From Thermoplasmatota archaeon (GTDB lineage: Archaea > Thermoplasmatota > Thermoplasmata > Thermoplasmatales > GCA-001856825): a stretch of 64,000 nt of DNA. This document shows positions 1 to 64,000 of the stretch, in pieces. Position 1 is the first letter of the stretch. Every line of letters starts with the position of its first letter. Below the pieces are notes generated by a model that saw only the letters and a list, made by a program, of their open reading frames with translations, did not search any database and was not told where the DNA came from. The translations under genes were made by a program, and so were the position numbers. The stretch covers positions 38,039 through 102,038 of the forward strand of contig JAMCUN010000019.1 of the NCBI GenBank assembly GCA_023381415.1, read 5' to 3'.

Positions 1-1
1 G

Positions 2-550
2 GACCTCCATGGAGGGGTGCTGGGAGGATCAATAATGTCCGGGAAATTCAGGGTAGGGGACGAGATAGAGATATCACCAGGAATCGCTGTCACGAAGGGA
101 GGGAAGAAAAGCTGGCCGCCGATACAGACAAGGATATCATCCATAATTTCTGGCAACATCATGCTGAACGAGAAGGGGCCCGGAGGACTTGTAGGAATAG
201 GGACAGACCTGGACCCATTCCTCACAAAAGGGGATAGCCTCGTCGGAATGGTCGTTGGCCTCAGGGGAACACTCCCGAAGCCAGTGTTCAAGATCTCCCT
301 GAAGACAAACATACTTACAAAAGTCGTTGGGAGCTCTGAAGAGCTTAAGGTAGACAGGATCATCAAGGGAGAGACTCTGCTGCTGAATGTTGCGACGGCA
401 GTGACTGTTGCGGCAGTCACCCAGGCGAAGGGGGATACCATGGACGCAGACCTCAGGTACCCGATCATAGCCCTTCCCGGACAGAACGTGGCCATCAGCA
501 GGAAGATCCAGAACAGATGGAGACTGATTGGAAGCGGGACAGTGAACTGA
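2..550 (+). CDS. eif2g: Translation initiation factor aIF2 subunit gamma, C-terminal part (5' truncated by window edge)
   Basis: Frame open to the window edge (DLHGGVLGGSIMSGKFRVGDEIEISPG...), characteristic aIF2-gamma domain II/III sequence; ends TGA at 550. Confidence 0.9.
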   Translation, partial: DLHGGVLGGSIMSGKFRVGDEIEISPGIAVTKGGKKSWPPIQTRISSIISGNIMLNEKGPGGLVGIGTDLDPFLTKGDSLVGMVVGLRGTLPKPVFKISLKTNILTKVVGSSEELKVDRIIKGETLLLNVATAVTVAAVTQAKGDTMDADLRYPIIALPGQNVAISRKIQNRWRLIGSGTVN

Positions 551-567
551 CTTCATTTCCCCTACAT

Positions 568-1194
568 TCAGATGTTCATCCTGCATTTTTTTCTGATTGG
601 ACAGGATTCACACTTCGGAACTTTCTTGCAGAACATCTTGCAGTGCTCGTCTATCAGCCCGTGAAGCTCCATCAGCTGCTCCTGGTTGAATATGCCTATC
701 AGCTTCCCCCTTATCTCCTCGTAGTCCCTCCCCGAATATGAGGTCCCAAAGTACCTGTTGAGAAGCCTGATCGTATATGAATCCACTGGGATAGTATGCT
801 GGTGGAACGCGTAAAGTGCTATGCTGTCTGCTGTCTCCCTTCCTACCCCATCCAGTTCCAAGAGTTCCCATCTAGTGTCAATAGGGAGGGAAAGATTCTC
901 TATTTTGGAGACGTAATAATTCAACACCCCCTTCAGGAACCTCTCCTTCTGCCTGTAGAAGCCTGCCGACCTTATCTTTTCCCCTAGATCCTGACAGCTG
1001 AGTATGTCAGATGCCTTCTTTCCCTTCAGCCTTGCGATCGCCTTCTCAACATTCTTCCAGCTTGTGTTCTGCGCGAGGATTGCCCCCTCCATGACCTCCT
1101 GTGGAGAGTCCGCAGGCCACCAGTACTGGAATCCATAGACATCTGTAAGGTCCCTCTGGAGGGATACAAGTGAAGACTGAGGGATGAATGGCAC
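568..1194 (-). CDS. Endonuclease III-related HhH-GPD DNA glycosylase (COG2231-like) with C-terminal 4Fe-4S Cys motif
   Basis: QNTSWKNVEKAI, LDGVGRETADSIALYAF (HhH), and C-x6-C-x2-C-x5-C (CKKVPKCESCPIRKKC). Confidence 0.85.
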   Translation of the reverse strand: MPFIPQSSLVSLQRDLTDVYGFQYWWPADSPQEVMEGAILAQNTSWKNVEKAIARLKGKKASDILSCQDLGEKIRSAGFYRQKERFLKGVLNYYVSKIENLSLPIDTRWELLELDGVGRETADSIALYAFHQHTIPVDSYTIRLLNRYFGTSYSGRDYEEIRGKLIGIFNQEQLMELHGLIDEHCKMFCKKVPKCESCPIRKKCRMNI

Positions 1195-1267
1195 TGCCGA
1201 TGATCAGGAATGCGAATATATCTGTTGCCGAAATCAATCCTTTAAACTGACCTTGGAGATGAGGGTG

Positions 1268-2338
1268 TTACTGTTTCTTCTGTACTGTTATCTTCCCCTC
1301 TCTTAAATCCTGCTTTCCCTTCCTTATGCTTTCAATGAGCCTAGGAACGATGTCGTAGGCGTCACCTATAAGGGCAACGTCAGAATACTTTATGATGGGA
1401 GCGGCTGCATCCTTGTTTATAGAGATTATGTAGTCTGACGATTTCATTCCAGCCACGTGCTGTATGGCTCCTGAAACCCCGACAGCAACGTACAGTTTGG
1501 GATGTACTGTCTTTCCAGTCTGTCCTACCTGCCTGTCCCTGGTTATCCAGCCTGCGTCAACAGTCGGCCTAGATGCTGCCACTATGCCCCCCAGCTCCTT
1601 TGCCAGCTCCTCAAGCATCTTGAATCCCTCCTTCTTCCCGAGACCCATACCACCGCACACCACCACATCAGCTGTAGTGATATCCACTTCTTCCCTTGTG
1701 ACAACCTGGAGGAGCTTCGTTGTGACGTCCTCTTCCCTCACATTGCTCTCTACCCTCTCTATCTCCCCCTTTCTTCCGATCACCCTGTCGACCGGCTTGA
1801 ATATCCCGGGTCTTGCACTTGCCATCTGCGGCCTGTGCTTGCTGCAAAGTATGTTTGCCAGAATCGCCCCTCCGAAGGCGGGCCTCCTGGCCTCAAGGAG
1901 CCTCTTTGTCGGGTCTATGTCTATCTCAGTGCAGTCTGCTGTTATGCCAGTGTTTACCCTTACCGCTATCCTTGATGCGAGGTCCCTCCCGTTGTGCGTC
2001 GCCCCTATTACGAAGTAGTTTGGTTTCTTTTCTGCAATCAGAGATGCTATCATGTCCGCATACGGCCTGGTCCTGTAATGCCTGTAGACCTGGTTCTTGG
2101 CAAATATGACCTTATCGACCCCGTATTCTATGGCCTCCTGGGCCATCTTCTCCCCCGACTCATCCGCGAGGAGGATACCCACAAGCTTCTCGTTGTACTT
2201 GTCCGCAAGCCTCCTTCCTATCCCTGCCATCTCCAGCGAGATCCTTGAAAGCTCCCCGTCATTCTGTTCAAGCCATATCCAGAGGTCCTTGTAAGCTTCA
2301 ACGTTTGAGGGGGGAGTCGCGCACTTGTTCTTTATCAT
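1268..2338 (-). CDS. etfA: Electron transfer flavoprotein subunit alpha (FixB/EtfA)
   Basis: C-terminal FAD-binding region VGVSGAIQHVAGMKSSDYIISINKDAAAPI; overlaps etfB. Confidence 0.93.
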   Translation of the reverse strand: MIKNKCATPPSNVEAYKDLWIWLEQNDGELSRISLEMAGIGRRLADKYNEKLVGILLADESGEKMAQEAIEYGVDKVIFAKNQVYRHYRTRPYADMIASLIAEKKPNYFVIGATHNGRDLASRIAVRVNTGITADCTEIDIDPTKRLLEARRPAFGGAILANILCSKHRPQMASARPGIFKPVDRVIGRKGEIERVESNVREEDVTTKLLQVVTREEVDITTADVVVCGGMGLGKKEGFKMLEELAKELGGIVAASRPTVDAGWITRDRQVGQTGKTVHPKLYVAVGVSGAIQHVAGMKSSDYIISINKDAAAPIIKYSDVALIGDAYDIVPRLIESIRKGKQDLREGKITVQKKQ

Positions 2339-3117
2339 TTCACTACCCCCTTCTCTATGAGCACCGATACCAATTTTTCCATATCCTCAACACCGAGCTT
2401 CGACGGGTTCTTCACCGGATCTGGAACAGTCTTCATGTCCTTCACTATCGTTGGTGATCCCTTAAGCCCTATGCAGGCCGGGTCAAGCTGCAGCTCCTTG
2501 TTTGTCACTACCCTGACACCCTTCTTGTATGCTGCTATCTTCCTCTTAAGCGTCGGGTTCCTCGGTTCGTTCGCGTTCAGCGTTATTGTTATCACTGCAG
2601 GCTTCCCTATCTTTATCGTTTCCTCCGCCCCCTCTATGTCCCTCGTAACCACGAAGAACCCGTCCTCGTACTCCACTTTATGGACGTAAGTTGCCTGCTC
2701 GCATCCAAGGAACTCAGCAATGCCAGGGCCGACATGCCCTGTTGATGAGTCTGTAGTCTCCTCCCCGCAGAATATAACGTCGAATCCCCCTAGGTAGTCT
2801 GCAACAGATGCCAGTGTGAACGCAGTTGGCCAGGTATCTGCCCCAGCGAACACCCTGTCTGTTACCAGGATTCCGTTGTCCACCCCCATGCCCATCAACT
2901 GAAGCAGCGCTGTATCTGCCATAGGAGGGCCCATTGTTATTGCTGTGATCTCCCCTCCATACTTGTCCTTCAGCTGAACGGCTGCTTCGGTCGCATTCAC
3001 GTCCGGAGGGTTGACAACATTCCTCGCCATGCTCCTGTTGAGAGTCTTGGTTACTGGATCAATGCTGATGTCCTGACTGTCAGGGACCTGCTTTATCATA
3101 ACAGCTATCTTCAACAT
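2335..3117 (-). CDS. etfB: Electron transfer flavoprotein subunit beta (FixA/EtfB)
   Basis: MLKIAVMIKQVPDSQ..., FCGEETTDSSTGHVGPGIAEFLG signature. Confidence 0.93.
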   Translation of the reverse strand: MLKIAVMIKQVPDSQDISIDPVTKTLNRSMARNVVNPPDVNATEAAVQLKDKYGGEITAITMGPPMADTALLQLMGMGVDNGILVTDRVFAGADTWPTAFTLASVADYLGGFDVIFCGEETTDSSTGHVGPGIAEFLGCEQATYVHKVEYEDGFFVVTRDIEGAEETIKIGKPAVITITLNANEPRNPTLKRKIAAYKKGVRVVTNKELQLDPACIGLKGSPTIVKDMKTVPDPVKNPSKLGVEDMEKLVSVLIEKGVVK

Positions 3118-3123
3118 TTTTAA

Positions 3124-3402
3124 TCACCCGTACTTGTAGATGACACCCTTGCCGGCCTTGGGGAATGTCCACTTAACCGATCCCTGATCACACGCCACGG
3201 AGCAGGTTCCGCATTCCACGCAGTCCTCGTACTGGAAATTTAGCTTTCCGTCCTGCAAAGTGTAACACTGGGCAGGGCACGCCATGACGCAGAAATGATG
3301 CGGGCACTTCTCGCATATCCTTTCGTCCACCGTTATGTGCGCGTACGACTTGTCCACGTCGTACTTGGTCTTCCCCAGTCTCTCCTTTATGTCCACGATC
3401 AC
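3124..3402 (-). CDS. fixX: Ferredoxin-like protein FixX
   Basis: CPHHFCVMACPAQCY and CVECGTCSVAC cysteine motifs; adjacent to FixC and ETF. Confidence 0.9.
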   Translation of the reverse strand: MIVDIKERLGKTKYDVDKSYAHITVDERICEKCPHHFCVMACPAQCYTLQDGKLNFQYEDCVECGTCSVACDQGSVKWTFPKAGKGVIYKYG

Positions 3403-4691
3403 ATCCTCCTGTAAATGTAATAGAAATCAGTTGCTGTCTTCAGCTTGCTCAGGTTAAGGTCCGCAGCGCACGAGCTCAGGATGTCCCTCACCTTCTTCTT
3501 TGGCTGCCCCCTCTCCCAGAGCATCTCCAGCAGGATGCTCTCGAGCATCTTCGGGTACACTGTATACATATTCTTGTTGTTCGTTACCTTCCTGATATCC
3601 TTGAACGTCTTCAGGTCCTTCAGCACGTAGCTTCCTTCCAGCTTCTGTTTGTATAATGCAAGGAAGTTCTCGGAGAAATCATTCCTTCCCTTGGCCTCTA
3701 CCGCCGTCTCTCCTGCCAGTATGCCTGAGAGGAAAGCGTAGTTCATGCCCTGCAGAACGAGGCCGTTGCTGAACCCGAACCCTGCGGCATCCCCCACTAT
3801 CATGTACCCGTCCCCGTACAGTTTTGGAATCATTTCAAGGCCGCCCTCCGGGATCATGTGCGCTCCGTACTCTGCCACCGTCCCTCCTTCTATGAGCGGT
3901 GCTATTGACGGGTGCTCCTTGAACTGCTCTATTATGTCGTAGGTGTGCGTCACCCCGTTTGCCCTCAACTGTTCCATAGGTGATACTATTCCGAGGGAAA
4001 TGCTGTCCTTGTTCGTGTAGAAGAAGGCACCGACGTTCAGTTCCTTGAGATTTCCCATGATGTATTCCGAAGCCATACCAGAAGTGGATGTGAGGTTGAA
4101 CCTGTCCTCTATCTTCTGGGGGCTCATCTTGATTATCTCCTTCACGCCTACGGATACCTCCCAGTCCTGCAGCGGTTCCCTCAGCCCTGCCTCTATCGCC
4201 AGCCTCGGGTTGATCCCCTCTGCAAGGATCACAACGCTTGCAGTGATCGTATCACCTGATTCCACCACTCCGACGATCTTTCCATCCTTCTTTGCGAGTG
4301 ATTCTACTGTTATGCCTGGTATTACCATAGCCCCAGCCTCTTTCGCTTTCTTGGCAAGCCATGGGTCAAATTTTGAACGCAAAACTGTATACCCCACCTT
4401 GTTCTCTTCGAAAATTTTTGTCTTGAAATCTATGATTATTGACGAGTCATCAGTCAGGAACCCTATCTTCTTGTTCTGAATGTATCGCTCGAGTGGAGCC
4501 TCGCTCTGCCATTTCGGCAGTATCCTGGCTAGGTCGTTCCCCCACAGGACACCTCCAGAAAGATTCTTAGCACCAGGCGGGTCTGACCTGTCGACCAGCA
4601 GTACGCTGAGCCCCTTACTTGCCATCGTGATTGCCGCTGCCGAGCCAGCGTTACCTGCACCAACAACTATAGCGTCATAATCTGGCATCAT
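3399..4691 (-). CDS. fixC: FixC-type ETF:quinone oxidoreductase flavoprotein
   Basis: N-terminal GxGxxG (VVGAGNAGSAAAITMASKG), GDAAGFGFSNGLVLQGMNYA; operon with fixX/etfBA. Confidence 0.9.
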   Translation of the reverse strand: MMPDYDAIVVGAGNAGSAAAITMASKGLSVLLVDRSDPPGAKNLSGGVLWGNDLARILPKWQSEAPLERYIQNKKIGFLTDDSSIIIDFKTKIFEENKVGYTVLRSKFDPWLAKKAKEAGAMVIPGITVESLAKKDGKIVGVVESGDTITASVVILAEGINPRLAIEAGLREPLQDWEVSVGVKEIIKMSPQKIEDRFNLTSTSGMASEYIMGNLKELNVGAFFYTNKDSISLGIVSPMEQLRANGVTHTYDIIEQFKEHPSIAPLIEGGTVAEYGAHMIPEGGLEMIPKLYGDGYMIVGDAAGFGFSNGLVLQGMNYAFLSGILAGETAVEAKGRNDFSENFLALYKQKLEGSYVLKDLKTFKDIRKVTNNKNMYTVYPKMLESILLEMLWERGQPKKKVRDILSSCAADLNLSKLKTATDFYYIYRRM

Positions 4692-4822
4692 TTCCGAAGC
4701 CGTTCAAATCTATTTACGTTTTCTATGATTTCAGTGCAATAAACTTTGATATTTTCTCCGCAAATTCCTTCCCTTTCCCTTTGAAAAATAATTATAAGGT
4801 TGTAATCATGATGAGTGAAAGC

Positions 4823-4897
4823 GCCACCGTAGCACAGCCTGGTACGTGCGCGTGCTTGGTAAGCACGAGGTCACGGGTTCAAATCCCGTCGGTGGCT
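4823..4897 (+). tRNA. tRNA-Thr (anticodon GGT)
   Basis: Acceptor gccaccg/cggtggc, anticodon arm cgtgc-ttggtaa-gcacg, T-arm acggg-ttcaaat-cccgt; A/T-rich TATA-like aattataagg about 30 nt upstream. Confidence 0.95.
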
Positions 4898-5002
4898 TCC
4901 TGAGTAGTCCAATCCACTTACCCCGTTTTCAAGCCCCCTTCAGGGGAGATAATCTGGCAAAAGTTCACAACAGAGCTATATATTGAATTCGTTTTTGATC
5001 GC

Positions 5003-5461
5003 ATGCCTTTGAAAGTAGGTGACAGGGCTCCTGACTTTTCGGGAGTCACGGATAGCGGGGAGAACATCAAATTAAGCGAGAAATTAAAGGACGGGCCTGT
5101 TGTCCTGTACTTCTATCCAAAGGACGAGACTCCAGGGTGCACTGCCGAGGCGTGCTCCTTCAGGGACAACTGGGAAAACATCAAAAAACTAGGTGCAACT
5201 GTTATAGGCGTAAGTTCTGATTCTGTTGAGTCCCACAAGAAATTCAAGGAAAACAGAAATTTGCCGTTCACGCTGATTGCAGACGAGAAGAAGGAGATCA
5301 GGAAAGCATACGGCGCCACAGGTGCACTGATTCCTCCACGCATCACATTCGTGATTGACAGGGATGGGATCATAAGGGAGGTCTATAACTCCCAACTGAA
5401 TGCCACCAGTCACGTGGAAGTTGCAATAAAGTCACTCAGTTCTATTCGACCGGGTGAATAG
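5003..5461 (+). CDS. bcp: Peroxiredoxin (Bcp/PrxQ type)
   Basis: YFYPKDETPGCTAEACSFRDNW peroxidatic Cys motif. Confidence 0.93.
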   Translation: MPLKVGDRAPDFSGVTDSGENIKLSEKLKDGPVVLYFYPKDETPGCTAEACSFRDNWENIKKLGATVIGVSSDSVESHKKFKENRNLPFTLIADEKKEIRKAYGATGALIPPRITFVIDRDGIIREVYNSQLNATSHVEVAIKSLSSIRPGE

Positions 5462-5478
5462 ACAACAGAAGGATGGAG

Positions 5479-6252
5479 TCAGAATAGCGGGACGTGCGCC
5501 TTCCCTTTCTGGATCTCCTTCCCCTTCGCACTGTTCTCCAGCTTGTTAAGAAGCTCAGCAGCCTGCTCTTTCTTTCCTGACCTGTCAGAAGCAGGATCGC
5601 TCAGATACATCCTGGCTTTCTCGAGGTGCATCTCCATCTCCTTGTAGTTCTTCGTGGAATAGAACAGGTTAGCTAGCGCAAGTTCAGCTCTCGCATCATC
5701 TATGATATCGTCGGGAGTCCTATCCTCTCCCTGCTGATCATTAATGCTGCTTCCAGAGGTGGAAGATGAGCTGGGCCCGTACCCTCTGCCAACCCCTCTA
5801 GCATAAGCAGTGGTCGCAAAGCTGGTGGCTACAAGGCTCACGAGGAAAACCCCGAAGAGTGATATCAGGAAATAGGTGTAGGAAAGCTTCCCCGTGAAGT
5901 ACGCGATGTAGGCCGCCACATATCCTCCTAACATTATCAGAGGACCGAGGTACTTTATTGAGGAGGGAAGTTGTAACATCGGGGGAGCAGTCGGGTTGTT
6001 GATGTAGTAAGATATGAGGTTTATGAGTTTATCTGTCTTCCTTCCCTTCTTGCAATTTGGATCGTGGAGAATTGAGTACGCATCGTTCAGTAGTTGCTTT
6101 GACTTTTCCGCAACTCCAGAAAGTCTGTACAGCTGTGAAAGCTCGAACTCCGTCTGACCGATCTTGTAATCGTTACGTCCGTCTCTATTTGTCTCCTTCT
6201 CTCTTTCCAGCAGTTTCTCAAGCTGGGAAATCCGTCGTTCAACCGCAGTCAT
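5479..6252 (-). CDS. Hypothetical membrane protein with helical/TPR-like flanks
   Basis: Two hydrophobic segments flanked by charged helical repeats; long uninterrupted ORF. Confidence 0.6.
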   Translation of the reverse strand: MTAVERRISQLEKLLEREKETNRDGRNDYKIGQTEFELSQLYRLSGVAEKSKQLLNDAYSILHDPNCKKGRKTDKLINLISYYINNPTAPPMLQLPSSIKYLGPLIMLGGYVAAYIAYFTGKLSYTYFLISLFGVFLVSLVATSFATTAYARGVGRGYGPSSSSTSGSSINDQQGEDRTPDDIIDDARAELALANLFYSTKNYKEMEMHLEKARMYLSDPASDRSGKKEQAAELLNKLENSAKGKEIQKGKAHVPLF

Positions 6253-6563
6253 AGGTCATTTTCACCTCCGCAGGTACCCCTCCGGGAACTGCCAATCCGT
6301 TATCGCATCTGGACTTAAAAATTTAATGAAAGTAGTTTTCTTTAACAGGATGCAAACCTGTGGTGGAATGCGGCTTCCATTGCCTTGATCTGGGATAAGG
6401 TGATAGTTGATTACAGGCATCATTCACGCATTTCAGGTTCCCTGAGAGAGGGGAGAATGTCATCGGATCTGCCGGCATTGGGGTAAAGGGGGAAAGATTT
6501 GTGAGGGGGGACTATTGACTATTCATTGCCCGGAAATTTCCGCAATATTCTGCGTCTTTCCCA

Positions 6564-7799
6564 TCATCTTTTCATGAAATCTATGAATACCTCTGCGTCT
6601 CCAAACACATTTGACAGTTTTGCATACTCGTTAGGCATGTGCTCTGTCTCATCCAGCGTCCCCCAGACTATCGTGTCGTATCCCTGATTCCTGAAGAATG
6701 CTCCGCACGTCCCGCCTCCTATCCCAACGCTCCTAACTTCAATTCCCCTGAGTTTCTTTATGCTTTCCTTGAATTTCCTCACGAATTCCTCTCCGTCTGG
6801 TGTGTTCTTGGACGGCTCTGCCCTGTTCGCAAATTCAAGAAGAACGTCGGCTCCAGTCTCTTTCGTAAATTCGTCGCTTGTTCTCTTCACCTCGCCGAAA
6901 ACCTCATCCAGGCTGTATTTGGGAAGAATTCTCATGTCAAAATAGAAGCTTTCCTTTCCGGGGATTATGTTTACTGAAGTTGTGCCTGGTTCAACCTTGG
7001 TCGGTTCAAATGTGCTCGAAGGACCTATGAATAGAGGGTCCGTCGCATTGAACCTTGAGTGAAGTTTCTTGTCTAGCCTTGCCTCCAGTTCCCTTGCCAG
7101 TCTGTGCGCGTTCTTCCCTGCTTCTGGTGTCGAGGCATGGCACTGCTTCCCTATTACAGTTATCTTTAGCCACATCAGTCCCTTCTCTGCCACCTCTACT
7201 GAGCTGCCGTCTGGAGTTCCGAAGTCTGGTACTATGAACTTGTCGTTCTTTGTAAATTTTCTTTTCTTCAGGACGTAATCTATCCCATATGCGCTACCTG
7301 CTTCCTCATCAGAGACCAGAATCACTCCAATGTTGCTTTTCATCTCCGTTGGGTGATCCAGGAAATATCTAAACGCTATCAGCGAAGATATTCCTCCCTG
7401 CCCATTGTCGCATGTTCCTCTTCCGTATATTCTGTCTCCTTCTATTGTTGCCTTGAACGGAGGGTATTTCCAAAGGGTCAGGTCACCTTCACTGACTGTA
7501 TCCATGTGGGCAACAAACCAGACTGTCCTTTCCTTTCCTGTGTCAAACAGGAATAGGAGGTTTGGTCTCTTTATTCCTCCGGATTCGGCAACATACTCTT
7601 CAAATTTTATGTTCTTGCTCCACTTCAGAATCTCCTTCTTCAGGAATTCTGCTCTCTCCCCTTCCCCTCTTCCTCCTCCTGTTGGGTTCACTGCATTTAT
7701 AGCTATCATCTTTGAATACAGGTCGATAAAATAATCCCTGTCTGTCATTTGAATCCATTGCTGATTGAATGCAAACAGATAAGCTTTGATGAGCGACAT
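6564..7799 (-). CDS. M20-family metallopeptidase/deacylase (ArgE/DapE-like); start may be the internal ATG at about 7748
   Basis: FVAHMDTVSEGD, YGRGTCDNGQGG, VSDEEAGSAYG, GGGTCGAFFRNQG motifs. Confidence 0.9.
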   Translation of the reverse strand: MSLIKAYLFAFNQQWIQMTDRDYFIDLYSKMIAINAVNPTGGGRGEGERAEFLKKEILKWSKNIKFEEYVAESGGIKRPNLLFLFDTGKERTVWFVAHMDTVSEGDLTLWKYPPFKATIEGDRIYGRGTCDNGQGGISSLIAFRYFLDHPTEMKSNIGVILVSDEEAGSAYGIDYVLKKRKFTKNDKFIVPDFGTPDGSSVEVAEKGLMWLKITVIGKQCHASTPEAGKNAHRLARELEARLDKKLHSRFNATDPLFIGPSSTFEPTKVEPGTTSVNIIPGKESFYFDMRILPKYSLDEVFGEVKRTSDEFTKETGADVLLEFANRAEPSKNTPDGEEFVRKFKESIKKLRGIEVRSVGIGGGTCGAFFRNQGYDTIVWGTLDETEHMPNEYAKLSNVFGDAEVFIDFMKR

Positions 7800-7919
7800 T
7801 ATTCATCCTCCTCCCTGAAAATAATCAATTGAAGTTCCGGAATGAGAAATGAGGTTCACACCTGATTAATTATTACGTAATGAAAGACAAACCAAGTTAT
7901 ATTTCATGTCTTTCATTTT

Positions 7920-9677
7920 TTGGGGGGCCAAGAAATGCCAACTAAGAATCTAGAGAGGATTGTGATTTATCTCCTTCTATTTGCTATTGTTTTTGGAAGC
8001 AACGGGTTGAATATTTACGATGGACAGCAAGGAAACGCGATGCCTGTAGTCGGACTTCGAGGGAATTATGATGGGTCTGTCGTTGGAAGCCCACAGGCTT
8101 TATCTTTTAGTCCGGTTCAAGAAGGTCCTATGAACGTATTTCCCGGGCAGCTGGTAAACGAGTCATATTTCCTCGGCTCAACTAGTCCTTCAGCAGATTA
8201 CTATGAGGTCACTGTTACATTAAACGGTTCTTCTTATGAAACGTTGGATGCGTTTCCAACATATCTGACGTCACTAAATCCAGCGGGATACTATCTGTTA
8301 TTCTCATTTGTAATGCCAAATGATGAACCTGGCATGTGGTGGAACGTAGGGTATCAAATACTCCCTATTACTGTTAATTCACTCCCGATATCCAGACAGT
8401 CTACATTATCTATTATCGGTAGTCAAATATGGATGCAGTTTCGAACGGAATCGATGGCCGGCAATTACTTTATTGAAGGAAAAGCTAATTTTTCTTTTTC
8501 TTCTAACATAACTTCAATTCAATTATTTCCTACAAATCCAAGTGATGCCGTAATAGTGTCTACTCAAGTAAATTCTTGGAAGTTTGTTAATGACACCATC
8601 GAAGTAGATTTCTCTCTTTATGAGAATATCGGAAGCGAAAATGGTGAAACTACCCCACAGTCGTTAACCGTGTTAATCGACTATAACATTACATCAACTG
8701 AAACTGTAGTTGGTGGTGTAATAACATGTCCAGGTTTCAGCGTAACTCTAGTTCAGGGGAATGGAGCGTATATTATGGGAATAACACCAGGTCAAATTGC
8801 TCAGATCACTAACTCCCTTAACCAATCTCTTTCTATACCAATTTCAGAGCTCAACGCCGAAATCGTATCAATTAACGGCGGAATTGCAACTCTTCAGACA
8901 TCGTTTGGAACTATGTACACGAGGCTCAGTGAGATAAACGCAACTGTCACTGGTATTGAAGACGGTCAGGCCACTATAGTAACAAACGTAGGAACACTGC
9001 AGGTTTCATTGGCATCCCTAGTAACAGCCATCTCCTCCGTAAATGCTGGTCAGGCCGAGATATCAACAGACATAGGCACGATTTCCGCTTCCCTTAGTTC
9101 CCTTAACGCATCCTTTGAAGGTATGAACAAGTCAGATGCGATCATCAAAACTGATGTGGGTTCAATAGCTACTTCGCTAAGCTCAATCAATGCAACGGTC
9201 TGCTACATTCATCAGGGAATGGCTGAGATGAACACTTCCATTGGTGATGTGCAAGTTTCCCTGAGGTCGCTCAATTCCTCAATAGTGGAGGTCTCTGGTT
9301 ACACAGCTGAAATCATGACATATGCCGGAGAGCTGAATACATCCCTTAGTGAACTGAACGCAAGTATATTTTCTTCGAATGTAGGGATTCCCTGGCTTAA
9401 TGGAACATACACCGAGATTGAGACCTCTCTCGGAAACATAAGCGGAACAATAACGAACGTATCAAACGATACCGCATCTATAAGCACCGACCTCGGTGTC
9501 GTGAAGGCATCAGTAAACAGCATAAAATCATTTGATTCCCAGATGACAAGCGCCGATCCTCCTTCCCTCTTCGAGCTTGTGGTCATTGCTCTTCTGGGCG
9601 GGATCCTCGTTGTGTCGTCCCTTGCGATGCTCAGTTCTCGGAGCACACTCAAGATAATGGGAGACAAGGTTAAGTGA
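7920..9677 (+). CDS. Secreted/cell-surface stalk-like protein: signal peptide, beta-rich N domain, long degenerate coiled-coil repeats, C-terminal TM anchor
   Basis: N-terminal hydrophobic segment; repeated S-L-S-S/E-L/I-N-A units; C-terminal TM (LFELVVIALLGGILVVSSLAML). Confidence 0.75.
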   Translation: MGGQEMPTKNLERIVIYLLLFAIVFGSNGLNIYDGQQGNAMPVVGLRGNYDGSVVGSPQALSFSPVQEGPMNVFPGQLVNESYFLGSTSPSADYYEVTVTLNGSSYETLDAFPTYLTSLNPAGYYLLFSFVMPNDEPGMWWNVGYQILPITVNSLPISRQSTLSIIGSQIWMQFRTESMAGNYFIEGKANFSFSSNITSIQLFPTNPSDAVIVSTQVNSWKFVNDTIEVDFSLYENIGSENGETTPQSLTVLIDYNITSTETVVGGVITCPGFSVTLVQGNGAYIMGITPGQIAQITNSLNQSLSIPISELNAEIVSINGGIATLQTSFGTMYTRLSEINATVTGIEDGQATIVTNVGTLQVSLASLVTAISSVNAGQAEISTDIGTISASLSSLNASFEGMNKSDAIIKTDVGSIATSLSSINATVCYIHQGMAEMNTSIGDVQVSLRSLNSSIVEVSGYTAEIMTYAGELNTSLSELNASIFSSNVGIPWLNGTYTEIETSLGNISGTITNVSNDTASISTDLGVVKASVNSIKSFDSQMTSADPPSLFELVVIALLGGILVVSSLAMLSSRSTLKIMGDKVK

Positions 9678-9906
9678 CCTCTTCATTTCAGGGGGAGGTT
9701 TCACACCTCCAGATTATTTTTCTAGTTAAAATAAAGGGAGCGGGTCCGCACTGAACTGGTCGTTCCCATTCCTTCATATTTTGATATTCTTATATTTGAA
9801 TTACCTGCGGCAGTTAAGAATATTTAATATCATATAGACCATTAACAAATTTACCAATGAACGATGATGTGAAGTCATCTGGAAGTGGACAAAGGAGAGA
9901 AATGAA

Positions 9907-10779
9907 ATGGAGCTGATTTCGTTGCTTTACGGCATCTATCCAAGATCTGAAACCCTGAGGAAGACTTACGGGAGATGGGAGAGAGGTCAGATGGATGCAA
10001 ATGAGATTTCAAACGTCATAAAGGACGAGTCGAATGCATACTACGATCTTGTCAAGGAAGCATCACTTGATTATTTCACAGATCCCCTATTCAACTGGCA
10101 TGACATCCTGCGCCCCATAGCCCTGTCTATAGAAGGGATCACACTCGGCCCTCTCGCTAGGTACAAGGCAACAAATACATTCTACAGGGAACCGGAGATA
10201 GAACATATAGGGGAGCTCGGAGATATGAGTTCATTCAGGGTGGTTGAGGAGAACCCCCCATTTCCGGTTTACCACGAACTTGACAGTCAATCTTACCTTC
10301 ACTTCCTTCCGGGTATCAATTCTTTCATCAAGATGAGCAAGGTCGTAGGGGATGTTTCGGAGATAAGAGAGGGGTTGAAGGATAGGTATCTTGAGATTAT
10401 AGAAAAACTCAGGATAAGGAAACTTCTGATATACGAACCTTTCGAATCCAAGGATTTCTCAATATATGGGGATATCATAGAGGCGACAGCAACCTTCCTC
10501 GTGACAAACGGCAACGGGGGGGATTTCAGCACTATCGGCAGCAGGAGATTCTTCTCAATAATCGGGGACAACCCGTATGCCTATGCGAAGTACTGCGAAG
10601 TCCCTGGTGTTAAGGCAGTAGACGCCCTGTCGACTAAGATCGGCGATGAAGCGGTTCAAAGACTGAAGCCCTTCTCAAGTGATTTCGACAGGCTGATAGT
10701 CTCAAACACTGAAAGCTTCGACTTCCTTCCCAGGGTCATTGCAGACAGGAAGGTTTTCACTTTCAAGGGTGGTGCGTAA
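9907..10779 (+). CDS. MetE N-terminal-domain-like protein (methionine synthase associated)
   Basis: LLYGIYPRSETLRKTYGRWERG... resembles MetE family; stop overlaps start of next MetE ORF (TAATG). Confidence 0.7.
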   Translation: MELISLLYGIYPRSETLRKTYGRWERGQMDANEISNVIKDESNAYYDLVKEASLDYFTDPLFNWHDILRPIALSIEGITLGPLARYKATNTFYREPEIEHIGELGDMSSFRVVEENPPFPVYHELDSQSYLHFLPGINSFIKMSKVVGDVSEIREGLKDRYLEIIEKLRIRKLLIYEPFESKDFSIYGDIIEATATFLVTNGNGGDFSTIGSRRFFSIIGDNPYAYAKYCEVPGVKAVDALSTKIGDEAVQRLKPFSSDFDRLIVSNTESFDFLPRVIADRKVFTFKGGA

Positions 10780-11786
10780 TGAGTGAACTTATAACGCAGG
10801 AGATAGGTAGCTTCAGGAAGCCAGCCTATCTTTCGTCCAAATTCAGGTCTTTCAAGGGGGATGAATTCAAGAGCGTTGCTAGGAAGGCTACCCTTGAGAC
10901 CCTCGACCTGTTCGAGAAGAGCGGTCTAATGAACGTGGGGGTGGGGGGAGAGATGTACAGGTGGGAGATGTACGAACACCCTATATCCAGGATGGACGGG
11001 GTTAAGATTTTCGGACCTGTACGGTCATTCGACAACAGGTATTACAACAAGGGGAGCGTGTTCGACACCATCAGGAGGAGGGAGCCTTTCCATGCTGAGG
11101 AGATAGAACTGTTCAAGGGGCTTGGGAAGAGGAACATCAAGGTTCCTGTGACTGGGCCCTATACACTCATGGACTGGTCGTTCAACGACCACTATAGTAG
11201 CAGGGAAGAACTCGCTATGGCATTCGGGAGATTGATGAACCAGGAGATAAGGGAGCTGAAGGCAGCGTGGGGTGAAGAAGTGCTCCAGATCCAGATAGAT
11301 GAGCCTGCCGCTACTACACGTCCAGAGGAGATGGGAATCGTACTGGAATCGGTCAACGAAAGCGTAAAGGGGATAGATGGAGTAGAAACGCACCTTCATG
11401 TCTGCTACAGCACCGATTACGGTCTCCTCTTCAACATAATGCCTTCCCTGGATGTATCTGTTTACAACCTGGAATTCGCGAACAGGGACCCAGTCTCCCT
11501 TTCAGATCAAAGGAAAGGATACGAGGACGTAAAGAGGTTCAGGGACGTTGCAGATACCATGACAAGGAAGATATCTCTAGGCCTGGGAGTGACGGACATA
11601 CACAGGGACTTCATGGAACCTGCTGAACTGATAGAGGAAAGGATCAAGTATGCACTGAAATACGTTGATCCCGACAGGCTCAGATTGAACCCGGACTGTG
11701 GACTGAGGACCCGGAGCAGGGAAGTAGGATACCAGAAACTGAAGAACATGGTGATAGCAAGGGACAGGGTCGCTGACTCTCTATAA
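10779..11786 (+). CDS. metE: Cobalamin-independent methionine synthase, catalytic domain (archaeal MetE-like)
   Basis: EIGSFRKP..., QIQIDEPA, HLHVCYS, LGLGVTDIH, LNPDCGLRTR motifs. Confidence 0.9.
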   Translation: MSELITQEIGSFRKPAYLSSKFRSFKGDEFKSVARKATLETLDLFEKSGLMNVGVGGEMYRWEMYEHPISRMDGVKIFGPVRSFDNRYYNKGSVFDTIRRREPFHAEEIELFKGLGKRNIKVPVTGPYTLMDWSFNDHYSSREELAMAFGRLMNQEIRELKAAWGEEVLQIQIDEPAATTRPEEMGIVLESVNESVKGIDGVETHLHVCYSTDYGLLFNIMPSLDVSVYNLEFANRDPVSLSDQRKGYEDVKRFRDVADTMTRKISLGLGVTDIHRDFMEPAELIEERIKYALKYVDPDRLRLNPDCGLRTRSREVGYQKLKNMVIARDRVADSL

Positions 11787-11815
11787 AGATTTATTTCATT
11801 AGCTGATACCTGGGC

Positions 11816-12829
11816 ATGCAGAAGGCTGCAGTCCTTTCACAACTCAAGGAATACCCTCAGGTGAGGGAATTGGAAGAAGAGCCCCTCAAGGACAACGAGG
11901 TAATGATAGAGCAGAGCGAGACAGGGATCTGCTACAGGGATATACTGACAATGGAGGGATTCCTGCCAAGGGTCGTTCTGCCCATTGTACCCGGTCACGA
12001 AATATCTGGGACTGTCAGGAAGGTTGGAAAGTCAGTCACACATTTCAAGGAAGGTGACCGTGTCGCCAGCCTTATCTACGTTCCCTGCGGAACCTGCGAA
12101 TACTGCCTGTCTGGAAGGGAGAACCTTTGCAGGAACAAGAAGACATTCGGGGAGAGCGTGAACGGCGCTTACAGGAAATACATCAACGTTCCGGAGATAT
12201 CGTTGGTAAAGGTGCCATCTGGAGTTAGCCCGGAAGCAGCCGCAATATCCGCATGCGTTACAGGGATGATAGTGCAGGCCCTTGAAGTTGTCGGCGGGCT
12301 CAAGGCGGGCCAGACCGCGCTGATAACCGGAGCGGGTGGAGGAGTTGGCTCTCACGCGGTACAGATAGCCAAGGCACTGGGAGCGAGAGTAATCGCAGAG
12401 ACAAGCAGCGAATGGAAGAAGGAAGGGATACAGAAAGTCGGGGCTGAACATGTGGTCGGAGGACCTGATTTTTCGAAGAAGGTAAAGGAGATAACAGGGG
12501 ATGGGGTTGACGTTGCGCTTGAAACAGTCGGATCCCCAACCTTCAACGATGCTTTCAGGTCACTGAAGTATGGTGGTATACTGGTTGTAATAGGGAATGT
12601 TGACGTGAATCCCGTGAGCCTGCCGCTTGGAAACCTTATACTTAAGGGGAATTACATAGCGGGCAGTGTGAGTTCAACAAAAGCGACAGTGAAGAAAGCG
12701 CTTCAGCTTACGAAGAAGGGAATGATCACTCCGGTTGTTGGGAAGGTGTTTACCCTCGACCAGGTACCTGAAGCCTACAGAGCGATGAAGAACAGGGAGC
12801 TATTCGGAAAGGCGTTCATCAGGTTCTAG
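11816..12829 (+). CDS. Zinc-dependent alcohol dehydrogenase family protein
   Basis: GHEISGTVRKVG, CGTCEYCLSGRENLC structural zinc site, GAGGGVGSHAVQIAKALGARV Rossmann motif. Confidence 0.93.
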   Translation: MQKAAVLSQLKEYPQVRELEEEPLKDNEVMIEQSETGICYRDILTMEGFLPRVVLPIVPGHEISGTVRKVGKSVTHFKEGDRVASLIYVPCGTCEYCLSGRENLCRNKKTFGESVNGAYRKYINVPEISLVKVPSGVSPEAAAISACVTGMIVQALEVVGGLKAGQTALITGAGGGVGSHAVQIAKALGARVIAETSSEWKKEGIQKVGAEHVVGGPDFSKKVKEITGDGVDVALETVGSPTFNDAFRSLKYGGILVVIGNVDVNPVSLPLGNLILKGNYIAGSVSSTKATVKKALQLTKKGMITPVVGKVFTLDQVPEAYRAMKNRELFGKAFIRF

Positions 12830-13335
12830 CTCTTCGCGAGGAGAGACTGATTCTTCTCGTCTACGAAGTTCCCTATCTTCTCTATATTTCCCTTTATCTT
12901 TTCTAGGATTTCGGAATCGAAATCACCGGAAATGGACGCTGAGCGGAAACTGTTGATGTTGTCCAGTAGGTCTATCGAATTCCTGAAACCCATCTCGTCA
13001 AGGGTGTAGAATTTCTGTATGTCTTCCTCCTTAACTATAAGAGGCTCTGCCGGCACGACCACCTTTTTCCCCTTCAGGTCCTCGATCTTCTTCAGGACTT
13101 CTTCCGCCTTCCCCTTTTCGTCACGTTTCTCGTACATCTCAAGATTGTCTATGGCCGCCCTGAAGTTTGTCAGTGAAACGTCTATCCTCTTCTCTATGTC
13201 CTCTCCTAGTGCCTGAGATGATATCCTTGCATCTGCACCCGCCTTGTACCCCTTGTAGGTGCTTAGTCTGTTCTGTATCCTCTTGAGTATGATCGCTGCC
13301 TTATCTGGCGGCAAGTCTATCCTTATGCTGCTCAT
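12826..13335 (-). CDS. Hypothetical helical protein
   Basis: Intact ORF between convergent/divergent genes, charged helical composition. Confidence 0.55.
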   Translation of the reverse strand: MSSIRIDLPPDKAAIILKRIQNRLSTYKGYKAGADARISSQALGEDIEKRIDVSLTNFRAAIDNLEMYEKRDEKGKAEEVLKKIEDLKGKKVVVPAEPLIVKEEDIQKFYTLDEMGFRNSIDLLDNINSFRSASISGDFDSEILEKIKGNIEKIGNFVDEKNQSLLAKS

Positions 13336-13493
13336 CCTCCTTGCGATTGGGGAGGTCTATATTATTGTTGTGAGTGACGGCCCATGACAAATTTTAACCT
13401 TCAACATCATCTGCCTCTGATTTGTGGCAGTTGATGCACAAAGAAACCAATAAATAATAAGTCACAATGCTGTTTGCTCAAAGGTGAAAAATA

Positions 13494-14087
13494 TTGCCCT
13501 CAAAAAGTAGTTATTCGTTCCAAGCCGACAACTTTCTAACCGCCAAGGAGGAGATGAAGGGAATGGTTAGGGAGAGGATGACAGAGTGGAGAGCCTCCGG
13601 CACGGTGGAAAGGATATCTACGCCTACGAAGTTATCCAGGGCTAGGGCACTAGGTTATAAGGCCAAGCCAGGTTTCGTGGTCGTGAGGGTGAAGGTAAGC
13701 AGAGGCGGACTGCACAAAAAGAAGATTCTTGGAGGAAGGAGGCCGAGGAGATACGGCTACAACAAGCTCACTCACGGAAAGAGCGATAAGTGGGTCGCTG
13801 AGGAGAGGGCACAGAGAAGGTATCCGAACCTTGTTCTTCTAAATTCCTACTACCTTGCAGAAGATGGGAAGCACAAATTCTATGAAGTGATGTTCGTTGA
13901 TCCAACCAATCCCTACATTGCCAACGACAAGAGCCTCGGATGGACGGCTGGAAGCGCACAGAAAGGAAGGGTTTACAGGGGGCTTTCTACCGCAGGTAAG
14001 AAATCCAGGGGTCTTGCAACTAAGGGAAAGGGAACAGTAAAGTCAAGGCCATCGATAAGGGCGAAGGGAAGACTCAGGAGACACTGA
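13494..14087 (+). CDS. rpl15e: 50S ribosomal protein L15e (TTG start)
   Basis: GYKAKPGFVVVRVKVSRGG, GGRRPRRYGYNKLTHGKSDKWVAEERAQRRYPNLVLLNSYYLAEDGKHKFYEVMFVDP. Confidence 0.95.
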   Translation: MPSKSSYSFQADNFLTAKEEMKGMVRERMTEWRASGTVERISTPTKLSRARALGYKAKPGFVVVRVKVSRGGLHKKKILGGRRPRRYGYNKLTHGKSDKWVAEERAQRRYPNLVLLNSYYLAEDGKHKFYEVMFVDPTNPYIANDKSLGWTAGSAQKGRVYRGLSTAGKKSRGLATKGKGTVKSRPSIRAKGRLRRH

Positions 14088-14421
14088 TAAGGTATTTCCT
14101 GCCCCATCTCTTTATTTCAATTAAATTGTCAGGGTTGTCCATCCTGACCTTCAACCCCCTATTTTCGAACTTGGGCGCGAACATCTCTATGACGTCTCTA
14201 GACCCTTCTATCTTGAACGTCCCCTCCTTCGTCTCAACCTCATCTATATCATCTCCAACTAGGTAGTACCACTTCCCCTTGAGGGCAACCTCATCCCTCA
14301 ATTCAGGGAATATGAAAAGGTAGTGAAACCCGTCCCTCTCCTCGTAAAACTCCACCCCTCTTGATATGAGGTCTTCCCGGATCGCACCTGCCCTCTCCCT
14401 CCGTACCTGCAGTGACTTCAC
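14074..14421 (-). CDS. Hypothetical protein
   Basis: Intact ORF, convergent with L15e. Confidence 0.5.
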   Translation of the reverse strand: MKSLQVRRERAGAIREDLISRGVEFYEERDGFHYLFIFPELRDEVALKGKWYYLVGDDIDEVETKEGTFKIEGSRDVIEMFAPKFENRGLKVRMDNPDNLIEIKRWGRKYLISVS

Positions 14422-14475
14422 TCATTTCAATCAGGAAGAGGAAAATAAATTTATGCGTGAATTTACTGATAATCA

Positions 14476-14955
14476 GTGAATTTTTCTATTGTGAAGATAG
14501 AAAAGGAAGACGAAAACGTGGTTCTCGGTCAGTCGCACTTCATAAAGACTGTGGAGGACATTTACGAGGCGATAAAGAACTCTTCTCCTACCGCCAAGTT
14601 CGGCATAGCATTCTGCGAGGCCTCAGGGAAGAGGCTTATCAGGTACGACGGCAACGACGAAACCCTCATCAGGAGGGCGATCGGGAATGCGGAGAAAATC
14701 GGAGCGGGCCATGTATTCATAATTCACCTCAAGGACTCCTTCCCCATCAACCTGATCCCCCACATCAGGGGCGTTCCTGAGGTGCTTAACCTGTTCGCTG
14801 CCACTTCGAACCAGCTGTCGGTCGTGATCGCTGAAGAGGGGGAGAGCAGGGGTGTAATGGGTGTGCTTGATGGAGAGAGGCCTCTGGGAGCTGAAGGGAA
14901 AGATGATGCAGAGGAGAGGAAGAAATTCCTGAGGGATATAGGATACAAAAGATGA
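14476..14955 (+). CDS. Adenosine-specific kinase family (COG1839-like)
   Basis: VVLGQSHFIKTVEDIYEAI, KFGIAFCEASGKRLIRYDGND, GHVFIIHLKDSFPINLIPHIRGVPEV. Confidence 0.9.
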   Translation: MNFSIVKIEKEDENVVLGQSHFIKTVEDIYEAIKNSSPTAKFGIAFCEASGKRLIRYDGNDETLIRRAIGNAEKIGAGHVFIIHLKDSFPINLIPHIRGVPEVLNLFAATSNQLSVVIAEEGESRGVMGVLDGERPLGAEGKDDAEERKKFLRDIGYKR

Positions 14956-15644
14956 GTCAGGTCGAGGATTTCTACGATTTCGAGTCTACATACTATGACA
15001 GGATATACGGTGTGTTCGGGCAGGACATAGCTCTTTACAAGGCGCTCAGAGCAACCCCACCATTCCTGGAGATATTCGCAGGAACCGGGAGGATAATCTC
15101 CAGATTCGATGGTGGAATAGGGCTCGAGATCAATCCGAACATGCTCAGGAGGTCAAGCAACAGTTTCATAAAGGTGATGGGAGACTCAAGGTTCCTCCCT
15201 TTCAAGAAGCACTTCAACACTGTGATAATAGGGCTCAACAGCCTCCTCCTGGTGCCGAACGAACAGAAGAGGACAATACTGAAGGAAACGAGAAGGGTAC
15301 TTCAAGATGCTGGATCACTTTTCGTAGACGTGATCAACGGTTTTTCGCTCAGGAGAGGTACATACGACATATCTGAGTTCAACGACGGCGAGACAGCGGT
15401 CACCCTGACGATGAGGGCAAGGAGAATGAGGGACAGCTACCAGTTGAGGTACTCCTACAATATAGTAAGCAAGACAAGGAGGGTGGTGGAGAAAACAATA
15501 ACAATCTACCCCGTAACACCCCCTGAACTCAGGGAGATGCTTGAGACAGAGAATTTTGAACTGGAGGGAACATTTGGCGACTACGACCTCTCCCCATTCT
15601 CTAAAGGTGCAGAGAAGCTGATTGTCAAGGCGAGGGCGATCTGA
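14952..15644 (+). CDS. Class I SAM-dependent methyltransferase
   Basis: FLEIFAGTGRI SAM motif I; overlaps the upstream stop codon. Confidence 0.75.
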   Translation: MSQVEDFYDFESTYYDRIYGVFGQDIALYKALRATPPFLEIFAGTGRIISRFDGGIGLEINPNMLRRSSNSFIKVMGDSRFLPFKKHFNTVIIGLNSLLLVPNEQKRTILKETRRVLQDAGSLFVDVINGFSLRRGTYDISEFNDGETAVTLTMRARRMRDSYQLRYSYNIVSKTRRVVEKTITIYPVTPPELREMLETENFELEGTFGDYDLSPFSKGAEKLIVKARAI

Positions 15645-15659
15645 AAAGAGGTAACGAAA

Positions 15660-16067
15660 ATGAGCGCTAAGGACAACGTTGAGAAGGTATTCAAGTCGCT
15701 TGAGTACCTGAAGGAAAAGAATAGGTCTGTGCCGATCATAGTGGAGGGAAAGAATGACATAAGGGCACTCAGGAGACTCAGCTTCCAGGGGGAGATTCTC
15801 CAGCTGCACTCCAGGATGACGATAGAGGGATTCTGCAGGAGCATTTCAAGCCGCTACAAGGAGGTCATACTTCTCCTTGACTGGGATACCAAGGGGAAGA
15901 GGTTGACGTCGTCTCTGATAAGGCACCTGAGTTCCTATGAGATCAAGATTGACTTCGATTTTTGGAAACTGTGTTTTTCAATGGCATCGCAGCTGTCGAA
16001 TGTGGAATCTCTACCTTCAGTCTTTTATAGATTAGCCTCTGAGAACGCAGTTTCCCTGCGCACTTGA
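15660..16067 (+). CDS. Toprim-domain protein (archaeal small Toprim family)
   Basis: VPIIVEGKNDIRALRRL and VILLLDWDTKGKRL Toprim motifs. Confidence 0.85.
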   Translation: MSAKDNVEKVFKSLEYLKEKNRSVPIIVEGKNDIRALRRLSFQGEILQLHSRMTIEGFCRSISSRYKEVILLLDWDTKGKRLTSSLIRHLSSYEIKIDFDFWKLCFSMASQLSNVESLPSVFYRLASENAVSLRT

Positions 16068-16179
16068 CGCACAGTTCCAGCCTTGCTACGTAATGTTCAG
16101 GGCATACGGGCTTGCCGCAGAGCTTGCAGGTGACTCCAGACGGAAGACCGCAAATGTAGCAAAGGGAAAGAACTGTCAT
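15943..16179 (-). CDS. Small zinc-finger protein (treble-clef/HIT-like)
   Basis: CYICGLPSGVTCKLCGKPVCPEHYVARLELCVKCAGKL. Confidence 0.7.
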   Translation of the reverse strand: MTVLSLCYICGLPSGVTCKLCGKPVCPEHYVARLELCVKCAGKLRSQRLIYKRLKVEIPHSTAAMPLKNTVSKNRSQS

Positions 16180-16181
16180 TT

Positions 16182-17354
16182 CTACTCCCTTCCATAATGC
16201 TCTTTTAAATTCTTAAATCTTTGGTAGAATGCTATGTCATACGCTATTTTTATCGCTCCTCCCGCAACGAATGAAAGAGCTCCTGCGGCTACAGATATCA
16301 GGTAGGTGGAGATGTATGGCGTCGCTCCGTTTGAAGCGCTCCTCACGGCATTGGAGACCCCAACCACGTAGCTCCTGTCATCTTCATCTACAACGCTGTT
16401 CAGGTAGGACTGCCTCGTGGGAACGTCCATCTGGCTAATGCTCTGTCTCAGGAACAGGAAAAGCAGTGCAAGTTGCAGGGTTGGAACGAATGGAATCACT
16501 ATAAGAAATATGTTTGAAGGCATGTGGGTATAGACCATTGTCCTTACTAGACCGAGCCTTCTCGCTATGGATGGTGTTGCGAGTATGGAAAGAGCGGTGA
16601 TCACGTCAACTGCTGCAAAGACGTACCCAAGCTGGGAAAGGCTGAGATGGAACCTTTCCTGAAACCAGTATGCTATGAGACCCTGCAGGACGAATCCCCC
16701 TCCGATCGCGTCGATTGAGAAGAGTGCGCTTACATCCCTCGCAATGACTTTGCTCTGCCCCGAAGCTGGAGATGTCCGGATGCTCCTTTTCCCCTGAAAC
16801 TGTGGTATTAGAAGATAGGAGAGCGATACCAAAGACGCAAATAGTATAGATATTTCAAAGGAGAATCTGAGCCCCAAGTCCAAAGCTGCCGCTCCTACGG
16901 AGGCTGCCACGTAACCGCCAAATGTGTAAAAAGCAAACAGTCTGTTCCTCTCTCGCTGGTCCCCCTTGATTTTGGCTATCATCGGCTGCTCGTAAGCGGA
17001 TAGGAGGGTGTTGTCTGATGGGTTAACTCCTAGAGACCCTATCACAGTGAACATTCCTTTCAGGAAAGGGTTTTGGACTGAGAACAGCCCTATTATCCCG
17101 ATCAGCAGGAGGATCGAGAAGAGCAGCAGGATGGAACGGGAGTAACCGGAACCGAATTTGGACGTGAAGTAATAAGTGGCGAATGAGCCGATGAGTATGG
17201 AGGAAGTTACTGCGACGCCTGCCTCAACGGGTGAGAGGCCAGATCTAATGAGATATATTATGGTGACAACAGAGAATACTCCATATATGAATCCCCTTAA
17301 AGTCCTCGTCAGGAATAGGATGTATCTCGAGTCCACCATGCCCAGATGGTACAA
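16182..17354 (-). CDS. MFS transporter
   Basis: About 12 hydrophobic segments; MFS-like loops. Confidence 0.8.
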   Translation of the reverse strand: MYHLGMVDSRYILFLTRTLRGFIYGVFSVVTIIYLIRSGLSPVEAGVAVTSSILIGSFATYYFTSKFGSGYSRSILLLFSILLLIGIIGLFSVQNPFLKGMFTVIGSLGVNPSDNTLLSAYEQPMIAKIKGDQRERNRLFAFYTFGGYVAASVGAAALDLGLRFSFEISILFASLVSLSYLLIPQFQGKRSIRTSPASGQSKVIARDVSALFSIDAIGGGFVLQGLIAYWFQERFHLSLSQLGYVFAAVDVITALSILATPSIARRLGLVRTMVYTHMPSNIFLIVIPFVPTLQLALLFLFLRQSISQMDVPTRQSYLNSVVDEDDRSYVVGVSNAVRSASNGATPYISTYLISVAAGALSFVAGGAIKIAYDIAFYQRFKNLKEHYGRE

Positions 17355-17429
17355 ATTGCATATACCTTTTCATTGAGATTAAATGAATAAAACAATTTTA
17401 TCCATATAAATGATAACGGTACGGTCATT

Positions 17430-18761
17430 ATGAGCAGCGACCTATCAGAACTATTAAACGAGTTAAACATCCGAAGCATCGATGAACTTTTCAGCGATAT
17501 ACCTGAATCTATAAGGACAAAGACGCTCGGACTCCCGAACGGAATGGATGAAGACGAAATCAGAAGGGTTGCGTCTGAGTATTCCAGGATGAACAAGACA
17601 GTGAACCAGCTACATTCATTCCTGGGATTTGGTCTGTACAATCATTTCGTTCCTGCGGCTGTTTCAAATGTCGTCAACAGGAACGAGTTCCTCACAGCCT
17701 ACACCCCTTACCAGGCGGAAATATCACAGGGGATGATGCAGGCCCTCTTCGAGTACCAGAGCCTCATCGGAGAGCTCCTTCAAATGGATGCTGTGAATTC
17801 GTCTATGTACGACGTTTCCACATCCCTCGGAGAGGCTGCAAGGATGTCGAAGACTATCACAGGGAAGGATGAATTCATCGTCCCAAAGTACATAAGCAGG
17901 AACAAGAGGGCAGTCCTGGACAATTATGCGAAGGGTGCTGATATAAGGATAAAGGAAGTGGACTTTGATGAAAACGGAATGATTGACCTCGAATCCCTGA
18001 AGAATAATCTGACAGACAACACTGCAGGGGTTTATGCGGAATACCCAAACATGTTCGGCATAATAGACACGAACATCCCAAAGATTAAGGAGACGATAGG
18101 GGAGGATAGGATCTTCGTTGCAGGCGTTAACCCCATATCCCTCGGTGTCCTAGCGCCTCCAGGAAAATTTGGCGCAGACATTGCAATTGGAGAGGGACAG
18201 GTCCTGGGGCTTGGGCTCAATTTTGGAGGACCGGTCGTAGGCATTTTCGGGACGAAGGAACAGTACATAAGGAAGATGCCCGGGAAGATCATGGGGATCA
18301 CGAAGGACCACAATGGGAAGATTGCATTCTCCATGATCCTTCAGACGAGGGAACAGCATATCAGGAGGGAAAGGGCAGTGACGAACATGACGAGCAATCA
18401 GGCCCTTATGGCTGTTGCATCTGCAGTCTATCTCTCCCTTCTAGGTGATTCCGGCCTGAGGAAGATAGGAGAGGTTAACATGGGAAGGACGAAGGAGCTT
18501 ATAGAGATAGTCAGGGAGTTCGGAGTGAAACTTCCATACGGCGATTCTCCCGTGTTCAATGAATTCCTGATGAGGCTGAACGAATCGAAGACGTTTGTCA
18601 GCAGGATCGCCAGGAAGTACAACCTTGTTCCAGGTCACATCCTGGGGAAGGAATACGGGTTCAATGACAGAAATCAGGTCAACATCGTAACCAATGTTAC
18701 CGAGAGGACGACTAACAGCGACTTTGATGCCTTCAAGGAATTCATGAGGGAGGTGGCATAG
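17430..18761 (+). CDS. gcvPA: Glycine dehydrogenase (decarboxylating) subunit 1
   Basis: FLGFGLYNHFVPAAV, TAYTPYQAEISQGMMQALFEYQS, VYAEYPNMFGII. Confidence 0.95.
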   Translation: MSSDLSELLNELNIRSIDELFSDIPESIRTKTLGLPNGMDEDEIRRVASEYSRMNKTVNQLHSFLGFGLYNHFVPAAVSNVVNRNEFLTAYTPYQAEISQGMMQALFEYQSLIGELLQMDAVNSSMYDVSTSLGEAARMSKTITGKDEFIVPKYISRNKRAVLDNYAKGADIRIKEVDFDENGMIDLESLKNNLTDNTAGVYAEYPNMFGIIDTNIPKIKETIGEDRIFVAGVNPISLGVLAPPGKFGADIAIGEGQVLGLGLNFGGPVVGIFGTKEQYIRKMPGKIMGITKDHNGKIAFSMILQTREQHIRRERAVTNMTSNQALMAVASAVYLSLLGDSGLRKIGEVNMGRTKELIEIVREFGVKLPYGDSPVFNEFLMRLNESKTFVSRIARKYNLVPGHILGKEYGFNDRNQVNIVTNVTERTTNSDFDAFKEFMREVA

Positions 18762-20237
18762 TTGTACCATCAGGCGGTATTTGATGAACCCATAATAATG
18801 GACGTCAGGGGAAGAAGGACGATCAAGGTACCCCTGGAGAATGAGAAGTTCAAGGTAGATATTCCAGATGCGATGAGAAGGGAGAGTGTTGGGATAGGGG
18901 ACAGGGAGGAGTTCTCAGTCGTCAGGCACTATGTGAAACTTTCAGAAATGAATTTTGGCGCAGACAGTGGATTCTACCCTCTGGGCTCCTGCACGATGAA
19001 GTACAATCCTAAGATTAACGACGAGATCGCGTCCCTGGAAGGGTTCAGGATGATCCATCCTCTCCAGGATTCTTCTGAGGTGCAGGGGGCGTTGAAACTC
19101 ATGTATGAGCTATCTGAGTCCCTGAAGAAGATCACGGGTATGGATGAGATCACGCTTCAGCCACTTGCTGGCGCAGGAGGGGAGTTCACAGGCCTCTCTA
19201 TAGTAAGGGCTTACTTCGAGTGCAAGAAGGAGCTAGACAAGAGGAGAGAGGTCGTGGTACCTGATTCTGCCCACGGCTCCAACCCTGCCTCCTCCCACAT
19301 GGCAGGTTTTGATGTTGTGGAAATTCCATCCAGAGATGACGGTACAGTTGACCTGGAAAAGTTCAAGGAAGCAGTTACTGAAAGAACTGCAGCATTCATG
19401 ATAACCAACCCGAACACGCTTGGGATATTTGAAGACAAGATAGTGGAGATGGCCAATTATGCTCACTCCAAGGGGGCACTCCTCTACTACGATGGCGCAA
19501 ACCTGAATGGCATAATGACGAAGACCACTCCTGCAAAGATGGGATTTGATATCGTCCACCTAAACCTTCACAAGACCTTTTCCACTCCGCACGGAGGGGG
19601 CGGTCCAGGGGCAGGGCCTGTAGGGGTTGTGGAAAAGCTGAAGGACTTCCTGCCTTACCCCCTGGTCACCTTTGACGGGGAGAAATACAGCAACGACTAC
19701 ATCCCTCCCAAGACAATAGGCAAAGTGGCGAGCTTCTACGGCAATTTCGGCGTTCTAGTGAGGGCCTGGACCTACATCAAGATGATGGGAGAGGAGGGGC
19801 TGAGGGACGCTTGCGAGACCGCCGTGCTGAACTCGAACTACATGAGAAAGAAGATCGAGCAGTTCATGCCAGTTCCTGGAAAGACCATAAAGAAGCATGA
19901 ATTCGTGGCGTCCTCAGTGGGAAGCAACATGCCCAAGGCAGGTGATATTGCAAAGCATCTGATAGACAATGGGGTCCATGCGCCAACAATATACTTCCCT
20001 CTTATAGTTCCTGAAGCTCTCATGATCGAGCCGACGGAGAGTGCAACTAAGACAGAGATGGACACTTTCATAGAGACCGTCAGGCAGACGCTGAAACTCC
20101 CTCACGAAGCGTTCGAGAAGGAGCCTGTAAATCTCAAGGTGACAAGGATCGACGACGTTGACGCTTCCAAGAACCCTAAGCCCACATTGAGGATTGCTAG
20201 GAGAGAAGAGAGAGCGCCGCTACAACAAACGATTTAA
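18762..20237 (+). CDS. gcvPB: Glycine dehydrogenase (decarboxylating) subunit 2 (TTG start)
   Basis: YPLGSCTMKYNPKIND, PDSAHGSNPAS, MITNPNTLGIFE, DIVHLNLHKTFSTPHGGGGPGAGPVGV (PLP Lys). Confidence 0.96.
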   Translation: MYHQAVFDEPIIMDVRGRRTIKVPLENEKFKVDIPDAMRRESVGIGDREEFSVVRHYVKLSEMNFGADSGFYPLGSCTMKYNPKINDEIASLEGFRMIHPLQDSSEVQGALKLMYELSESLKKITGMDEITLQPLAGAGGEFTGLSIVRAYFECKKELDKRREVVVPDSAHGSNPASSHMAGFDVVEIPSRDDGTVDLEKFKEAVTERTAAFMITNPNTLGIFEDKIVEMANYAHSKGALLYYDGANLNGIMTKTTPAKMGFDIVHLNLHKTFSTPHGGGGPGAGPVGVVEKLKDFLPYPLVTFDGEKYSNDYIPPKTIGKVASFYGNFGVLVRAWTYIKMMGEEGLRDACETAVLNSNYMRKKIEQFMPVPGKTIKKHEFVASSVGSNMPKAGDIAKHLIDNGVHAPTIYFPLIVPEALMIEPTESATKTEMDTFIETVRQTLKLPHEAFEKEPVNLKVTRIDDVDASKNPKPTLRIARREERAPLQQTI

Positions 20238-20259
20238 GGCCCCATCAATTCTCCCACCA

Positions 20260-20344
20260 GCGGAGGTTGCCGAGCTTGGCCAAAGGCGACAGACTCAAGA
20301 TCTGTTTCCGTAGGGATTCGCCGGTTCAACTCCGGCCCTCCGCA
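20260..20344 (+). tRNA. tRNA-Leu (anticodon CAA), long variable arm
   Basis: Acceptor gcggagg/cctccgc, anticodon arm acaga-ctcaaga-tctgt, T-arm gccgg-ttcaact-ccggc. Confidence 0.95.
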
Positions 20345-20364
20345 CTGTTGTGAAAATTTGACAA

Positions 20365-21222
20365 TCACAGGAACAGCGCTATTCCAAGACCTACCCCGAT
20401 CACCACCAGTCCGACTATTTCCGTGATCGTATACCTTTCTCTGAGGACTGCCATCACCAGTAGGACCGATACCGGAACTGATATTATCGTGACTATGCCG
20501 GTAAGCGCAGTGCCGTAGCTCGATATGAATATTCCGTACGATGCATTCGCTATTCCAGCCAGGGCCCCGCCTGAGAATGCGTATAGGAACATCTTCCTTG
20601 TAGCTCCCGTCAATCCTTTCCTCAGTAGAGCGATGGCAGCAGACACAACGAAGGCAGTAAGGTAAAGGAGGAATGTGTAAAAAACAGGATCTCTTGCTGA
20701 TACTGACGAGAATGAAACCCACTCTATGGCCCACAGTATGGGTGCCAGAATCACAAGGATGAAGGGAATGCCGAAAGAGATCTTTCCAGCAGTGAATTTC
20801 GGAGCACCTATGAGCACTATTCCCGCCACTGAAAGGAGCAGGCCGATGATGATAGCCTTCCCGGGGATGATGGCTGTGAACAGTGCCCCGAATATGAGTA
20901 TCAACGGACCCTGTAGATTGAATACCGTGCTGGATATCCCCGCGTGGACCCCCTTCATTCCTCCGTAACCAGACAGGTAGCCCAACGCGCCGATGAAACC
21001 TGCAAGCAGTATAACGAGCGCTGGAGACCCGAATGAAACATGCGAGTGCCCAAGTGGTATGAAAATTATCTGTTCGACGAACATTGTGAAGACTATGCCA
21101 CCTGTGTAAATAGCAGTGAACACCTCTACCCTTGAATTTCTTAACCCTACCTTTGCTATAGGTATTGCACCTGAGAACCCTAGCGTTATGAGAAAAATAA
21201 GCAGGATTTCTAGAGGTGTCAT
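20365..21222 (-). CDS. EamA/DMT-family transporter
   Basis: About 10 hydrophobic segments; LQGPLILIFGALFTAIIPGKAIIIGLLLSVAGIVLIG EamA pattern. Confidence 0.85.
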   Translation of the reverse strand: MTPLEILLIFLITLGFSGAIPIAKVGLRNSRVEVFTAIYTGGIVFTMFVEQIIFIPLGHSHVSFGSPALVILLAGFIGALGYLSGYGGMKGVHAGISSTVFNLQGPLILIFGALFTAIIPGKAIIIGLLLSVAGIVLIGAPKFTAGKISFGIPFILVILAPILWAIEWVSFSSVSARDPVFYTFLLYLTAFVVSAAIALLRKGLTGATRKMFLYAFSGGALAGIANASYGIFISSYGTALTGIVTIISVPVSVLLVMAVLRERYTITEIVGLVVIGVGLGIALFL

Positions 21223-21481
21223 TCACCTTTGAGTGTTTCCTTTCTAAAAATATTCCTTTCCAAAAGGTTGGTTGCTACCGCCATTTTTGTAAACCCCTCC
21301 CCACATTATCAACGGCAGATATCTTTCAAGAGGATCAGGTCTCCCGCACGCAAGGCTCTCCATTGACCATCTATATCATTACAGAAAACGGGGATGGTAA
21401 CTGCACTTCCAGCTCTTTACTCCCAACCTGATTCGCAATCCTGGATTGCCTCACTAAAACTGGTCATTCAGTTGATCCAGT

Positions 21482-22474
21482 TCAGGTCCTTTCCAGCTTC
21501 AGCTTCTTCAGGGCAATCTCTTCGTTGATCTGTTTCATCTGCTTCTCTGCCCTCTTATGGGCTTCCATGAGCTCCTTCAGAGATTTCAGATAAGCGAGCT
21601 TGTCCCTGACATACATCGCCCTTTCATTCAGGTATTCGTCTATTGTAACACCGTCCTCCTTCACCGTCTCCAGTATCTTCTCCATCGTCGGCACCGTGAG
21701 GCCCAGGTTCATGAGCTCCTCAAAGTATCTAGATATCTTCAGGAACTGGTCGACACTCAGTTCCCTCTTAGCTATCTGAGCTATCTGGGAAGAAACCTCC
21801 TTTATCTTCTCCACATCATAGTTAGAATGCTTCAGCCCCTCTATTGCGTTCTTTATCGCATTCTCGTCCTCCTCCGCCACCTTTAGCTCGCGTTTAAGGT
21901 AGGCAGAAAAAGCAAGCTCCCTCTCAAGGCCCTTCTTCTCTTCCTCCATGTTCTCCAGCTCTCTCCTTATCCTAGAAATCCTCTCACTGAGTTCCAGGTT
22001 CATGATCTCCTTGCTCTTTATCTCCCTGTTCAGCTCCTTCCCTTTCTCCACCATGTCGTCAAGTGCCTTCGGTATATCGACGTATTCAACGTTTGCATAT
22101 TTTGCGAAACTTATCATCTTCTCCGCTGTCTTTATGAACTGACTCCTCTTTACATCGTCCATTGAATAAATCTGGTTGACGATGCCTATAACTTTCTCCC
22201 TCTCCTTGTCCTTGAAAATACCATAGTACTGATACCCCTCCACTAGGTCGTGTGGCGTTATTTCCTTGTCACGTATCAAGAATGCAAGCTCCTTGAGCTC
22301 CTGTGCAATGTCATTCCCGAGGTCCATATTGATGTAACCTTGCTTCCATTCTTCCAGTATCTCCTCAACTGAATTCAGGGAAATCCTCTCTTCGAGTGAG
22401 ATATCCTCAAGCTTACTTCCGTTCACGAATTTAACTATTACACGGTTCTTTGTTTTAATGGGTACTGAACTCAT
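21482..22474 (-). CDS. Coiled-coil hypothetical protein
   Basis: Long heptad-rich ORF with K/E bias. Confidence 0.65.
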   Translation of the reverse strand: MSSVPIKTKNRVIVKFVNGSKLEDISLEERISLNSVEEILEEWKQGYINMDLGNDIAQELKELAFLIRDKEITPHDLVEGYQYYGIFKDKEREKVIGIVNQIYSMDDVKRSQFIKTAEKMISFAKYANVEYVDIPKALDDMVEKGKELNREIKSKEIMNLELSERISRIRRELENMEEEKKGLERELAFSAYLKRELKVAEEDENAIKNAIEGLKHSNYDVEKIKEVSSQIAQIAKRELSVDQFLKISRYFEELMNLGLTVPTMEKILETVKEDGVTIDEYLNERAMYVRDKLAYLKSLKELMEAHKRAEKQMKQINEEIALKKLKLERT

Positions 22475-22608
22475 TAAAGTTTCAAGGAAAATCCGATATA
22501 TAACTGTTCTTTATTAGAAGACTTGGAGCAGTGCGTGAGCTGCTAGGAGAAGGGGAATGGACGCCGCGAAGACATTTTATTTAGTTATCACTTTGGGGAA
22601 TAGACAGA

Positions 22609-23265
22609 ATGGAAATCGGCAGACTGGTGGTTGGACCTCTTAGAACGAATTGCTACGTGCTGTCTGATGGATCTAGTTGCGTTATAGTAGATCCAGGAGG
22701 TGACGCGCAGACAATAATTGACCATTTGGAAGAAAGGAAAATCGTTCCGACGATGATCGTTTCAACTCATGGCCACTTCGATCATATCCTTGCAGTGAAC
22801 ATCCTCAGGGAAAGGTATGACATACCATTCCTCGTGTCCAGGAAGGATCTGGTGATTATTGAAGGGTTCACTGATTTCGTGAAGAAATACTTCGGTTTCG
22901 ATCCTGGAACCCCTCCACAGCCAGATGGAAACCTTGAACAGGGAACAAGACTGAAACTTGGAGGCGAGAGCATCAGTGTTGCTGAGACTCCAGGGCATAC
23001 GCCAGGAAGTTGCTCACTTTTTGCAGATGGTATCATGCTTTCAGGCGATTTCATCTTCAAGGGGACAATAGGCAGGACGGACTTCGGCGGTTCTTACGGT
23101 GAAATGACTGCTAGCATCAGGTGGGTAAAGAAACTGGAACCCAATATCAAGATCTACCCCGGGCATGGAGATGCCACTACGTTAGAGGATGAAATAAAGA
23201 ACAACCCCTTCTTCAGGGATGTCCTCAGGTCTGAGTTTAAAGGAAACACCGCTCCTCATCAGTAA
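22609..23265 (+). CDS. MBL-fold metallohydrolase (glyoxalase II-like)
   Basis: STHGHFDHI (HxHxDH variant), ETPGHTPGSCSLF, YPGHGDATTL. Confidence 0.93.
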   Translation: MEIGRLVVGPLRTNCYVLSDGSSCVIVDPGGDAQTIIDHLEERKIVPTMIVSTHGHFDHILAVNILRERYDIPFLVSRKDLVIIEGFTDFVKKYFGFDPGTPPQPDGNLEQGTRLKLGGESISVAETPGHTPGSCSLFADGIMLSGDFIFKGTIGRTDFGGSYGEMTASIRWVKKLEPNIKIYPGHGDATTLEDEIKNNPFFRDVLRSEFKGNTAPHQ

Positions 23266-23266
23266 A

Positions 23267-23536
23267 TCAAGGTTGGAGTAGACTGGATGTTTTCGTTGGA
23301 GTGCCGTCCTTCAGTACTGTCACGCCATTTTCAAATTCAGCTTCTACAGCCAGGCTCCTACCCTTCCCGGTACTGATGATGAAAAATGACTTCTTTTCTT
23401 TCCCGTCCAGAAGCAGCCTCACCTTGTTTGTCATCTTCCCTTCCCTTTCGTAGCCGTAGATGACAAACCTGCCTGAATCAATGTAAACCCTCCTTTCAAC
23501 GATGCCCCTCTTGTCGACAGTCTCAAACTCCTCCAT
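23267..23536 (-). CDS. Hypothetical protein
   Basis: Intact ORF, convergent with MBL gene. Confidence 0.5.
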   Translation of the reverse strand: MEEFETVDKRGIVERRVYIDSGRFVIYGYEREGKMTNKVRLLLDGKEKKSFFIISTGKGRSLAVEAEFENGVTVLKDGTPTKTSSLLQP

Positions 23537-23740
23537 CTGTAATCAATATAATTTGGATATAACTCTGTTGTCCATGAGCCCCTTCGCTCCCCACTCAGCA
23601 TCTCTGTTATATTTCTTTGAATCTTCTCCATCATGGTGACCCCTTGGATTCTGGAGGTTGCTGAGTTTGCTTGAAGTATGGTATTTTGCTTCTCTTTAAT
23701 TACTAAGTATATCTTAAATATTTATACCGAATGTCATCCA

Positions 23741-24634
23741 ATGAACGGAGATAAGGGAGTTGATAAGAATAGACTGACCCCCATCATGATCCTGAGAGGG
23801 AGGGAAGTCAGGGATGGGGCCGGGGTTAGAATTTCAAGGTTATTCGGTTCGCCTGATACTTTCGATTTCACAGATCCATTCTTGCTGCTTGACTACTTCG
23901 GATCTGATAAGCCAGAGGAATATGAGATGGGATTTCCCTGGCACCCACACCGAGGAATTGAGACCCTCACATACCTGCTCAAGGGCAGAGTCGAACATGA
24001 GGACAGCATCGGGAACAGGGGGGTGATCCATCCTGGAGAGATACAGTGGATGACTGCAGGTAGCGGCATATTCCACCAGGAGATGCCAAAGTCATATGGC
24101 CAGGACAGGGACATGCTCGGATTCCAGCTCTGGCTGAACCTGAGGAAAGGAGACAAGATGTCTAAACCAACCTACAGGGGAATTGATGTCAATCACCTGA
24201 ACAAGCTTCAGTCTGAAAGGAACGAGATCAAGGTTATTTCGGGGAGCATAATGGGAAGGGATAACCCGCTGATGGAGAAGCACAGCCTCGATGTCAGCTA
24301 TTTTGATGTGACATCAGATGGCGGATATCTGGAAATACCAAAGGGTGATGGATTTACTTCCCTTGTCATTCCGATGGAAGGGAGCCTGCTTGCCAATGGC
24401 ACTCCTGTCAACAAGCTAGAAGTTGCTGTTTTCGGATCTGGAAGAGGGGACATCAGAATAGAGGGAAGCAGGAAGCACAGGTACATCTACATTTCTGGAA
24501 GGAGAACAAATGACAAGATAAGCTGGTACGGCCCGATAGTTATGAACGACTGGAAGGAGATTGAGGATTCCTTCAGGGATCTTCAGAAAGGGACTTTCGT
24601 CAGGGACATGAGCCCGAACTTCAATGCCTTCTGA
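23741..24634 (+). CDS. Pirin family protein
   Basis: PFLLLDYFGSDKPEEYEMGFPWHPHRGIETLTYLLKGRVEHEDSIGNRGVIHPGEIQWMTAGSGIFHQEMP; ATG at 23741 preferred over upstream start. Confidence 0.93.
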   Translation: MNGDKGVDKNRLTPIMILRGREVRDGAGVRISRLFGSPDTFDFTDPFLLLDYFGSDKPEEYEMGFPWHPHRGIETLTYLLKGRVEHEDSIGNRGVIHPGEIQWMTAGSGIFHQEMPKSYGQDRDMLGFQLWLNLRKGDKMSKPTYRGIDVNHLNKLQSERNEIKVISGSIMGRDNPLMEKHSLDVSYFDVTSDGGYLEIPKGDGFTSLVIPMEGSLLANGTPVNKLEVAVFGSGRGDIRIEGSRKHRYIYISGRRTNDKISWYGPIVMNDWKEIEDSFRDLQKGTFVRDMSPNFNAF

Positions 24635-24698
24635 TGTGCACTCAGGTGATGGGAACAAGCATTGAAAACCCCTATTAAGCCCAAATTACTACCTGAAT

Positions 24699-25622
24699 AT
24701 GAAACTCCTGGTCCCATTCGAGCTCGATGAAAAATTCAAGAGGATCGGACGAGAGATCGTAGGAAATGATAACATAATATGGTACCCAGATGATGGTGCA
24801 GCTGAAATTATCCTTGTAAGAGGGAACGATTTCCCGAGGGATAGGAAATTCAGGCTCATACAGACAGTCAGCGCAGGTACAGATCACATAGATTTCAGCA
24901 ATATCCCAAAGGAAACAATGGTAGCCAGCAATGCAGGCGCATTCTCAGTGTCTGCCGCCGAGCATGCTTTTGCACTCATTCTCGAGAGGACCAAGAGAAT
25001 ATCAATATTTGAGAATGAGACAAGAGGAGGAGTCTATAAACCTCACCCTACCAGGCTGCTCTACGGGAAGACAATGGGCATCATAGGATACGGAGGGATA
25101 GGGAGCAGATCTGCCCTGATCGCCAAATCTTTGGGGATGAGGGTGATTGCCATAGGCAGGGGTCACAGGGACATTAATGCGGACGTATTTACCGACATGG
25201 ATGGACTGGACAGCCTCCTTTCGACTTCAGATATCATACTACTCTCAATACCTCTGACGAACAGCACACGGGGGATGATCGGAGAAGAACAGTTGAAGAA
25301 GGTCAAGAGGGACTGCATCATTGTAAACGTGGCCAGGGCTGAAATTGTGAAGAAGGAGGCTCTCCTTAAATTCGTGGACTCGAACAAGGATGCGGCATAT
25401 CTGACAGATGTGTGGTGGGGAGAGCCAAGACTTGATGACTCCAACCGCGACAACGTTGTGATAACACCCCACGTTGCAGGCGGGCTGTCTGGGGAGGTCA
25501 TGGAGTTTGCGTACAGGCGGGCATTTGAAAACATAAGGCAGTTCATGGAGGGAAAGACTGTTTCGAACGTCGTCAAGAAAGAAGAGAGCCTGTACCTGGA
25601 CAGGAATAAGATAGGCATTTGA
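24699..25622 (+). CDS. D-isomer-specific 2-hydroxyacid dehydrogenase
   Basis: GKTMGIIGYGGIGSRSALIAKSLGMRVIAIGR; VNVARAEIVKKEAL; VVITPHVAGG. Confidence 0.92.
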   Translation: MKLLVPFELDEKFKRIGREIVGNDNIIWYPDDGAAEIILVRGNDFPRDRKFRLIQTVSAGTDHIDFSNIPKETMVASNAGAFSVSAAEHAFALILERTKRISIFENETRGGVYKPHPTRLLYGKTMGIIGYGGIGSRSALIAKSLGMRVIAIGRGHRDINADVFTDMDGLDSLLSTSDIILLSIPLTNSTRGMIGEEQLKKVKRDCIIVNVARAEIVKKEALLKFVDSNKDAAYLTDVWWGEPRLDDSNRDNVVITPHVAGGLSGEVMEFAYRRAFENIRQFMEGKTVSNVVKKEESLYLDRNKIGI

Positions 25623-25703
25623 TCCACCTTCAGTCTCATCTAGCTGAATATCCCGGAAGATACAGGCAGACAAAACACTTCTACCGCTCGTGGATAATGA
25701 GTC

Positions 25704-26348
25704 ATGGTTTCTTCCAACTTGACGAGGGTAAGAAGACATCCTGAGAGGGGAAATTACGAGAGGGAGACTCTCCTCGATATCCTGAGGAGTGGGTTGGTCT
25801 GCCAAGTTGCTTTCCAGATCAACGGCCAGCCTTTCATAATTCCGATGTCATATTACAACAATGAAGAATTCATATACATCCACAGTAGCATTGCTGCCAG
25901 GATAACGAGGATCCTGAGGGAAGAGGCTTCCGTTGCGATCTCAGTGCTTGAGCTGAACGGGCTGGTGATTGCGAAGGGACTTGCAGACAACTCGATGAAC
26001 TACAGGTCTGCAGTCATATTCGGAAAACCGACTGAGATCGTTTCTGACGGAGAGAAGATCTCCTACTTCAAGGAGTGGATAGATAATCTCATGCCAGGGA
26101 GGAAGGCAAATACGGAGCTCCCCACCGAAGATGAGCTTAAGGGAGTAGCTGCCTTCAAGATCAGGCTTGATCAATTCTCAGTGAAGGTGAGGGAGGGAGG
26201 ACCGTCAGAGGCTAGGAAGAATCCTGATATTTGGTCAGGGGTGATACCTATTTCTTCCCTTTTTTCAGATCCGATTTTTGCCTCGAGCGACGATTTCCCG
26301 GAACACATAATGTCGTTCATCGAGTCGAGGAACTCCCCGAGAGGGTAG
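25704..26348 (+). CDS. Pyridoxamine 5'-phosphate oxidase-like FMN-binding (NimA-type) protein
   Basis: MVSSNLTRVRRHPERGNYERETLLDILRSGLVCQVAFQINGQPFIIPMSYYNNEEFIYIHSS. Confidence 0.88.
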   Translation: MVSSNLTRVRRHPERGNYERETLLDILRSGLVCQVAFQINGQPFIIPMSYYNNEEFIYIHSSIAARITRILREEASVAISVLELNGLVIAKGLADNSMNYRSAVIFGKPTEIVSDGEKISYFKEWIDNLMPGRKANTELPTEDELKGVAAFKIRLDQFSVKVREGGPSEARKNPDIWSGVIPISSLFSDPIFASSDDFPEHIMSFIESRNSPRG

Positions 26349-26399
26349 GAGTTGCAGGGGCTGTTATGCTAATGCTGTTCGGCCTGAATAACCTCGGTG

Positions 26400-28247
26400 C
26401 TAGCTGTGCTCCCTTAGCCAGTCGAATATCTCCCTGTAATACTGCTCTATGTGCTTCCTCTCCCTGAACCCGTGCCCCTCCCTTGGGAAGAGAAGTAGTC
26501 TTGCGTCCTTCCCCTTGTCCTTCAGTGCCCTGTAGAATTGATAGTACTGCCCAACTGGGACGTACGGGTCCTCGATCCCGTGGGCAAGGAGGACGGGCGT
26601 CTTGACCTTATCAACGTGCCAGAGAGGAGAGAACTTTATGAACCTGTCGAACTTGTACGGGTCCTGGTTGTAGTGTATCCTGTCCCATGTAGGAAGGTTA
26701 CTGACGCCGTGGAAACTTATCCAGTCTGAAATGCCGAAGAGGGAGATCGATCCCCGGAAAATGTCAGTCTGTGTTATTGCCCATGCAGACATGAACCCAC
26801 CGTAAGAACCACCTGTGATGTACACCTTGTTCCTGTTCACACCCTTCTTCTCCACCAGGTACTCTATTCCTGTCAGAATATCCTGCAGATCCATTCCCCC
26901 CATGTCTCCGAGGTTGGATTCTGCATACTTCCTCCCCTTACCGACGCTTCCCCTATAGTTTGGAAGAAAGACGGAATACCCATTCGAAAGGAATAGCGTC
27001 TGGCTGCTTATGAACGAATCAAAAGATGACCCCGTTGGGCCTCCGTGGACTATCACCATCAGTGGCGCGTTCTTCCCTGCTGACCTGTATATCCCCCAAA
27101 TCTCCAATCCATCCTTTGACTTCCACACCACCTTCTCTGAACTGTAACTCCTGCATCCCTCCAGTTCCTTGTTGATGTTCGTTATTGTTCTCTCCTTACC
27201 TGTGGACAGGTCTATCAGGAATACCTCATCCGGTTGGTTCGAGTTCTCAAACGACAAAACCGCATATTTGCCTGAAACAGAAAACGAAGGGGACCACTGC
27301 CTGTATACTGAACCGTACTTCGACCAGAGGACGCCTCCATCGCTCCCGAACAGGCGTATTGAGAATGTTCCCTCCTTGTTCGACATGGAATAGAATTCCG
27401 TCTCGTTCTTCCACCGTACCTCTGAATAACTCTCATTCGACCCTTCCGTGAGGTTCCTTGCCTTGAGGCTCCTCACATCCATGCTAATTATGTCTCCTGA
27501 ATTCACTCCTCTGTCGCTCCATAATGATTCCAGGAATGCCACCTTCTTGCCATCCGGCGAAATACGAGGTTTAGCCACCTGCCTGTCCCTTTTCGAATAT
27601 ACCTTCCTGACCTTGCATTCTTCCAGATCGACAAGAGAGATTGCAGATTCGTACCATGACCATTCGAACGGAAGGGACGAAGTGACTGCCGCCGCCACGT
27701 CGCCTTTCACGTCGAACTCCCACACCTGTATCCCTCCTGTGATCCTCCTGAAACCGGACCTGAGGTTGTATTCCCACAGAGAATCAAACCTCCTTTCCTC
27801 CTCGAAGAAATATCCGTCGTTTCCTTCCTTCTTATCCTCCTTCCGTCTGTCTGTATCCTTGATCAGGACGACGAGAGATTCCTCGTCCTTCCATTGCAGT
27901 TCTACGGCATCTCCGTCTATGACCACTTCCTGCCCGGAGTCATCTGAGAAGTCATGCAGCAGCAACCTGTAATCATCCTCCTTCTTTGAAAGGTATGCGA
28001 GCTTGCCCCCCTCCGGGCTGAATCTGGGGGAATAGCTGTTCCATCCCTTCCTAGAAATTGTCCTCAGGTCTCCCCCCTTCGCAGATACAACCGCGACTTC
28101 CGATATTGGCTCTTCCTTGAAATTCTTGTACGGTCCTGAAATGATGAGCGCTACCTTCTTCCCGTCATTGCAGAAATCGAGATCCGATGCGTACCTTGTT
28201 TTTAGGTAATCTTCAACAGTGTGGTCGTGTACCTTTGCCATTACCAT
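26400..28247 (-). CDS. S9 family prolyl oligopeptidase / acylaminoacyl peptidase
   Basis: VHGGPTGSSFDSF, YITGGSYGGFMSAWAITQ (GxSxGG), HGIEDPYVPVGQYYQFYRALK, FPREGHGF. Confidence 0.95.
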   Translation of the reverse strand: MVMAKVHDHTVEDYLKTRYASDLDFCNDGKKVALIISGPYKNFKEEPISEVAVVSAKGGDLRTISRKGWNSYSPRFSPEGGKLAYLSKKEDDYRLLLHDFSDDSGQEVVIDGDAVELQWKDEESLVVLIKDTDRRKEDKKEGNDGYFFEEERRFDSLWEYNLRSGFRRITGGIQVWEFDVKGDVAAAVTSSLPFEWSWYESAISLVDLEECKVRKVYSKRDRQVAKPRISPDGKKVAFLESLWSDRGVNSGDIISMDVRSLKARNLTEGSNESYSEVRWKNETEFYSMSNKEGTFSIRLFGSDGGVLWSKYGSVYRQWSPSFSVSGKYAVLSFENSNQPDEVFLIDLSTGKERTITNINKELEGCRSYSSEKVVWKSKDGLEIWGIYRSAGKNAPLMVIVHGGPTGSSFDSFISSQTLFLSNGYSVFLPNYRGSVGKGRKYAESNLGDMGGMDLQDILTGIEYLVEKKGVNRNKVYITGGSYGGFMSAWAITQTDIFRGSISLFGISDWISFHGVSNLPTWDRIHYNQDPYKFDRFIKFSPLWHVDKVKTPVLLAHGIEDPYVPVGQYYQFYRALKDKGKDARLLLFPREGHGFRERKHIEQYYREIFDWLREHS

Positions 28248-28358
28248 TGCCTCTAGATTGTGACATGGGTAATGGATATTAATATTTCCGAGGGTGCGAT
28301 TGCTATTCCCTTTTACAGGATTTTACAAGTTACAGTGCTCAGTCATTGTTCCATGTAG

Positions 28359-29540
28359 TCATTTGTACCTGGCATCATCTTTGAAGTCGTCGGCAATCCT
28401 TTTCCTCAGGTCCCTGTTCTCAGCAAATTCCTTCGCAGTATCGCTCAGCGCTTCTATCACTGTTAGAAGTGCATCCTTCGCAGTCGCACTTTTAGCTGCC
28501 TCCAGTGATTCCCTGGAGTGCCAGGGTGTTCCCTCCGCTGCAATCTTGAACCCAACCTCCAGTGCGGGTACGACCTGGGTGACATTAGCGAAGTCTGTTG
28601 ACCCCTTCGGCATCTCTTTGAACGTCTCCTCAGTGGGAGGACATTCCACCCCCATCCTAAGGAGCTTTTCGCGAACGGCATTTGAAAGAGCCCTGTTGAG
28701 TTTCGTTGTGGAGAACAGGGGGCCAAGCTTCTTGACTGATAATTCTGTCTCTGTTGCCATGGCACATCCCTCAACTATCTTCAAGAACCTTTCAACCAGC
28801 TTACCATGGTATTCAAGGTCAGTTGACCTTATACCGTAAGTGATCACCGCCCGCTCCGGGGTAACGTTAGAAGCCGTACCCCCCTCCTTTATTATTCCAT
28901 GCATCACGAAGTTCACGTCTCTCCTCACATGCTGCCTCAGCATGTTGACTGCAGTGTATGCAAGAACAGCCGCATCCAGCGCGCTCCTCCCGCTGTCCGG
29001 ACTTGCGGCCTCATGCGCTGCCCTGCCCCTGAACGTGACCTCAATGTCCTGGACCGCAAGTGACTGTGTACCTACATTCCACTGATCGCCAGGATGTGAC
29101 CCTAGCACCAGATCCACATTCCTGAACGCGCCACCGTCTGCCATTATTATCTTTGAACCTGCCCATTCCCCCGATCCTTCTTCGTCTGGTGTGCCTATCA
29201 CCTCTATTGTTCCGTTCTCTACCTTCTCTGAAGCCCTTATCGCTGAGAATACTGCGGACGAGGCAATCAGGTTATGTCCGCAGGCATGTCCTATGCCCGG
29301 GAGAGCATCGTATTCAGCAAGAAAGGCTATTGATGGTTTGCCGTTCCCTACGACCTTCTTCGCCCTGAAGGCAGTCGGTATCCCCATGAACTTTTCCACT
29401 ACATCAAATCCGTGGTTCCTCAGCACTGAAGCAAGCAGCTTTGATGACTCGAATTCCCTGCTTCCTGCCTCACTGAGTTCGTGAATCTTCAATGCCAGCT
29501 TCCAGCAGTCATAACCCTCAGCACCTTCTTGGCTCACCAT
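28359..29540 (-). CDS. M20-family amidohydrolase (p-aminobenzoyl-glutamate hydrolase/aminoacylase-like)
   Basis: AFLAEYDALPGIGHACGHNLIASSA, GTPDEEGSGEWAGSKIIMADGGAF. Confidence 0.92.
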   Translation of the reverse strand: MVSQEGAEGYDCWKLALKIHELSEAGSREFESSKLLASVLRNHGFDVVEKFMGIPTAFRAKKVVGNGKPSIAFLAEYDALPGIGHACGHNLIASSAVFSAIRASEKVENGTIEVIGTPDEEGSGEWAGSKIIMADGGAFRNVDLVLGSHPGDQWNVGTQSLAVQDIEVTFRGRAAHEAASPDSGRSALDAAVLAYTAVNMLRQHVRRDVNFVMHGIIKEGGTASNVTPERAVITYGIRSTDLEYHGKLVERFLKIVEGCAMATETELSVKKLGPLFSTTKLNRALSNAVREKLLRMGVECPPTEETFKEMPKGSTDFANVTQVVPALEVGFKIAAEGTPWHSRESLEAAKSATAKDALLTVIEALSDTAKEFAENRDLRKRIADDFKDDARYK

Positions 29541-29790
29541 GAGTTTGCATAATGAACTTCGCTAAAAACATTTACAGTCGTCCTTCTATACTGAATCCGC
29601 GTCCTATTCTGTCTTCTGCGATAGACCTTCCGTTACCTGAATCCTTTGTCAGGGGCAGGAATTTTGGAGGGAGGAAAGCCAATTCTTCTGCCTGCCCTTA
29701 TCACTTCCCACTGTAACCACCAGGACAGGCATACCCTTTCCCCGCCTCCCTCTCAGTCCCTTGTACCAAAAAATCTGCTTATTCCCCTTG

Positions 29791-31221
29791 TCACACGAAC
29801 CCTGCAGTAACTAGCCTGTCAATGACCCTTCTTCCTACCGATTTACTAAGGAGGAGGGAGATGGAAATACCTGCCATTACCAGTGAAGTAAGGATTGTGA
29901 CTATCATTGCGATAGAGGGGAGACCGTCTTCAAGCAGGCCGAAAGATAGAGCAACAAGGAACCAGGCGGGCAGTATAGGGAGAATCGTTCCCATCTGTCT
30001 TAGGTTGAATTGCCCTGGCATCGATATATCCTCCTTGATCTGGAAAGGGTATAGGAAAGCAGACATGATGACTGCAACGACCAGCAGCGAGGGTATCACC
30101 ACCAGAAGGAAGAGACCGAAGTTGATCGCCTGTTCGTTTCCTCCGATCCCAAGAAGGAGGTTTACCACCGCAAGGGGGGAGAGGAGGGCGCTTATCGAGA
30201 GGGATTTAAGCGCAAGCAGGTCCCTCAGGTAACGCTCTGGGTTTCTTGTCATGAATCCAAGCCATAGTCTCTCGTTACCCAGGACTCCCATGGTGAGGAA
30301 CATGACCAGGACTACCGAGTAGATTGATAATATGAAGACAACAAGCTCCTGTGAGTGCAAGGGGATGCTCAGCCTGTAGGAAAGCATGTAGTAATACGCC
30401 CCTGCAATAACAGCGGTTACAAGCATTCCCTTCCAAAGCTTGAACCTCCCTGAGCGGTAGGAGCCGCCTCCGCCCATCGAGTTCATCCTCCCTGAAATCT
30501 CTACTATGAAGAAATTCTCTGCAAGCATCGCCTTCGTAGGTGACATTCCGCTGAACCTCCTGACGTGCTTGACCTCACTTGAGGTATATCTTGTGAACGT
30601 CTTCATTAGGTCCAGATCCACCCTCGACAGGGAACGGAATGCAAGCGGAACGGTGATCACAGCAAGTATGACCGACGTGATCGTTGCATAGAGGGGATGG
30701 CCTGAGTATATCGACGCGGGGGAATATGGGAAACCCAGGAGCGAGGAGAGCCCCCAAACCACGAGCATAAGCGCGAGGAGCACCCTCCAGCCAAGCCTCA
30801 GGGAGTACGTAATCGGTCCAAGCGCAGTCACCGTCAGTATGAGCGCCAGGAAATCCACCAGCGCATAATCAAACACGGATCTTAGGCTCGAGAATGAATA
30901 TGCCACCACGTATAGAACGATAAGGCCAAAACTCAGCAATTGAACGACGAACAGCGATAAAGCCAGCTCTGACCTTTTTACCGGAAGTGTGAACAGGAAA
31001 TCCCTGTCTGACTTAAGGACAGCTATGCCTCCACTCATCACCGGAAGGACGAGGAAGAACGTCAGGAATGCAGGACCATAATAGTGGTATATGCTTGCTG
31101 ATGAGGTCGAACCTGTCTCGAAACTTATGAACAGCGCCCACGCAAGCAGGACCACCATAAGGGCAAGGAGCTGTTTCGAAAACCTGGACAGTATTACGAA
31201 CTTCAGGAGTTTATAGAACAT
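29791..31221 (-). CDS. ABC transporter permease-like membrane protein
   Basis: Multiple TM segments, overlaps the ATPase gene. Confidence 0.75.
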
Positions 31222-31939
31222 CTGTCAACATCCTTGCAACCACTCTTTCTATCGGCTCGTTGTCCTTCCCGAGCTTCCTCAGGTCTTCGAGCGTCCCTGT
31301 CCACACTACAGACCCGTGCGATATCATGACGACCCTGTCCGTGAGCCTTGTGGCAACCTCCATTATGTGGGTGGACACAAGCTGGGTCGAGTTCATATTT
31401 TTCAGATGCTCTATGACCGTCTCCTGCGTAGGGATGTCGAGATAGTTAAGCGGCTCATCCAGGAGGAGAACTGAAGGGTTGTGAATTATTGTCAGTGCCA
31501 TAGCTAGCTTCTGGATGTTCCCCCTCGACAACCTTCCCACCTTGGCTCTTTCATATTCCCTAAGCTGCAGTGAATCAAGCAGGCTGTCCACCCTGTCTGA
31601 AACGTCCTCAACGCCCCGAAGTGCGCCGATGTACTCCAGGTTCTCCCGGACGCTGAAAGACCTGTAAGGGGACGCATCGTCCGGCAGGTAACCCATCATC
31701 CTTCGTGCCTCCTCTGAGGAAGGAGAGAATTCCCCTATTCTGGCAGTCCCTGAAGATGGAGTCAGCAGCCCCACCAGTATTTTCAGCGTTGTTGTCTTCC
31801 CCGCGCCGTTCGGCCCGAGCAAGGCACACCTCTCCCCTGGCTCCAGCTTGAAGCTGAGATTTCTGAGTGCATGAACGCTCCCGTAGTCCTTCGAGATGCC
31901 ATTCATCTCAATCGAAGGGGGAGCAAATGATTTTTGCAT
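31211..31939 (-). CDS. ABC transporter ATP-binding protein
   Basis: Walker [16 protein letters not shown], signature LSRGNIQK, Walker [14 protein letters not shown]. Confidence 0.95.
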
Positions 31940-32137
31940 ACCCTTGGCACCTTCTGTGTCCTTTTGGGAAACGTTCGCACGGATATATAGATTTCAGACC
32001 TTTCGACACTCCTCTTCCCTGAGACCGAAAACTGTGAGTTCTGGCTCCATCCGCCCCTAAATTTTCCTTCCTGTTGAAGCGTCCCGGAAACGGTCGTTCT
32101 GCGAATCATCTGGAGATCGTATTTTTCTTCCACTCAT

Positions 32138-33574
32138 TTGAATATGGTCAAAGCAATATTATTATATGGGAAGAATCATCCATTCCGCATGGTCTCAGAG
32201 GGCAAACAGCTCAAGAAGAACGCCGTGGGATTTCTGGAGCTTATCTTCCAGTCTATATCATTCACGGCACCTGCAATAGCTGTGACAGCAACCATGACGG
32301 GAGCAGCTGCATTCGCATATGGTGCCCTGCCGCTGACTTACATCCTCGCACTCTTCGCAGTCCTGTCTGCTGGATTCGTAATCTACGTTTTCTCGAGAAA
32401 GGTTGCATCCAGCGGAGGTTACTACAGGTACATCGAAAGAGGATTTGGGAGCAGAGGAGGGGCTTTCGGTGGATGGGTCTATATGCTTTACACAGTCATC
32501 GGGGCGACTCCGTTCATTTATTTCGAAACTGCGCTTGCAACACAGGTAGGGTTCGGCGTGCTGGGTATCTCGCTCCCCAGCTGGTCATGGTACCCTATCG
32601 GTATCGTAGTTTCACTTGCTGCGTTCGGACTTGCCTATTCCGGGATCAGGAATTCCCTGAGGTACAGCGTTTACACAGGGACGATAGAGATGATAATACT
32701 GCTCGTCGCGGCATTCTTCATCCTATCTCATACCCAACACCCATTCAATGCCCAAGTCTTCACAACAAAATTCTCGCCGACGGGGTGGAAGGGCGTGGCA
32801 CTGGGGCTTGTGTTCTCCTTCACGTCCCTTGCAGGATGGGGATCGATGACTTTCCTCGGGTCTGAGGCGAAAGCTGCGCATTTCAACATAAGGAGAGGCG
32901 TTGTTGTTACTATAATTGTCCTCGGGGCATTCTTCCTCTTCATGAGTTACGTGATGACAGTTGGATGGGGTCCGGCAAACATGTCAACATACTTCAGCAA
33001 TTTCCTCCCAGGCCTTATACTGATGCTCAAGGATGGAGGCATTGTTCTTGCTGCGGTCATGTTCATCTTTCTCGTTAACAGTGGATTCGTCGATACTCTT
33101 GCTATAATAAATGCAGGTTCAAGGGACCTTTACACAATATCCAAGGACGGGATGCTTCCGAATTCTTTGTCCAACACACACAAGAAGCACAAGAGCCCTC
33201 ACGTTGCGCTGATATACAATACGATCATAGGAATAGCAATATTCACCATAACGGGTTGGCTATTCGGTCCGTTCAACGGTTTCCTCGTGACTGGAATATG
33301 GACTGGTGCGGGAACCATAATTGACCACATAATGCTGAACACATCACTTCCATTCTACTTCAGGAAGGTAAAGGACCTCAGGTGGACATACGTGGTCATA
33401 CCGGTCGTTGCGACGGTCATATACCTATTCGCCCTGTACGGATCATTCCTGTCTGTCAACTCCTACGTGATAATAGCAGTGGTGGTCATGGTCGTCTACC
33501 TCCTGTTCGGGACAGTTTACTACGGAACGAAGAAGGGGATGAAGGTTGTCCTTGAGGAAGGAGAGGAAGTTTGA
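32138..33574 (+). CDS. APC-family amino acid/amide permease
   Basis: 12-TM pattern; SITFTAPAIAVTATMTGAAAFAYG-type N-terminus. Confidence 0.88.
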   Translation: MNMVKAILLYGKNHPFRMVSEGKQLKKNAVGFLELIFQSISFTAPAIAVTATMTGAAAFAYGALPLTYILALFAVLSAGFVIYVFSRKVASSGGYYRYIERGFGSRGGAFGGWVYMLYTVIGATPFIYFETALATQVGFGVLGISLPSWSWYPIGIVVSLAAFGLAYSGIRNSLRYSVYTGTIEMIILLVAAFFILSHTQHPFNAQVFTTKFSPTGWKGVALGLVFSFTSLAGWGSMTFLGSEAKAAHFNIRRGVVVTIIVLGAFFLFMSYVMTVGWGPANMSTYFSNFLPGLILMLKDGGIVLAAVMFIFLVNSGFVDTLAIINAGSRDLYTISKDGMLPNSLSNTHKKHKSPHVALIYNTIIGIAIFTITGWLFGPFNGFLVTGIWTGAGTIIDHIMLNTSLPFYFRKVKDLRWTYVVIPVVATVIYLFALYGSFLSVNSYVIIAVVVMVVYLLFGTVYYGTKKGMKVVLEEGEEV

Positions 33575-34503
33575 AGGTTATCAATGGGTGGGATGACTCT
33601 AACCTCCAATCAAAGTGGAGCGGGGACTTAGAACCGATAGAGGTTGTGGCTGACCGGGATACTTTCATCGTGGATATACCGGATTCTTCCACCAAGCAGA
33701 TAAGGGAGGATTTCAACGATGCAAGCCTGAAGACTCTCGACAGCTCGAAATTTGACATGGCAGTTGGCCCTATATACGTGGAAGGTGCAGAACTGGGTGA
33801 CGCACTTGAGGTGAAGATCTCAAAGATCGATACCGCGAAATGGGGATGGAGTGCCATACTCAGGGACTTCGGCCTCCTCAAGGGAAAATTCGACGAGAAG
33901 CTAATACTGTGGAACATATCAAACGGGTTTGTTACATCTGCGAGGAAGGGATTCCTCGGAGGGGTGACGATACCGACGAGGCCTTTCCTGGGGGTTATTG
34001 GCACTGCGCCCGGCAGTGGGGAGTTCCCCATGATCCCTCCGCAGTACTTCGGCGGGAACATGGATAATAGGCTGGTCGGTGAAGGTTCCATCCTCTACCT
34101 CCCGGTGAACAGGAAGGGCGGATTGGTTTCATTCGCAGACCCCCATGCTTCGCAGGGGGATGGAGAGGTTTGTGGCACTGCAGTGGAAACTTCAGCAAAG
34201 GTGACGGTAACTGTAAGAGTGATAAAGCACATGAAGATGAGACACCCTATAATTGAAGGAAGGGATGATGGAATGGACGAGGTAGTGGTGACCCAGGCAT
34301 TCTCACCTGACCTCCATAAATCTGCAGTTGATGCAGTAGAGGAAATGATAGCATTTCTTGGAGGGAAAGGATTCGACAGGGATGAGGCTTATGTTCTGTG
34401 CAGCGTGGCTGGAAATCTTAGGATAAGCGAGATTGTCGACGAACCGAACCTTGGTGTATCGATGGTTCTTCCAAAGAGACTGCTCGCAAGACAGACAACC
34501 TAG
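33571..34503 (+). CDS. Acetamidase/formamidase (TTG start)
   Basis: GPIYVEGAELGDALEVKI, PTRPFLGVIGTAPGSGEFPMIPPQYFGGNMDNRLV, HASQGDGEVCGTAVE. Confidence 0.93.
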   Translation: MKVINGWDDSNLQSKWSGDLEPIEVVADRDTFIVDIPDSSTKQIREDFNDASLKTLDSSKFDMAVGPIYVEGAELGDALEVKISKIDTAKWGWSAILRDFGLLKGKFDEKLILWNISNGFVTSARKGFLGGVTIPTRPFLGVIGTAPGSGEFPMIPPQYFGGNMDNRLVGEGSILYLPVNRKGGLVSFADPHASQGDGEVCGTAVETSAKVTVTVRVIKHMKMRHPIIEGRDDGMDEVVVTQAFSPDLHKSAVDAVEEMIAFLGGKGFDRDEAYVLCSVAGNLRISEIVDEPNLGVSMVLPKRLLARQTT

Positions 34504-34770
34504 GTTTTATGCAGAAATGAGGGAGCTGTGAATTGGTGGGCCTTTCCGTGATAGGAAATACTCATTCCTTTTGGATATACCTACGGTAGCTTCACTAGTG
34601 TCGCCCATTGGAATTTGCAATCCTAGATTCTGGCAATCCTCTTCACCCATTGGATGACTTTGAAACAGATTTCATTAGAGGACGATCATTTAAGATATTC
34701 TCTCGGTAGTTCTTCTTTGTGTTTCAACTAACAACCAACCATTTTATTATCGTTTTCCTTCTATCTTCCA

Positions 34771-35856
34771 GTGCAAACCTTATTGAAACGAGTTATCCCT
34801 TTTGCGTTGATAGTCATTGGAGCTCTAGCCGTCGGACTTCTCTACTATTATGAGATAAGGGGATATGCATCAATACGTGTCATAAGGCTAAGCAGCTACT
34901 TCTTCTATGAATGGATTTTTCTCCTGGCTCTTGTTCCGTTGATCGCACCAGTTTTCAGTTTCATTCGTAGAAGGGAAACCAGTGACTATCTGGAGCCCCG
35001 ACCCAGGAAGATCCTCAGGAAATCGTTCGGGATGTTGTGGATATTCGACGGCGTCCTCCAGATGCAGCTCCCCTTTCTGACCCTGTTCGTTCAGTACAAT
35101 CTGATACCCCTCCTGGGATCGGAACCGTTGGTCACATTCCTGACAGGGCATGCTATTGACCTTTGGAATCTCAATCCACCGATAATTGACGTGCTTGCAT
35201 CACTGGTGCAGGTATATCTGGGCGCATTTTTCCTTATGTACGAAAGGGGGACAGTGTTCAGGTTCACGCAGCTTTCTGCACTTTCTTGGAGCCTCATAAT
35301 TTGGGCCTTTGGAGAAGGATTTGGTGGGATCCTGTCGCCTGGGGCAACCCTCCTAACGGGGGCCCCTGGCTCTGCACTCTTCTACGCAATCGCTTCTTTT
35401 ATCCTGATCCTGTATGAGGATGTGCAGTCAACCTCCAGAGTGGTTGCTGTAACAAAGATTTCTATGATCTCCACGTTCATCGGTTTTGCCATCTCCCAGG
35501 CAATTCCGTCAAACGGGTTCTGGAAATCACTTCCGGTGTCCTTCTTTCCGTCCCCTTTTGCCATACTTAACAATCTGACATTCATCACTCTTTTCATAAA
35601 CCAGCACGCAGCCATTTGGAACGGATTCTACGTTCTTGTTATGCTCTCAATAGGACTCATGTGGCTCTTGCGCCCTAGAATCGCTTCCTATCTTACCATG
35701 ATATGGGGTTTTTTCACCTGGTACGTTTACCAGGGATTGGGAATATTTGGAATGACAAGTAGCACTGATCCAAACACAGGTTTGCCCCTCATACTTATTT
35801 CATTGATGTTCCTGCTTGCCCTGCAACATGACCCTGGGGAGACGAAGCAAAGTTAA
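34771..35856 (+). CDS. Polytopic membrane protein, DoxX/DoxD-reminiscent C-half
   Basis: About 9 hydrophobic segments; FGEGFGG...ALFYAIASFILI resembles PDGFGG...IIYVFVFALLLL in the 52264-52827 protein. Confidence 0.55.
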   Translation: MQTLLKRVIPFALIVIGALAVGLLYYYEIRGYASIRVIRLSSYFFYEWIFLLALVPLIAPVFSFIRRRETSDYLEPRPRKILRKSFGMLWIFDGVLQMQLPFLTLFVQYNLIPLLGSEPLVTFLTGHAIDLWNLNPPIIDVLASLVQVYLGAFFLMYERGTVFRFTQLSALSWSLIIWAFGEGFGGILSPGATLLTGAPGSALFYAIASFILILYEDVQSTSRVVAVTKISMISTFIGFAISQAIPSNGFWKSLPVSFFPSPFAILNNLTFITLFINQHAAIWNGFYVLVMLSIGLMWLLRPRIASYLTMIWGFFTWYVYQGLGIFGMTSSTDPNTGLPLILISLMFLLALQHDPGETKQS

Positions 35857-36008
35857 GAAAAGCATAAAGGGGAAGGATGCGAAGCCGGACCTAAACATTC
35901 ACGTACGTGTCCGAATATTGGCTTTACCAAGAGATCTAAATTGTAGACAGAACCTATAGTAAAGCTAAAGTCTTCCATTGTCCAGTAAGACTTTGTTGCT
36001 GCTCTGAT

Positions 36009-37379
36009 TGTATAGTAAATATTCTTGGTAGCCTGCTTTTCCCTCCAGCGACACTCGTCGATGCTTAATGTCGATTTGGAGGTGGAAAAGAAGGAAAGAC
36101 AATAAGGTGAATATGAACGACTATGTGGTAGGAATTGACATAGGTGAAAAGGAGAGCGTGGCTACATACATGTCCCCATCTGGAGACATACTCGACCATT
36201 TCAGCTTTGAGATGAACGACAACGGTTACAATCTGTTCAAAGAGAAGGTTCCAGATGAGGTGAGGATAGCTTTTGAGGCATCCGGTCTTGCGTATGTAGT
36301 TTACAACAGGCTTAAATCTCTTGGGTATTCTGATCTCACTGTAGCACACCCCAAGGAGCTGTCCTGGATAGTAAAGTCAAAAAAGAAGAACGACCATGTT
36401 GATTCAGTAAAGCTTGCAAAGCTTCACATGGTCAACATGATCCCTGAGTCTCACCTGTTGAATGAAGAGGACAGAATATTCCGAGATCTTTTGGTACAGA
36501 GGATGAAACTGGGTCAGGAGATAGCGAGAATGAAGACAAGCATCATAGGGTACCTTAAGAGAGAGGGTCTTTATGACAGTCTGCCTGAGAGCACCGATAA
36601 TTTCTCCGACAAGAGGAGAAAGGCAATGGAGAACCTTAGGTTCAACAACGACAAGGATGTAGTACTCAAAACGATGTTTGAAAGGCTTAAATTCCTTGAG
36701 AACCAGATCTCTCCCATAGAGGAGAGGATCAAATTGAAGGCCAGGGATTCTGAGGATGTCCGTCTCCTTATGACCATCCCAGGAATTGATTATTACCTAG
36801 CTTCTCTGCTTTCCAGTTACATAGGTGACGTGAATAGGTTTGATAACGACAGCAAATTGGCATCATTCTTCGGTATAGTGCCAAGCAACCGTGACTCCTC
36901 CTCAATAATAAGGAAGGACCACATGTCAAAGGAGGGAACCAAGACTGCAAGATGGGCTCTCTCCATAGCAGTAGATACGGTGAAACTGAGAAACAAGCCA
37001 ATAATGGAATATTACAGTCATCAAGTCATAAGGACATCTTCCGCTAAATTGGCTCACGTCCTCACTATGAGGAAGCTGATCAGGATGATATACCACATGC
37101 TTTCCGAGAGGAAGGAGTGGAAGTATGAAGATCCAGGGCTGACTGACAAGAAGCTGTCAAACCTGGAAGATTGATGGAATGTTCGGACATACTGGGTATG
37201 ACTGTCTGCTCCACTGCTGTCATTCAACTGGCACCATTGCCTTTGCTTTGAGTGCAGAGATTCCCCTCCCTTATATTGTCAATTTGCGTCCTGAGCGCTC
37301 ATACCTGTTTAGGACAAAGGGGAATCGGGCAGACGGTTATCCAGGTCCACAGGACATTTCAAATATCTGGAGTGTATAG
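36009..37379 (+). mobile_element. IS110-family element A (boundaries tentative)
   Basis: IS110 transposase plus conserved 5' hairpin and 3' non-coding structure; TGTATAG occurs at 36009-36015 and 37373-37379. Confidence 0.7.
36113..37174 (+). CDS. IS110-family transposase (DEDD domain + Transposase_20 domain)
   Basis: VVGIDIGEKESVATYMSP, VAHPKELSWIVKSKKKNDHVDSVKLAKLH, LLMTIPGIDYYLASLLSSYIGDVNRFDNDSKLASFFGIVPS, HMSKEGTKTARWALSIAV. Confidence 0.92.
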   Translation: MNDYVVGIDIGEKESVATYMSPSGDILDHFSFEMNDNGYNLFKEKVPDEVRIAFEASGLAYVVYNRLKSLGYSDLTVAHPKELSWIVKSKKKNDHVDSVKLAKLHMVNMIPESHLLNEEDRIFRDLLVQRMKLGQEIARMKTSIIGYLKREGLYDSLPESTDNFSDKRRKAMENLRFNNDKDVVLKTMFERLKFLENQISPIEERIKLKARDSEDVRLLMTIPGIDYYLASLLSSYIGDVNRFDNDSKLASFFGIVPSNRDSSSIIRKDHMSKEGTKTARWALSIAVDTVKLRNKPIMEYYSHQVIRTSSAKLAHVLTMRKLIRMIYHMLSERKEWKYEDPGLTDKKLSNLED

Positions 37380-37380
37380 C
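37175..37380 (+). ncRNA. Candidate IS110 bridge/seek RNA region of element A
   Basis: Non-coding 3' segment conserved with element B; nested stems gattcccct(37259-37267)/aggggaatc(37318-37326) and gtcct(37288-37292)/aggac(37311-37315). Confidence 0.45.
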
Positions 37381-37510
37381 TATGTGAGGGAAAAGCAGGC
37401 TGAATATTTACATACCTGAATGAATGATTAGTTCTTGTTCAGCTGGAGTTTCTTCGTCTCTTCCTTCCTGGGTATGACTCTCGAGGTTTCGTAGTCTGCC
37501 CCGTATTTCT

Positions 37511-37864
37511 TTATGAGCCCCTCAACCATCTCCAGATCAGAACAATGGAGAAAGGAACGATGATTGCATCCAGTGCAACGTTAAAGATCGAAAATGGACT
37601 CGGAATTATGGTGAGAAACCTGTAGATTCCAAGAGATGCTCCGATCGCGGGGACGACCGAGCCCGCATAGGGTGCATATCTGTATCCCAAGAAGATGAAT
37701 ACGGATATCAAGAGATAGAACGCCCCGAATGCTACTACGATCAACGTAGGAAGATTATGCCCGTATATGAATAGCTGGGAGACGTGGGTGAAAAACGAAA
37801 CGATGAGGAGTGTTGACGGGATAAAGCGGACTGCGTCTTTCTTCCTTTCATCCCGCGACTTCAT
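37511..37864 (-). CDS. Small membrane protein
   Basis: Three to four hydrophobic segments; operonic with 37861-38064. Confidence 0.55.
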   Translation of the reverse strand: MKSRDERKKDAVRFIPSTLLIVSFFTHVSQLFIYGHNLPTLIVVAFGAFYLLISVFIFLGYRYAPYAGSVVPAIGASLGIYRFLTIIPSPFSIFNVALDAIIVPFSIVLIWRWLRGS

Positions 37865-38064
37865 TCCTTCCCTCCCAAAGTTTCCTCGATCTCCTTTACT
37901 CCCACTCCACAGTCATCTTCAGTATCTTGGGTTCCTTTGACTCGAATACTGACTTTCTGGACGTAGAGAGCCCCTATAGACTGTTCGCCTGTCGTTTTTT
38001 CCTGGAATCTGTAGGTGTTTTTCGTCGCCCTCTCAAATTCGAAATCAATTTCTTTCTTATTCAT
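37861..38064 (-). CDS. Conserved small protein (FEFExATKNTYRFxE...GxLYVQK type)
   Basis: Pattern FEFERATKNTYRFQEKTTGEQSIGALYVQKV resembles a known conserved small protein family. Confidence 0.6.
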   Translation of the reverse strand: MNKKEIDFEFERATKNTYRFQEKTTGEQSIGALYVQKVSIRVKGTQDTEDDCGVGVKEIEETLGGKE

Positions 38065-38092
38065 ACCTTCGACACCTCCTCAATTTCATTTA

Positions 38093-38194
38093 TCATTTCC
38101 ACAGCCTCTCTCTCATTTTGTTGTATTCCCCTTTCGATATTTCACCCTTTTCATACCTATCCCTCAAGATTTCCAAAGATTCATCTTTGATCAT
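38093..38194 (-). CDS. 33-aa SHOCT-domain-like microprotein
   Basis: MIKDESLEILRDRYEKGEISKGEYNKMRERLWK; below the ORF-track size cutoff, directly upstream of 37861-38064. Confidence 0.55.
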   Translation of the reverse strand: MIKDESLEILRDRYEKGEISKGEYNKMRERLWK

Positions 38195-38222
38195 AATTGT
38201 GTGCAATTGCCTTGTGCCTGCC

Positions 38223-38759
38223 TCACACGGACATTTCCATATCCCTGTAGTGTTCGACCATTTCATTTACCTCTGTGAGGTCAAAACGTTCTGGATCGAA
38301 TCCTCCTCCGAGCCATTCAATAGTCTCCTTATACTCTTTGTCCTTTGGGTTCTTGATTATTTCAAGCATCCTTTCCTAACCATATGACCCACCGCAATCT
38401 TCCGGTGGACAGGCACGCCTGCCGGATATGCGTCTGGGATACTTCACCCATTCTTTCGTCCTGAACAAGCCCTGGACGATGACTTCGTGCTCCCAGCCAC
38501 CCCCGTAATCGTATTCGTAGATCACCCTTGGTTTTGAGGAGAGGAGTAACAAATCCTTTATGTTCGTCTTTTTGGAGTTCAGGTCATCGTCAGGCCATTC
38601 CCTATTCGGCAGGGAATAGTTGATGCGTCCGACCCTGAATCCGTAGAGGTGGTAATTCTTCCATCTCGTCGCCGCCTGAATGGTGAGGTGCATCTGATGG
38701 AGATTGAAATCGTAGGGGACCTCTATCCTCCTCCAGATGGGCGGGCTAAGATCAAGCAA
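38223..38759 (-). pseudogene. pRiA4b ORF-3-like (PF07929-type) protein interrupted by one in-frame TAG
   Basis: LLDLSPPIWRRIEVP...YDYGGGWEHEVIVQG...ACPPEDCGGSYG-[TAG 38376-38378]-ERMLEIIKNPKDKEYKETIEWLGGGFDPERFDLTEVNE; same frame on both sides. Confidence 0.75.
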
Positions 38760-39004
38760 TTTTATCCTATTCTGAAAACTATATTCTTATGTGCCCCAGA
38801 CCTTCCTTTCTCCTCAGTCTTCCTACCTGGTCTCATGGGAGTTCGATTGGCGATAAGTTCTGGATGCAGGTCTCTTTCTACCCTCTGGAAAATCCACCGC
38901 TGCACAACTGATTGCAGATCTTGAGTGGTTGCTTATCCCTGGACTGCTATATTCGATTCCTTCCGGCAGCGAAAGGACATTATCTCTTACTCTTTTATAC
39001 ACTA

Positions 39005-39116
39005 AGGTGCAGGTGACCGCGTAGGAAATGGCAGACCGTCAGGGTCAGAGTCTGCAGCGCACCTTCGTGGGCAATAGGCTCACTCTTTAGTCGCCCCTGA
39101 GTGCGGCCCTGCACCT
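39005..39116 (+). ncRNA. Candidate structured RNA, multi-hairpin with 9-bp closing stem (strand uncertain)
   Basis: aggtgcagg (39005-39013)/cctgcacct (39108-39116) perfect; inner hairpins gcagac/gtctgc (39031-39036/39050-39055), gcgcac-cttc-gtgggc, cactc/gagtg (39081-39085/39099-39103). Confidence 0.45.
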
Positions 39117-39357
39117 GCCTCTATCTGATCCAATATTTTACCGCCATCCTGTTAATAACTGACGTTCCTGTCTAAGAATGTATTGGTCACATCTTCCCAA
39201 TTTTCTCCCTCATTCCGCAGGCGCTCGAATGGTATCTGGAGGTACTGTCGAATCACTGGGCATTCAGCACCATCCGAATCATCGCTATCGTTTTCATCAG
39301 ACGGCTATGTCGGAAAGGTGATGAAACACTTTGAGGGAACTACAGTTTCCGTTGTCG

Positions 39358-40410
39358 CTAAATTCTCAGAAACAGGTATGGGCTTATTGCGGAGAGATGG
39401 ATGAGTATCGCACATACCAGAAATGACAGTATGTAACTCCATCCGAACCTCTTGTTGAAAGTCAGCGCTCCCCTGTGATACCACAGAGGCCATCCTACGA
39501 AGCCTTCGGGAGGCTTTTCCGGCCTGTTTTCTCTGAATCTCTTTATTCCGCTGACGGCGGAGGGAACGGAAATTGCCACTGCGAGAAGGGTGACAGGAAG
39601 GATGCCATAGAGAACGGAAATGAATCCGATTATGAACATAGATGAGATGATGGCAACGCCGATCGCTTTGCTCACTCCTCCACCAAGGATGACGGGCATT
39701 GTCCTTATTCCCTTCTTGGAGTCATAGTCCATCTGGTCTATGTGCTTTCCCCAAAGGATGGACATTACACCAAGACCGTAGGGAACGCTTGCTACGAGCG
39801 GCACATAGCTCAGTGTGCCGGATACTACGTAGTAGCCGCCGGTGATCATAACGGGACCCCACGCAAGGAAACTGGCCAGCTCGCCAAGACCCACAGCCTT
39901 CAGAGGTTTGGGCGCGGCGTCATAGAAAAAAAGAAGTGCAACTCCCATACCGAAGAAGACTAGTGTCAGGTAGCCCACAGTAACTGTGAAGTATGTAGCG
40001 ATCAAGACACCTAAAAGAAGGAGGAACAGGAGTGTTAACTTGGCCTCGCTTCTCGTGATGACCCCATCAGCTATCGGATGGATGGTGTAGAGCCTTCTCG
40101 GAGAATCTGGAGAATCGTCTCCCCTGAAATACCCGAAATAATCGTTGGAGAGATTGCTGAGTGCATGGGCATCGATGAAGCCTATGAAGAGTATGATGAA
40201 ATTCAGCGGCCTGAAGTCTGAATAGATGTAGGCAAGGAGCCCAGATATTACGGCCGCCTGCGCAGAGATCACAAGGATCACGCTTCTCGCAGAGAACAGG
40301 AATCTTGTGACGAAGTCATCATTCCTGCCATCCCCCGTGCTGTAGAACCCCCTGAACGCCAGATACCATTTCCTTAGCCTGTTTCTGGGCACGGAATTAC
40401 CTGCATTCAC
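39358..40410 (-). CDS. UbiA-family prenyltransferase
   Basis: DAHALSNLSNDYFGYFRGDDSPDSPR, GKHIDQMDYDSKKGIRTMPVILG (Asp-rich motifs), multiple TMs. Confidence 0.9.
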   Translation of the reverse strand: MNAGNSVPRNRLRKWYLAFRGFYSTGDGRNDDFVTRFLFSARSVILVISAQAAVISGLLAYIYSDFRPLNFIILFIGFIDAHALSNLSNDYFGYFRGDDSPDSPRRLYTIHPIADGVITRSEAKLTLLFLLLLGVLIATYFTVTVGYLTLVFFGMGVALLFFYDAAPKPLKAVGLGELASFLAWGPVMITGGYYVVSGTLSYVPLVASVPYGLGVMSILWGKHIDQMDYDSKKGIRTMPVILGGGVSKAIGVAIISSMFIIGFISVLYGILPVTLLAVAISVPSAVSGIKRFRENRPEKPPEGFVGWPLWYHRGALTFNKRFGWSYILSFLVCAILIHLSAISPYLFLRI

Positions 40411-40555
40411 AAAGCCTCAGCTCCGTGCAAATTATAAACTTTATTGAGAAACTCTTAACACTTTTTCACAACATTTATTGCTGACCCTTAATGAGCATCT
40501 CGAACGGGATTTTCGCAGATGGGCCGTACTTGCTTTCCTAGGAGACACTCAGTTG

Positions 40556-41074
40556 TCATGCAACGACAGGATAAGTGCTCTCGTATGTGAGATTACCCGA
40601 AACTGCATAGTATTCTAGGGTGTAAAGGGTGTCATTCGTGACGCCGCTGATGGCGAACGTGCCGTTGGCGGTCTGCCCTACGGGTATCGATGAGAGAGTC
40701 CCTACTGTTGAACCCGTAGAGGGGTCCGTGATGGTTATTGTGCTTATGAAAACGGAACCCGTGTTCTTCACGGAAGTTACGAAGGACCATGAGTTGGAGG
40801 AGTTTACAAACCGGGCGGACTCCACATAGAAATACAGCCCTTCATGCACTGTCGTTTTTGCTGTATTTATGTCGTGGATGATGCCAAAAACAACAACGCC
40901 TCCAAACGCCATGATGATCAGGACGGCAACTGCCATGCCAAGGAGCTTGGCATTCGTCCTCCTCCTGCTCATGCGCATTGCGGCATCGAAGACGGGATGT
41001 TTCTCCCTGACCTTCATCTCCCTTTCCTGCTGCTTCTTCAGTTCCTTTCTCTCCCTTCTCGACGGTCGTGCCAT
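40556..41074 (-). CDS. Single-TM protein with extracytoplasmic beta domain
   Basis: Basic N-terminus, one TM, Ser/Thr-rich domain. Confidence 0.6.
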   Translation of the reverse strand: MARPSRRERKELKKQQEREMKVREKHPVFDAAMRMSRRRTNAKLLGMAVAVLIIMAFGGVVVFGIIHDINTAKTTVHEGLYFYVESARFVNSSNSWSFVTSVKNTGSVFISTITITDPSTGSTVGTLSSIPVGQTANGTFAISGVTNDTLYTLEYYAVSGNLTYESTYPVVA

Positions 41075-41087
41075 TGTCCGGAACCCC

Positions 41088-42098
41088 CTATCCCTTCCAA
41101 AGCCCTATTGCGAGTCCTATGAGGAAGAGGATCACGGAGAGGGTGAGCTGGATTGCGCCGAACTTAACGGTCGAGACATAGGTGAGAATGAAGGTGGACC
41201 ATTTATGAATTTCATACGACATGGACACCTCAGGGACGAATGCCACCCCCACATAGCCGGCTATGAGAAAGCCTATGATGGCAAAGACGAACGCCATTAT
41301 TCCTTTTTTAATGGCAAGTCCTATGAACAGGCCCGCGACGAACGTAAGTATTATCGTGACGATCTCTGAAAGGGGGATTCCGCCTACGGAGCCCGATATG
41401 GCTAAGGAAAGGGGAACTGCCATTGCAACGGCGGACGGGGCATTGTCTGTGGGGAGCATGAATTTCACCTGATCATTGAACACCGTCATGTCCTTCCCCA
41501 AAACTCCACGACCGAAGAATTCCATCAGGAGGACGAAGGTTCCGTCATGGGCGATGAACACCTGTGCCGAAATATTGGTGGAAGCGTTGAATGTGGAATA
41601 AACGAAATTATCAAACGTGCCGTTTGATACCCTGAAGAAGGAGGGGGAAGATGAAGAATTTTTCAACACATCCGCCGTGAAGTTTGATATGAACAGGGAG
41701 ACGGCGGAAGCGGAGTTCATCCGGAGGATCGCCGTTGCTATAGTGTCGGACGTATACGCCGAATTGTTGTTGCCGTACAGCCACATCTCCCCCTTCACTA
41801 TGCCACTTGACGTATACAAAGAAGACGAAGAAAGGTTTCCTGAATCATTGTATGACAGGAAACTCAGGCCGTACGTGGAATTGATCGCAGACGAGGGGAG
41901 GAAAGCGAATATGGGAGTCGGAGGTTGCGAAGGAGAGGTGACATGATGGACAATGGAAGGATATGCGACGACAAGAATGGCTGACGCCACTATCACGACC
42001 ACGATGGCAATAACCAATATCTTCGAGCGGGACTTTCCAGGCTGGGGCGTTGCCGGAGGGGCGGGGAAAGGACGGGGTGAGACGGGACTTCCTGACAT
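41088..42098 (-). CDS. Hypothetical membrane protein
   Basis: Pro-rich N-terminus, TM segments at both ends, glycosylation-rich middle. Confidence 0.6.
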   Translation of the reverse strand: MSGSPVSPRPFPAPPATPQPGKSRSKILVIAIVVVIVASAILVVAYPSIVHHVTSPSQPPTPIFAFLPSSAINSTYGLSFLSYNDSGNLSSSSLYTSSGIVKGEMWLYGNNNSAYTSDTIATAILRMNSASAVSLFISNFTADVLKNSSSSPSFFRVSNGTFDNFVYSTFNASTNISAQVFIAHDGTFVLLMEFFGRGVLGKDMTVFNDQVKFMLPTDNAPSAVAMAVPLSLAISGSVGGIPLSEIVTIILTFVAGLFIGLAIKKGIMAFVFAIIGFLIAGYVGVAFVPEVSMSYEIHKWSTFILTYVSTVKFGAIQLTLSVILFLIGLAIGLWKG

Positions 42099-42524
42099 CT
42101 ACCTCACCTCCGGAGGCACATTGTTTTCCAGGCCATTCCCTCTGTGCACCGAATCCCTTATCTTTATCCATGCAACTATGAGGAGTATCCCAGGAATGAG
42201 ACCGCCGAATATCATCTGTATTATCCTCAGTACTATCGAAGGAGTCTCTGCCTCCCTCACCCTTTCCTCTTTCAACCTCTTGTATATGAGGAAATAGTCA
42301 AGGGCGATCCATAGTATTCCAATGGCAAGAGCGGCTGAGAATATTATGGCAATTATGCCGAATGCACCAGTGGACAGCGTGGTAGTTGTGGACGGCACCG
42401 TGGTGACCGTGAGCAACGCTGCAATGCCTATCACCTCGAATATGCCTATTACAAAAAAGACCGCCTGAAGTATTATCGCTACAGGAGTCAACGTTTTGGC
42501 CGTTGAAGCATCATTATCCAACAT
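42099..42524 (-). CDS. Small polytopic membrane protein
   Basis: Hydrophobic ORF directly upstream of 41088-42098. Confidence 0.55.
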   Translation of the reverse strand: MLDNDASTAKTLTPVAIILQAVFFVIGIFEVIGIAALLTVTTVPSTTTTLSTGAFGIIAIIFSAALAIGILWIALDYFLIYKRLKEERVREAETPSIVLRIIQMIFGGLIPGILLIVAWIKIRDSVHRGNGLENNVPPEVR

Positions 42525-42572
42525 CAGTATCGATGAAGGGACCGTATATAACGCTTTCTCTGGAACCGTCTT

Positions 42573-43737
42573 TGGACAAAATTACTTCTGATTAGTCTTT
42601 GCCCTGAACTTTAAGCATCTCTGGATTGGTGTGCCTGAGAAAGTTGAACTGCCTGAGGTTGTGTGCGTTGATCTTCAGGTACTCCTCCATCCCCTTCCTC
42701 TGCGGCAGCCTCTTTCTTATCTTGGAGGGCATCTTCCTCTTTATCATGGAGTTGACGAACTCGGATATGGATCTCATGTGATAGTTCTCAAGCCACTCCT
42801 GTGTGTTGTTGATGAAATCGTAGAGCATCTTCTTCCACAATTCCACTCCCTTTGCCTTGAAAGTAACGTTGCTCTTCGGGAGTAAGTACGGTTTGACCCC
42901 ATAGGAATCCGTTATGGAACAGGTATTCCTGCCTGAGTACAGGGCATCACCAAGCATCACATCCATGCTGGGACACATTTCGGCAGTCTGTGCCATGACG
43001 GTGGGGAAGTGGCTCAGTTCACCTATGGAATGGACGTCAGTGCTTGAGAATCCTGCTATTATCTTTGTGTGAATTCCAGTTGCAAAGACAGAGTACTGGA
43101 AGTCGTGCTTGTCTTTGGTGTGGGGGAAATTGTCCGACTTATCTCCATTTACTCTCCTCTCCCTCTGCTCCTTCCTTTTTGTTTCATAGTTTATTTTCAT
43201 TGATGTTGGGTCACCAGTCCCGTCAGTGGAGAACATCTTTTCCAGAGAGTTACCCCTCTCGTTTATTATTTTCATCACTTCGTCAAGTATTGCTTTGCTC
43301 CTCTCCGGGTCGTATCCTCTTTCAATAGTCTTGTATGAGAATCTGGTCGGTATGCCAAGCTTCTCCCCGAACAGCCTCAGGAAGCCCTGTGCCACTCTGT
43401 TCGGCATACCGAAGTAAGCCTGCATGAGCATAACCTTTACCACGTCTCTATAAGGCACCGCAGGACTTCCCGGTCTTTTACTCTTCCTTTCCATCCTGGA
43501 AGAAGCTTCGTCAACGACATCCCTTATCGTTTCCAGAATCTCAGCTATTTCGTTTATCTGCGCTCTATCGTAAGAGGACCAGTTCCTGTCCTTCTGTTCC
43601 CTGCCCTCATAGGGGAAACCCCTATCCCTTACTGACTTTATAAGATCCTGAAGATCTTCGACGCTCTTCGACGCTCTTCCTGGTCGTAATTACCAATAAC
43701 AAACAAGATTAAATTGATTGTGGACATTCATTGTCCA
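42573..43737 (-). mobile_element. DDE-type insertion sequence (IS4/IS5-like), tentative ends
   Basis: Transposase ORF 42592-43494 (open frame continues to about 43688); putative terminal inverted repeats TGGACAA (42573-42579) and TTGTCCA (43731-43737). Confidence 0.5.
42592..43494 (-). CDS. DDE transposase (IS4/IS5-like), N-terminus possibly disrupted
   Basis: AYFGMPNRVAQGFLRLF, STDGTGDP, GDALYSGRNT, ISEFVNSMIKRKMPSKIRKR pattern; no start codon in the upstream in-frame extension. Confidence 0.8.
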   Translation of the reverse strand: MERKSKRPGSPAVPYRDVVKVMLMQAYFGMPNRVAQGFLRLFGEKLGIPTRFSYKTIERGYDPERSKAILDEVMKIINERGNSLEKMFSTDGTGDPTSMKINYETKRKEQRERRVNGDKSDNFPHTKDKHDFQYSVFATGIHTKIIAGFSSTDVHSIGELSHFPTVMAQTAEMCPSMDVMLGDALYSGRNTCSITDSYGVKPYLLPKSNVTFKAKGVELWKKMLYDFINNTQEWLENYHMRSISEFVNSMIKRKMPSKIRKRLPQRKGMEEYLKINAHNLRQFNFLRHTNPEMLKVQGKD

Positions 43738-43739
43738 TA

Positions 43740-44042
43740 ATGAGAACATCCATGATAGCATTCAGGCTTCCTCCGAGTACAGAGAATAGAGTTATGCTCA
43801 AGTTTGTGAGGGGTCTTTACGGACAGGATTCATCGTCCTGGAAGGGGAGGTATCGTTTCCACAGGCATGGCATTCTGGAGGATATACCACACAGGAAGTT
43901 CATAAAAGGTGTCATACTGATCAGTACAGTTGACGTTCCGCTCGTGGTGAAATATCTTAATGAATATAGGGCGCAATACTACATCGCAAGTATAAGAATC
44001 ACGCCCGATGATGAAGAAGTACTACACCGGGCTATACCATAA
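43740..44042 (+). CDS. Conserved-looking hypothetical protein
   Basis: Compact ~100-aa ORF divergent from transposase; NRVMLKFVRGLYGQDSSSWKGRYRFHRHG... Confidence 0.55.
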   Translation: MRTSMIAFRLPPSTENRVMLKFVRGLYGQDSSSWKGRYRFHRHGILEDIPHRKFIKGVILISTVDVPLVVKYLNEYRAQYYIASIRITPDDEEVLHRAIP

Positions 44043-44085
44043 TATTGCCCCAAGACCAGTAGTAAGATGACTTTTCTGCTAGAAC

Positions 44086-44877
44086 TTAAAGATTAGCGCA
44101 TGCCTCGATAGATATTCTGATCAAATCCTCCCTGATAGAACCACGACCTGGCCATTCTCTTCTATCCCACTTGTCACCACTTACGTCATCTCCAGCATAC
44201 AGAACTTCAGCCAGTATAACGTTCCTGAATTTGGCGACTGCAAATAAGGCAGATGCCTCCATCTCAACTGTGAGACACCCCTCCAATTTCCTTAACTTTA
44301 TCTTCTCTTTTGTTTCCCTGAAGAAACTGTCAGTAGTCCAAGTCTTGGTCAATAGATAGCTGATTCCCCTCGCCTTCATAGTTCTTTCAAGCGATTCTAC
44401 GCATTCTGGGTTTGCCTCTACTTCTCTCCCCGGTGGAAGATAATGATATGAAGTACCCTCATCACGTATCGCGGCCACAGGAATAATGAGATGCCCTTGA
44501 GCAATTTTTTTGTCCAGAACACCTGCTCCTCCACAGACGATGAATTTCCTAGCACCCCGGGCGATAAGTTCATCCATAAATCCAGCAGCAAGTGGTGCTC
44601 CCACGCCAGGATGAACAACTACCACCTCTACCTGACCTTTTCTTGTCTTATAGATTGGATTAGGACCATTTTCACTTGTCAGGTAATCGATAATTTCTAA
44701 TTCTCCTCTTGCGTGCATATCAGTAAGCACGTCGTTAAAGAAGCTCATTACACATCTCTCAGGAATTTGTGGTAGATCGGGGTCATGATCAGGGCTGATT
44801 ATGCCATCTTCAGGATCAAATTCCAAGATTGGGTAATTCTTTCTTAGGGACTTCTCCTTTATTTTAATTGATTTCAT
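44086..44877 (-). CDS. Nucleoside phosphorylase (uridine phosphorylase-like)
   Basis: VVVVHPGVGAPLAAGFMDELIARGARKFIVCGGAG, LTVEMEASALFAVAKFR, AEVLYAGDDVSG. Confidence 0.92.
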   Translation of the reverse strand: MKSIKIKEKSLRKNYPILEFDPEDGIISPDHDPDLPQIPERCVMSFFNDVLTDMHARGELEIIDYLTSENGPNPIYKTRKGQVEVVVVHPGVGAPLAAGFMDELIARGARKFIVCGGAGVLDKKIAQGHLIIPVAAIRDEGTSYHYLPPGREVEANPECVESLERTMKARGISYLLTKTWTTDSFFRETKEKIKLRKLEGCLTVEMEASALFAVAKFRNVILAEVLYAGDDVSGDKWDRREWPGRGSIREDLIRISIEACANL

Positions 44878-45308
44878 TCGCGCATCTTCTTAAGCCCTTC
44901 GCTATTGATAAAGCTAACGTCGTACCGTTCCAGTCCTACGAGGGAGCAGACCAGGCATTTTATCAAATTATTCTGTCAATTCCTGACGCATTATATATAA
45001 CTGTCCTCAAATATCCGGTATTTGATCCACAAGTTCCTATTTAAAGAGCCATGAATTGTCAAATTTTGTGGTGTTCTAATTCTGGAGAGATGACTTCATA
45101 TCAACAGGAGACAAATAGAGATCTTTTATTTCCAAGAGAAAGTGAGAGCCAAAAGTGCAAGTGATATCTGAACTTATCAAGATGTCAGTTATAGAAATTC
45201 ATATCCATATGGATATCCTCGATTACCGGCCATTATGCGGCATGGCAAAACACTAACACAGGATGGGAACTTTCCAAATCCTTTGAGGTTTATTACGATA
45301 AGCCGGGT

Positions 45309-45937
45309 ATGACGACGGATATCTTAGCGCTCGACTCTTTCGCCGAGTGGAGAATTAAGCTGTTTCAAATAGTTAAGAAAGTACAAAAAACATTCGTCAA
45401 TACATACGAGTCGAACAATACAGCTACGGGGATTGAAGGCTATGCGGTTGTACGTCATCCAATTGATTTACCCAACTCAATCAGAGAGTACTTTCTTACT
45501 CATTTTATAAGCGGTTTAAACGATTTGAGAACAATCTTATCGCTGGAAAATTCACATACAATTCAAGTGGTTGTTGGCAGGACATCAGCTGATCCAACAG
45601 AACCGGATACGTCCTTTACAATTCCGGGGCCATTCTTGTCCTCGAAAGTGGGGGGACCATCATAGGCAAGGCTTGTGTCAGTCTGTTTTACGAAGAGATG
45701 AAACTATCGTATCCGGCCATTGAAACAATCGAAATAGTCAGGTCTAAAAGAAGATTGGGATATGGAAGGTACTTTCTCTCTGAGATTGAGAATTATTTCA
45801 GGGGAAAAGGGTTTGAAGGCCTGGGCTACTCAAGTGCAACAAAGGAACGTGCCAGTTTTATTGAGTCTCCAGGATACGAGCCACTGTCCCGTCCTATAGG
45901 TGATTTCGTCGAGGAGTGGTACAGATCATTGATTTGA
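45309..45937 (+). pseudogene. GNAT-like N-acetyltransferase split by a frameshift at a G6 tract
   Basis: ORF 45309-45665 continues in another frame as IIGKACVSLFYEEMKLSYPAIETIEIVRSKRRLGYGRYFLSEIENYF; junction near G6 at 45651-45656. Confidence 0.55.
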
Positions 45938-46218
45938 TCATATGCGAGATTTTGAGTTCCAAGAGCATAGGAAGAAATCTTGACAGTGCCATGGATGAGG
46001 GTGAGAGACGTACCTGACAAAGCCGAGAAGACTAAGGATCTTGAGGAGATCAACGGAGGTGGTTCGACTTAGAAAGACGGCAGCTATTGGGTTATGCGCG
46101 TGTCTATGAGAATGTTGGGATGAGCAACTTTTCTCAGCAGACCTTTTTGAAAATCTACAAAACTGGATCAGGAAACTTCACGGTAGAGAGTCTACAAAAT
46201 GATACCGGGGTCAGATTT

Positions 46219-47172
46219 TCAAGGGTAAAGGTCTGTTGATAAGTATTTAAGACCTGAATCTGGAAGTATTGTTACGACATTTTTTCCTTCCCCGATATAG
46301 GGTTTGAGCTTCAGTGATGCTGCAACGTTAGCTCCGCTTGAAAATCCTGCAAAAATACCCTCCCTCTTAGCCATTTCCCTTGCATACTTAATCGCCTCCT
46401 CGTCAGATACCGTCAGGAATCCATCAACCAAACTTTGATCCCAAAACGGTGGCTTAAATGCATATCCTCCTCCCTGTATTCTATGTCTGGTCGATATTAT
46501 TTTCCCCCCAGCAAGGTAAGGAGCAGTTTCCGGTTCCACGACAAAGCACTTGATGTTCTTGCTGTGTTTTTTCATAGCTCTAGAGATCCCTACAAATGTC
46601 CCTCCAGAGCCGACATAGGCAACGAAAGCGTCTATTCTTCCTCCCATCTGGTCCCAAATCTCTTCCCCCGTTGTCTCCTCGTGGGCTTTTGGTCCGTCTG
46701 TGTTTATGAATTGATTAGGTCTATATGCTTGTAACTCCTTCGTGAGTTCTTTAGCCTTTTCTTCTACAAGTTCCAAATCCTCTCCAGAGACAAATCCAGG
46801 TTTTCCCCCTGGTGCTTGTGGTACCAAAACTAGTTCTGCCCCTAATGCAGTAAGCATCCTTCTTCTCTCTACAGAGTTGCCTTCTGACATTACCGCGATG
46901 AACTTGTAGCCTTTGACTGCGCAAGCTATGGCAAGCCCAGTGCCCATATTGCCACTTGTCCTTTCTATCACGACACCGTCAGGCTTCAGCTCGCCTCTCC
47001 TTTCTGCTTCATTTAAAAATTTCACCGCTAATCGATCTTTGATGCTCAGTCCAGGATTAAAGTACTCAACCTTTGCATAAACGTTAACGCCACTTGCTGC
47101 GGATACCTTGCTTAATTTGACTAGGGGTGTCTCCCCTATTGCGTCCAGAATATTATTTAGAGCTAGTTTCAC
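46219..47172 (-). CDS. Cysteine synthase family PLP enzyme (SGNMG variant)
   Basis: IGETPLVKLSK, EYFNPGLSIKDR (PLP Lys), ERTSGNMGTGLAIACAVKGYKF. Confidence 0.92.
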   Translation of the reverse strand: MKLALNNILDAIGETPLVKLSKVSAASGVNVYAKVEYFNPGLSIKDRLAVKFLNEAERRGELKPDGVVIERTSGNMGTGLAIACAVKGYKFIAVMSEGNSVERRRMLTALGAELVLVPQAPGGKPGFVSGEDLELVEEKAKELTKELQAYRPNQFINTDGPKAHEETTGEEIWDQMGGRIDAFVAYVGSGGTFVGISRAMKKHSKNIKCFVVEPETAPYLAGGKIISTRHRIQGGGYAFKPPFWDQSLVDGFLTVSDEEAIKYAREMAKREGIFAGFSSGANVAASLKLKPYIGEGKNVVTILPDSGLKYLSTDLYP

Positions 47173-47287
47173 TCATAATATATTGAATATTGGCTTAAAT
47201 TTATTTCTAACACAGAGAGCATTAATAGGAAACACGCGCGATCTAAAGTGAGGTACATTGAGTGTCACTTTTCATTCTCTCTTTGAC

Positions 47288-48666
47288 TGTATAGTGAATG
47301 TTTTCATCGGTCCGTCTTCCTTGAGCGACACATGTCAGTAGATAGTGTCGCTCCGGAGGTGGATAAGTATGAAAAGATTGAAAAAGAATATGGAAAACAT
47401 GAACAGCCCAGTGGTTGGAATAGATGTAGGGGAAGAGAAAAGTGTTGCTACTTATCTCTCTCCCGATGGAGATGTGAAGGACAACTTCGAATTTACAATG
47501 AACTCAGAGGGATATGAGAACTTTGCATCCAGGATACCTAAAGATACCAGGATAGCATTTGAGTCATCAGGTTTAGCTTACGTGGTCAACAACACTCTCA
47601 GGCAGCTTGGTTACAGCGACATAACGATAGCTCACCCCAAAGAATTGACGTGGATCGTGAAGTCTAAGAAGAAGAATGACAAGGTGGATAGCTTAAAATT
47701 GGCGAAACTGCATTTAGTCAACATGCTTCCAGAATCTCACCTGTTGAGTGAGGAAGACAGAATATTCAGGGATTTGCTGATACAGCGGGTACGGTTAGGT
47801 AAGGAGATAGCAAGGATGAAGGTATCAATAATAGGCTACCTCAAGAGGGAAGGACTGTTTAATTCTCTTCCAGACAGCCAGGATAACTTCTCATTAGTGA
47901 GAAGGAAGGCTATGGAGAATATCAGGTTCAACAACGACAAAGATCTGGTACTAAAAACGATGCTAGACAGGCTTAAATTCCTCGAGGATCAGATTTCCCC
48001 GATAGAGATGAGAATAAAGTCAAGGGCAAAGGATTCAGAAGACATCCGTCTCCTAATGACTATCCCGGGGATCGATTATTATCTAGCTTCCCTCCTGTCA
48101 AGCTATATAGGGGATGTCAAAAGATTCCCTAATGAAGCTACGCTGACATTATTCTTCGGTATAGTTCCAAGCAACAGGGATTCTTCCTCAATAGTCAGAA
48201 GGGGCCACATGAGCAAGGAGGGAGCAAATATCGCCCGGTGGGCCCTCTCCATTGCAGTGGATACCGTTAAAATAAGAAACAGGGCAATTGGTGAATACTA
48301 CAATAGACAGAAAGAGAGGACGGGTTCAGGAAGCCTTGCCCATGTGCTCACCATAAGGAAACTGATAAGGATGATATACCACATGCTCTCAGAGAAAAAA
48401 GAATGGAAGTATCAAAACATGGCGCTCACTGAGAGGAAGCTGAACAGCCTCGATGATGATTGAAACGTCTGGATAAATGGGGTATGGAAGTCTGGCCAAC
48501 TGCTTTTTGAGACATGGTCAGCAACGCCTTCCATTTGAGTGCAGAGATCCCCCTCCGTTTTATTGTCAGTTTGTGCCCGGAGCACTTATGCGTGTGTACG
48601 GTAAAGGGGAATCAACCGGATTTCTATCCCAGTCTACAGAACGTTTCAAATATCGGGAGGGCATAG
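47288..48666 (+). mobile_element. IS110-family element B (boundaries tentative)
   Basis: Paralogue of element A including 5' hairpin and 3' non-coding region; TGTATAG at 47288-47294, GCATAG at 48661-48666. Confidence 0.7.
47369..48463 (+). CDS. IS110-family transposase
   Basis: Collinear with 36113-37174 protein; RBS-like ggaggtgg just upstream. Confidence 0.92.
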   Translation: MKRLKKNMENMNSPVVGIDVGEEKSVATYLSPDGDVKDNFEFTMNSEGYENFASRIPKDTRIAFESSGLAYVVNNTLRQLGYSDITIAHPKELTWIVKSKKKNDKVDSLKLAKLHLVNMLPESHLLSEEDRIFRDLLIQRVRLGKEIARMKVSIIGYLKREGLFNSLPDSQDNFSLVRRKAMENIRFNNDKDLVLKTMLDRLKFLEDQISPIEMRIKSRAKDSEDIRLLMTIPGIDYYLASLLSSYIGDVKRFPNEATLTLFFGIVPSNRDSSSIVRRGHMSKEGANIARWALSIAVDTVKIRNRAIGEYYNRQKERTGSGSLAHVLTIRKLIRMIYHMLSEKKEWKYQNMALTERKLNSLDDD

Positions 48667-48667
48667 C
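48465..48667 (+). ncRNA. Candidate IS110 bridge/seek RNA region of element B
   Basis: Shares TTTGAGTGCAGAGAT[T/C]CCCCTCC...AAAGGGGAATC...TTTCAAATATC.GGAG with element A; stem 48546-48554/48605-48613. Confidence 0.45.
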
Positions 48668-48948
48668 TATGTGAGAGGAAGCCGGACCCAAACATTCACA
48701 TGCGTGTCCCAATGTGCTCATGTGCTCAGACTTTAAAGCGGAATTAGGGTCCACACTCATCCCACACACTACGTCCTTCTCTACTGATTTCTTTCCAAAC
48801 GTGTTATCACCACATTTCAATGTTATACTCATACTAAATAGTACTTTGTGCAAAATGCCTAAAAGGACGTCAGCTTACGCATCAGACCATATCCGTTGTG
48901 AGCTCCCTCAAGCATCAAAAATCACCCATTACAGGAATGCGGCGTGGT

Positions 48949-49476
48949 TTATGGAGCTTCGTCGGCTCTCTGAATTCTCCTTGCAAGATCCCTCTTGCAG
49001 TTCTCACAGCAGGCGTAATACTGATGATTCTTGTATTTTAAGATCAGAGGCACGTCTTCAATCTCCTTTCCGCAGTAATCGCAATATGTCCTCACTTTTG
49101 TTGATATAGACTCAAAATCTTGCTTCTTTTTTATGATGTTGAGGTGAACGTACTTTATGTCCTTTTTCAGGACATTAATGTCAGAAACAACCATAAATTT
49201 TCCGTTAGCAAGTTCAAACACCTCTATCCTGTCACTTTCAGGTATTTGTTCTAGATCTTCTACTTCCAAGAGGATTAGCTTTTCATTTTCGGGAATCGAT
49301 ACATTCACGGTGAAACGGGTAATGATCTTGTTTGAGATCAGCGATTTGATTGCAGTTCTAACGGTATTTCTGTTTAGATTCGTCACCTTAGCCACATCGT
49401 TCACCCTGAGTCTAGAATCTTCTTGTAAAGCCCTTAGAACCTTTGATTCATTGTGAGACAAATTTATTTTGGACAT
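48949..49476 (-). CDS. Lrp/AsnC-type winged HTH regulator with C-terminal TRASH-like metal-binding domain
   Basis: SHNESKVLRALQEDSRLRVNDVAKVTNLNRNTVRTAIKSL; CDYCGKEIEDVPLILKYKNHQYYACCENCKRDL. Confidence 0.88.
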   Translation of the reverse strand: MSKINLSHNESKVLRALQEDSRLRVNDVAKVTNLNRNTVRTAIKSLISNKIITRFTVNVSIPENEKLILLEVEDLEQIPESDRIEVFELANGKFMVVSDINVLKKDIKYVHLNIIKKKQDFESISTKVRTYCDYCGKEIEDVPLILKYKNHQYYACCENCKRDLARRIQRADEAP

Positions 49477-49711
49477 GAGTTCCGCATATGGCTAATCACC
49501 ACCTTGAAATAAATGTTATGCATACCGATTAAATTTCAGTCTGGTAATGGTCACAATGGTTATTCACTTCATCTCAGCGATTTAAGTTAGCCATTTTCTT
49601 CTCAATACAACTGCTCAAGATGGGATGAGCCTTTTTATAGGGGCGATCTAAAATCTTGGTTGGGGCAGTTTGCATAGAGTCGGTATTTATCTTAGTACAA
49701 ATTACCTGCTT

Positions 49712-50680
49712 ATGCAAATATTCAATGATGTTACTGAAATCATAGGTAACACCCCCATCGTAAAGATAAATAAGGTGGGGGAAGGGAAAGCCAATATTTT
49801 TGCAAAGTTGGAATTCTTCAACCCAGGTGGAAGCATAAAGGATAGGATGGCTCTTTTCATCTTGAACGAAGCAGAGAAGAATGGATTGATCGGGAAGGAA
49901 GTCGTCGAGAATTCTTCCGGTAATACGGGTGCCGCCCTTGCAATGATAGCTGCAGTGAAGGGTTACAAATCGACAATAACGATTCCGGACAAGATGAGCT
50001 CTGAAAAAATCAATCTGATGAAGGCCTTTGGAGCCGAAGTCGTCGTGACAAAGACTGATGTGCCCCATGAATCTGAAGAGAGCTATTACAGCGTTGCAAG
50101 GAGGATATCGAAGGAAAGAGGTGCATATTATCCAGACCAGTACAACAACCCTGACAACATTAGATGCCATTATGAAACAACGGGACCCGAGATATGGAGC
50201 CAGATGGAAGGAAAGATAGATATATTGATAGCCGGGATAGGTACCGGCGGTACTATTTCAGGCACTGGAAAATATCTGAAAGAAATGAACCCTAGGATAG
50301 AGGTCATAGGTGTGGATCCAGAGGGCTCAATTTTTTACGACTATTTCAAGAGCGGTAAGATCATTGAACCTCACGTCTACAATGTGGAGGGAATAGGAGA
50401 AGATTACCTTGTCAAGGCAGTGGATTTTTCGGTGATTGACGACATTATAAGGGTGGACGATAAGGAGTCCTTCTTAATGGCGAGAAGACTTGCGAGAGAG
50501 GAGGGCATATTCGCAGGTGGTTCAAGTGGATCAGCGATGGTTGCCGCTCTGAAGGTGGCTGAGCACAACAGCGACAAGAACATTCTAGTTATATTCCCTG
50601 ACTCTGGTTATAGGTACATGAGCAAGATTTACAACGATGAATGGATGAAGGAGCACGGATTCATGGAGAATGAAAAATGA
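49712..50680 (+). CDS. Cysteine synthase / cystathionine beta-synthase-like PLP enzyme
   Basis: IIGNTPIVKINK, EFFNPGGSIKDRMA, ENSSGNTGAALAMIAAVKGYK, GIGTGGTISGTGKYLKE. Confidence 0.92.
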   Translation: MQIFNDVTEIIGNTPIVKINKVGEGKANIFAKLEFFNPGGSIKDRMALFILNEAEKNGLIGKEVVENSSGNTGAALAMIAAVKGYKSTITIPDKMSSEKINLMKAFGAEVVVTKTDVPHESEESYYSVARRISKERGAYYPDQYNNPDNIRCHYETTGPEIWSQMEGKIDILIAGIGTGGTISGTGKYLKEMNPRIEVIGVDPEGSIFYDYFKSGKIIEPHVYNVEGIGEDYLVKAVDFSVIDDIIRVDDKESFLMARRLAREEGIFAGGSSGSAMVAALKVAEHNSDKNILVIFPDSGYRYMSKIYNDEWMKEHGFMENEK

Positions 50681-51825
50681 AATTCTCTACCAAAGCAATT
50701 CACACTGGGGAAGAACCCAACTACGAAATTAACGGCGAAGTGGTATCTCCAATTCACCTGTCTACGACCTTTGCCAGGAGAGATCCTGAGGTGCCAGCGA
50801 AGGGATATGAGTATACCAGGACTTCGAACCCTACGAGAGAAGCACTGGAAAAGAAGCTAGCGTCCCTCGAAGAGGCAAGATTTGGGTTGGCATTTGCTTC
50901 TGGACTTGCGGCAGAAACATCCCTTCTATTGAGCCTACTGAAGAAGGGTGATATGATATTGGCATCGGATGACCTGTACGGTGGAACGAGACGTATATTT
51001 GAAAGTGTCATCAAGAAGTTTGGAGTGGAATACAGAACCGTGGACCTTACCAGTGAGGTCTCTCTTGAGTCTCTCGAACCTGAACCACGTTTGATCTGGA
51101 TTGAGACCCCGTCCAACCCGTTGCTTAAGATAATAGATATTGCGAGCCTTTCAAGAAAGGCACATAAGATTGGTTCGATGTTGGTTGTTGACAACACCTT
51201 TGCCACTCCGTACTTCCAGAATCCCTTGAAGTTCGGCTGTGATGTGGTTATTCACAGTACCACCAAGTATGTAAGCGGGCACAGTGACACTCTAGGAGGT
51301 GCCACGGTTACGAACAACGAAGAACTGTTTGAGAAGCTCAAATTTCATCAGAACGCTGTAGGAGCAGTTCTTAGCCCCTTCGATAGCTATATGACGATGA
51401 GAGGCATCAAGACGCTATCTATAAGGATGAGGGAGCACGAGAAAAACGCGATCAGAATAGCGGAATACCTTACAAACAGGAGTGAAGTAGAAAGGGTTTA
51501 TTACCCTGGATTAGAAGACCACTTCAATCATGAAGTCGCAAAGAGACAGATGAAGGGTTACGGTGGTATAGTTTCTTTCACCCTAAATCTCAATAAAGAG
51601 AAGATTAGAAGATTCTTGAGAAATCTCAGGTACATCGCTCTGGGCGAGAGTTTGGGTGGAGTAGAGTCTTTGATAGAAATTCCATCATTAATGACTCACG
51701 CGAGCATCCCTAAAAACATAAGAGACCTTATGGGGGTCACTGACAATCTCATCAGGCTTTCAGTTGGTATCGAAGACATAGATGACTTAATTGAAGACCT
51801 AGAAAATGCATTTGGAGGAATATGA
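50677..51825 (+). CDS. Cystathionine gamma-synthase/lyase (Cys/Met metabolism PLP family)
   Basis: YEYTRTSNPTREALEKKLASLE, DDLYGGTRRIFE, VDNTFATPYFQNPLKFGCDVVIHSTTKYVSGHSD. Confidence 0.94.
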   Translation: MKFSTKAIHTGEEPNYEINGEVVSPIHLSTTFARRDPEVPAKGYEYTRTSNPTREALEKKLASLEEARFGLAFASGLAAETSLLLSLLKKGDMILASDDLYGGTRRIFESVIKKFGVEYRTVDLTSEVSLESLEPEPRLIWIETPSNPLLKIIDIASLSRKAHKIGSMLVVDNTFATPYFQNPLKFGCDVVIHSTTKYVSGHSDTLGGATVTNNEELFEKLKFHQNAVGAVLSPFDSYMTMRGIKTLSIRMREHEKNAIRIAEYLTNRSEVERVYYPGLEDHFNHEVAKRQMKGYGGIVSFTLNLNKEKIRRFLRNLRYIALGESLGGVESLIEIPSLMTHASIPKNIRDLMGVTDNLIRLSVGIEDIDDLIEDLENAFGGI

Positions 51826-52263
51826 CTTAATCACTCATTTCTCCAGCGATCGGGGCTGAATAGAACAACAAGGCGGTTGGAAATAAAGAAGTATCGGAAC
51901 TTTGGACCTCGAGGTTAGAAAGAATCGTATCCACGCTAGCATCAAGATATTTAGATTCGTATCGGACAAAAGTTATTAATTACGAGTGTCTAAAAACAAG
52001 CTCTGTGGAATTAGACCATTGGTTTCCCTTGGAGACTAAAGGGTCGCTGACTGTTTGGGTAAGTCAAAGGTAGGTCCCCGATTGATCTCATTAATTTAGA
52101 AAGCAAAAAGATTCCCAGTGCAGTGACCCCTCAATAAGTTAACAGTCAATTGAAAGCTCAGTTCTGTCAGCAAAAATAGATTGGAACTTAAGAAGGTTAA
52201 CATCTTTCATTGAACTGTTCGGATTATATAAAAGAAAAATAAAGTATAGAATAGGAATTGATT

Positions 52264-52827
52264 TTATTGAGTATATTTTTGAGTGTGCTGAATGGGCTTC
52301 GAACCAGTTACGGCCAGATTCTTCCACCAAGAGATTTTCCTCTCAAGATAGTAATCCATGCTGAACCTATCTGACCCAAGTGTTGCATCAACGAGCAGCA
52401 ATAAGGCGAAAACAAAGACGTAGATTATGCTAGCTCCAATATCTGTGGACCCTGGTACGTATGGCCCTCCGAAGCCGTCTGGTATGGTCCAAAGCAGTAA
52501 TGAAAAGAGTGCTCCTCCTACATAGCCCAGCTTCTTGGCGACTCCGAATAAGACCGAGATTGCTATGAGTGATTCAACGACTGCCACGAAGAGAGCAAAT
52601 TGAAATGAATAAGAGGATACAATTTTGCCCCAGTACATAAACCAGGGCATCGCAATTTCATTCTGTCCTAACATGGCTCCGTTTACCATAGAAGATATCT
52701 CTCGGAAAAAGACAGGAGACCACTTGAAAGCAGCATCCACGACCCAAACGAGGCCAAATAGTATTCTTACCAAAGCCCTAAATGTTTTGAGACCGCTTCT
52801 CTCGCCTATTAAATCATCATTATTCAT
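52264..52827 (-). CDS. DoxX/DoxD-like membrane protein
   Basis: LVRILFGLVWVVDAAFKW..., VAVVESLIAISVLFGVAKKLGYVGGALFSLLLW. Confidence 0.75.
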   Translation of the reverse strand: MNNDDLIGERSGLKTFRALVRILFGLVWVVDAAFKWSPVFFREISSMVNGAMLGQNEIAMPWFMYWGKIVSSYSFQFALFVAVVESLIAISVLFGVAKKLGYVGGALFSLLLWTIPDGFGGPYVPGSTDIGASIIYVFVFALLLLVDATLGSDRFSMDYYLERKISWWKNLAVTGSKPIQHTQKYTQ

Positions 52828-53067
52828 AGGTCACCGATACTGAAATTACTCTGAAATATAAGAAAACACTTTAGCCAATGTGATTAATTTGGTCTCCCTT
52901 TTAAGAACATATTGCACAAATATTCCGACATCTGTTTTATTAATCCAGACTACGAGGTTTTGAGCACACACTCCAGCTGTTTAATTGACTTCCCAGCGAT
53001 TTCAGGTTCATGTCCATCGTAATGTCTACTGGTTGAAGGGCGCATATGTCGAGCAAATGATTCTATG

Positions 53068-53652
53068 CTAATTGACCACTATTTCTCCGTACATTCCTTC
53101 AGATGCATGTCCTGGATATGTGCATAGATACCAGTAAGTTCCGTTGTTCGAAAAATCATAGCTGACATTGACAAAAGCGTAGCGTCCTGAACTCTGAGGT
53201 GGAAGGTAGCTCATCATGTATCCATAACTGTTGTTGAAACTATAGAAGCCGTTCATCATTCCGCCGAAATTGTTGTAATACGGGGGGGCTTCGTTAGTGA
53301 CTACAAAGTTATGATAAGCATCTGTATCAACGTTTATTGCGATGAATTTTACTATGATCCCGTGTTTGATCTCTAGCTTAGGGTTGACTTCTCCGAGGAT
53401 CGAGAAGCTGTACATGCTTGCATTTGCATTCATAGGTCCCAGCTCTACTGGGATAGTGGCGCTTGCATTGATGTATATGACCCTGTCTCCGATATTTACA
53501 CCGTGGGGAGGCGCTGTCAATTTGCCCAATTCTGATGACCCGATAGTTGAAATAGAGTTGCCGCTGAGATTATTCTCCTTTGCTTCATAGACGACTACTA
53601 TGGAAAGAATTAGAACCAAGACGATCCCAATGGTCATATATCTACCGCGCAT
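53068..53652 (-). CDS. Membrane-anchored blue-copper protein (sulfocyanin-like)
   Basis: N-terminal TM; H in DAYHNFVV; C-x4-H-x4-M ligand motif YLCTYPGHASEGM. Confidence 0.85.
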   Translation of the reverse strand: MRGRYMTIGIVLVLILSIVVVYEAKENNLSGNSISTIGSSELGKLTAPPHGVNIGDRVIYINASATIPVELGPMNANASMYSFSILGEVNPKLEIKHGIIVKFIAINVDTDAYHNFVVTNEAPPYYNNFGGMMNGFYSFNNSYGYMMSYLPPQSSGRYAFVNVSYDFSNNGTYWYLCTYPGHASEGMYGEIVVN

Positions 53653-53799
53653 TCTCTATCAACTACTCCCTTCGTATGATTCTTCATTCTCTCTTTCATC
53701 TTCAAATATCTTCATTTGGATACCTTGACCTGACAACAACGAGGCATACTAAAGCGTATTGTGTGCAGATCGCCTATTTCAACGAACATTTGCTACACT

Positions 53800-54000
53800 C
53801 CATCCAACCGATTATCCATTGCTCCCCCATTCATAGGGGCCAGTTCCACAGGCCGCCTCACATTGCGCCAGGTGAAGGTACCGCTAGAACTCAGGTATAA
53901 TGTACCTATCTCTCTGTATCAGACAATGACTGGTATGTTTACCAGTACTGAAGATCCATTTAGAATCGTGAAAGTGTTCAACACAACAGTCGACTGAACG
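53800..54000 (-). pseudogene. Possible decayed sulfocyanin-like fragment
   Basis: Minus-strand SGTFTWRNVRRPVELAPMN resembles SATIPVELGPMN of the adjacent gene; stops in all frames. Confidence 0.3.
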
Positions 54001-54119
54001 TTTAGATGTTGCGGGACCAGTTCAAAGAAGTGTTCTCTCCAGGTGCAATCATACCATTAATAACTGTAACCTCATTTTCAATAGTACCTGTTTAATGAAT
54101 AACTCCAATGCTTGTTATC

Positions 54120-55131
54120 TCCTGTTCCCTTGAATTGGTATGAATTCTCTTAAATTCCCTGTGTTTTTATGTCCTCTGATGAGCGCTTTTCACCATATTC
54201 CTTCATGATATTATGCCCTGTCTCATGTCAGATATTGCACCGGATGGATAACCGAACCTCTCCTTCACTTCTCTAAGTATGGAAAGTATGCTCTCTTAGG
54301 ATTCAGAGAAGCATTTCCTTGATCAGAGCGTGAATCCCGATATTGAATCCCAGACAACAACGATCATCGAGAACTCTGAGTCCGGAGTTCCTTCCATCTA
54401 CAATATCCAGGAATGCATGGATTCCCTTAGTTTCTCTGCATTCTCCTCGTGCGTCATAGAAAATATGTTCACAGCCATGTTGCTCAGATTCCTGACATGT
54501 GATTCAGATATTCCCACACCCATGTCACGGGAAATTTCTGAACAGCTCACACCATCTATGAATCTCTTCATTGCTGCATTGATCATCACTTCATTGGAAT
54601 AGGTGCAGTACGGACTGACAATGGAATCAAGTGCATCTGACCTGAAGATCTTCTTGTGATATCTGCATCTCTTTATTCGGTGCAGTGCGATGAACTCTCC
54701 CCATACAGTTTTCACTTTTCTCGTAACGGTCTTGTATACAAAAGGCCTCATGCCGCACTCCGGGCAGGAGGATAAGGGGGAGGTGAATGCGACTGTCTTC
54801 TCAGCCTTAAGAATACCCTCTTCAGTCTCAGATTGTTCTCAATTATTATCTTCGTTAAATTGGTTGTGTCATATTCAATCCCAAGCTTCTTCAGTATAGG
54901 GGAAACCTAGTCAACCCCTATGCCCTTCTTCAGCAGCCTCTGGATATAGGGCATCAGTTCCTCAGGTTCTATCTCTTTCTTGGAGTTTGGATCCTTTCCC
55001 AGGTATCCTACATACTTAGCTACAACCTTTCCCCTTATTCTCTTCACATCCACTAGTTCGTAGTATTCCTTTCCCCTCCTCTTCACTTTATGAGTTACCA
55101 GGGTCAAGTATATGTTAGGTAACATATACAC
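54120..55131 (-). pseudogene. Decayed transposase with multiple in-frame stops
   Basis: ...KKGIGVD-[TAG]-VSPILKKLGIEYDTTNLTKIIIENNLRLKRVFLR; CPECGMRPFVYKTVTRKVKTVWGE...MHSWIL-[TAG]-MEGTPDSEFSMIVVVWDSISGFTL-[TGA]-SRKCFSES-[TAA]-ESILSILREVKERFGYPSGAISDMRQGIIS-[TGA]. Confidence 0.7.
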
Positions 55132-55588
55132 AACAAACTTTTCGCTACCAAGCTTTATCCGCAGAAAATCTAACAGAAAACAATTATCTATCTAACGGTA
55201 TATAATTGCCATAGTCTTGGAGATAGTTCCGTCTGATTGGGACAACGGATTACCACATAGAGCGCAGCAAATCATTCCTCAATCATTACACAAAGGCACG
55301 AGATATCGTTGCCACATTTCTAAACCTGAATGATCAAATCCCATCTGTTCAACGCATCACTTAGACAAAAGAAATCGCGCACTCCCTTTTTCCATTAAGT
55401 ACTTTAATTCCTAATTTCCATAAGGGAACAGACCAAAGAATAAAGATGATAGATTCCCTTCCCACCGAAGATTAAGCGGTTAAAACAGTCTATCCGGGGT
55501 TGTGGAAGTGACCTAGAAGTGGTCCTGCAGAGTCCCCAGCGTATATTTCAAATGTTGCGGCCAGTTCAAGGAAGATCCGGCGCGATGT

Positions 55589-55960
55589 TTAAGTGACTTC
55601 GCTCAAACTATTATACGCAGTCAAGTGAGAAATTACGCATTTCTTTCCGTCCTTAAGGTCTGCCATCCTTAATGCATTCCTGAAGGCCAAGGCGTAGAAG
55701 TACGACCATATTCCGGCAAATATGAGTACCCAGAAGCGCAGGAATGCGACTGCAAAGCTTTGTTAGTACGGATGGTACTTGACTTCGGCATATGCAAGAT
55801 AAAATGAAGCGGGAATAGATATAATCGCACCAGGGACGACTTCCAGAATGACCTTTGTTCTCCTTTTAGGCGTTTTATCTTCTTGCAGCAGCATTATAAG
55901 AATACGCTGTAACTGGATAACGGGCAATACTGAATTCGAAATGCATTCCTTAGACCTCAT
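55589..55960 (-). pseudogene. Small membrane protein interrupted by in-frame TAA
   Basis: ...FYLAYAEVKYHPY-[TAA 55763-55765]-QSFAVAFLRFWVLIFAGIWSYFYALAFRNALRMADLKDGKK; same frame. Confidence 0.65.
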
Positions 55961-57146
55961 CCGGCATCTCCAGTTTAGACCTGCCTAGCCACACGTTGAG
56001 GCCAACGTCCACCACTGAGAGTTCGAACATTATAAGGAAGACACCCGTCTATCCGATGTCCGTTATGAGGGATGATGTGACGAGCGGGCCTATCGCATCC
56101 GCAAAATTGGATATCAGTCCCATCCCGAAGGCTCCCCCGCTGACCTTGGCAATTAGGAACACGTTTCCTGGCAGTGCCCAGTAATTCGTCGGGAACATCA
56201 TAAGGAAACCGTTGACCACAGCAGCGCCCATCGGTGAATAGAAAGAATCGCGCCCTACCGTCACGATAAGGACGATCGCTATGGCCATCATCACTTCAGC
56301 GAAAGTCATAACCCTCAGTCTTGCCCTCAACACTTCCCTGTTCTCCCTTGAATTCCTTGACAATCGGTCCCCGAGGAAAGCACCGACGAAGGCTGCTATG
56401 AAGCCTGAAATGCCCCATCCAGCTACCAACAGGCTGGACTGTGAGACAGAATATCCTAGAAAAATGGAGCAAGAGGAAAGGTAGCCGCCGATGCTGAAGA
56501 GAGTCCGGGCCAAAGGTATCTGTATGGCGCCCATCACCCAAGTCATAGGGTTTTACGAGGCACTCTCATGCCTCTCGCTCTTTGTCTTCAGGAACTCACT
56601 TCTCTGCGAGGGGGATTCCTTCGCAAAAATGAAGTAAACTATCTCACCACCGAGCATCACTATTCCCGTTATGTAGTAGGACTCCTGCCAGGGGATTGAG
56701 TCAAGCGCAGATCCAAGGATGCTGCCGAATGCGCTTCCAAGGCTTATAGCCCCAAGTGTGAATGCAAGTGACTTTGCCCTCTCGCCTGGTGCAAACCATC
56801 CTTTGAGCAGTATCGAGAAGAGTGCAAGCATCATTATCATCAGCCCCTGGAGGAATCTGAAGATCACGATTACGAATAAGCTGTGGAAAGACGGTATGAG
56901 GAACTGGGGAACTATGAGAAATGCCTGCGCCACCAGCACCCCAGTTTTGAGCCTTGTGTCGAAAATACCCCCCTCCCCTAGAAAGAATGCTGCAAAGAGT
57001 CCTATGGAAAATGAATCTACCCCCAGTATGGTCAGCAGCCGGGGGTTCACGCCGATTTAAACAGCGATCCTGCCGGATACTATTCCGAAAGAAGTGAGGG
57101 ATACGAAACTCGTAGTCATCAGCAGACCTTCGATCCCTGCCATCAC
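55950..57146 (-). pseudogene. MFS transporter with three in-frame stops and no frameshift
   Basis: MAGIEGLLMTTSFVSLTSFGIVSGRIAV-[TAA 57057]-IGVNPRLLTILG...ERHESAS-[TAA 56553]-NPMTWVMGAIQIPLARTLF...LITDIG-[TAG 56049]-TGVFLIMFELSVVDVGLNVWLG. Confidence 0.75.
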
Positions 57147-57607
57147 CCGTCTGTAATAGGAAGAATGCTCGCTGCTCAATGTACCTTCATTTTTGCAACA
57201 TATTTAATGTGTGGTCCAATAACAGATGATTTCGAGAAACAGTATTCTTTGGCATCATGTGCCAACGACAGTCACGATCCATGCAACGACTTTTTCTGGA
57301 ATCGAGATGGATGCATAGGTAACGTTCGACAGGAGGGTCATAGATAACATTCTCAATCTCCAAGCATTAGAAAAGAACAAGATTCGGTTTCACAGGCTCT
57401 ATAGTCATTTCCCAGGTGGGGATGAACCGCATTGATTAATCAATAATATCCTGGTTAGATGCAAATCTCTCTCCGGGAGATGTATGCAGAAGAATGCCGG
57501 CATAAGAAGCGTTACTTCGTCTATGCTGCGTTAAACAGGGGCTTGGACATAATCAATAGCCGTGAAGCCTGCCTCAAGACTTTAATACCAGTCAAAGCTG
57601 AGCGGGT

Positions 57608-58174
57608 ATGGAAATTGAGGGAAGGTATGTTCCCCCTGCGCTCCTAAACCTGCCCATAAGATCAATTTCGAGGAAGCCGATAAGAGTGATAAGGGAAAAC
57701 GTCGAAGAGGGTGACCAGGTAGTTGACCACGGGGCGGGGCCGGGATACTATACCGTAAAGATATCCCGCATTGTCGGGCCCAGGGGAGTCGTATATGCGG
57801 TTGAGCCGAACGAAGCCTCTCTAAATGCACTCAAGAGGAGGATGAGAAAACTTGGTATAAGAAACGTCATACCCGTCAAAGAGTCTGGTTCCCACACTCC
57901 GTCGATCAAAGACGAATCCATCGATTTCTTGTTTTCGAATCTAACATTATGCTGCTTGCCAGATCACTCCGGAGCGATTGACGAAATTAGGCGGGTCCTG
58001 AAGCAGGGTGCAAGTGCATTCATTTCCGTGAATACCTTCGGGTCAGCCGGGGACAGATATGCGGTAAACAAGGAAGAATGGAATGACCTTATGAAGGGAT
58101 TTAAAATACGGAAAACAGGCAACGACCTGATTGCGAGATGGGTGCTGGTCTCCAAACAAAGGGACGGGATGTAA
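57608..58174 (+). CDS. Class I SAM-dependent methyltransferase
   Basis: GDQVVDHGAGPGYYTVKISRIVGPRGVVYAVEPNEASLNALKRR; LKQGASAFISVN. Confidence 0.85.
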   Translation: MEIEGRYVPPALLNLPIRSISRKPIRVIRENVEEGDQVVDHGAGPGYYTVKISRIVGPRGVVYAVEPNEASLNALKRRMRKLGIRNVIPVKESGSHTPSIKDESIDFLFSNLTLCCLPDHSGAIDEIRRVLKQGASAFISVNTFGSAGDRYAVNKEEWNDLMKGFKIRKTGNDLIARWVLVSKQRDGM

Positions 58175-58660
58175 ACAGAAACAAAGAAAACAGAAAAGAT
58201 AAAGGAATATGCATCGCTTAACCGACTAGTCGAAAAATTCTTTGAGAAAGGGGTGCAGTTTGAGGGCTATTCTGTTGAATGAAGCGGCACCACATGTTTC
58301 CGTTTGTCAAGTTCAAGCATATTGCCACCACAGGAGAGGTCTATTCAGAGCTCGTGCTTACCGAAAATGTGAGGGGAGCATGGGCCCCCTTTTCTGGGCC
58401 GGTGGAACGGAATGCACCCCGTTGGGTCCCCCCCACCGTTTCCCAGTGGACCTGGAAGTTTGGAAAATGGTGAAATGGGGATTCATGATTGGAATGCATG
58501 AGAGAAGAGCTTGAAGGGGAAGTAATAGTTTTTACAGGAGGTCCTCGTTCGTTACTGACAGTGAATTCACAGTTGACGGGGAGTACTCATCATTGTGAAT
58601 TGCAAGTAATTTGCATATAATTCTGAAAAATCATTTTTTTAAACTTGCGTATTCCCATAT

Positions 58661-60187
58661 ATGAACAAAGCACTAACAGTAGCAATAATAATGATACTGG
58701 TTGCAGTTTCTGCTGGCTTCGCGTACGGTTATGCAAGCACCTCATCAGCACTATCTTCTGCAAACTCCAAAAATTCAATGCTCAACGGTGAGATATCAGC
58801 AGACAGCGGTAGTATTACACAGCTGAAAAGCGATTTAAGTCTCTACATTAACAACACGAAATTCTTGAATCAGGAAGTGAATAACAGTTCATCCCTTTCC
58901 GTACTTCAGAATGCATATGCACACTGGGATGGCATAGCAATCGAGAACTCTTCTCTTGTGATGTCTGAATACGTGACAAATTCGACTCTGCAGTGGATAG
59001 GTGGTCCCCTTTCTGGAAACTATTCCGGCGAATCTTCCATATCCGGAGTGTGGTCTAAGTTCTTCGCCCTGTGGAGCGCCGTGTGGTTCTACACACCTTC
59101 TCCGCCCTCAGTGAATATATCCGGCAGCAGTGGAACGGTAAATGCGGAGGTTCAATTTCTTCTGACATCCTACAAGACCCCGATGCAGGTTCAGTACCTG
59201 AACATATCCTACATGCTGAATTATGAGGAGTCAGCTGGTACGTGGTCAATTTCGCACGAAGTGTGGCATATAGTATCATCTGGGATAGTATCCTATCCTG
59301 CGTCACTCGTATCAGCACTGCAGTCGCAGAGCATAATGGGTGCAGCTTTCACACACTGGAATGACATTGCAATAGAGAACGTCTCGATGATAATGGCTGG
59401 TTATGCAAACAACGCCACGCTGGTGTGGATAGGAGGACCGCTGTCGGGGACATACAACTACAGCGAAATTCCAACCGTGTGGACAAAGTTCTCAAATCTG
59501 TGGAGTGCAGTCTGGTTCTATTCTGAGAACCCACCGGCCGTGAGTGAATCAAACGGAAATTATTACGTCAATTCGACTGTACAGTGGGTCCTGACCTCTT
59601 CTTCAACGCCCCTGCAGGTGAACAGCATAGTCACAAATTATTCTCTGGAATTCACGTCCGGCCCACAGCTCAAGATAGTGAAGGAAGTATGGCACATAAT
59701 CTCCGCTTCCCTGGTCTCATACTCATCGGCTTCCTACGAATCTCTTCAGGGATCGGCAATAGGGAATTCGGCCTTCTCGCACTGGAATGCAATTGCAATA
59801 GAGAATTCTACTCTAGTAATGGAAGAATACCTTAACAACTCGTCCCTCCAGTGGATAGGTGGAAAGCTGGCAGGAAACTACACTAACTACTCACAGATCG
59901 AAACAGTATGGAACAAGTTCTTCTCGATATGGAATGCAGTATGGTTCTATTCAGAAGCCCCGCCAGTGACAAATGCAACGGTATCGGGAGGAGTCGTGAC
60001 GGGTGGCACAGTGACTGCTGACGTGCAGTTCGTTGTACAGAGCGCATCGAATCTTTCACAGTTCTCCTACATAGACGTCGTCTACACGATCCACTACGCA
60101 TACGTGAACGGAAACTACTACATAGTATCGGAAACATTTGACAACGTTCAGTCGGGTACATTGAGTAACGTCGGGACTTTCACCTAA
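58661..60187 (+). CDS. Secreted protein with three tandem ~141-aa SnoaL/NTF2-like repeats
   Basis: N-terminal signal/anchor; three units with HW[DN]xIAIEN...[QV]WIGG.L[SA]G.Y...VW.KF..[LI]W.AVWFY...PP. Confidence 0.75.
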   Translation: MNKALTVAIIMILVAVSAGFAYGYASTSSALSSANSKNSMLNGEISADSGSITQLKSDLSLYINNTKFLNQEVNNSSSLSVLQNAYAHWDGIAIENSSLVMSEYVTNSTLQWIGGPLSGNYSGESSISGVWSKFFALWSAVWFYTPSPPSVNISGSSGTVNAEVQFLLTSYKTPMQVQYLNISYMLNYEESAGTWSISHEVWHIVSSGIVSYPASLVSALQSQSIMGAAFTHWNDIAIENVSMIMAGYANNATLVWIGGPLSGTYNYSEIPTVWTKFSNLWSAVWFYSENPPAVSESNGNYYVNSTVQWVLTSSSTPLQVNSIVTNYSLEFTSGPQLKIVKEVWHIISASLVSYSSASYESLQGSAIGNSAFSHWNAIAIENSTLVMEEYLNNSSLQWIGGKLAGNYTNYSQIETVWNKFFSIWNAVWFYSEAPPVTNATVSGGVVTGGTVTADVQFVVQSASNLSQFSYIDVVYTIHYAYVNGNYYIVSETFDNVQSGTLSNVGTFT

Positions 60188-60236
60188 TTTTTTTTAATTT
60201 ATTTTTAATAGTGGTGTTGATTACGATTAGGATACA

Positions 60237-60572
60237 ATGCAACTCTCTGGAGATCCGAACAACGGATTCGACATTGAGGACAGAGATGTCAGGAGACTAT
60301 TCCAGTATCTCTTCCTCTACTCAAGGGGTGGTGCATTGAGGAGCAGGATTGTCTTGATTTTGAGGGAAAGACCTAGAAACAAGAATGAGCTGAGCAATAT
60401 GCTAGGGGTGAACTACAGAACGGTTGAACATCACCTTTCCGTTCTTCTGAAGAACAAAATGGTAGAGGGGGATTTCAGGAAATATAACTCTCTCTTTTAT
60501 CTGAATGTGCGTATGGGTGGGTACATAGAACAATCGCTGAAGACGCTGGAGATGGTAGGAGGTTCAAGATGA
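60237..60572 (+). CDS. ArsR-like winged-helix transcriptional regulator
   Basis: GALRSRIVLILRERPRNKNELSNMLGVNYRTVEHHLSVLLKNKMVEGD. Confidence 0.85.
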   Translation: MQLSGDPNNGFDIEDRDVRRLFQYLFLYSRGGALRSRIVLILRERPRNKNELSNMLGVNYRTVEHHLSVLLKNKMVEGDFRKYNSLFYLNVRMGGYIEQSLKTLEMVGGSR

Positions 60573-60856
60573 TTGGAATCTACTGGTTGGGGAATATAGC
60601 CATTGGCGCGGCTGAAGCCATAATATTCACGCTAATTGTTTTGATTACGGCCGAAACTTACAGGAAGACACACGCACAGGCTTCCAGAACACTTATCGCA
60701 TTTTCATCCCTCATGCTTCTTTACTCCCTTCTAGTTGTGGTTACGAGCGTCGTTTTTTCGTACAGATACGGGTCAGACGTGGCGCTTCCCCTGCTTGGAG
60801 TAAACACCATATCTTTGGTTGCGTTTATTGCGCTCTACTTGCTGATTTCGCAGTGA
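60569..60856 (+). CDS. Small 3-TM membrane protein coupled to the HTH gene
   Basis: Overlaps stop of 60237-60572; three hydrophobic segments. Confidence 0.6.
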   Translation: MIGIYWLGNIAIGAAEAIIFTLIVLITAETYRKTHAQASRTLIAFSSLMLLYSLLVVVTSVVFSYRYGSDVALPLLGVNTISLVAFIALYLLISQ

Positions 60857-61175
60857 GACCTTATGTGCGATGCAGGGGCATTTTAGATTATAGGGGTAAC
60901 TCTTTCAATAGTATCTCCTAATGAGAACTTACTGCTGCGAATAGGTTCTGGTAATTTATGAGATTTGTGGTTTTACATCAATATTCGGAACGGCATGAAA
61001 CTCTCTTGTACAACCCATTATTTGATTTTATTCTAAGGCTTTGATGGTGTAAGTAGGGGACTTCGTCCCGTGGCAGTGTGTAGAGTATGGATCCTTTTCA
61101 GATTCTTAATCGACGACACTTTTCAAAAAAATGAAATGCAAAAAAATAAAATCGAATTATAGCATTATTCCCGGC

Positions 61176-62177
61176 TCATCTAACTTGCAAGTCAGTATTT
61201 CTTGGCCCACAGTCTTTCCACTTGGTCGATGTCGTTGTTACGTAATAGGCATTACCGATAGTGTTCGTACCCGGTGTACCTGGCGTCAAGTTGTTTTGTT
61301 CGCCCGTTGTGTATTCCATCTGTGTAAATGCGTTGGTTATTATGGGTGCGGATATCTGTACAGTGGTCGTCTCTGTAGTTGGATGTTTAAAGTCTGCTGT
61401 GCTTAAGCCACCACCCCCGAGAATGGTTCCACTTGCACTGGACCAATTGCCAAACAGACCATACTTGTCTGGTTGGTACACTAAGTAGCTGTATGTGTTA
61501 CTGGGGGACGAAATAACAAGTTGGCCCTCAATTTCGCTGTTCCCATAGGTTCCCGCTATGGAGTAACTTGTACTAGTAGAAAGGGTTTGGATAGGAAAAT
61601 AAACTGACGTGTTACTGTATATCTGGGCTGATCCATACACGTTGGTCACGTTCCAGATTCCAAATCTTGCAAATCGTTGTGTAGGTGAAGAGTTGTAAAT
61701 GTTGTTCTGTAACACGAATTGAATCCAGTCTCCAAGTCTATTGTTTCCAGTAAAGAAGTTGCTGTTCAACTGGACGCTCCACGCGTTTGAGCCCCATAAG
61801 TTATCGCTTTCCCCTGACGCTAATTGAGAAAAGCTAACCTGTACTACTGCATCATTTAACCCGTTGTTGCTGGCGTTCCCTCCTTCAACACCGTAAGTGT
61901 TTCCTTCCATAGGAACAGTCGCACTGGCTGGCCCCGACCCAGATACAGCGTTTATCTTAAACCACGGACCGTCATTTATACGCTCAAATGCTCCACTACC
62001 AGTCAAGTCAGGAATATTTGGCCATTGAATGGTAGTGATGTTAGGAAGTAAAGCAATAGAGGCATTCTATGCCGAAAGGGCTGATTGCGAGCTTGCTGCG
62101 AAAGTCGCTCCACTAAAATTCGATACAAACATAATCGCAGCTGCTACAAAGACAAAAACAAACAATTCTCTATTCAT
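61176..62177 (-). pseudogene. Secreted beta-rich protein with in-frame TAG between signal peptide and mature domain
   Basis: MNRELFVFVFVAAAIMFVSNFSGATFAASSQSALSA-[TAG 62067-62069]-NASIALLPNITTIQWPNIPDLTGSGAFERINDGPWFKIN... Confidence 0.65.
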
Positions 62178-62822
62178 AAAAGTCAAAACTAGTAGCTAAA
62201 ATTAACTTTCCGTAATGACTGTATATAGCAGATGGGGAAGTAAGTATTTTAGGTGAAAGAAGGCATACCTGCTCCGTTATCAGCCTTTTCTTAAGAGGAG
62301 TGCAATCACCTAGGCTGAACACATTAAGTAACACAAAAATAGAAAGGTGTATCAAGGAGGGATTTTATCATTCCCCAGAGAACCTATCTTTGCCCTTTCT
62401 TATCACTACAATGTTTACGGAATCGGTGATTTTATGGATTTAACAAAGATAGAGTGTAGAAACAGTAACATTACAAAGTCAGTTCTTCTTAGCTACGCTA
62501 GAATCAGGATAGCAGAGGGAATTTAGAATTTCGTAGTGATACTTTAGGGGAAACTCAGGAGAGAATAGTAGATTAGGAGTTAAAGTTAGATTCACGCCGA
62601 GACATCTGCAAGAATGTGGCCTCTCCATCAGTTTGTAAAATTCTAAATGAGTCCGTGTCGGATTCGTTCAAATAAGAAAATCTCTTATTGTCTCGTCCTG
62701 GTTCACCAATTACACATCAAATGTCCGCATCACGGATATGGAGCTACTGGATGTCCCCAAAAAAAGACACCGTGCCAGTAGGTTACTCCGAAGCTAGCCG
62801 TAAGCACAAACGAGATAGAAGC

Positions 62823-63170
62823 TTAAGCTTGAATGTGACCCCCAGCAACCCCACCTCCAGGAACGTTACGCGAAATAACCGGTGCCAGAACTGCAAAAAG
62901 AGTCACAACAATTATAAGAAGAATGACCATAGTAAAAGAATTCTTTCGCTTGCTTAAGAGCATTGAGTGGTTAAACCTTAACTCGTTGGTTCCATCAGCC
63001 TTGTCTATTTCGCTGCTCGTATCTAAGTCACTGGTAATTGGAATAAAAATGTTACGAAATAGTTTTCCAAAACGAGTTAATTGTGTTCTGTCAATAGGCA
63101 CCCAGTTGACTTTCGTCCATATTGATGCAATAGCAGCGTCTATTATCGGATATGTGCTGTATATCAGATG
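62823..63170 (-). pseudogene. Membrane protein fragment
   Basis: Minus frame open upstream of the ORF-track start (YSTYPIIDAAIASIWTKVNWVPIDRTQLTRFGKLFRNIFIPITSD...), no clear start; C-terminal TM. Confidence 0.35.
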
Positions 63171-63320
63171 ATTGAGAGACTGATCATTCCGGCATCTAGG
63201 GTGGATGTAAGAAGCATGGAGGGATATTTCATAAGAACAGTTACGAAATTTGGAAACAGTGCTAAGATAGACTGCCCGAAGGAATACCTTGGTAGAACAG
63301 TATGCGTAATAGTTGCATGA
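63168..63320 (+). CDS. 50-aa DUF2080-like transposase-associated protein
   Basis: MIERLIIPASRVDVRSMEGYFIRTVTKFGNSAKIDCPKEYLGRTVCVIVA; EGYFxRTVTKFGNSAKIxxPKEYLGRxVxVIV is the family pattern; missed by ORF size cutoff. Confidence 0.7.
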   Translation: MIERLIIPASRVDVRSMEGYFIRTVTKFGNSAKIDCPKEYLGRTVCVIVA

Positions 63321-63904
63321 ACAGCGACAGTCTTATCTCTTCACTGAAGACAATGAAACACTTTACAAACTTTTCATCAAGCTCCTTCCCGATGTACGAT
63401 TCCAGCATAGATCTCACTGCTGCCACCCTTTCATCTATGTCTTCTGTATCGGATTTCTCCCTGTCGGGATTCCGCACCGCTAGTGCCTTCCTCTTCCTTA
63501 ACCTTCTCATCTCCCTCTTATTCATGTCTTTGATATTTCAATACACCTTGACTTTCCTCGCATAAATTCCCAGTTCTGCAATCTTGTCTGCCTCTGAGTA
63601 TTGTTGGTTCATAAGCACATTCCTATGGTGCTTATCCCAGCGGTATACTGCCTTAATGTATTCACTTCTATCCAAAATCTTCAGTGAAGGTCTCCTTCCG
63701 AATGCCCTATCATTCCACACAACTTATGAGACACTATGGGGGGAAACAATAGAAAAGGCTAGGAATATCATATCTGAAGGATTCTATGATGGTTAAATGA
63801 TGGCGATATTCAGGTAACTCATTACGTCTAATTCCTAAACTCAAGGTAAATAGATATCTAATGCACGTATATTTCTCTCGCTAGTCTCTAGCTATGGTGA
63901 TTGA

Positions 63905-64000
63905 ATGAAATCTGGCACGACAAAAAAAGGAATTTTAGTGATAGCGCACAGAGGAGGAGGCGAACTTTTCACAGAAAATACAATTACCGCCTTCAAGAAG
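63905..64000 (+). CDS. Glycerophosphodiester phosphodiesterase, N-terminus (3' truncated by window edge)
   Basis: MKSGTTKKGILVIAHRGGGELFTENTITAFKK: HRGG...ENTxxAF GDPD motif. Confidence 0.8.
   Translation, partial: MKSGTTKKGILVIAHRGGGELFTENTITAFKK

What the first reader, a model, noticed from the sequence alone, without database searches (positions are those of the whole stretch)
37175..37380. Candidate bridge/seek RNA in the 3' non-coding end of IS110 element A
Seen: about 205 nt of non-coding DNA follows the transposase and is strongly conserved in blocks with element B. It holds nested stems: gattcccct/aggggaatc enclosing gtcct/aggac, with a variable loop between. Known: IS110/IS1111 recombinases use an element-encoded RNA with target- and donor-recognising loops; in the IS1111 group it lies 3' of the gene. 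Inference: this is the guide RNA of an archaeal IS110 lineage.
Basis: partly seen in the sequence, partly recalled or inferred. Interest (0 to 1): 0.85.

Follow-up and report, generated by a model that had tools for sequence, protein, structure and literature searches.

The report
Archaeal jumping-gene guide RNA
The stretch after this archaeal transposase gene encodes a folded guide RNA whose loops match both the ends of the jumping element and the DNA site it inserted into, so RNA-guided insertion of the kind recently found in bacterial IS110/IS1111 elements very probably also runs in a deep lineage of Thermoplasmata archaea.

Summary
The 3' non-coding end of element A (element 36005-37416; RNA about 37181-37358) belongs to an RNA family found here only in Thermoplasmatota archaea. 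Its fold is supported by covariation: 129 compensatory cells against 45 in shuffles, 0/500. It has two recognition loops. The target loop holds an 8-nt guide antisense to the right flank and a 5-nt+TG guide matching the left flank; elements' own flanks fit their own RNA far better than others' flanks do (0/100000 permutations each side; 25 elements 0/50000). The donor loop copies the element's right end (0/20000) and, more weakly, pairs with its left end (76/20000). One homologue's joined flanks restore an intact amino-acid permease gene, fixing the boundaries. Layout is IS1111-like: 3' RNA, long subterminal repeats, top-strand guide first. The recombinases form their own deep clade (placement outside IS1111 not significant) with an invariant Ser-Ser where IS110/IS1111 references have Ser/Thr-Gly. 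Transcription and activity are untested.

The parts
36005..37416 (+). Element A, 1412 bp (core TG counted once, at the left end)
   Evidence: Left end TGATTG and right end CATACC aligned with homologues. Boundary rule checked on L008, where the joined flanks restore one permease frame.
36005..36047 (+). Left end of A with left subterminal inverted repeat (GTAAATATTC..AGCCTGCTTTTCCCTC, imperfect)
   Evidence: Complementary to the right end at 37387-37413; conserved in homologues
36048..36074 (+). Hairpin in the left end before the ribosome-binding site (short and imperfect in A)
   Evidence: 8-13 bp stems of different sequence with a mostly conserved GTCAG loop in 13 of 15 elements; A is one of the two poor ones
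36068..37174 (+). DEDD recombinase gene of A as the longest ORF; the true start is probably downstream (the protein is conserved from about ATG 36113)
   Evidence: Pfam DEDD_Tnp_IS110 and Transposase_20, NCBIfam NF033542 above cut-off, IS621 structure match E 4.8e-9, D/E/D/D present and Ser-Ser motif
37181..37358 (+). Guide RNA of A, extent of the covariance model
   Evidence: 154 bits, E 3e-33 with R1 (A is one of the 18 training sequences); fold support
37218..37227 (+). Right-target guide (TGTCATTCAA), antisense to the right flank
   Evidence: Family-level match 0/100000 permutations. A itself fits 6/8 only when shifted by one nucleotide.
37244..37250 (+). Left-target guide TGCTT plus core TG, same sense as the left flank TGCTC|TG
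   Evidence: Family-level match 0/100000 permutations. A 4/5, the mismatch being a possible U.G pair.
37259..37326 (+). Donor arm, closed by the stem gattcccct/aggggaatc
   Evidence: Helices 7, 8 and 10
37279..37283 (+). Donor guide TCAAT, antisense to the left end (CAAT pairs with TGATTG)
   Evidence: 76/20000 permutations; rests mainly on one substitution pair
37301..37307 (+). Donor guide ATACCTG, copy of the right end plus core
   Evidence: 0/20000 permutations, several sequence versions
37387..37418 (+). Right subterminal repeat, right end CATACC and core TG
   Evidence: Aligned right ends
47284..48704 (+). Element B, 1421 bp, same family (recombinase ORF 47345-48463, true start probably ATG near 47370)
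   Evidence: 73% protein identity; ends aligned; hairpin 47323-47353
48467..48645 (+). Guide RNA of B
   Evidence: 148 bits with R1 (training sequence)
35880..35913 (+). Lone right end of a B-like element just left of A, followed by TCCGAAT
   Evidence: Nearly identical to B's right end 48677-48710 (sequence)

Best explanation
The 3' non-coding end of the element is transcribed into a guide RNA of about 180 nt that the element's DEDD recombinase binds. One loop pairs with both halves of the genomic target: 8 nt antisense to the right side, and 5 nt plus the TG core matching the left side (so pairing with its bottom strand). A second loop pairs with the two joined ends of the excised circular element: 7 nt matching the right end, 4-5 nt antisense to the left end. 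The recombinase brings the two DNAs together and swaps strands at the shared TG, so the element inserts with no duplication beyond the core. Shown here: conserved fold, guide-target and guide-donor matching across elements, element boundaries. Inferred: transcription, RNA binding by the recombinase, circle formation and strand exchange, by analogy with IS621 and ISEc11.
For: Covarying fold: 31 of 47 pairs with compensatory changes, 0/500 shuffles, slid controls far lower. Target guides: right 5.67/8 self vs 3.59 other, left signal confined to 5 nt plus core, 0/100000 permutations each, wrong-strand and swapped-order controls negative; 25 elements 0/50000. Donor guides: 0/20000 and 76/20000. 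Flanks are host DNA: L008 joined flanks give one 459-aa permease. RNA found directly behind recombinases not used for the model: L057, L058, L059 at 46-56 bits, with left-target guides 4/5 and 5/5. Recombinase family with RNA-guided members.
Against: No transcript or activity data. Element A fits its right target only one nucleotide out of register. The held-out right-target test needs a third loop register to be significant (two registers P = 0.13). Several copies (L011, L035, L012, L120) fit their right flank no better than background. Sequences are related, so permutations overstate independence; the donor left-end guide rests mainly on one substitution pair. The fold was derived from the alignment on which it was counted.
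Confidence: 0.9

Rival explanations
1. The conserved 3' end acts as DNA (recombinase-binding repeats at the right end) or as a terminator, and is not a guide.
For: The last 35 nt do hold the subterminal repeat and an extra conserved inverted repeat ATGTGA..TTTACAT.
Against: Compensatory changes run through more than 150 nt upstream of that repeat, and loop letters follow each element's own flanks, which a terminator or binding site would not do.
Confidence: 0.04
2. The family uses the guide RNA, but element A itself is an inactive or mis-inserted copy with a decayed junction or guide.
For: Only one copy of A in the genome bins; right flank out of register and left-end hairpin degraded.
Against: Recombinase frame and catalytic residues intact, donor guide matches its own right end 7/7, RNA scores 154 bits. 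Not in conflict with the main explanation at family level.
Confidence: 0.3
3. The compared flanks are really parts of longer elements, so guide-flank matching is internal homology and not target recognition.
For: A-type right flanks share a hairpin (L014, L043, G011:C18), and B-type right flanks share TGTCCCAA.
Against: In L008 both flanks are permease coding sequence restored exactly on joining; L006 joined flanks are also one open frame. Flanks differ between close relatives in step with the guides (L045, L020, L016).
Confidence: 0.03

Closest known systems
seekRNA / bridge RNA of the IS1111 group (ISEc11, ISPa11, ISKpn4; Siddiquee et al. 2024, PMC11187229)
   Same: RNA 3' of the gene, long subterminal inverted repeats, top-strand guide 5' of the bottom-strand guide (the order was re-read in an ISEc11 copy: CAGTATTT antisense, then GTGAAAATA sense), and no target duplication.
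   Different: R1 finds no match in the ISEc11, ISPa11 or IS4321 loci. The recombinase is in a separate deep clade with Ser-Ser in place of Ser/Thr-Gly, and is longer (about 350-370 aa vs 334-340).
IS621 bridge RNA (IS110 group; Durrant et al. 2024, PMC11208160)
   Same: A bispecific RNA with a variable target loop first and a conserved donor loop second, each with two guides that meet at a core dinucleotide.
   Different: IS621 RNA lies 5' of the gene and its bottom-strand guide comes first. Here the RNA is 3', the order is reversed in both loops, the core is TG, and the donor guides sit in a multi-loop around a hairpin, as Durrant et al. describe for many IS1111 members.
Other Thermoplasmata and haloarchaeal IS110-type transposases (L023, L025, L036, L129, L134)
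   Same: DEDD recombinases of the same superfamily, Ser-Gly motif
   Different: About 27-34% identity to A or B, Ser-Gly motif, and no R1 match in those loci

Membership tests
IS110 superfamily (DEDD recombinase elements) | Recombinase with DEDD RuvC-like and Transposase_20 domains and catalytic D, E, D, D | tested here: met
   residues aligned
IS110 superfamily (DEDD recombinase elements) | Ser-Gly (or Thr-Gly) after G..P in the C-terminal domain | tested here: not met
   All 11 members of the lineage have Ser-Ser; the serine is kept, the glycine is not. Siddiquee et al. report SG/TG, occasionally TA.
Bridge RNA / seekRNA system | Element-encoded structured RNA in a non-coding end | tested here: met
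   (structure and location; transcription not shown)
Bridge RNA / seekRNA system | Loop with guides for both strands of the target | tested here: met
Bridge RNA / seekRNA system | Loop with guides for the donor (joined element ends) | tested here: met
   Right end strong, left end weak
Bridge RNA / seekRNA system | RNA expressed, bound by the recombinase and required for recombination | not testable with these tools
   Needs RNA-seq, pull-down and a transposition assay
IS1111 group | Subterminal inverted repeats of 7-17 bp or more | tested here: met
   For example GTAAAATCTC..GGTCAGCC in L016 and L006; imperfect in A
IS1111 group | Long non-coding region and RNA 3' of the gene | tested here: met
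   About 242 nt after the gene in A; RNA model match there in all intact copies
IS1111 group | Top-strand guide 5' of the bottom-strand guide | tested here: met
   the reverse order was tested as a control and failed
IS1111 group | Transposase related across its length to IS1111 transposases | tested here: inconclusive
   ISPa11/ISEc11/IS4321 form a separate 100/100 clade; a tree joining them with the archaeal clade is worse but not rejected (AU p = 0.19)
IS110 group (IS621 type) | RNA 5' of the gene, bottom-strand guide first | tested here: not met

The most novel reading that the evidence does not exclude
A third recombinase lineage of the superfamily, with Ser-Ser at the active-site motif, that evolved or kept the IS1111-style layout independently of the bacterial IS1111 group. 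If so, the place and order of the guide RNA would not simply track recombinase descent, as reported for ISfinder elements.
Probability: 0.35. Interest if true: 0.65.

Novelty: new variant of a known kind. Interest (0 to 1): 0.5.

Why it matters
It extends RNA-guided DNA recombination to a deep archaeal lineage with guide-target evidence from natural insertions, and gives a covariance model for an RNA that matches no Rfam family. The mix of IS1111 layout with a non-nested recombinase and a changed motif bears on how the RNA moved between element ends. Thermoplasmata are known for acidophiles and moderate thermophiles (own knowledge), so the recombinase may be a robust starting point for programmable recombination tools.

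Tried and rejected
Single-sequence folding as evidence: A significant, B not. My first reading that the left-target guide is CTGCTC at 37206-37211, 5' of the right-target guide: dropped, because the 3' strand of the loop carries the signal and the lead came from inspecting A alone. Viral contigs: no relatives. Phages: only distant IS110 proteins at about 20-29% identity. Rfam: no match even at E = 1. Identity of the A-type target: its palindrome is seen beside three insertions, but no clear uninterrupted copy was found in relatives.

Full report
What is there. The window comes from a Thermoplasmatales-type archaeal metagenome-assembled genome (closest named relatives: I-plasma and Thermoplasmata MAGs). 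It carries two full elements of one family, A (36005-37416) and B (47284-48704), whose recombinases are 73% identical. Both proteins match the two IS110 Pfam domains, NCBIfam's 'IS110 family RNA-guided transposase' above its cut-off and, by profile, the solved IS621 and ISCro4 recombinases.

Observation. Single-sequence folding is significant for A (z -3.0) but not for B (z +0.6), so comparison was needed.

Comparative set. Homologous elements were collected from GTDB contigs and from whole genomes of the relatives, the order and the class. Aligned ends give a common element: left end TGA(C/T)TG..TAGTAAA, right end TTTACATGCG and variants followed by TG, long subterminal inverted repeats, a hairpin before the ribosome-binding site, the recombinase gene, and about 240 nt of 3' non-coding DNA.

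Fold. On 18 sequences the proposed fold has 47 pairs; 90% of cells pair; 31 pairs show changes on both sides; there are 129 double-change cells against 44.6 (sd 5.2) in shuffles, and 10-33 when partners are slid. The fold was derived from the same alignment, which flatters it, but compensatory changes on this scale are hard to explain otherwise. It has a long outer stem, a target arm (37214-37257 in A) and a donor arm (37259-37326). A covariance model (R1) finds 27 RNA matches in 15 of 117 genomes of the order and only genomes already known in a phylum-wide sample of 293. It also finds the RNA right behind the recombinases of L057, L058 and L059, which were not in the model (46-56 bits). No Rfam family matches.

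Target guides. For 18 elements the right flank (after the core TG) was compared with the 5' strand of the target loop, and for 11 elements the left flank with the 3' strand. RNAs fit their own right flank (mean 5.67 of 8) better than other elements' flanks (3.59); none of 100000 permutations reached this. On the left none of 100000 permutations reached the self score (20 of 100000 on a non-redundant set). The signal ends after 8 nt on the right and 5 nt plus core on the left. Matching the wrong strand, or the 5' loop strand to the left flank, gives nothing (all). Copies not used to set the register: L121 7/8; L057 7/8 and 4/5; L059 7/8; L058 5/8 and 5/5; L122 and L124 5/8; L120 3/8. The right-side held-out test is significant only when a third loop register is allowed (two registers P = 0.13; three, none of 50000 simulated sums reached the observed). 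That extension was made after seeing these sequences, although the controls had the same freedom. Over all 25 elements the result is 0/50000 in every register setting tried.

Donor guides. A 7-nt RNA stretch copies the element's right end plus core and follows it through ATGCGTG, ATACGTG, ATACCTG and GTATCTG (0/20000). ATACCTG occurs in the A group and also in L045, whose recombinase lies in another branch of the lineage. The other donor guide (TCAAT with TGATTG, TCAG with TGACTG) is weaker (76/20000) and rests mainly on one substitution pair.

Boundaries. In L008 the flanks, joined with one TG, restore a single 459-aa amino-acid permease frame across the motif GAIIGAGIF|V (PF13520, E 9e-52). 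This shows that the compared flanks are host DNA there and that the only duplication is the core dinucleotide.

Element A itself. Donor guide and right end agree 7/7; the left-target guide agrees 4/5, the mismatch being a possible U.G pair; the right-target guide fits 6/8 only one nucleotide out of register. A may be a mis-inserted or decayed copy. The claim is strong for the family and weaker for this one insertion.

Relation to known systems. In layout it is IS1111-like: the RNA lies 3' of the gene, the subterminal repeats are long, and the top-strand guide precedes the bottom-strand guide, as reported for ISEc11, ISPa11 and ISKpn4 (PMC11187229) and re-read here in an ISEc11 copy. IS621 has the opposite order and a 5' RNA (PMC11208160). 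The donor nucleotides sit in a multi-loop, as Durrant et al. note for many IS1111 members. The recombinases form one deep clade (100/100), and ISPa11, ISEc11 and IS4321 form another; joining the two is not favoured but not rejected (AU p 0.19). All 11 lineage members carry Ser-Ser where IS110/IS1111 references have Ser/Thr-Gly. I therefore call it a new variant of a known kind, and do not file it as an IS1111 member.

Literature. Text searches were made in an open-access library only. Two papers hold both 'IS110' and 'Thermoplasmatales', with one mention of IS110 each; they were not read. Only the two founding 2024 papers were read, in parts. Durrant et al. predict RNAs for most ISfinder elements, which may include archaeal ones; their supplementary tables could not be checked, so priority for archaea in general is not claimed.

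Not shown: transcription, protein binding, circle formation, recombination.

Noticed in passing
35880-35913: A lone right end of a B-like element lies about 90 bp left of element A, with no left end or gene; its right flank TCCGAAT resembles the B-type target TCCCAAT.
   Followed up: partly
36048-36074 and 47323-47353: A hairpin with a mostly conserved GTCAG loop precedes the ribosome-binding site in 13 of 15 elements, with stems of different sequence. It may limit read-in translation or be a second RNA signal.
   Followed up: partly
37383-37416: Conserved inverted repeat ATGTGA..TTTACAT around the right subterminal repeat (last helix); role unknown.
   Followed up: no
L043 and L014 right flanks; G011:C18:1881-1970 (L090): A-type insertions sit in one arm of an inverted repeat, CTGCTCTGTTKAATGAAGA..TCTTCATTCAACAGAGC, with a conserved ATTGTGTCTA spacer. 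Nature of the repeat unknown.
   Followed up: partly
36455-36468: The 14-mer CTGTTGAATGAAGA, as in the A-type target, occurs once exactly in the genome bins, and that is inside element A's own recombinase gene. Perhaps chance.
   Followed up: no
L019 (G001:C16): Apparently chimeric element: left end of one subtype, right part and RNA of another, with a frame break between them.
   Followed up: no
L121 (G113:C23), L123 (G082:C7): RNA and right end present without a recognisable recombinase end just upstream; possible solo RNAs or decayed copies.
   Followed up: no
58922-59880: Three diverged direct repeats about 430 bp apart inside the 508-aa ORF at 58661-60187.
   Followed up: no
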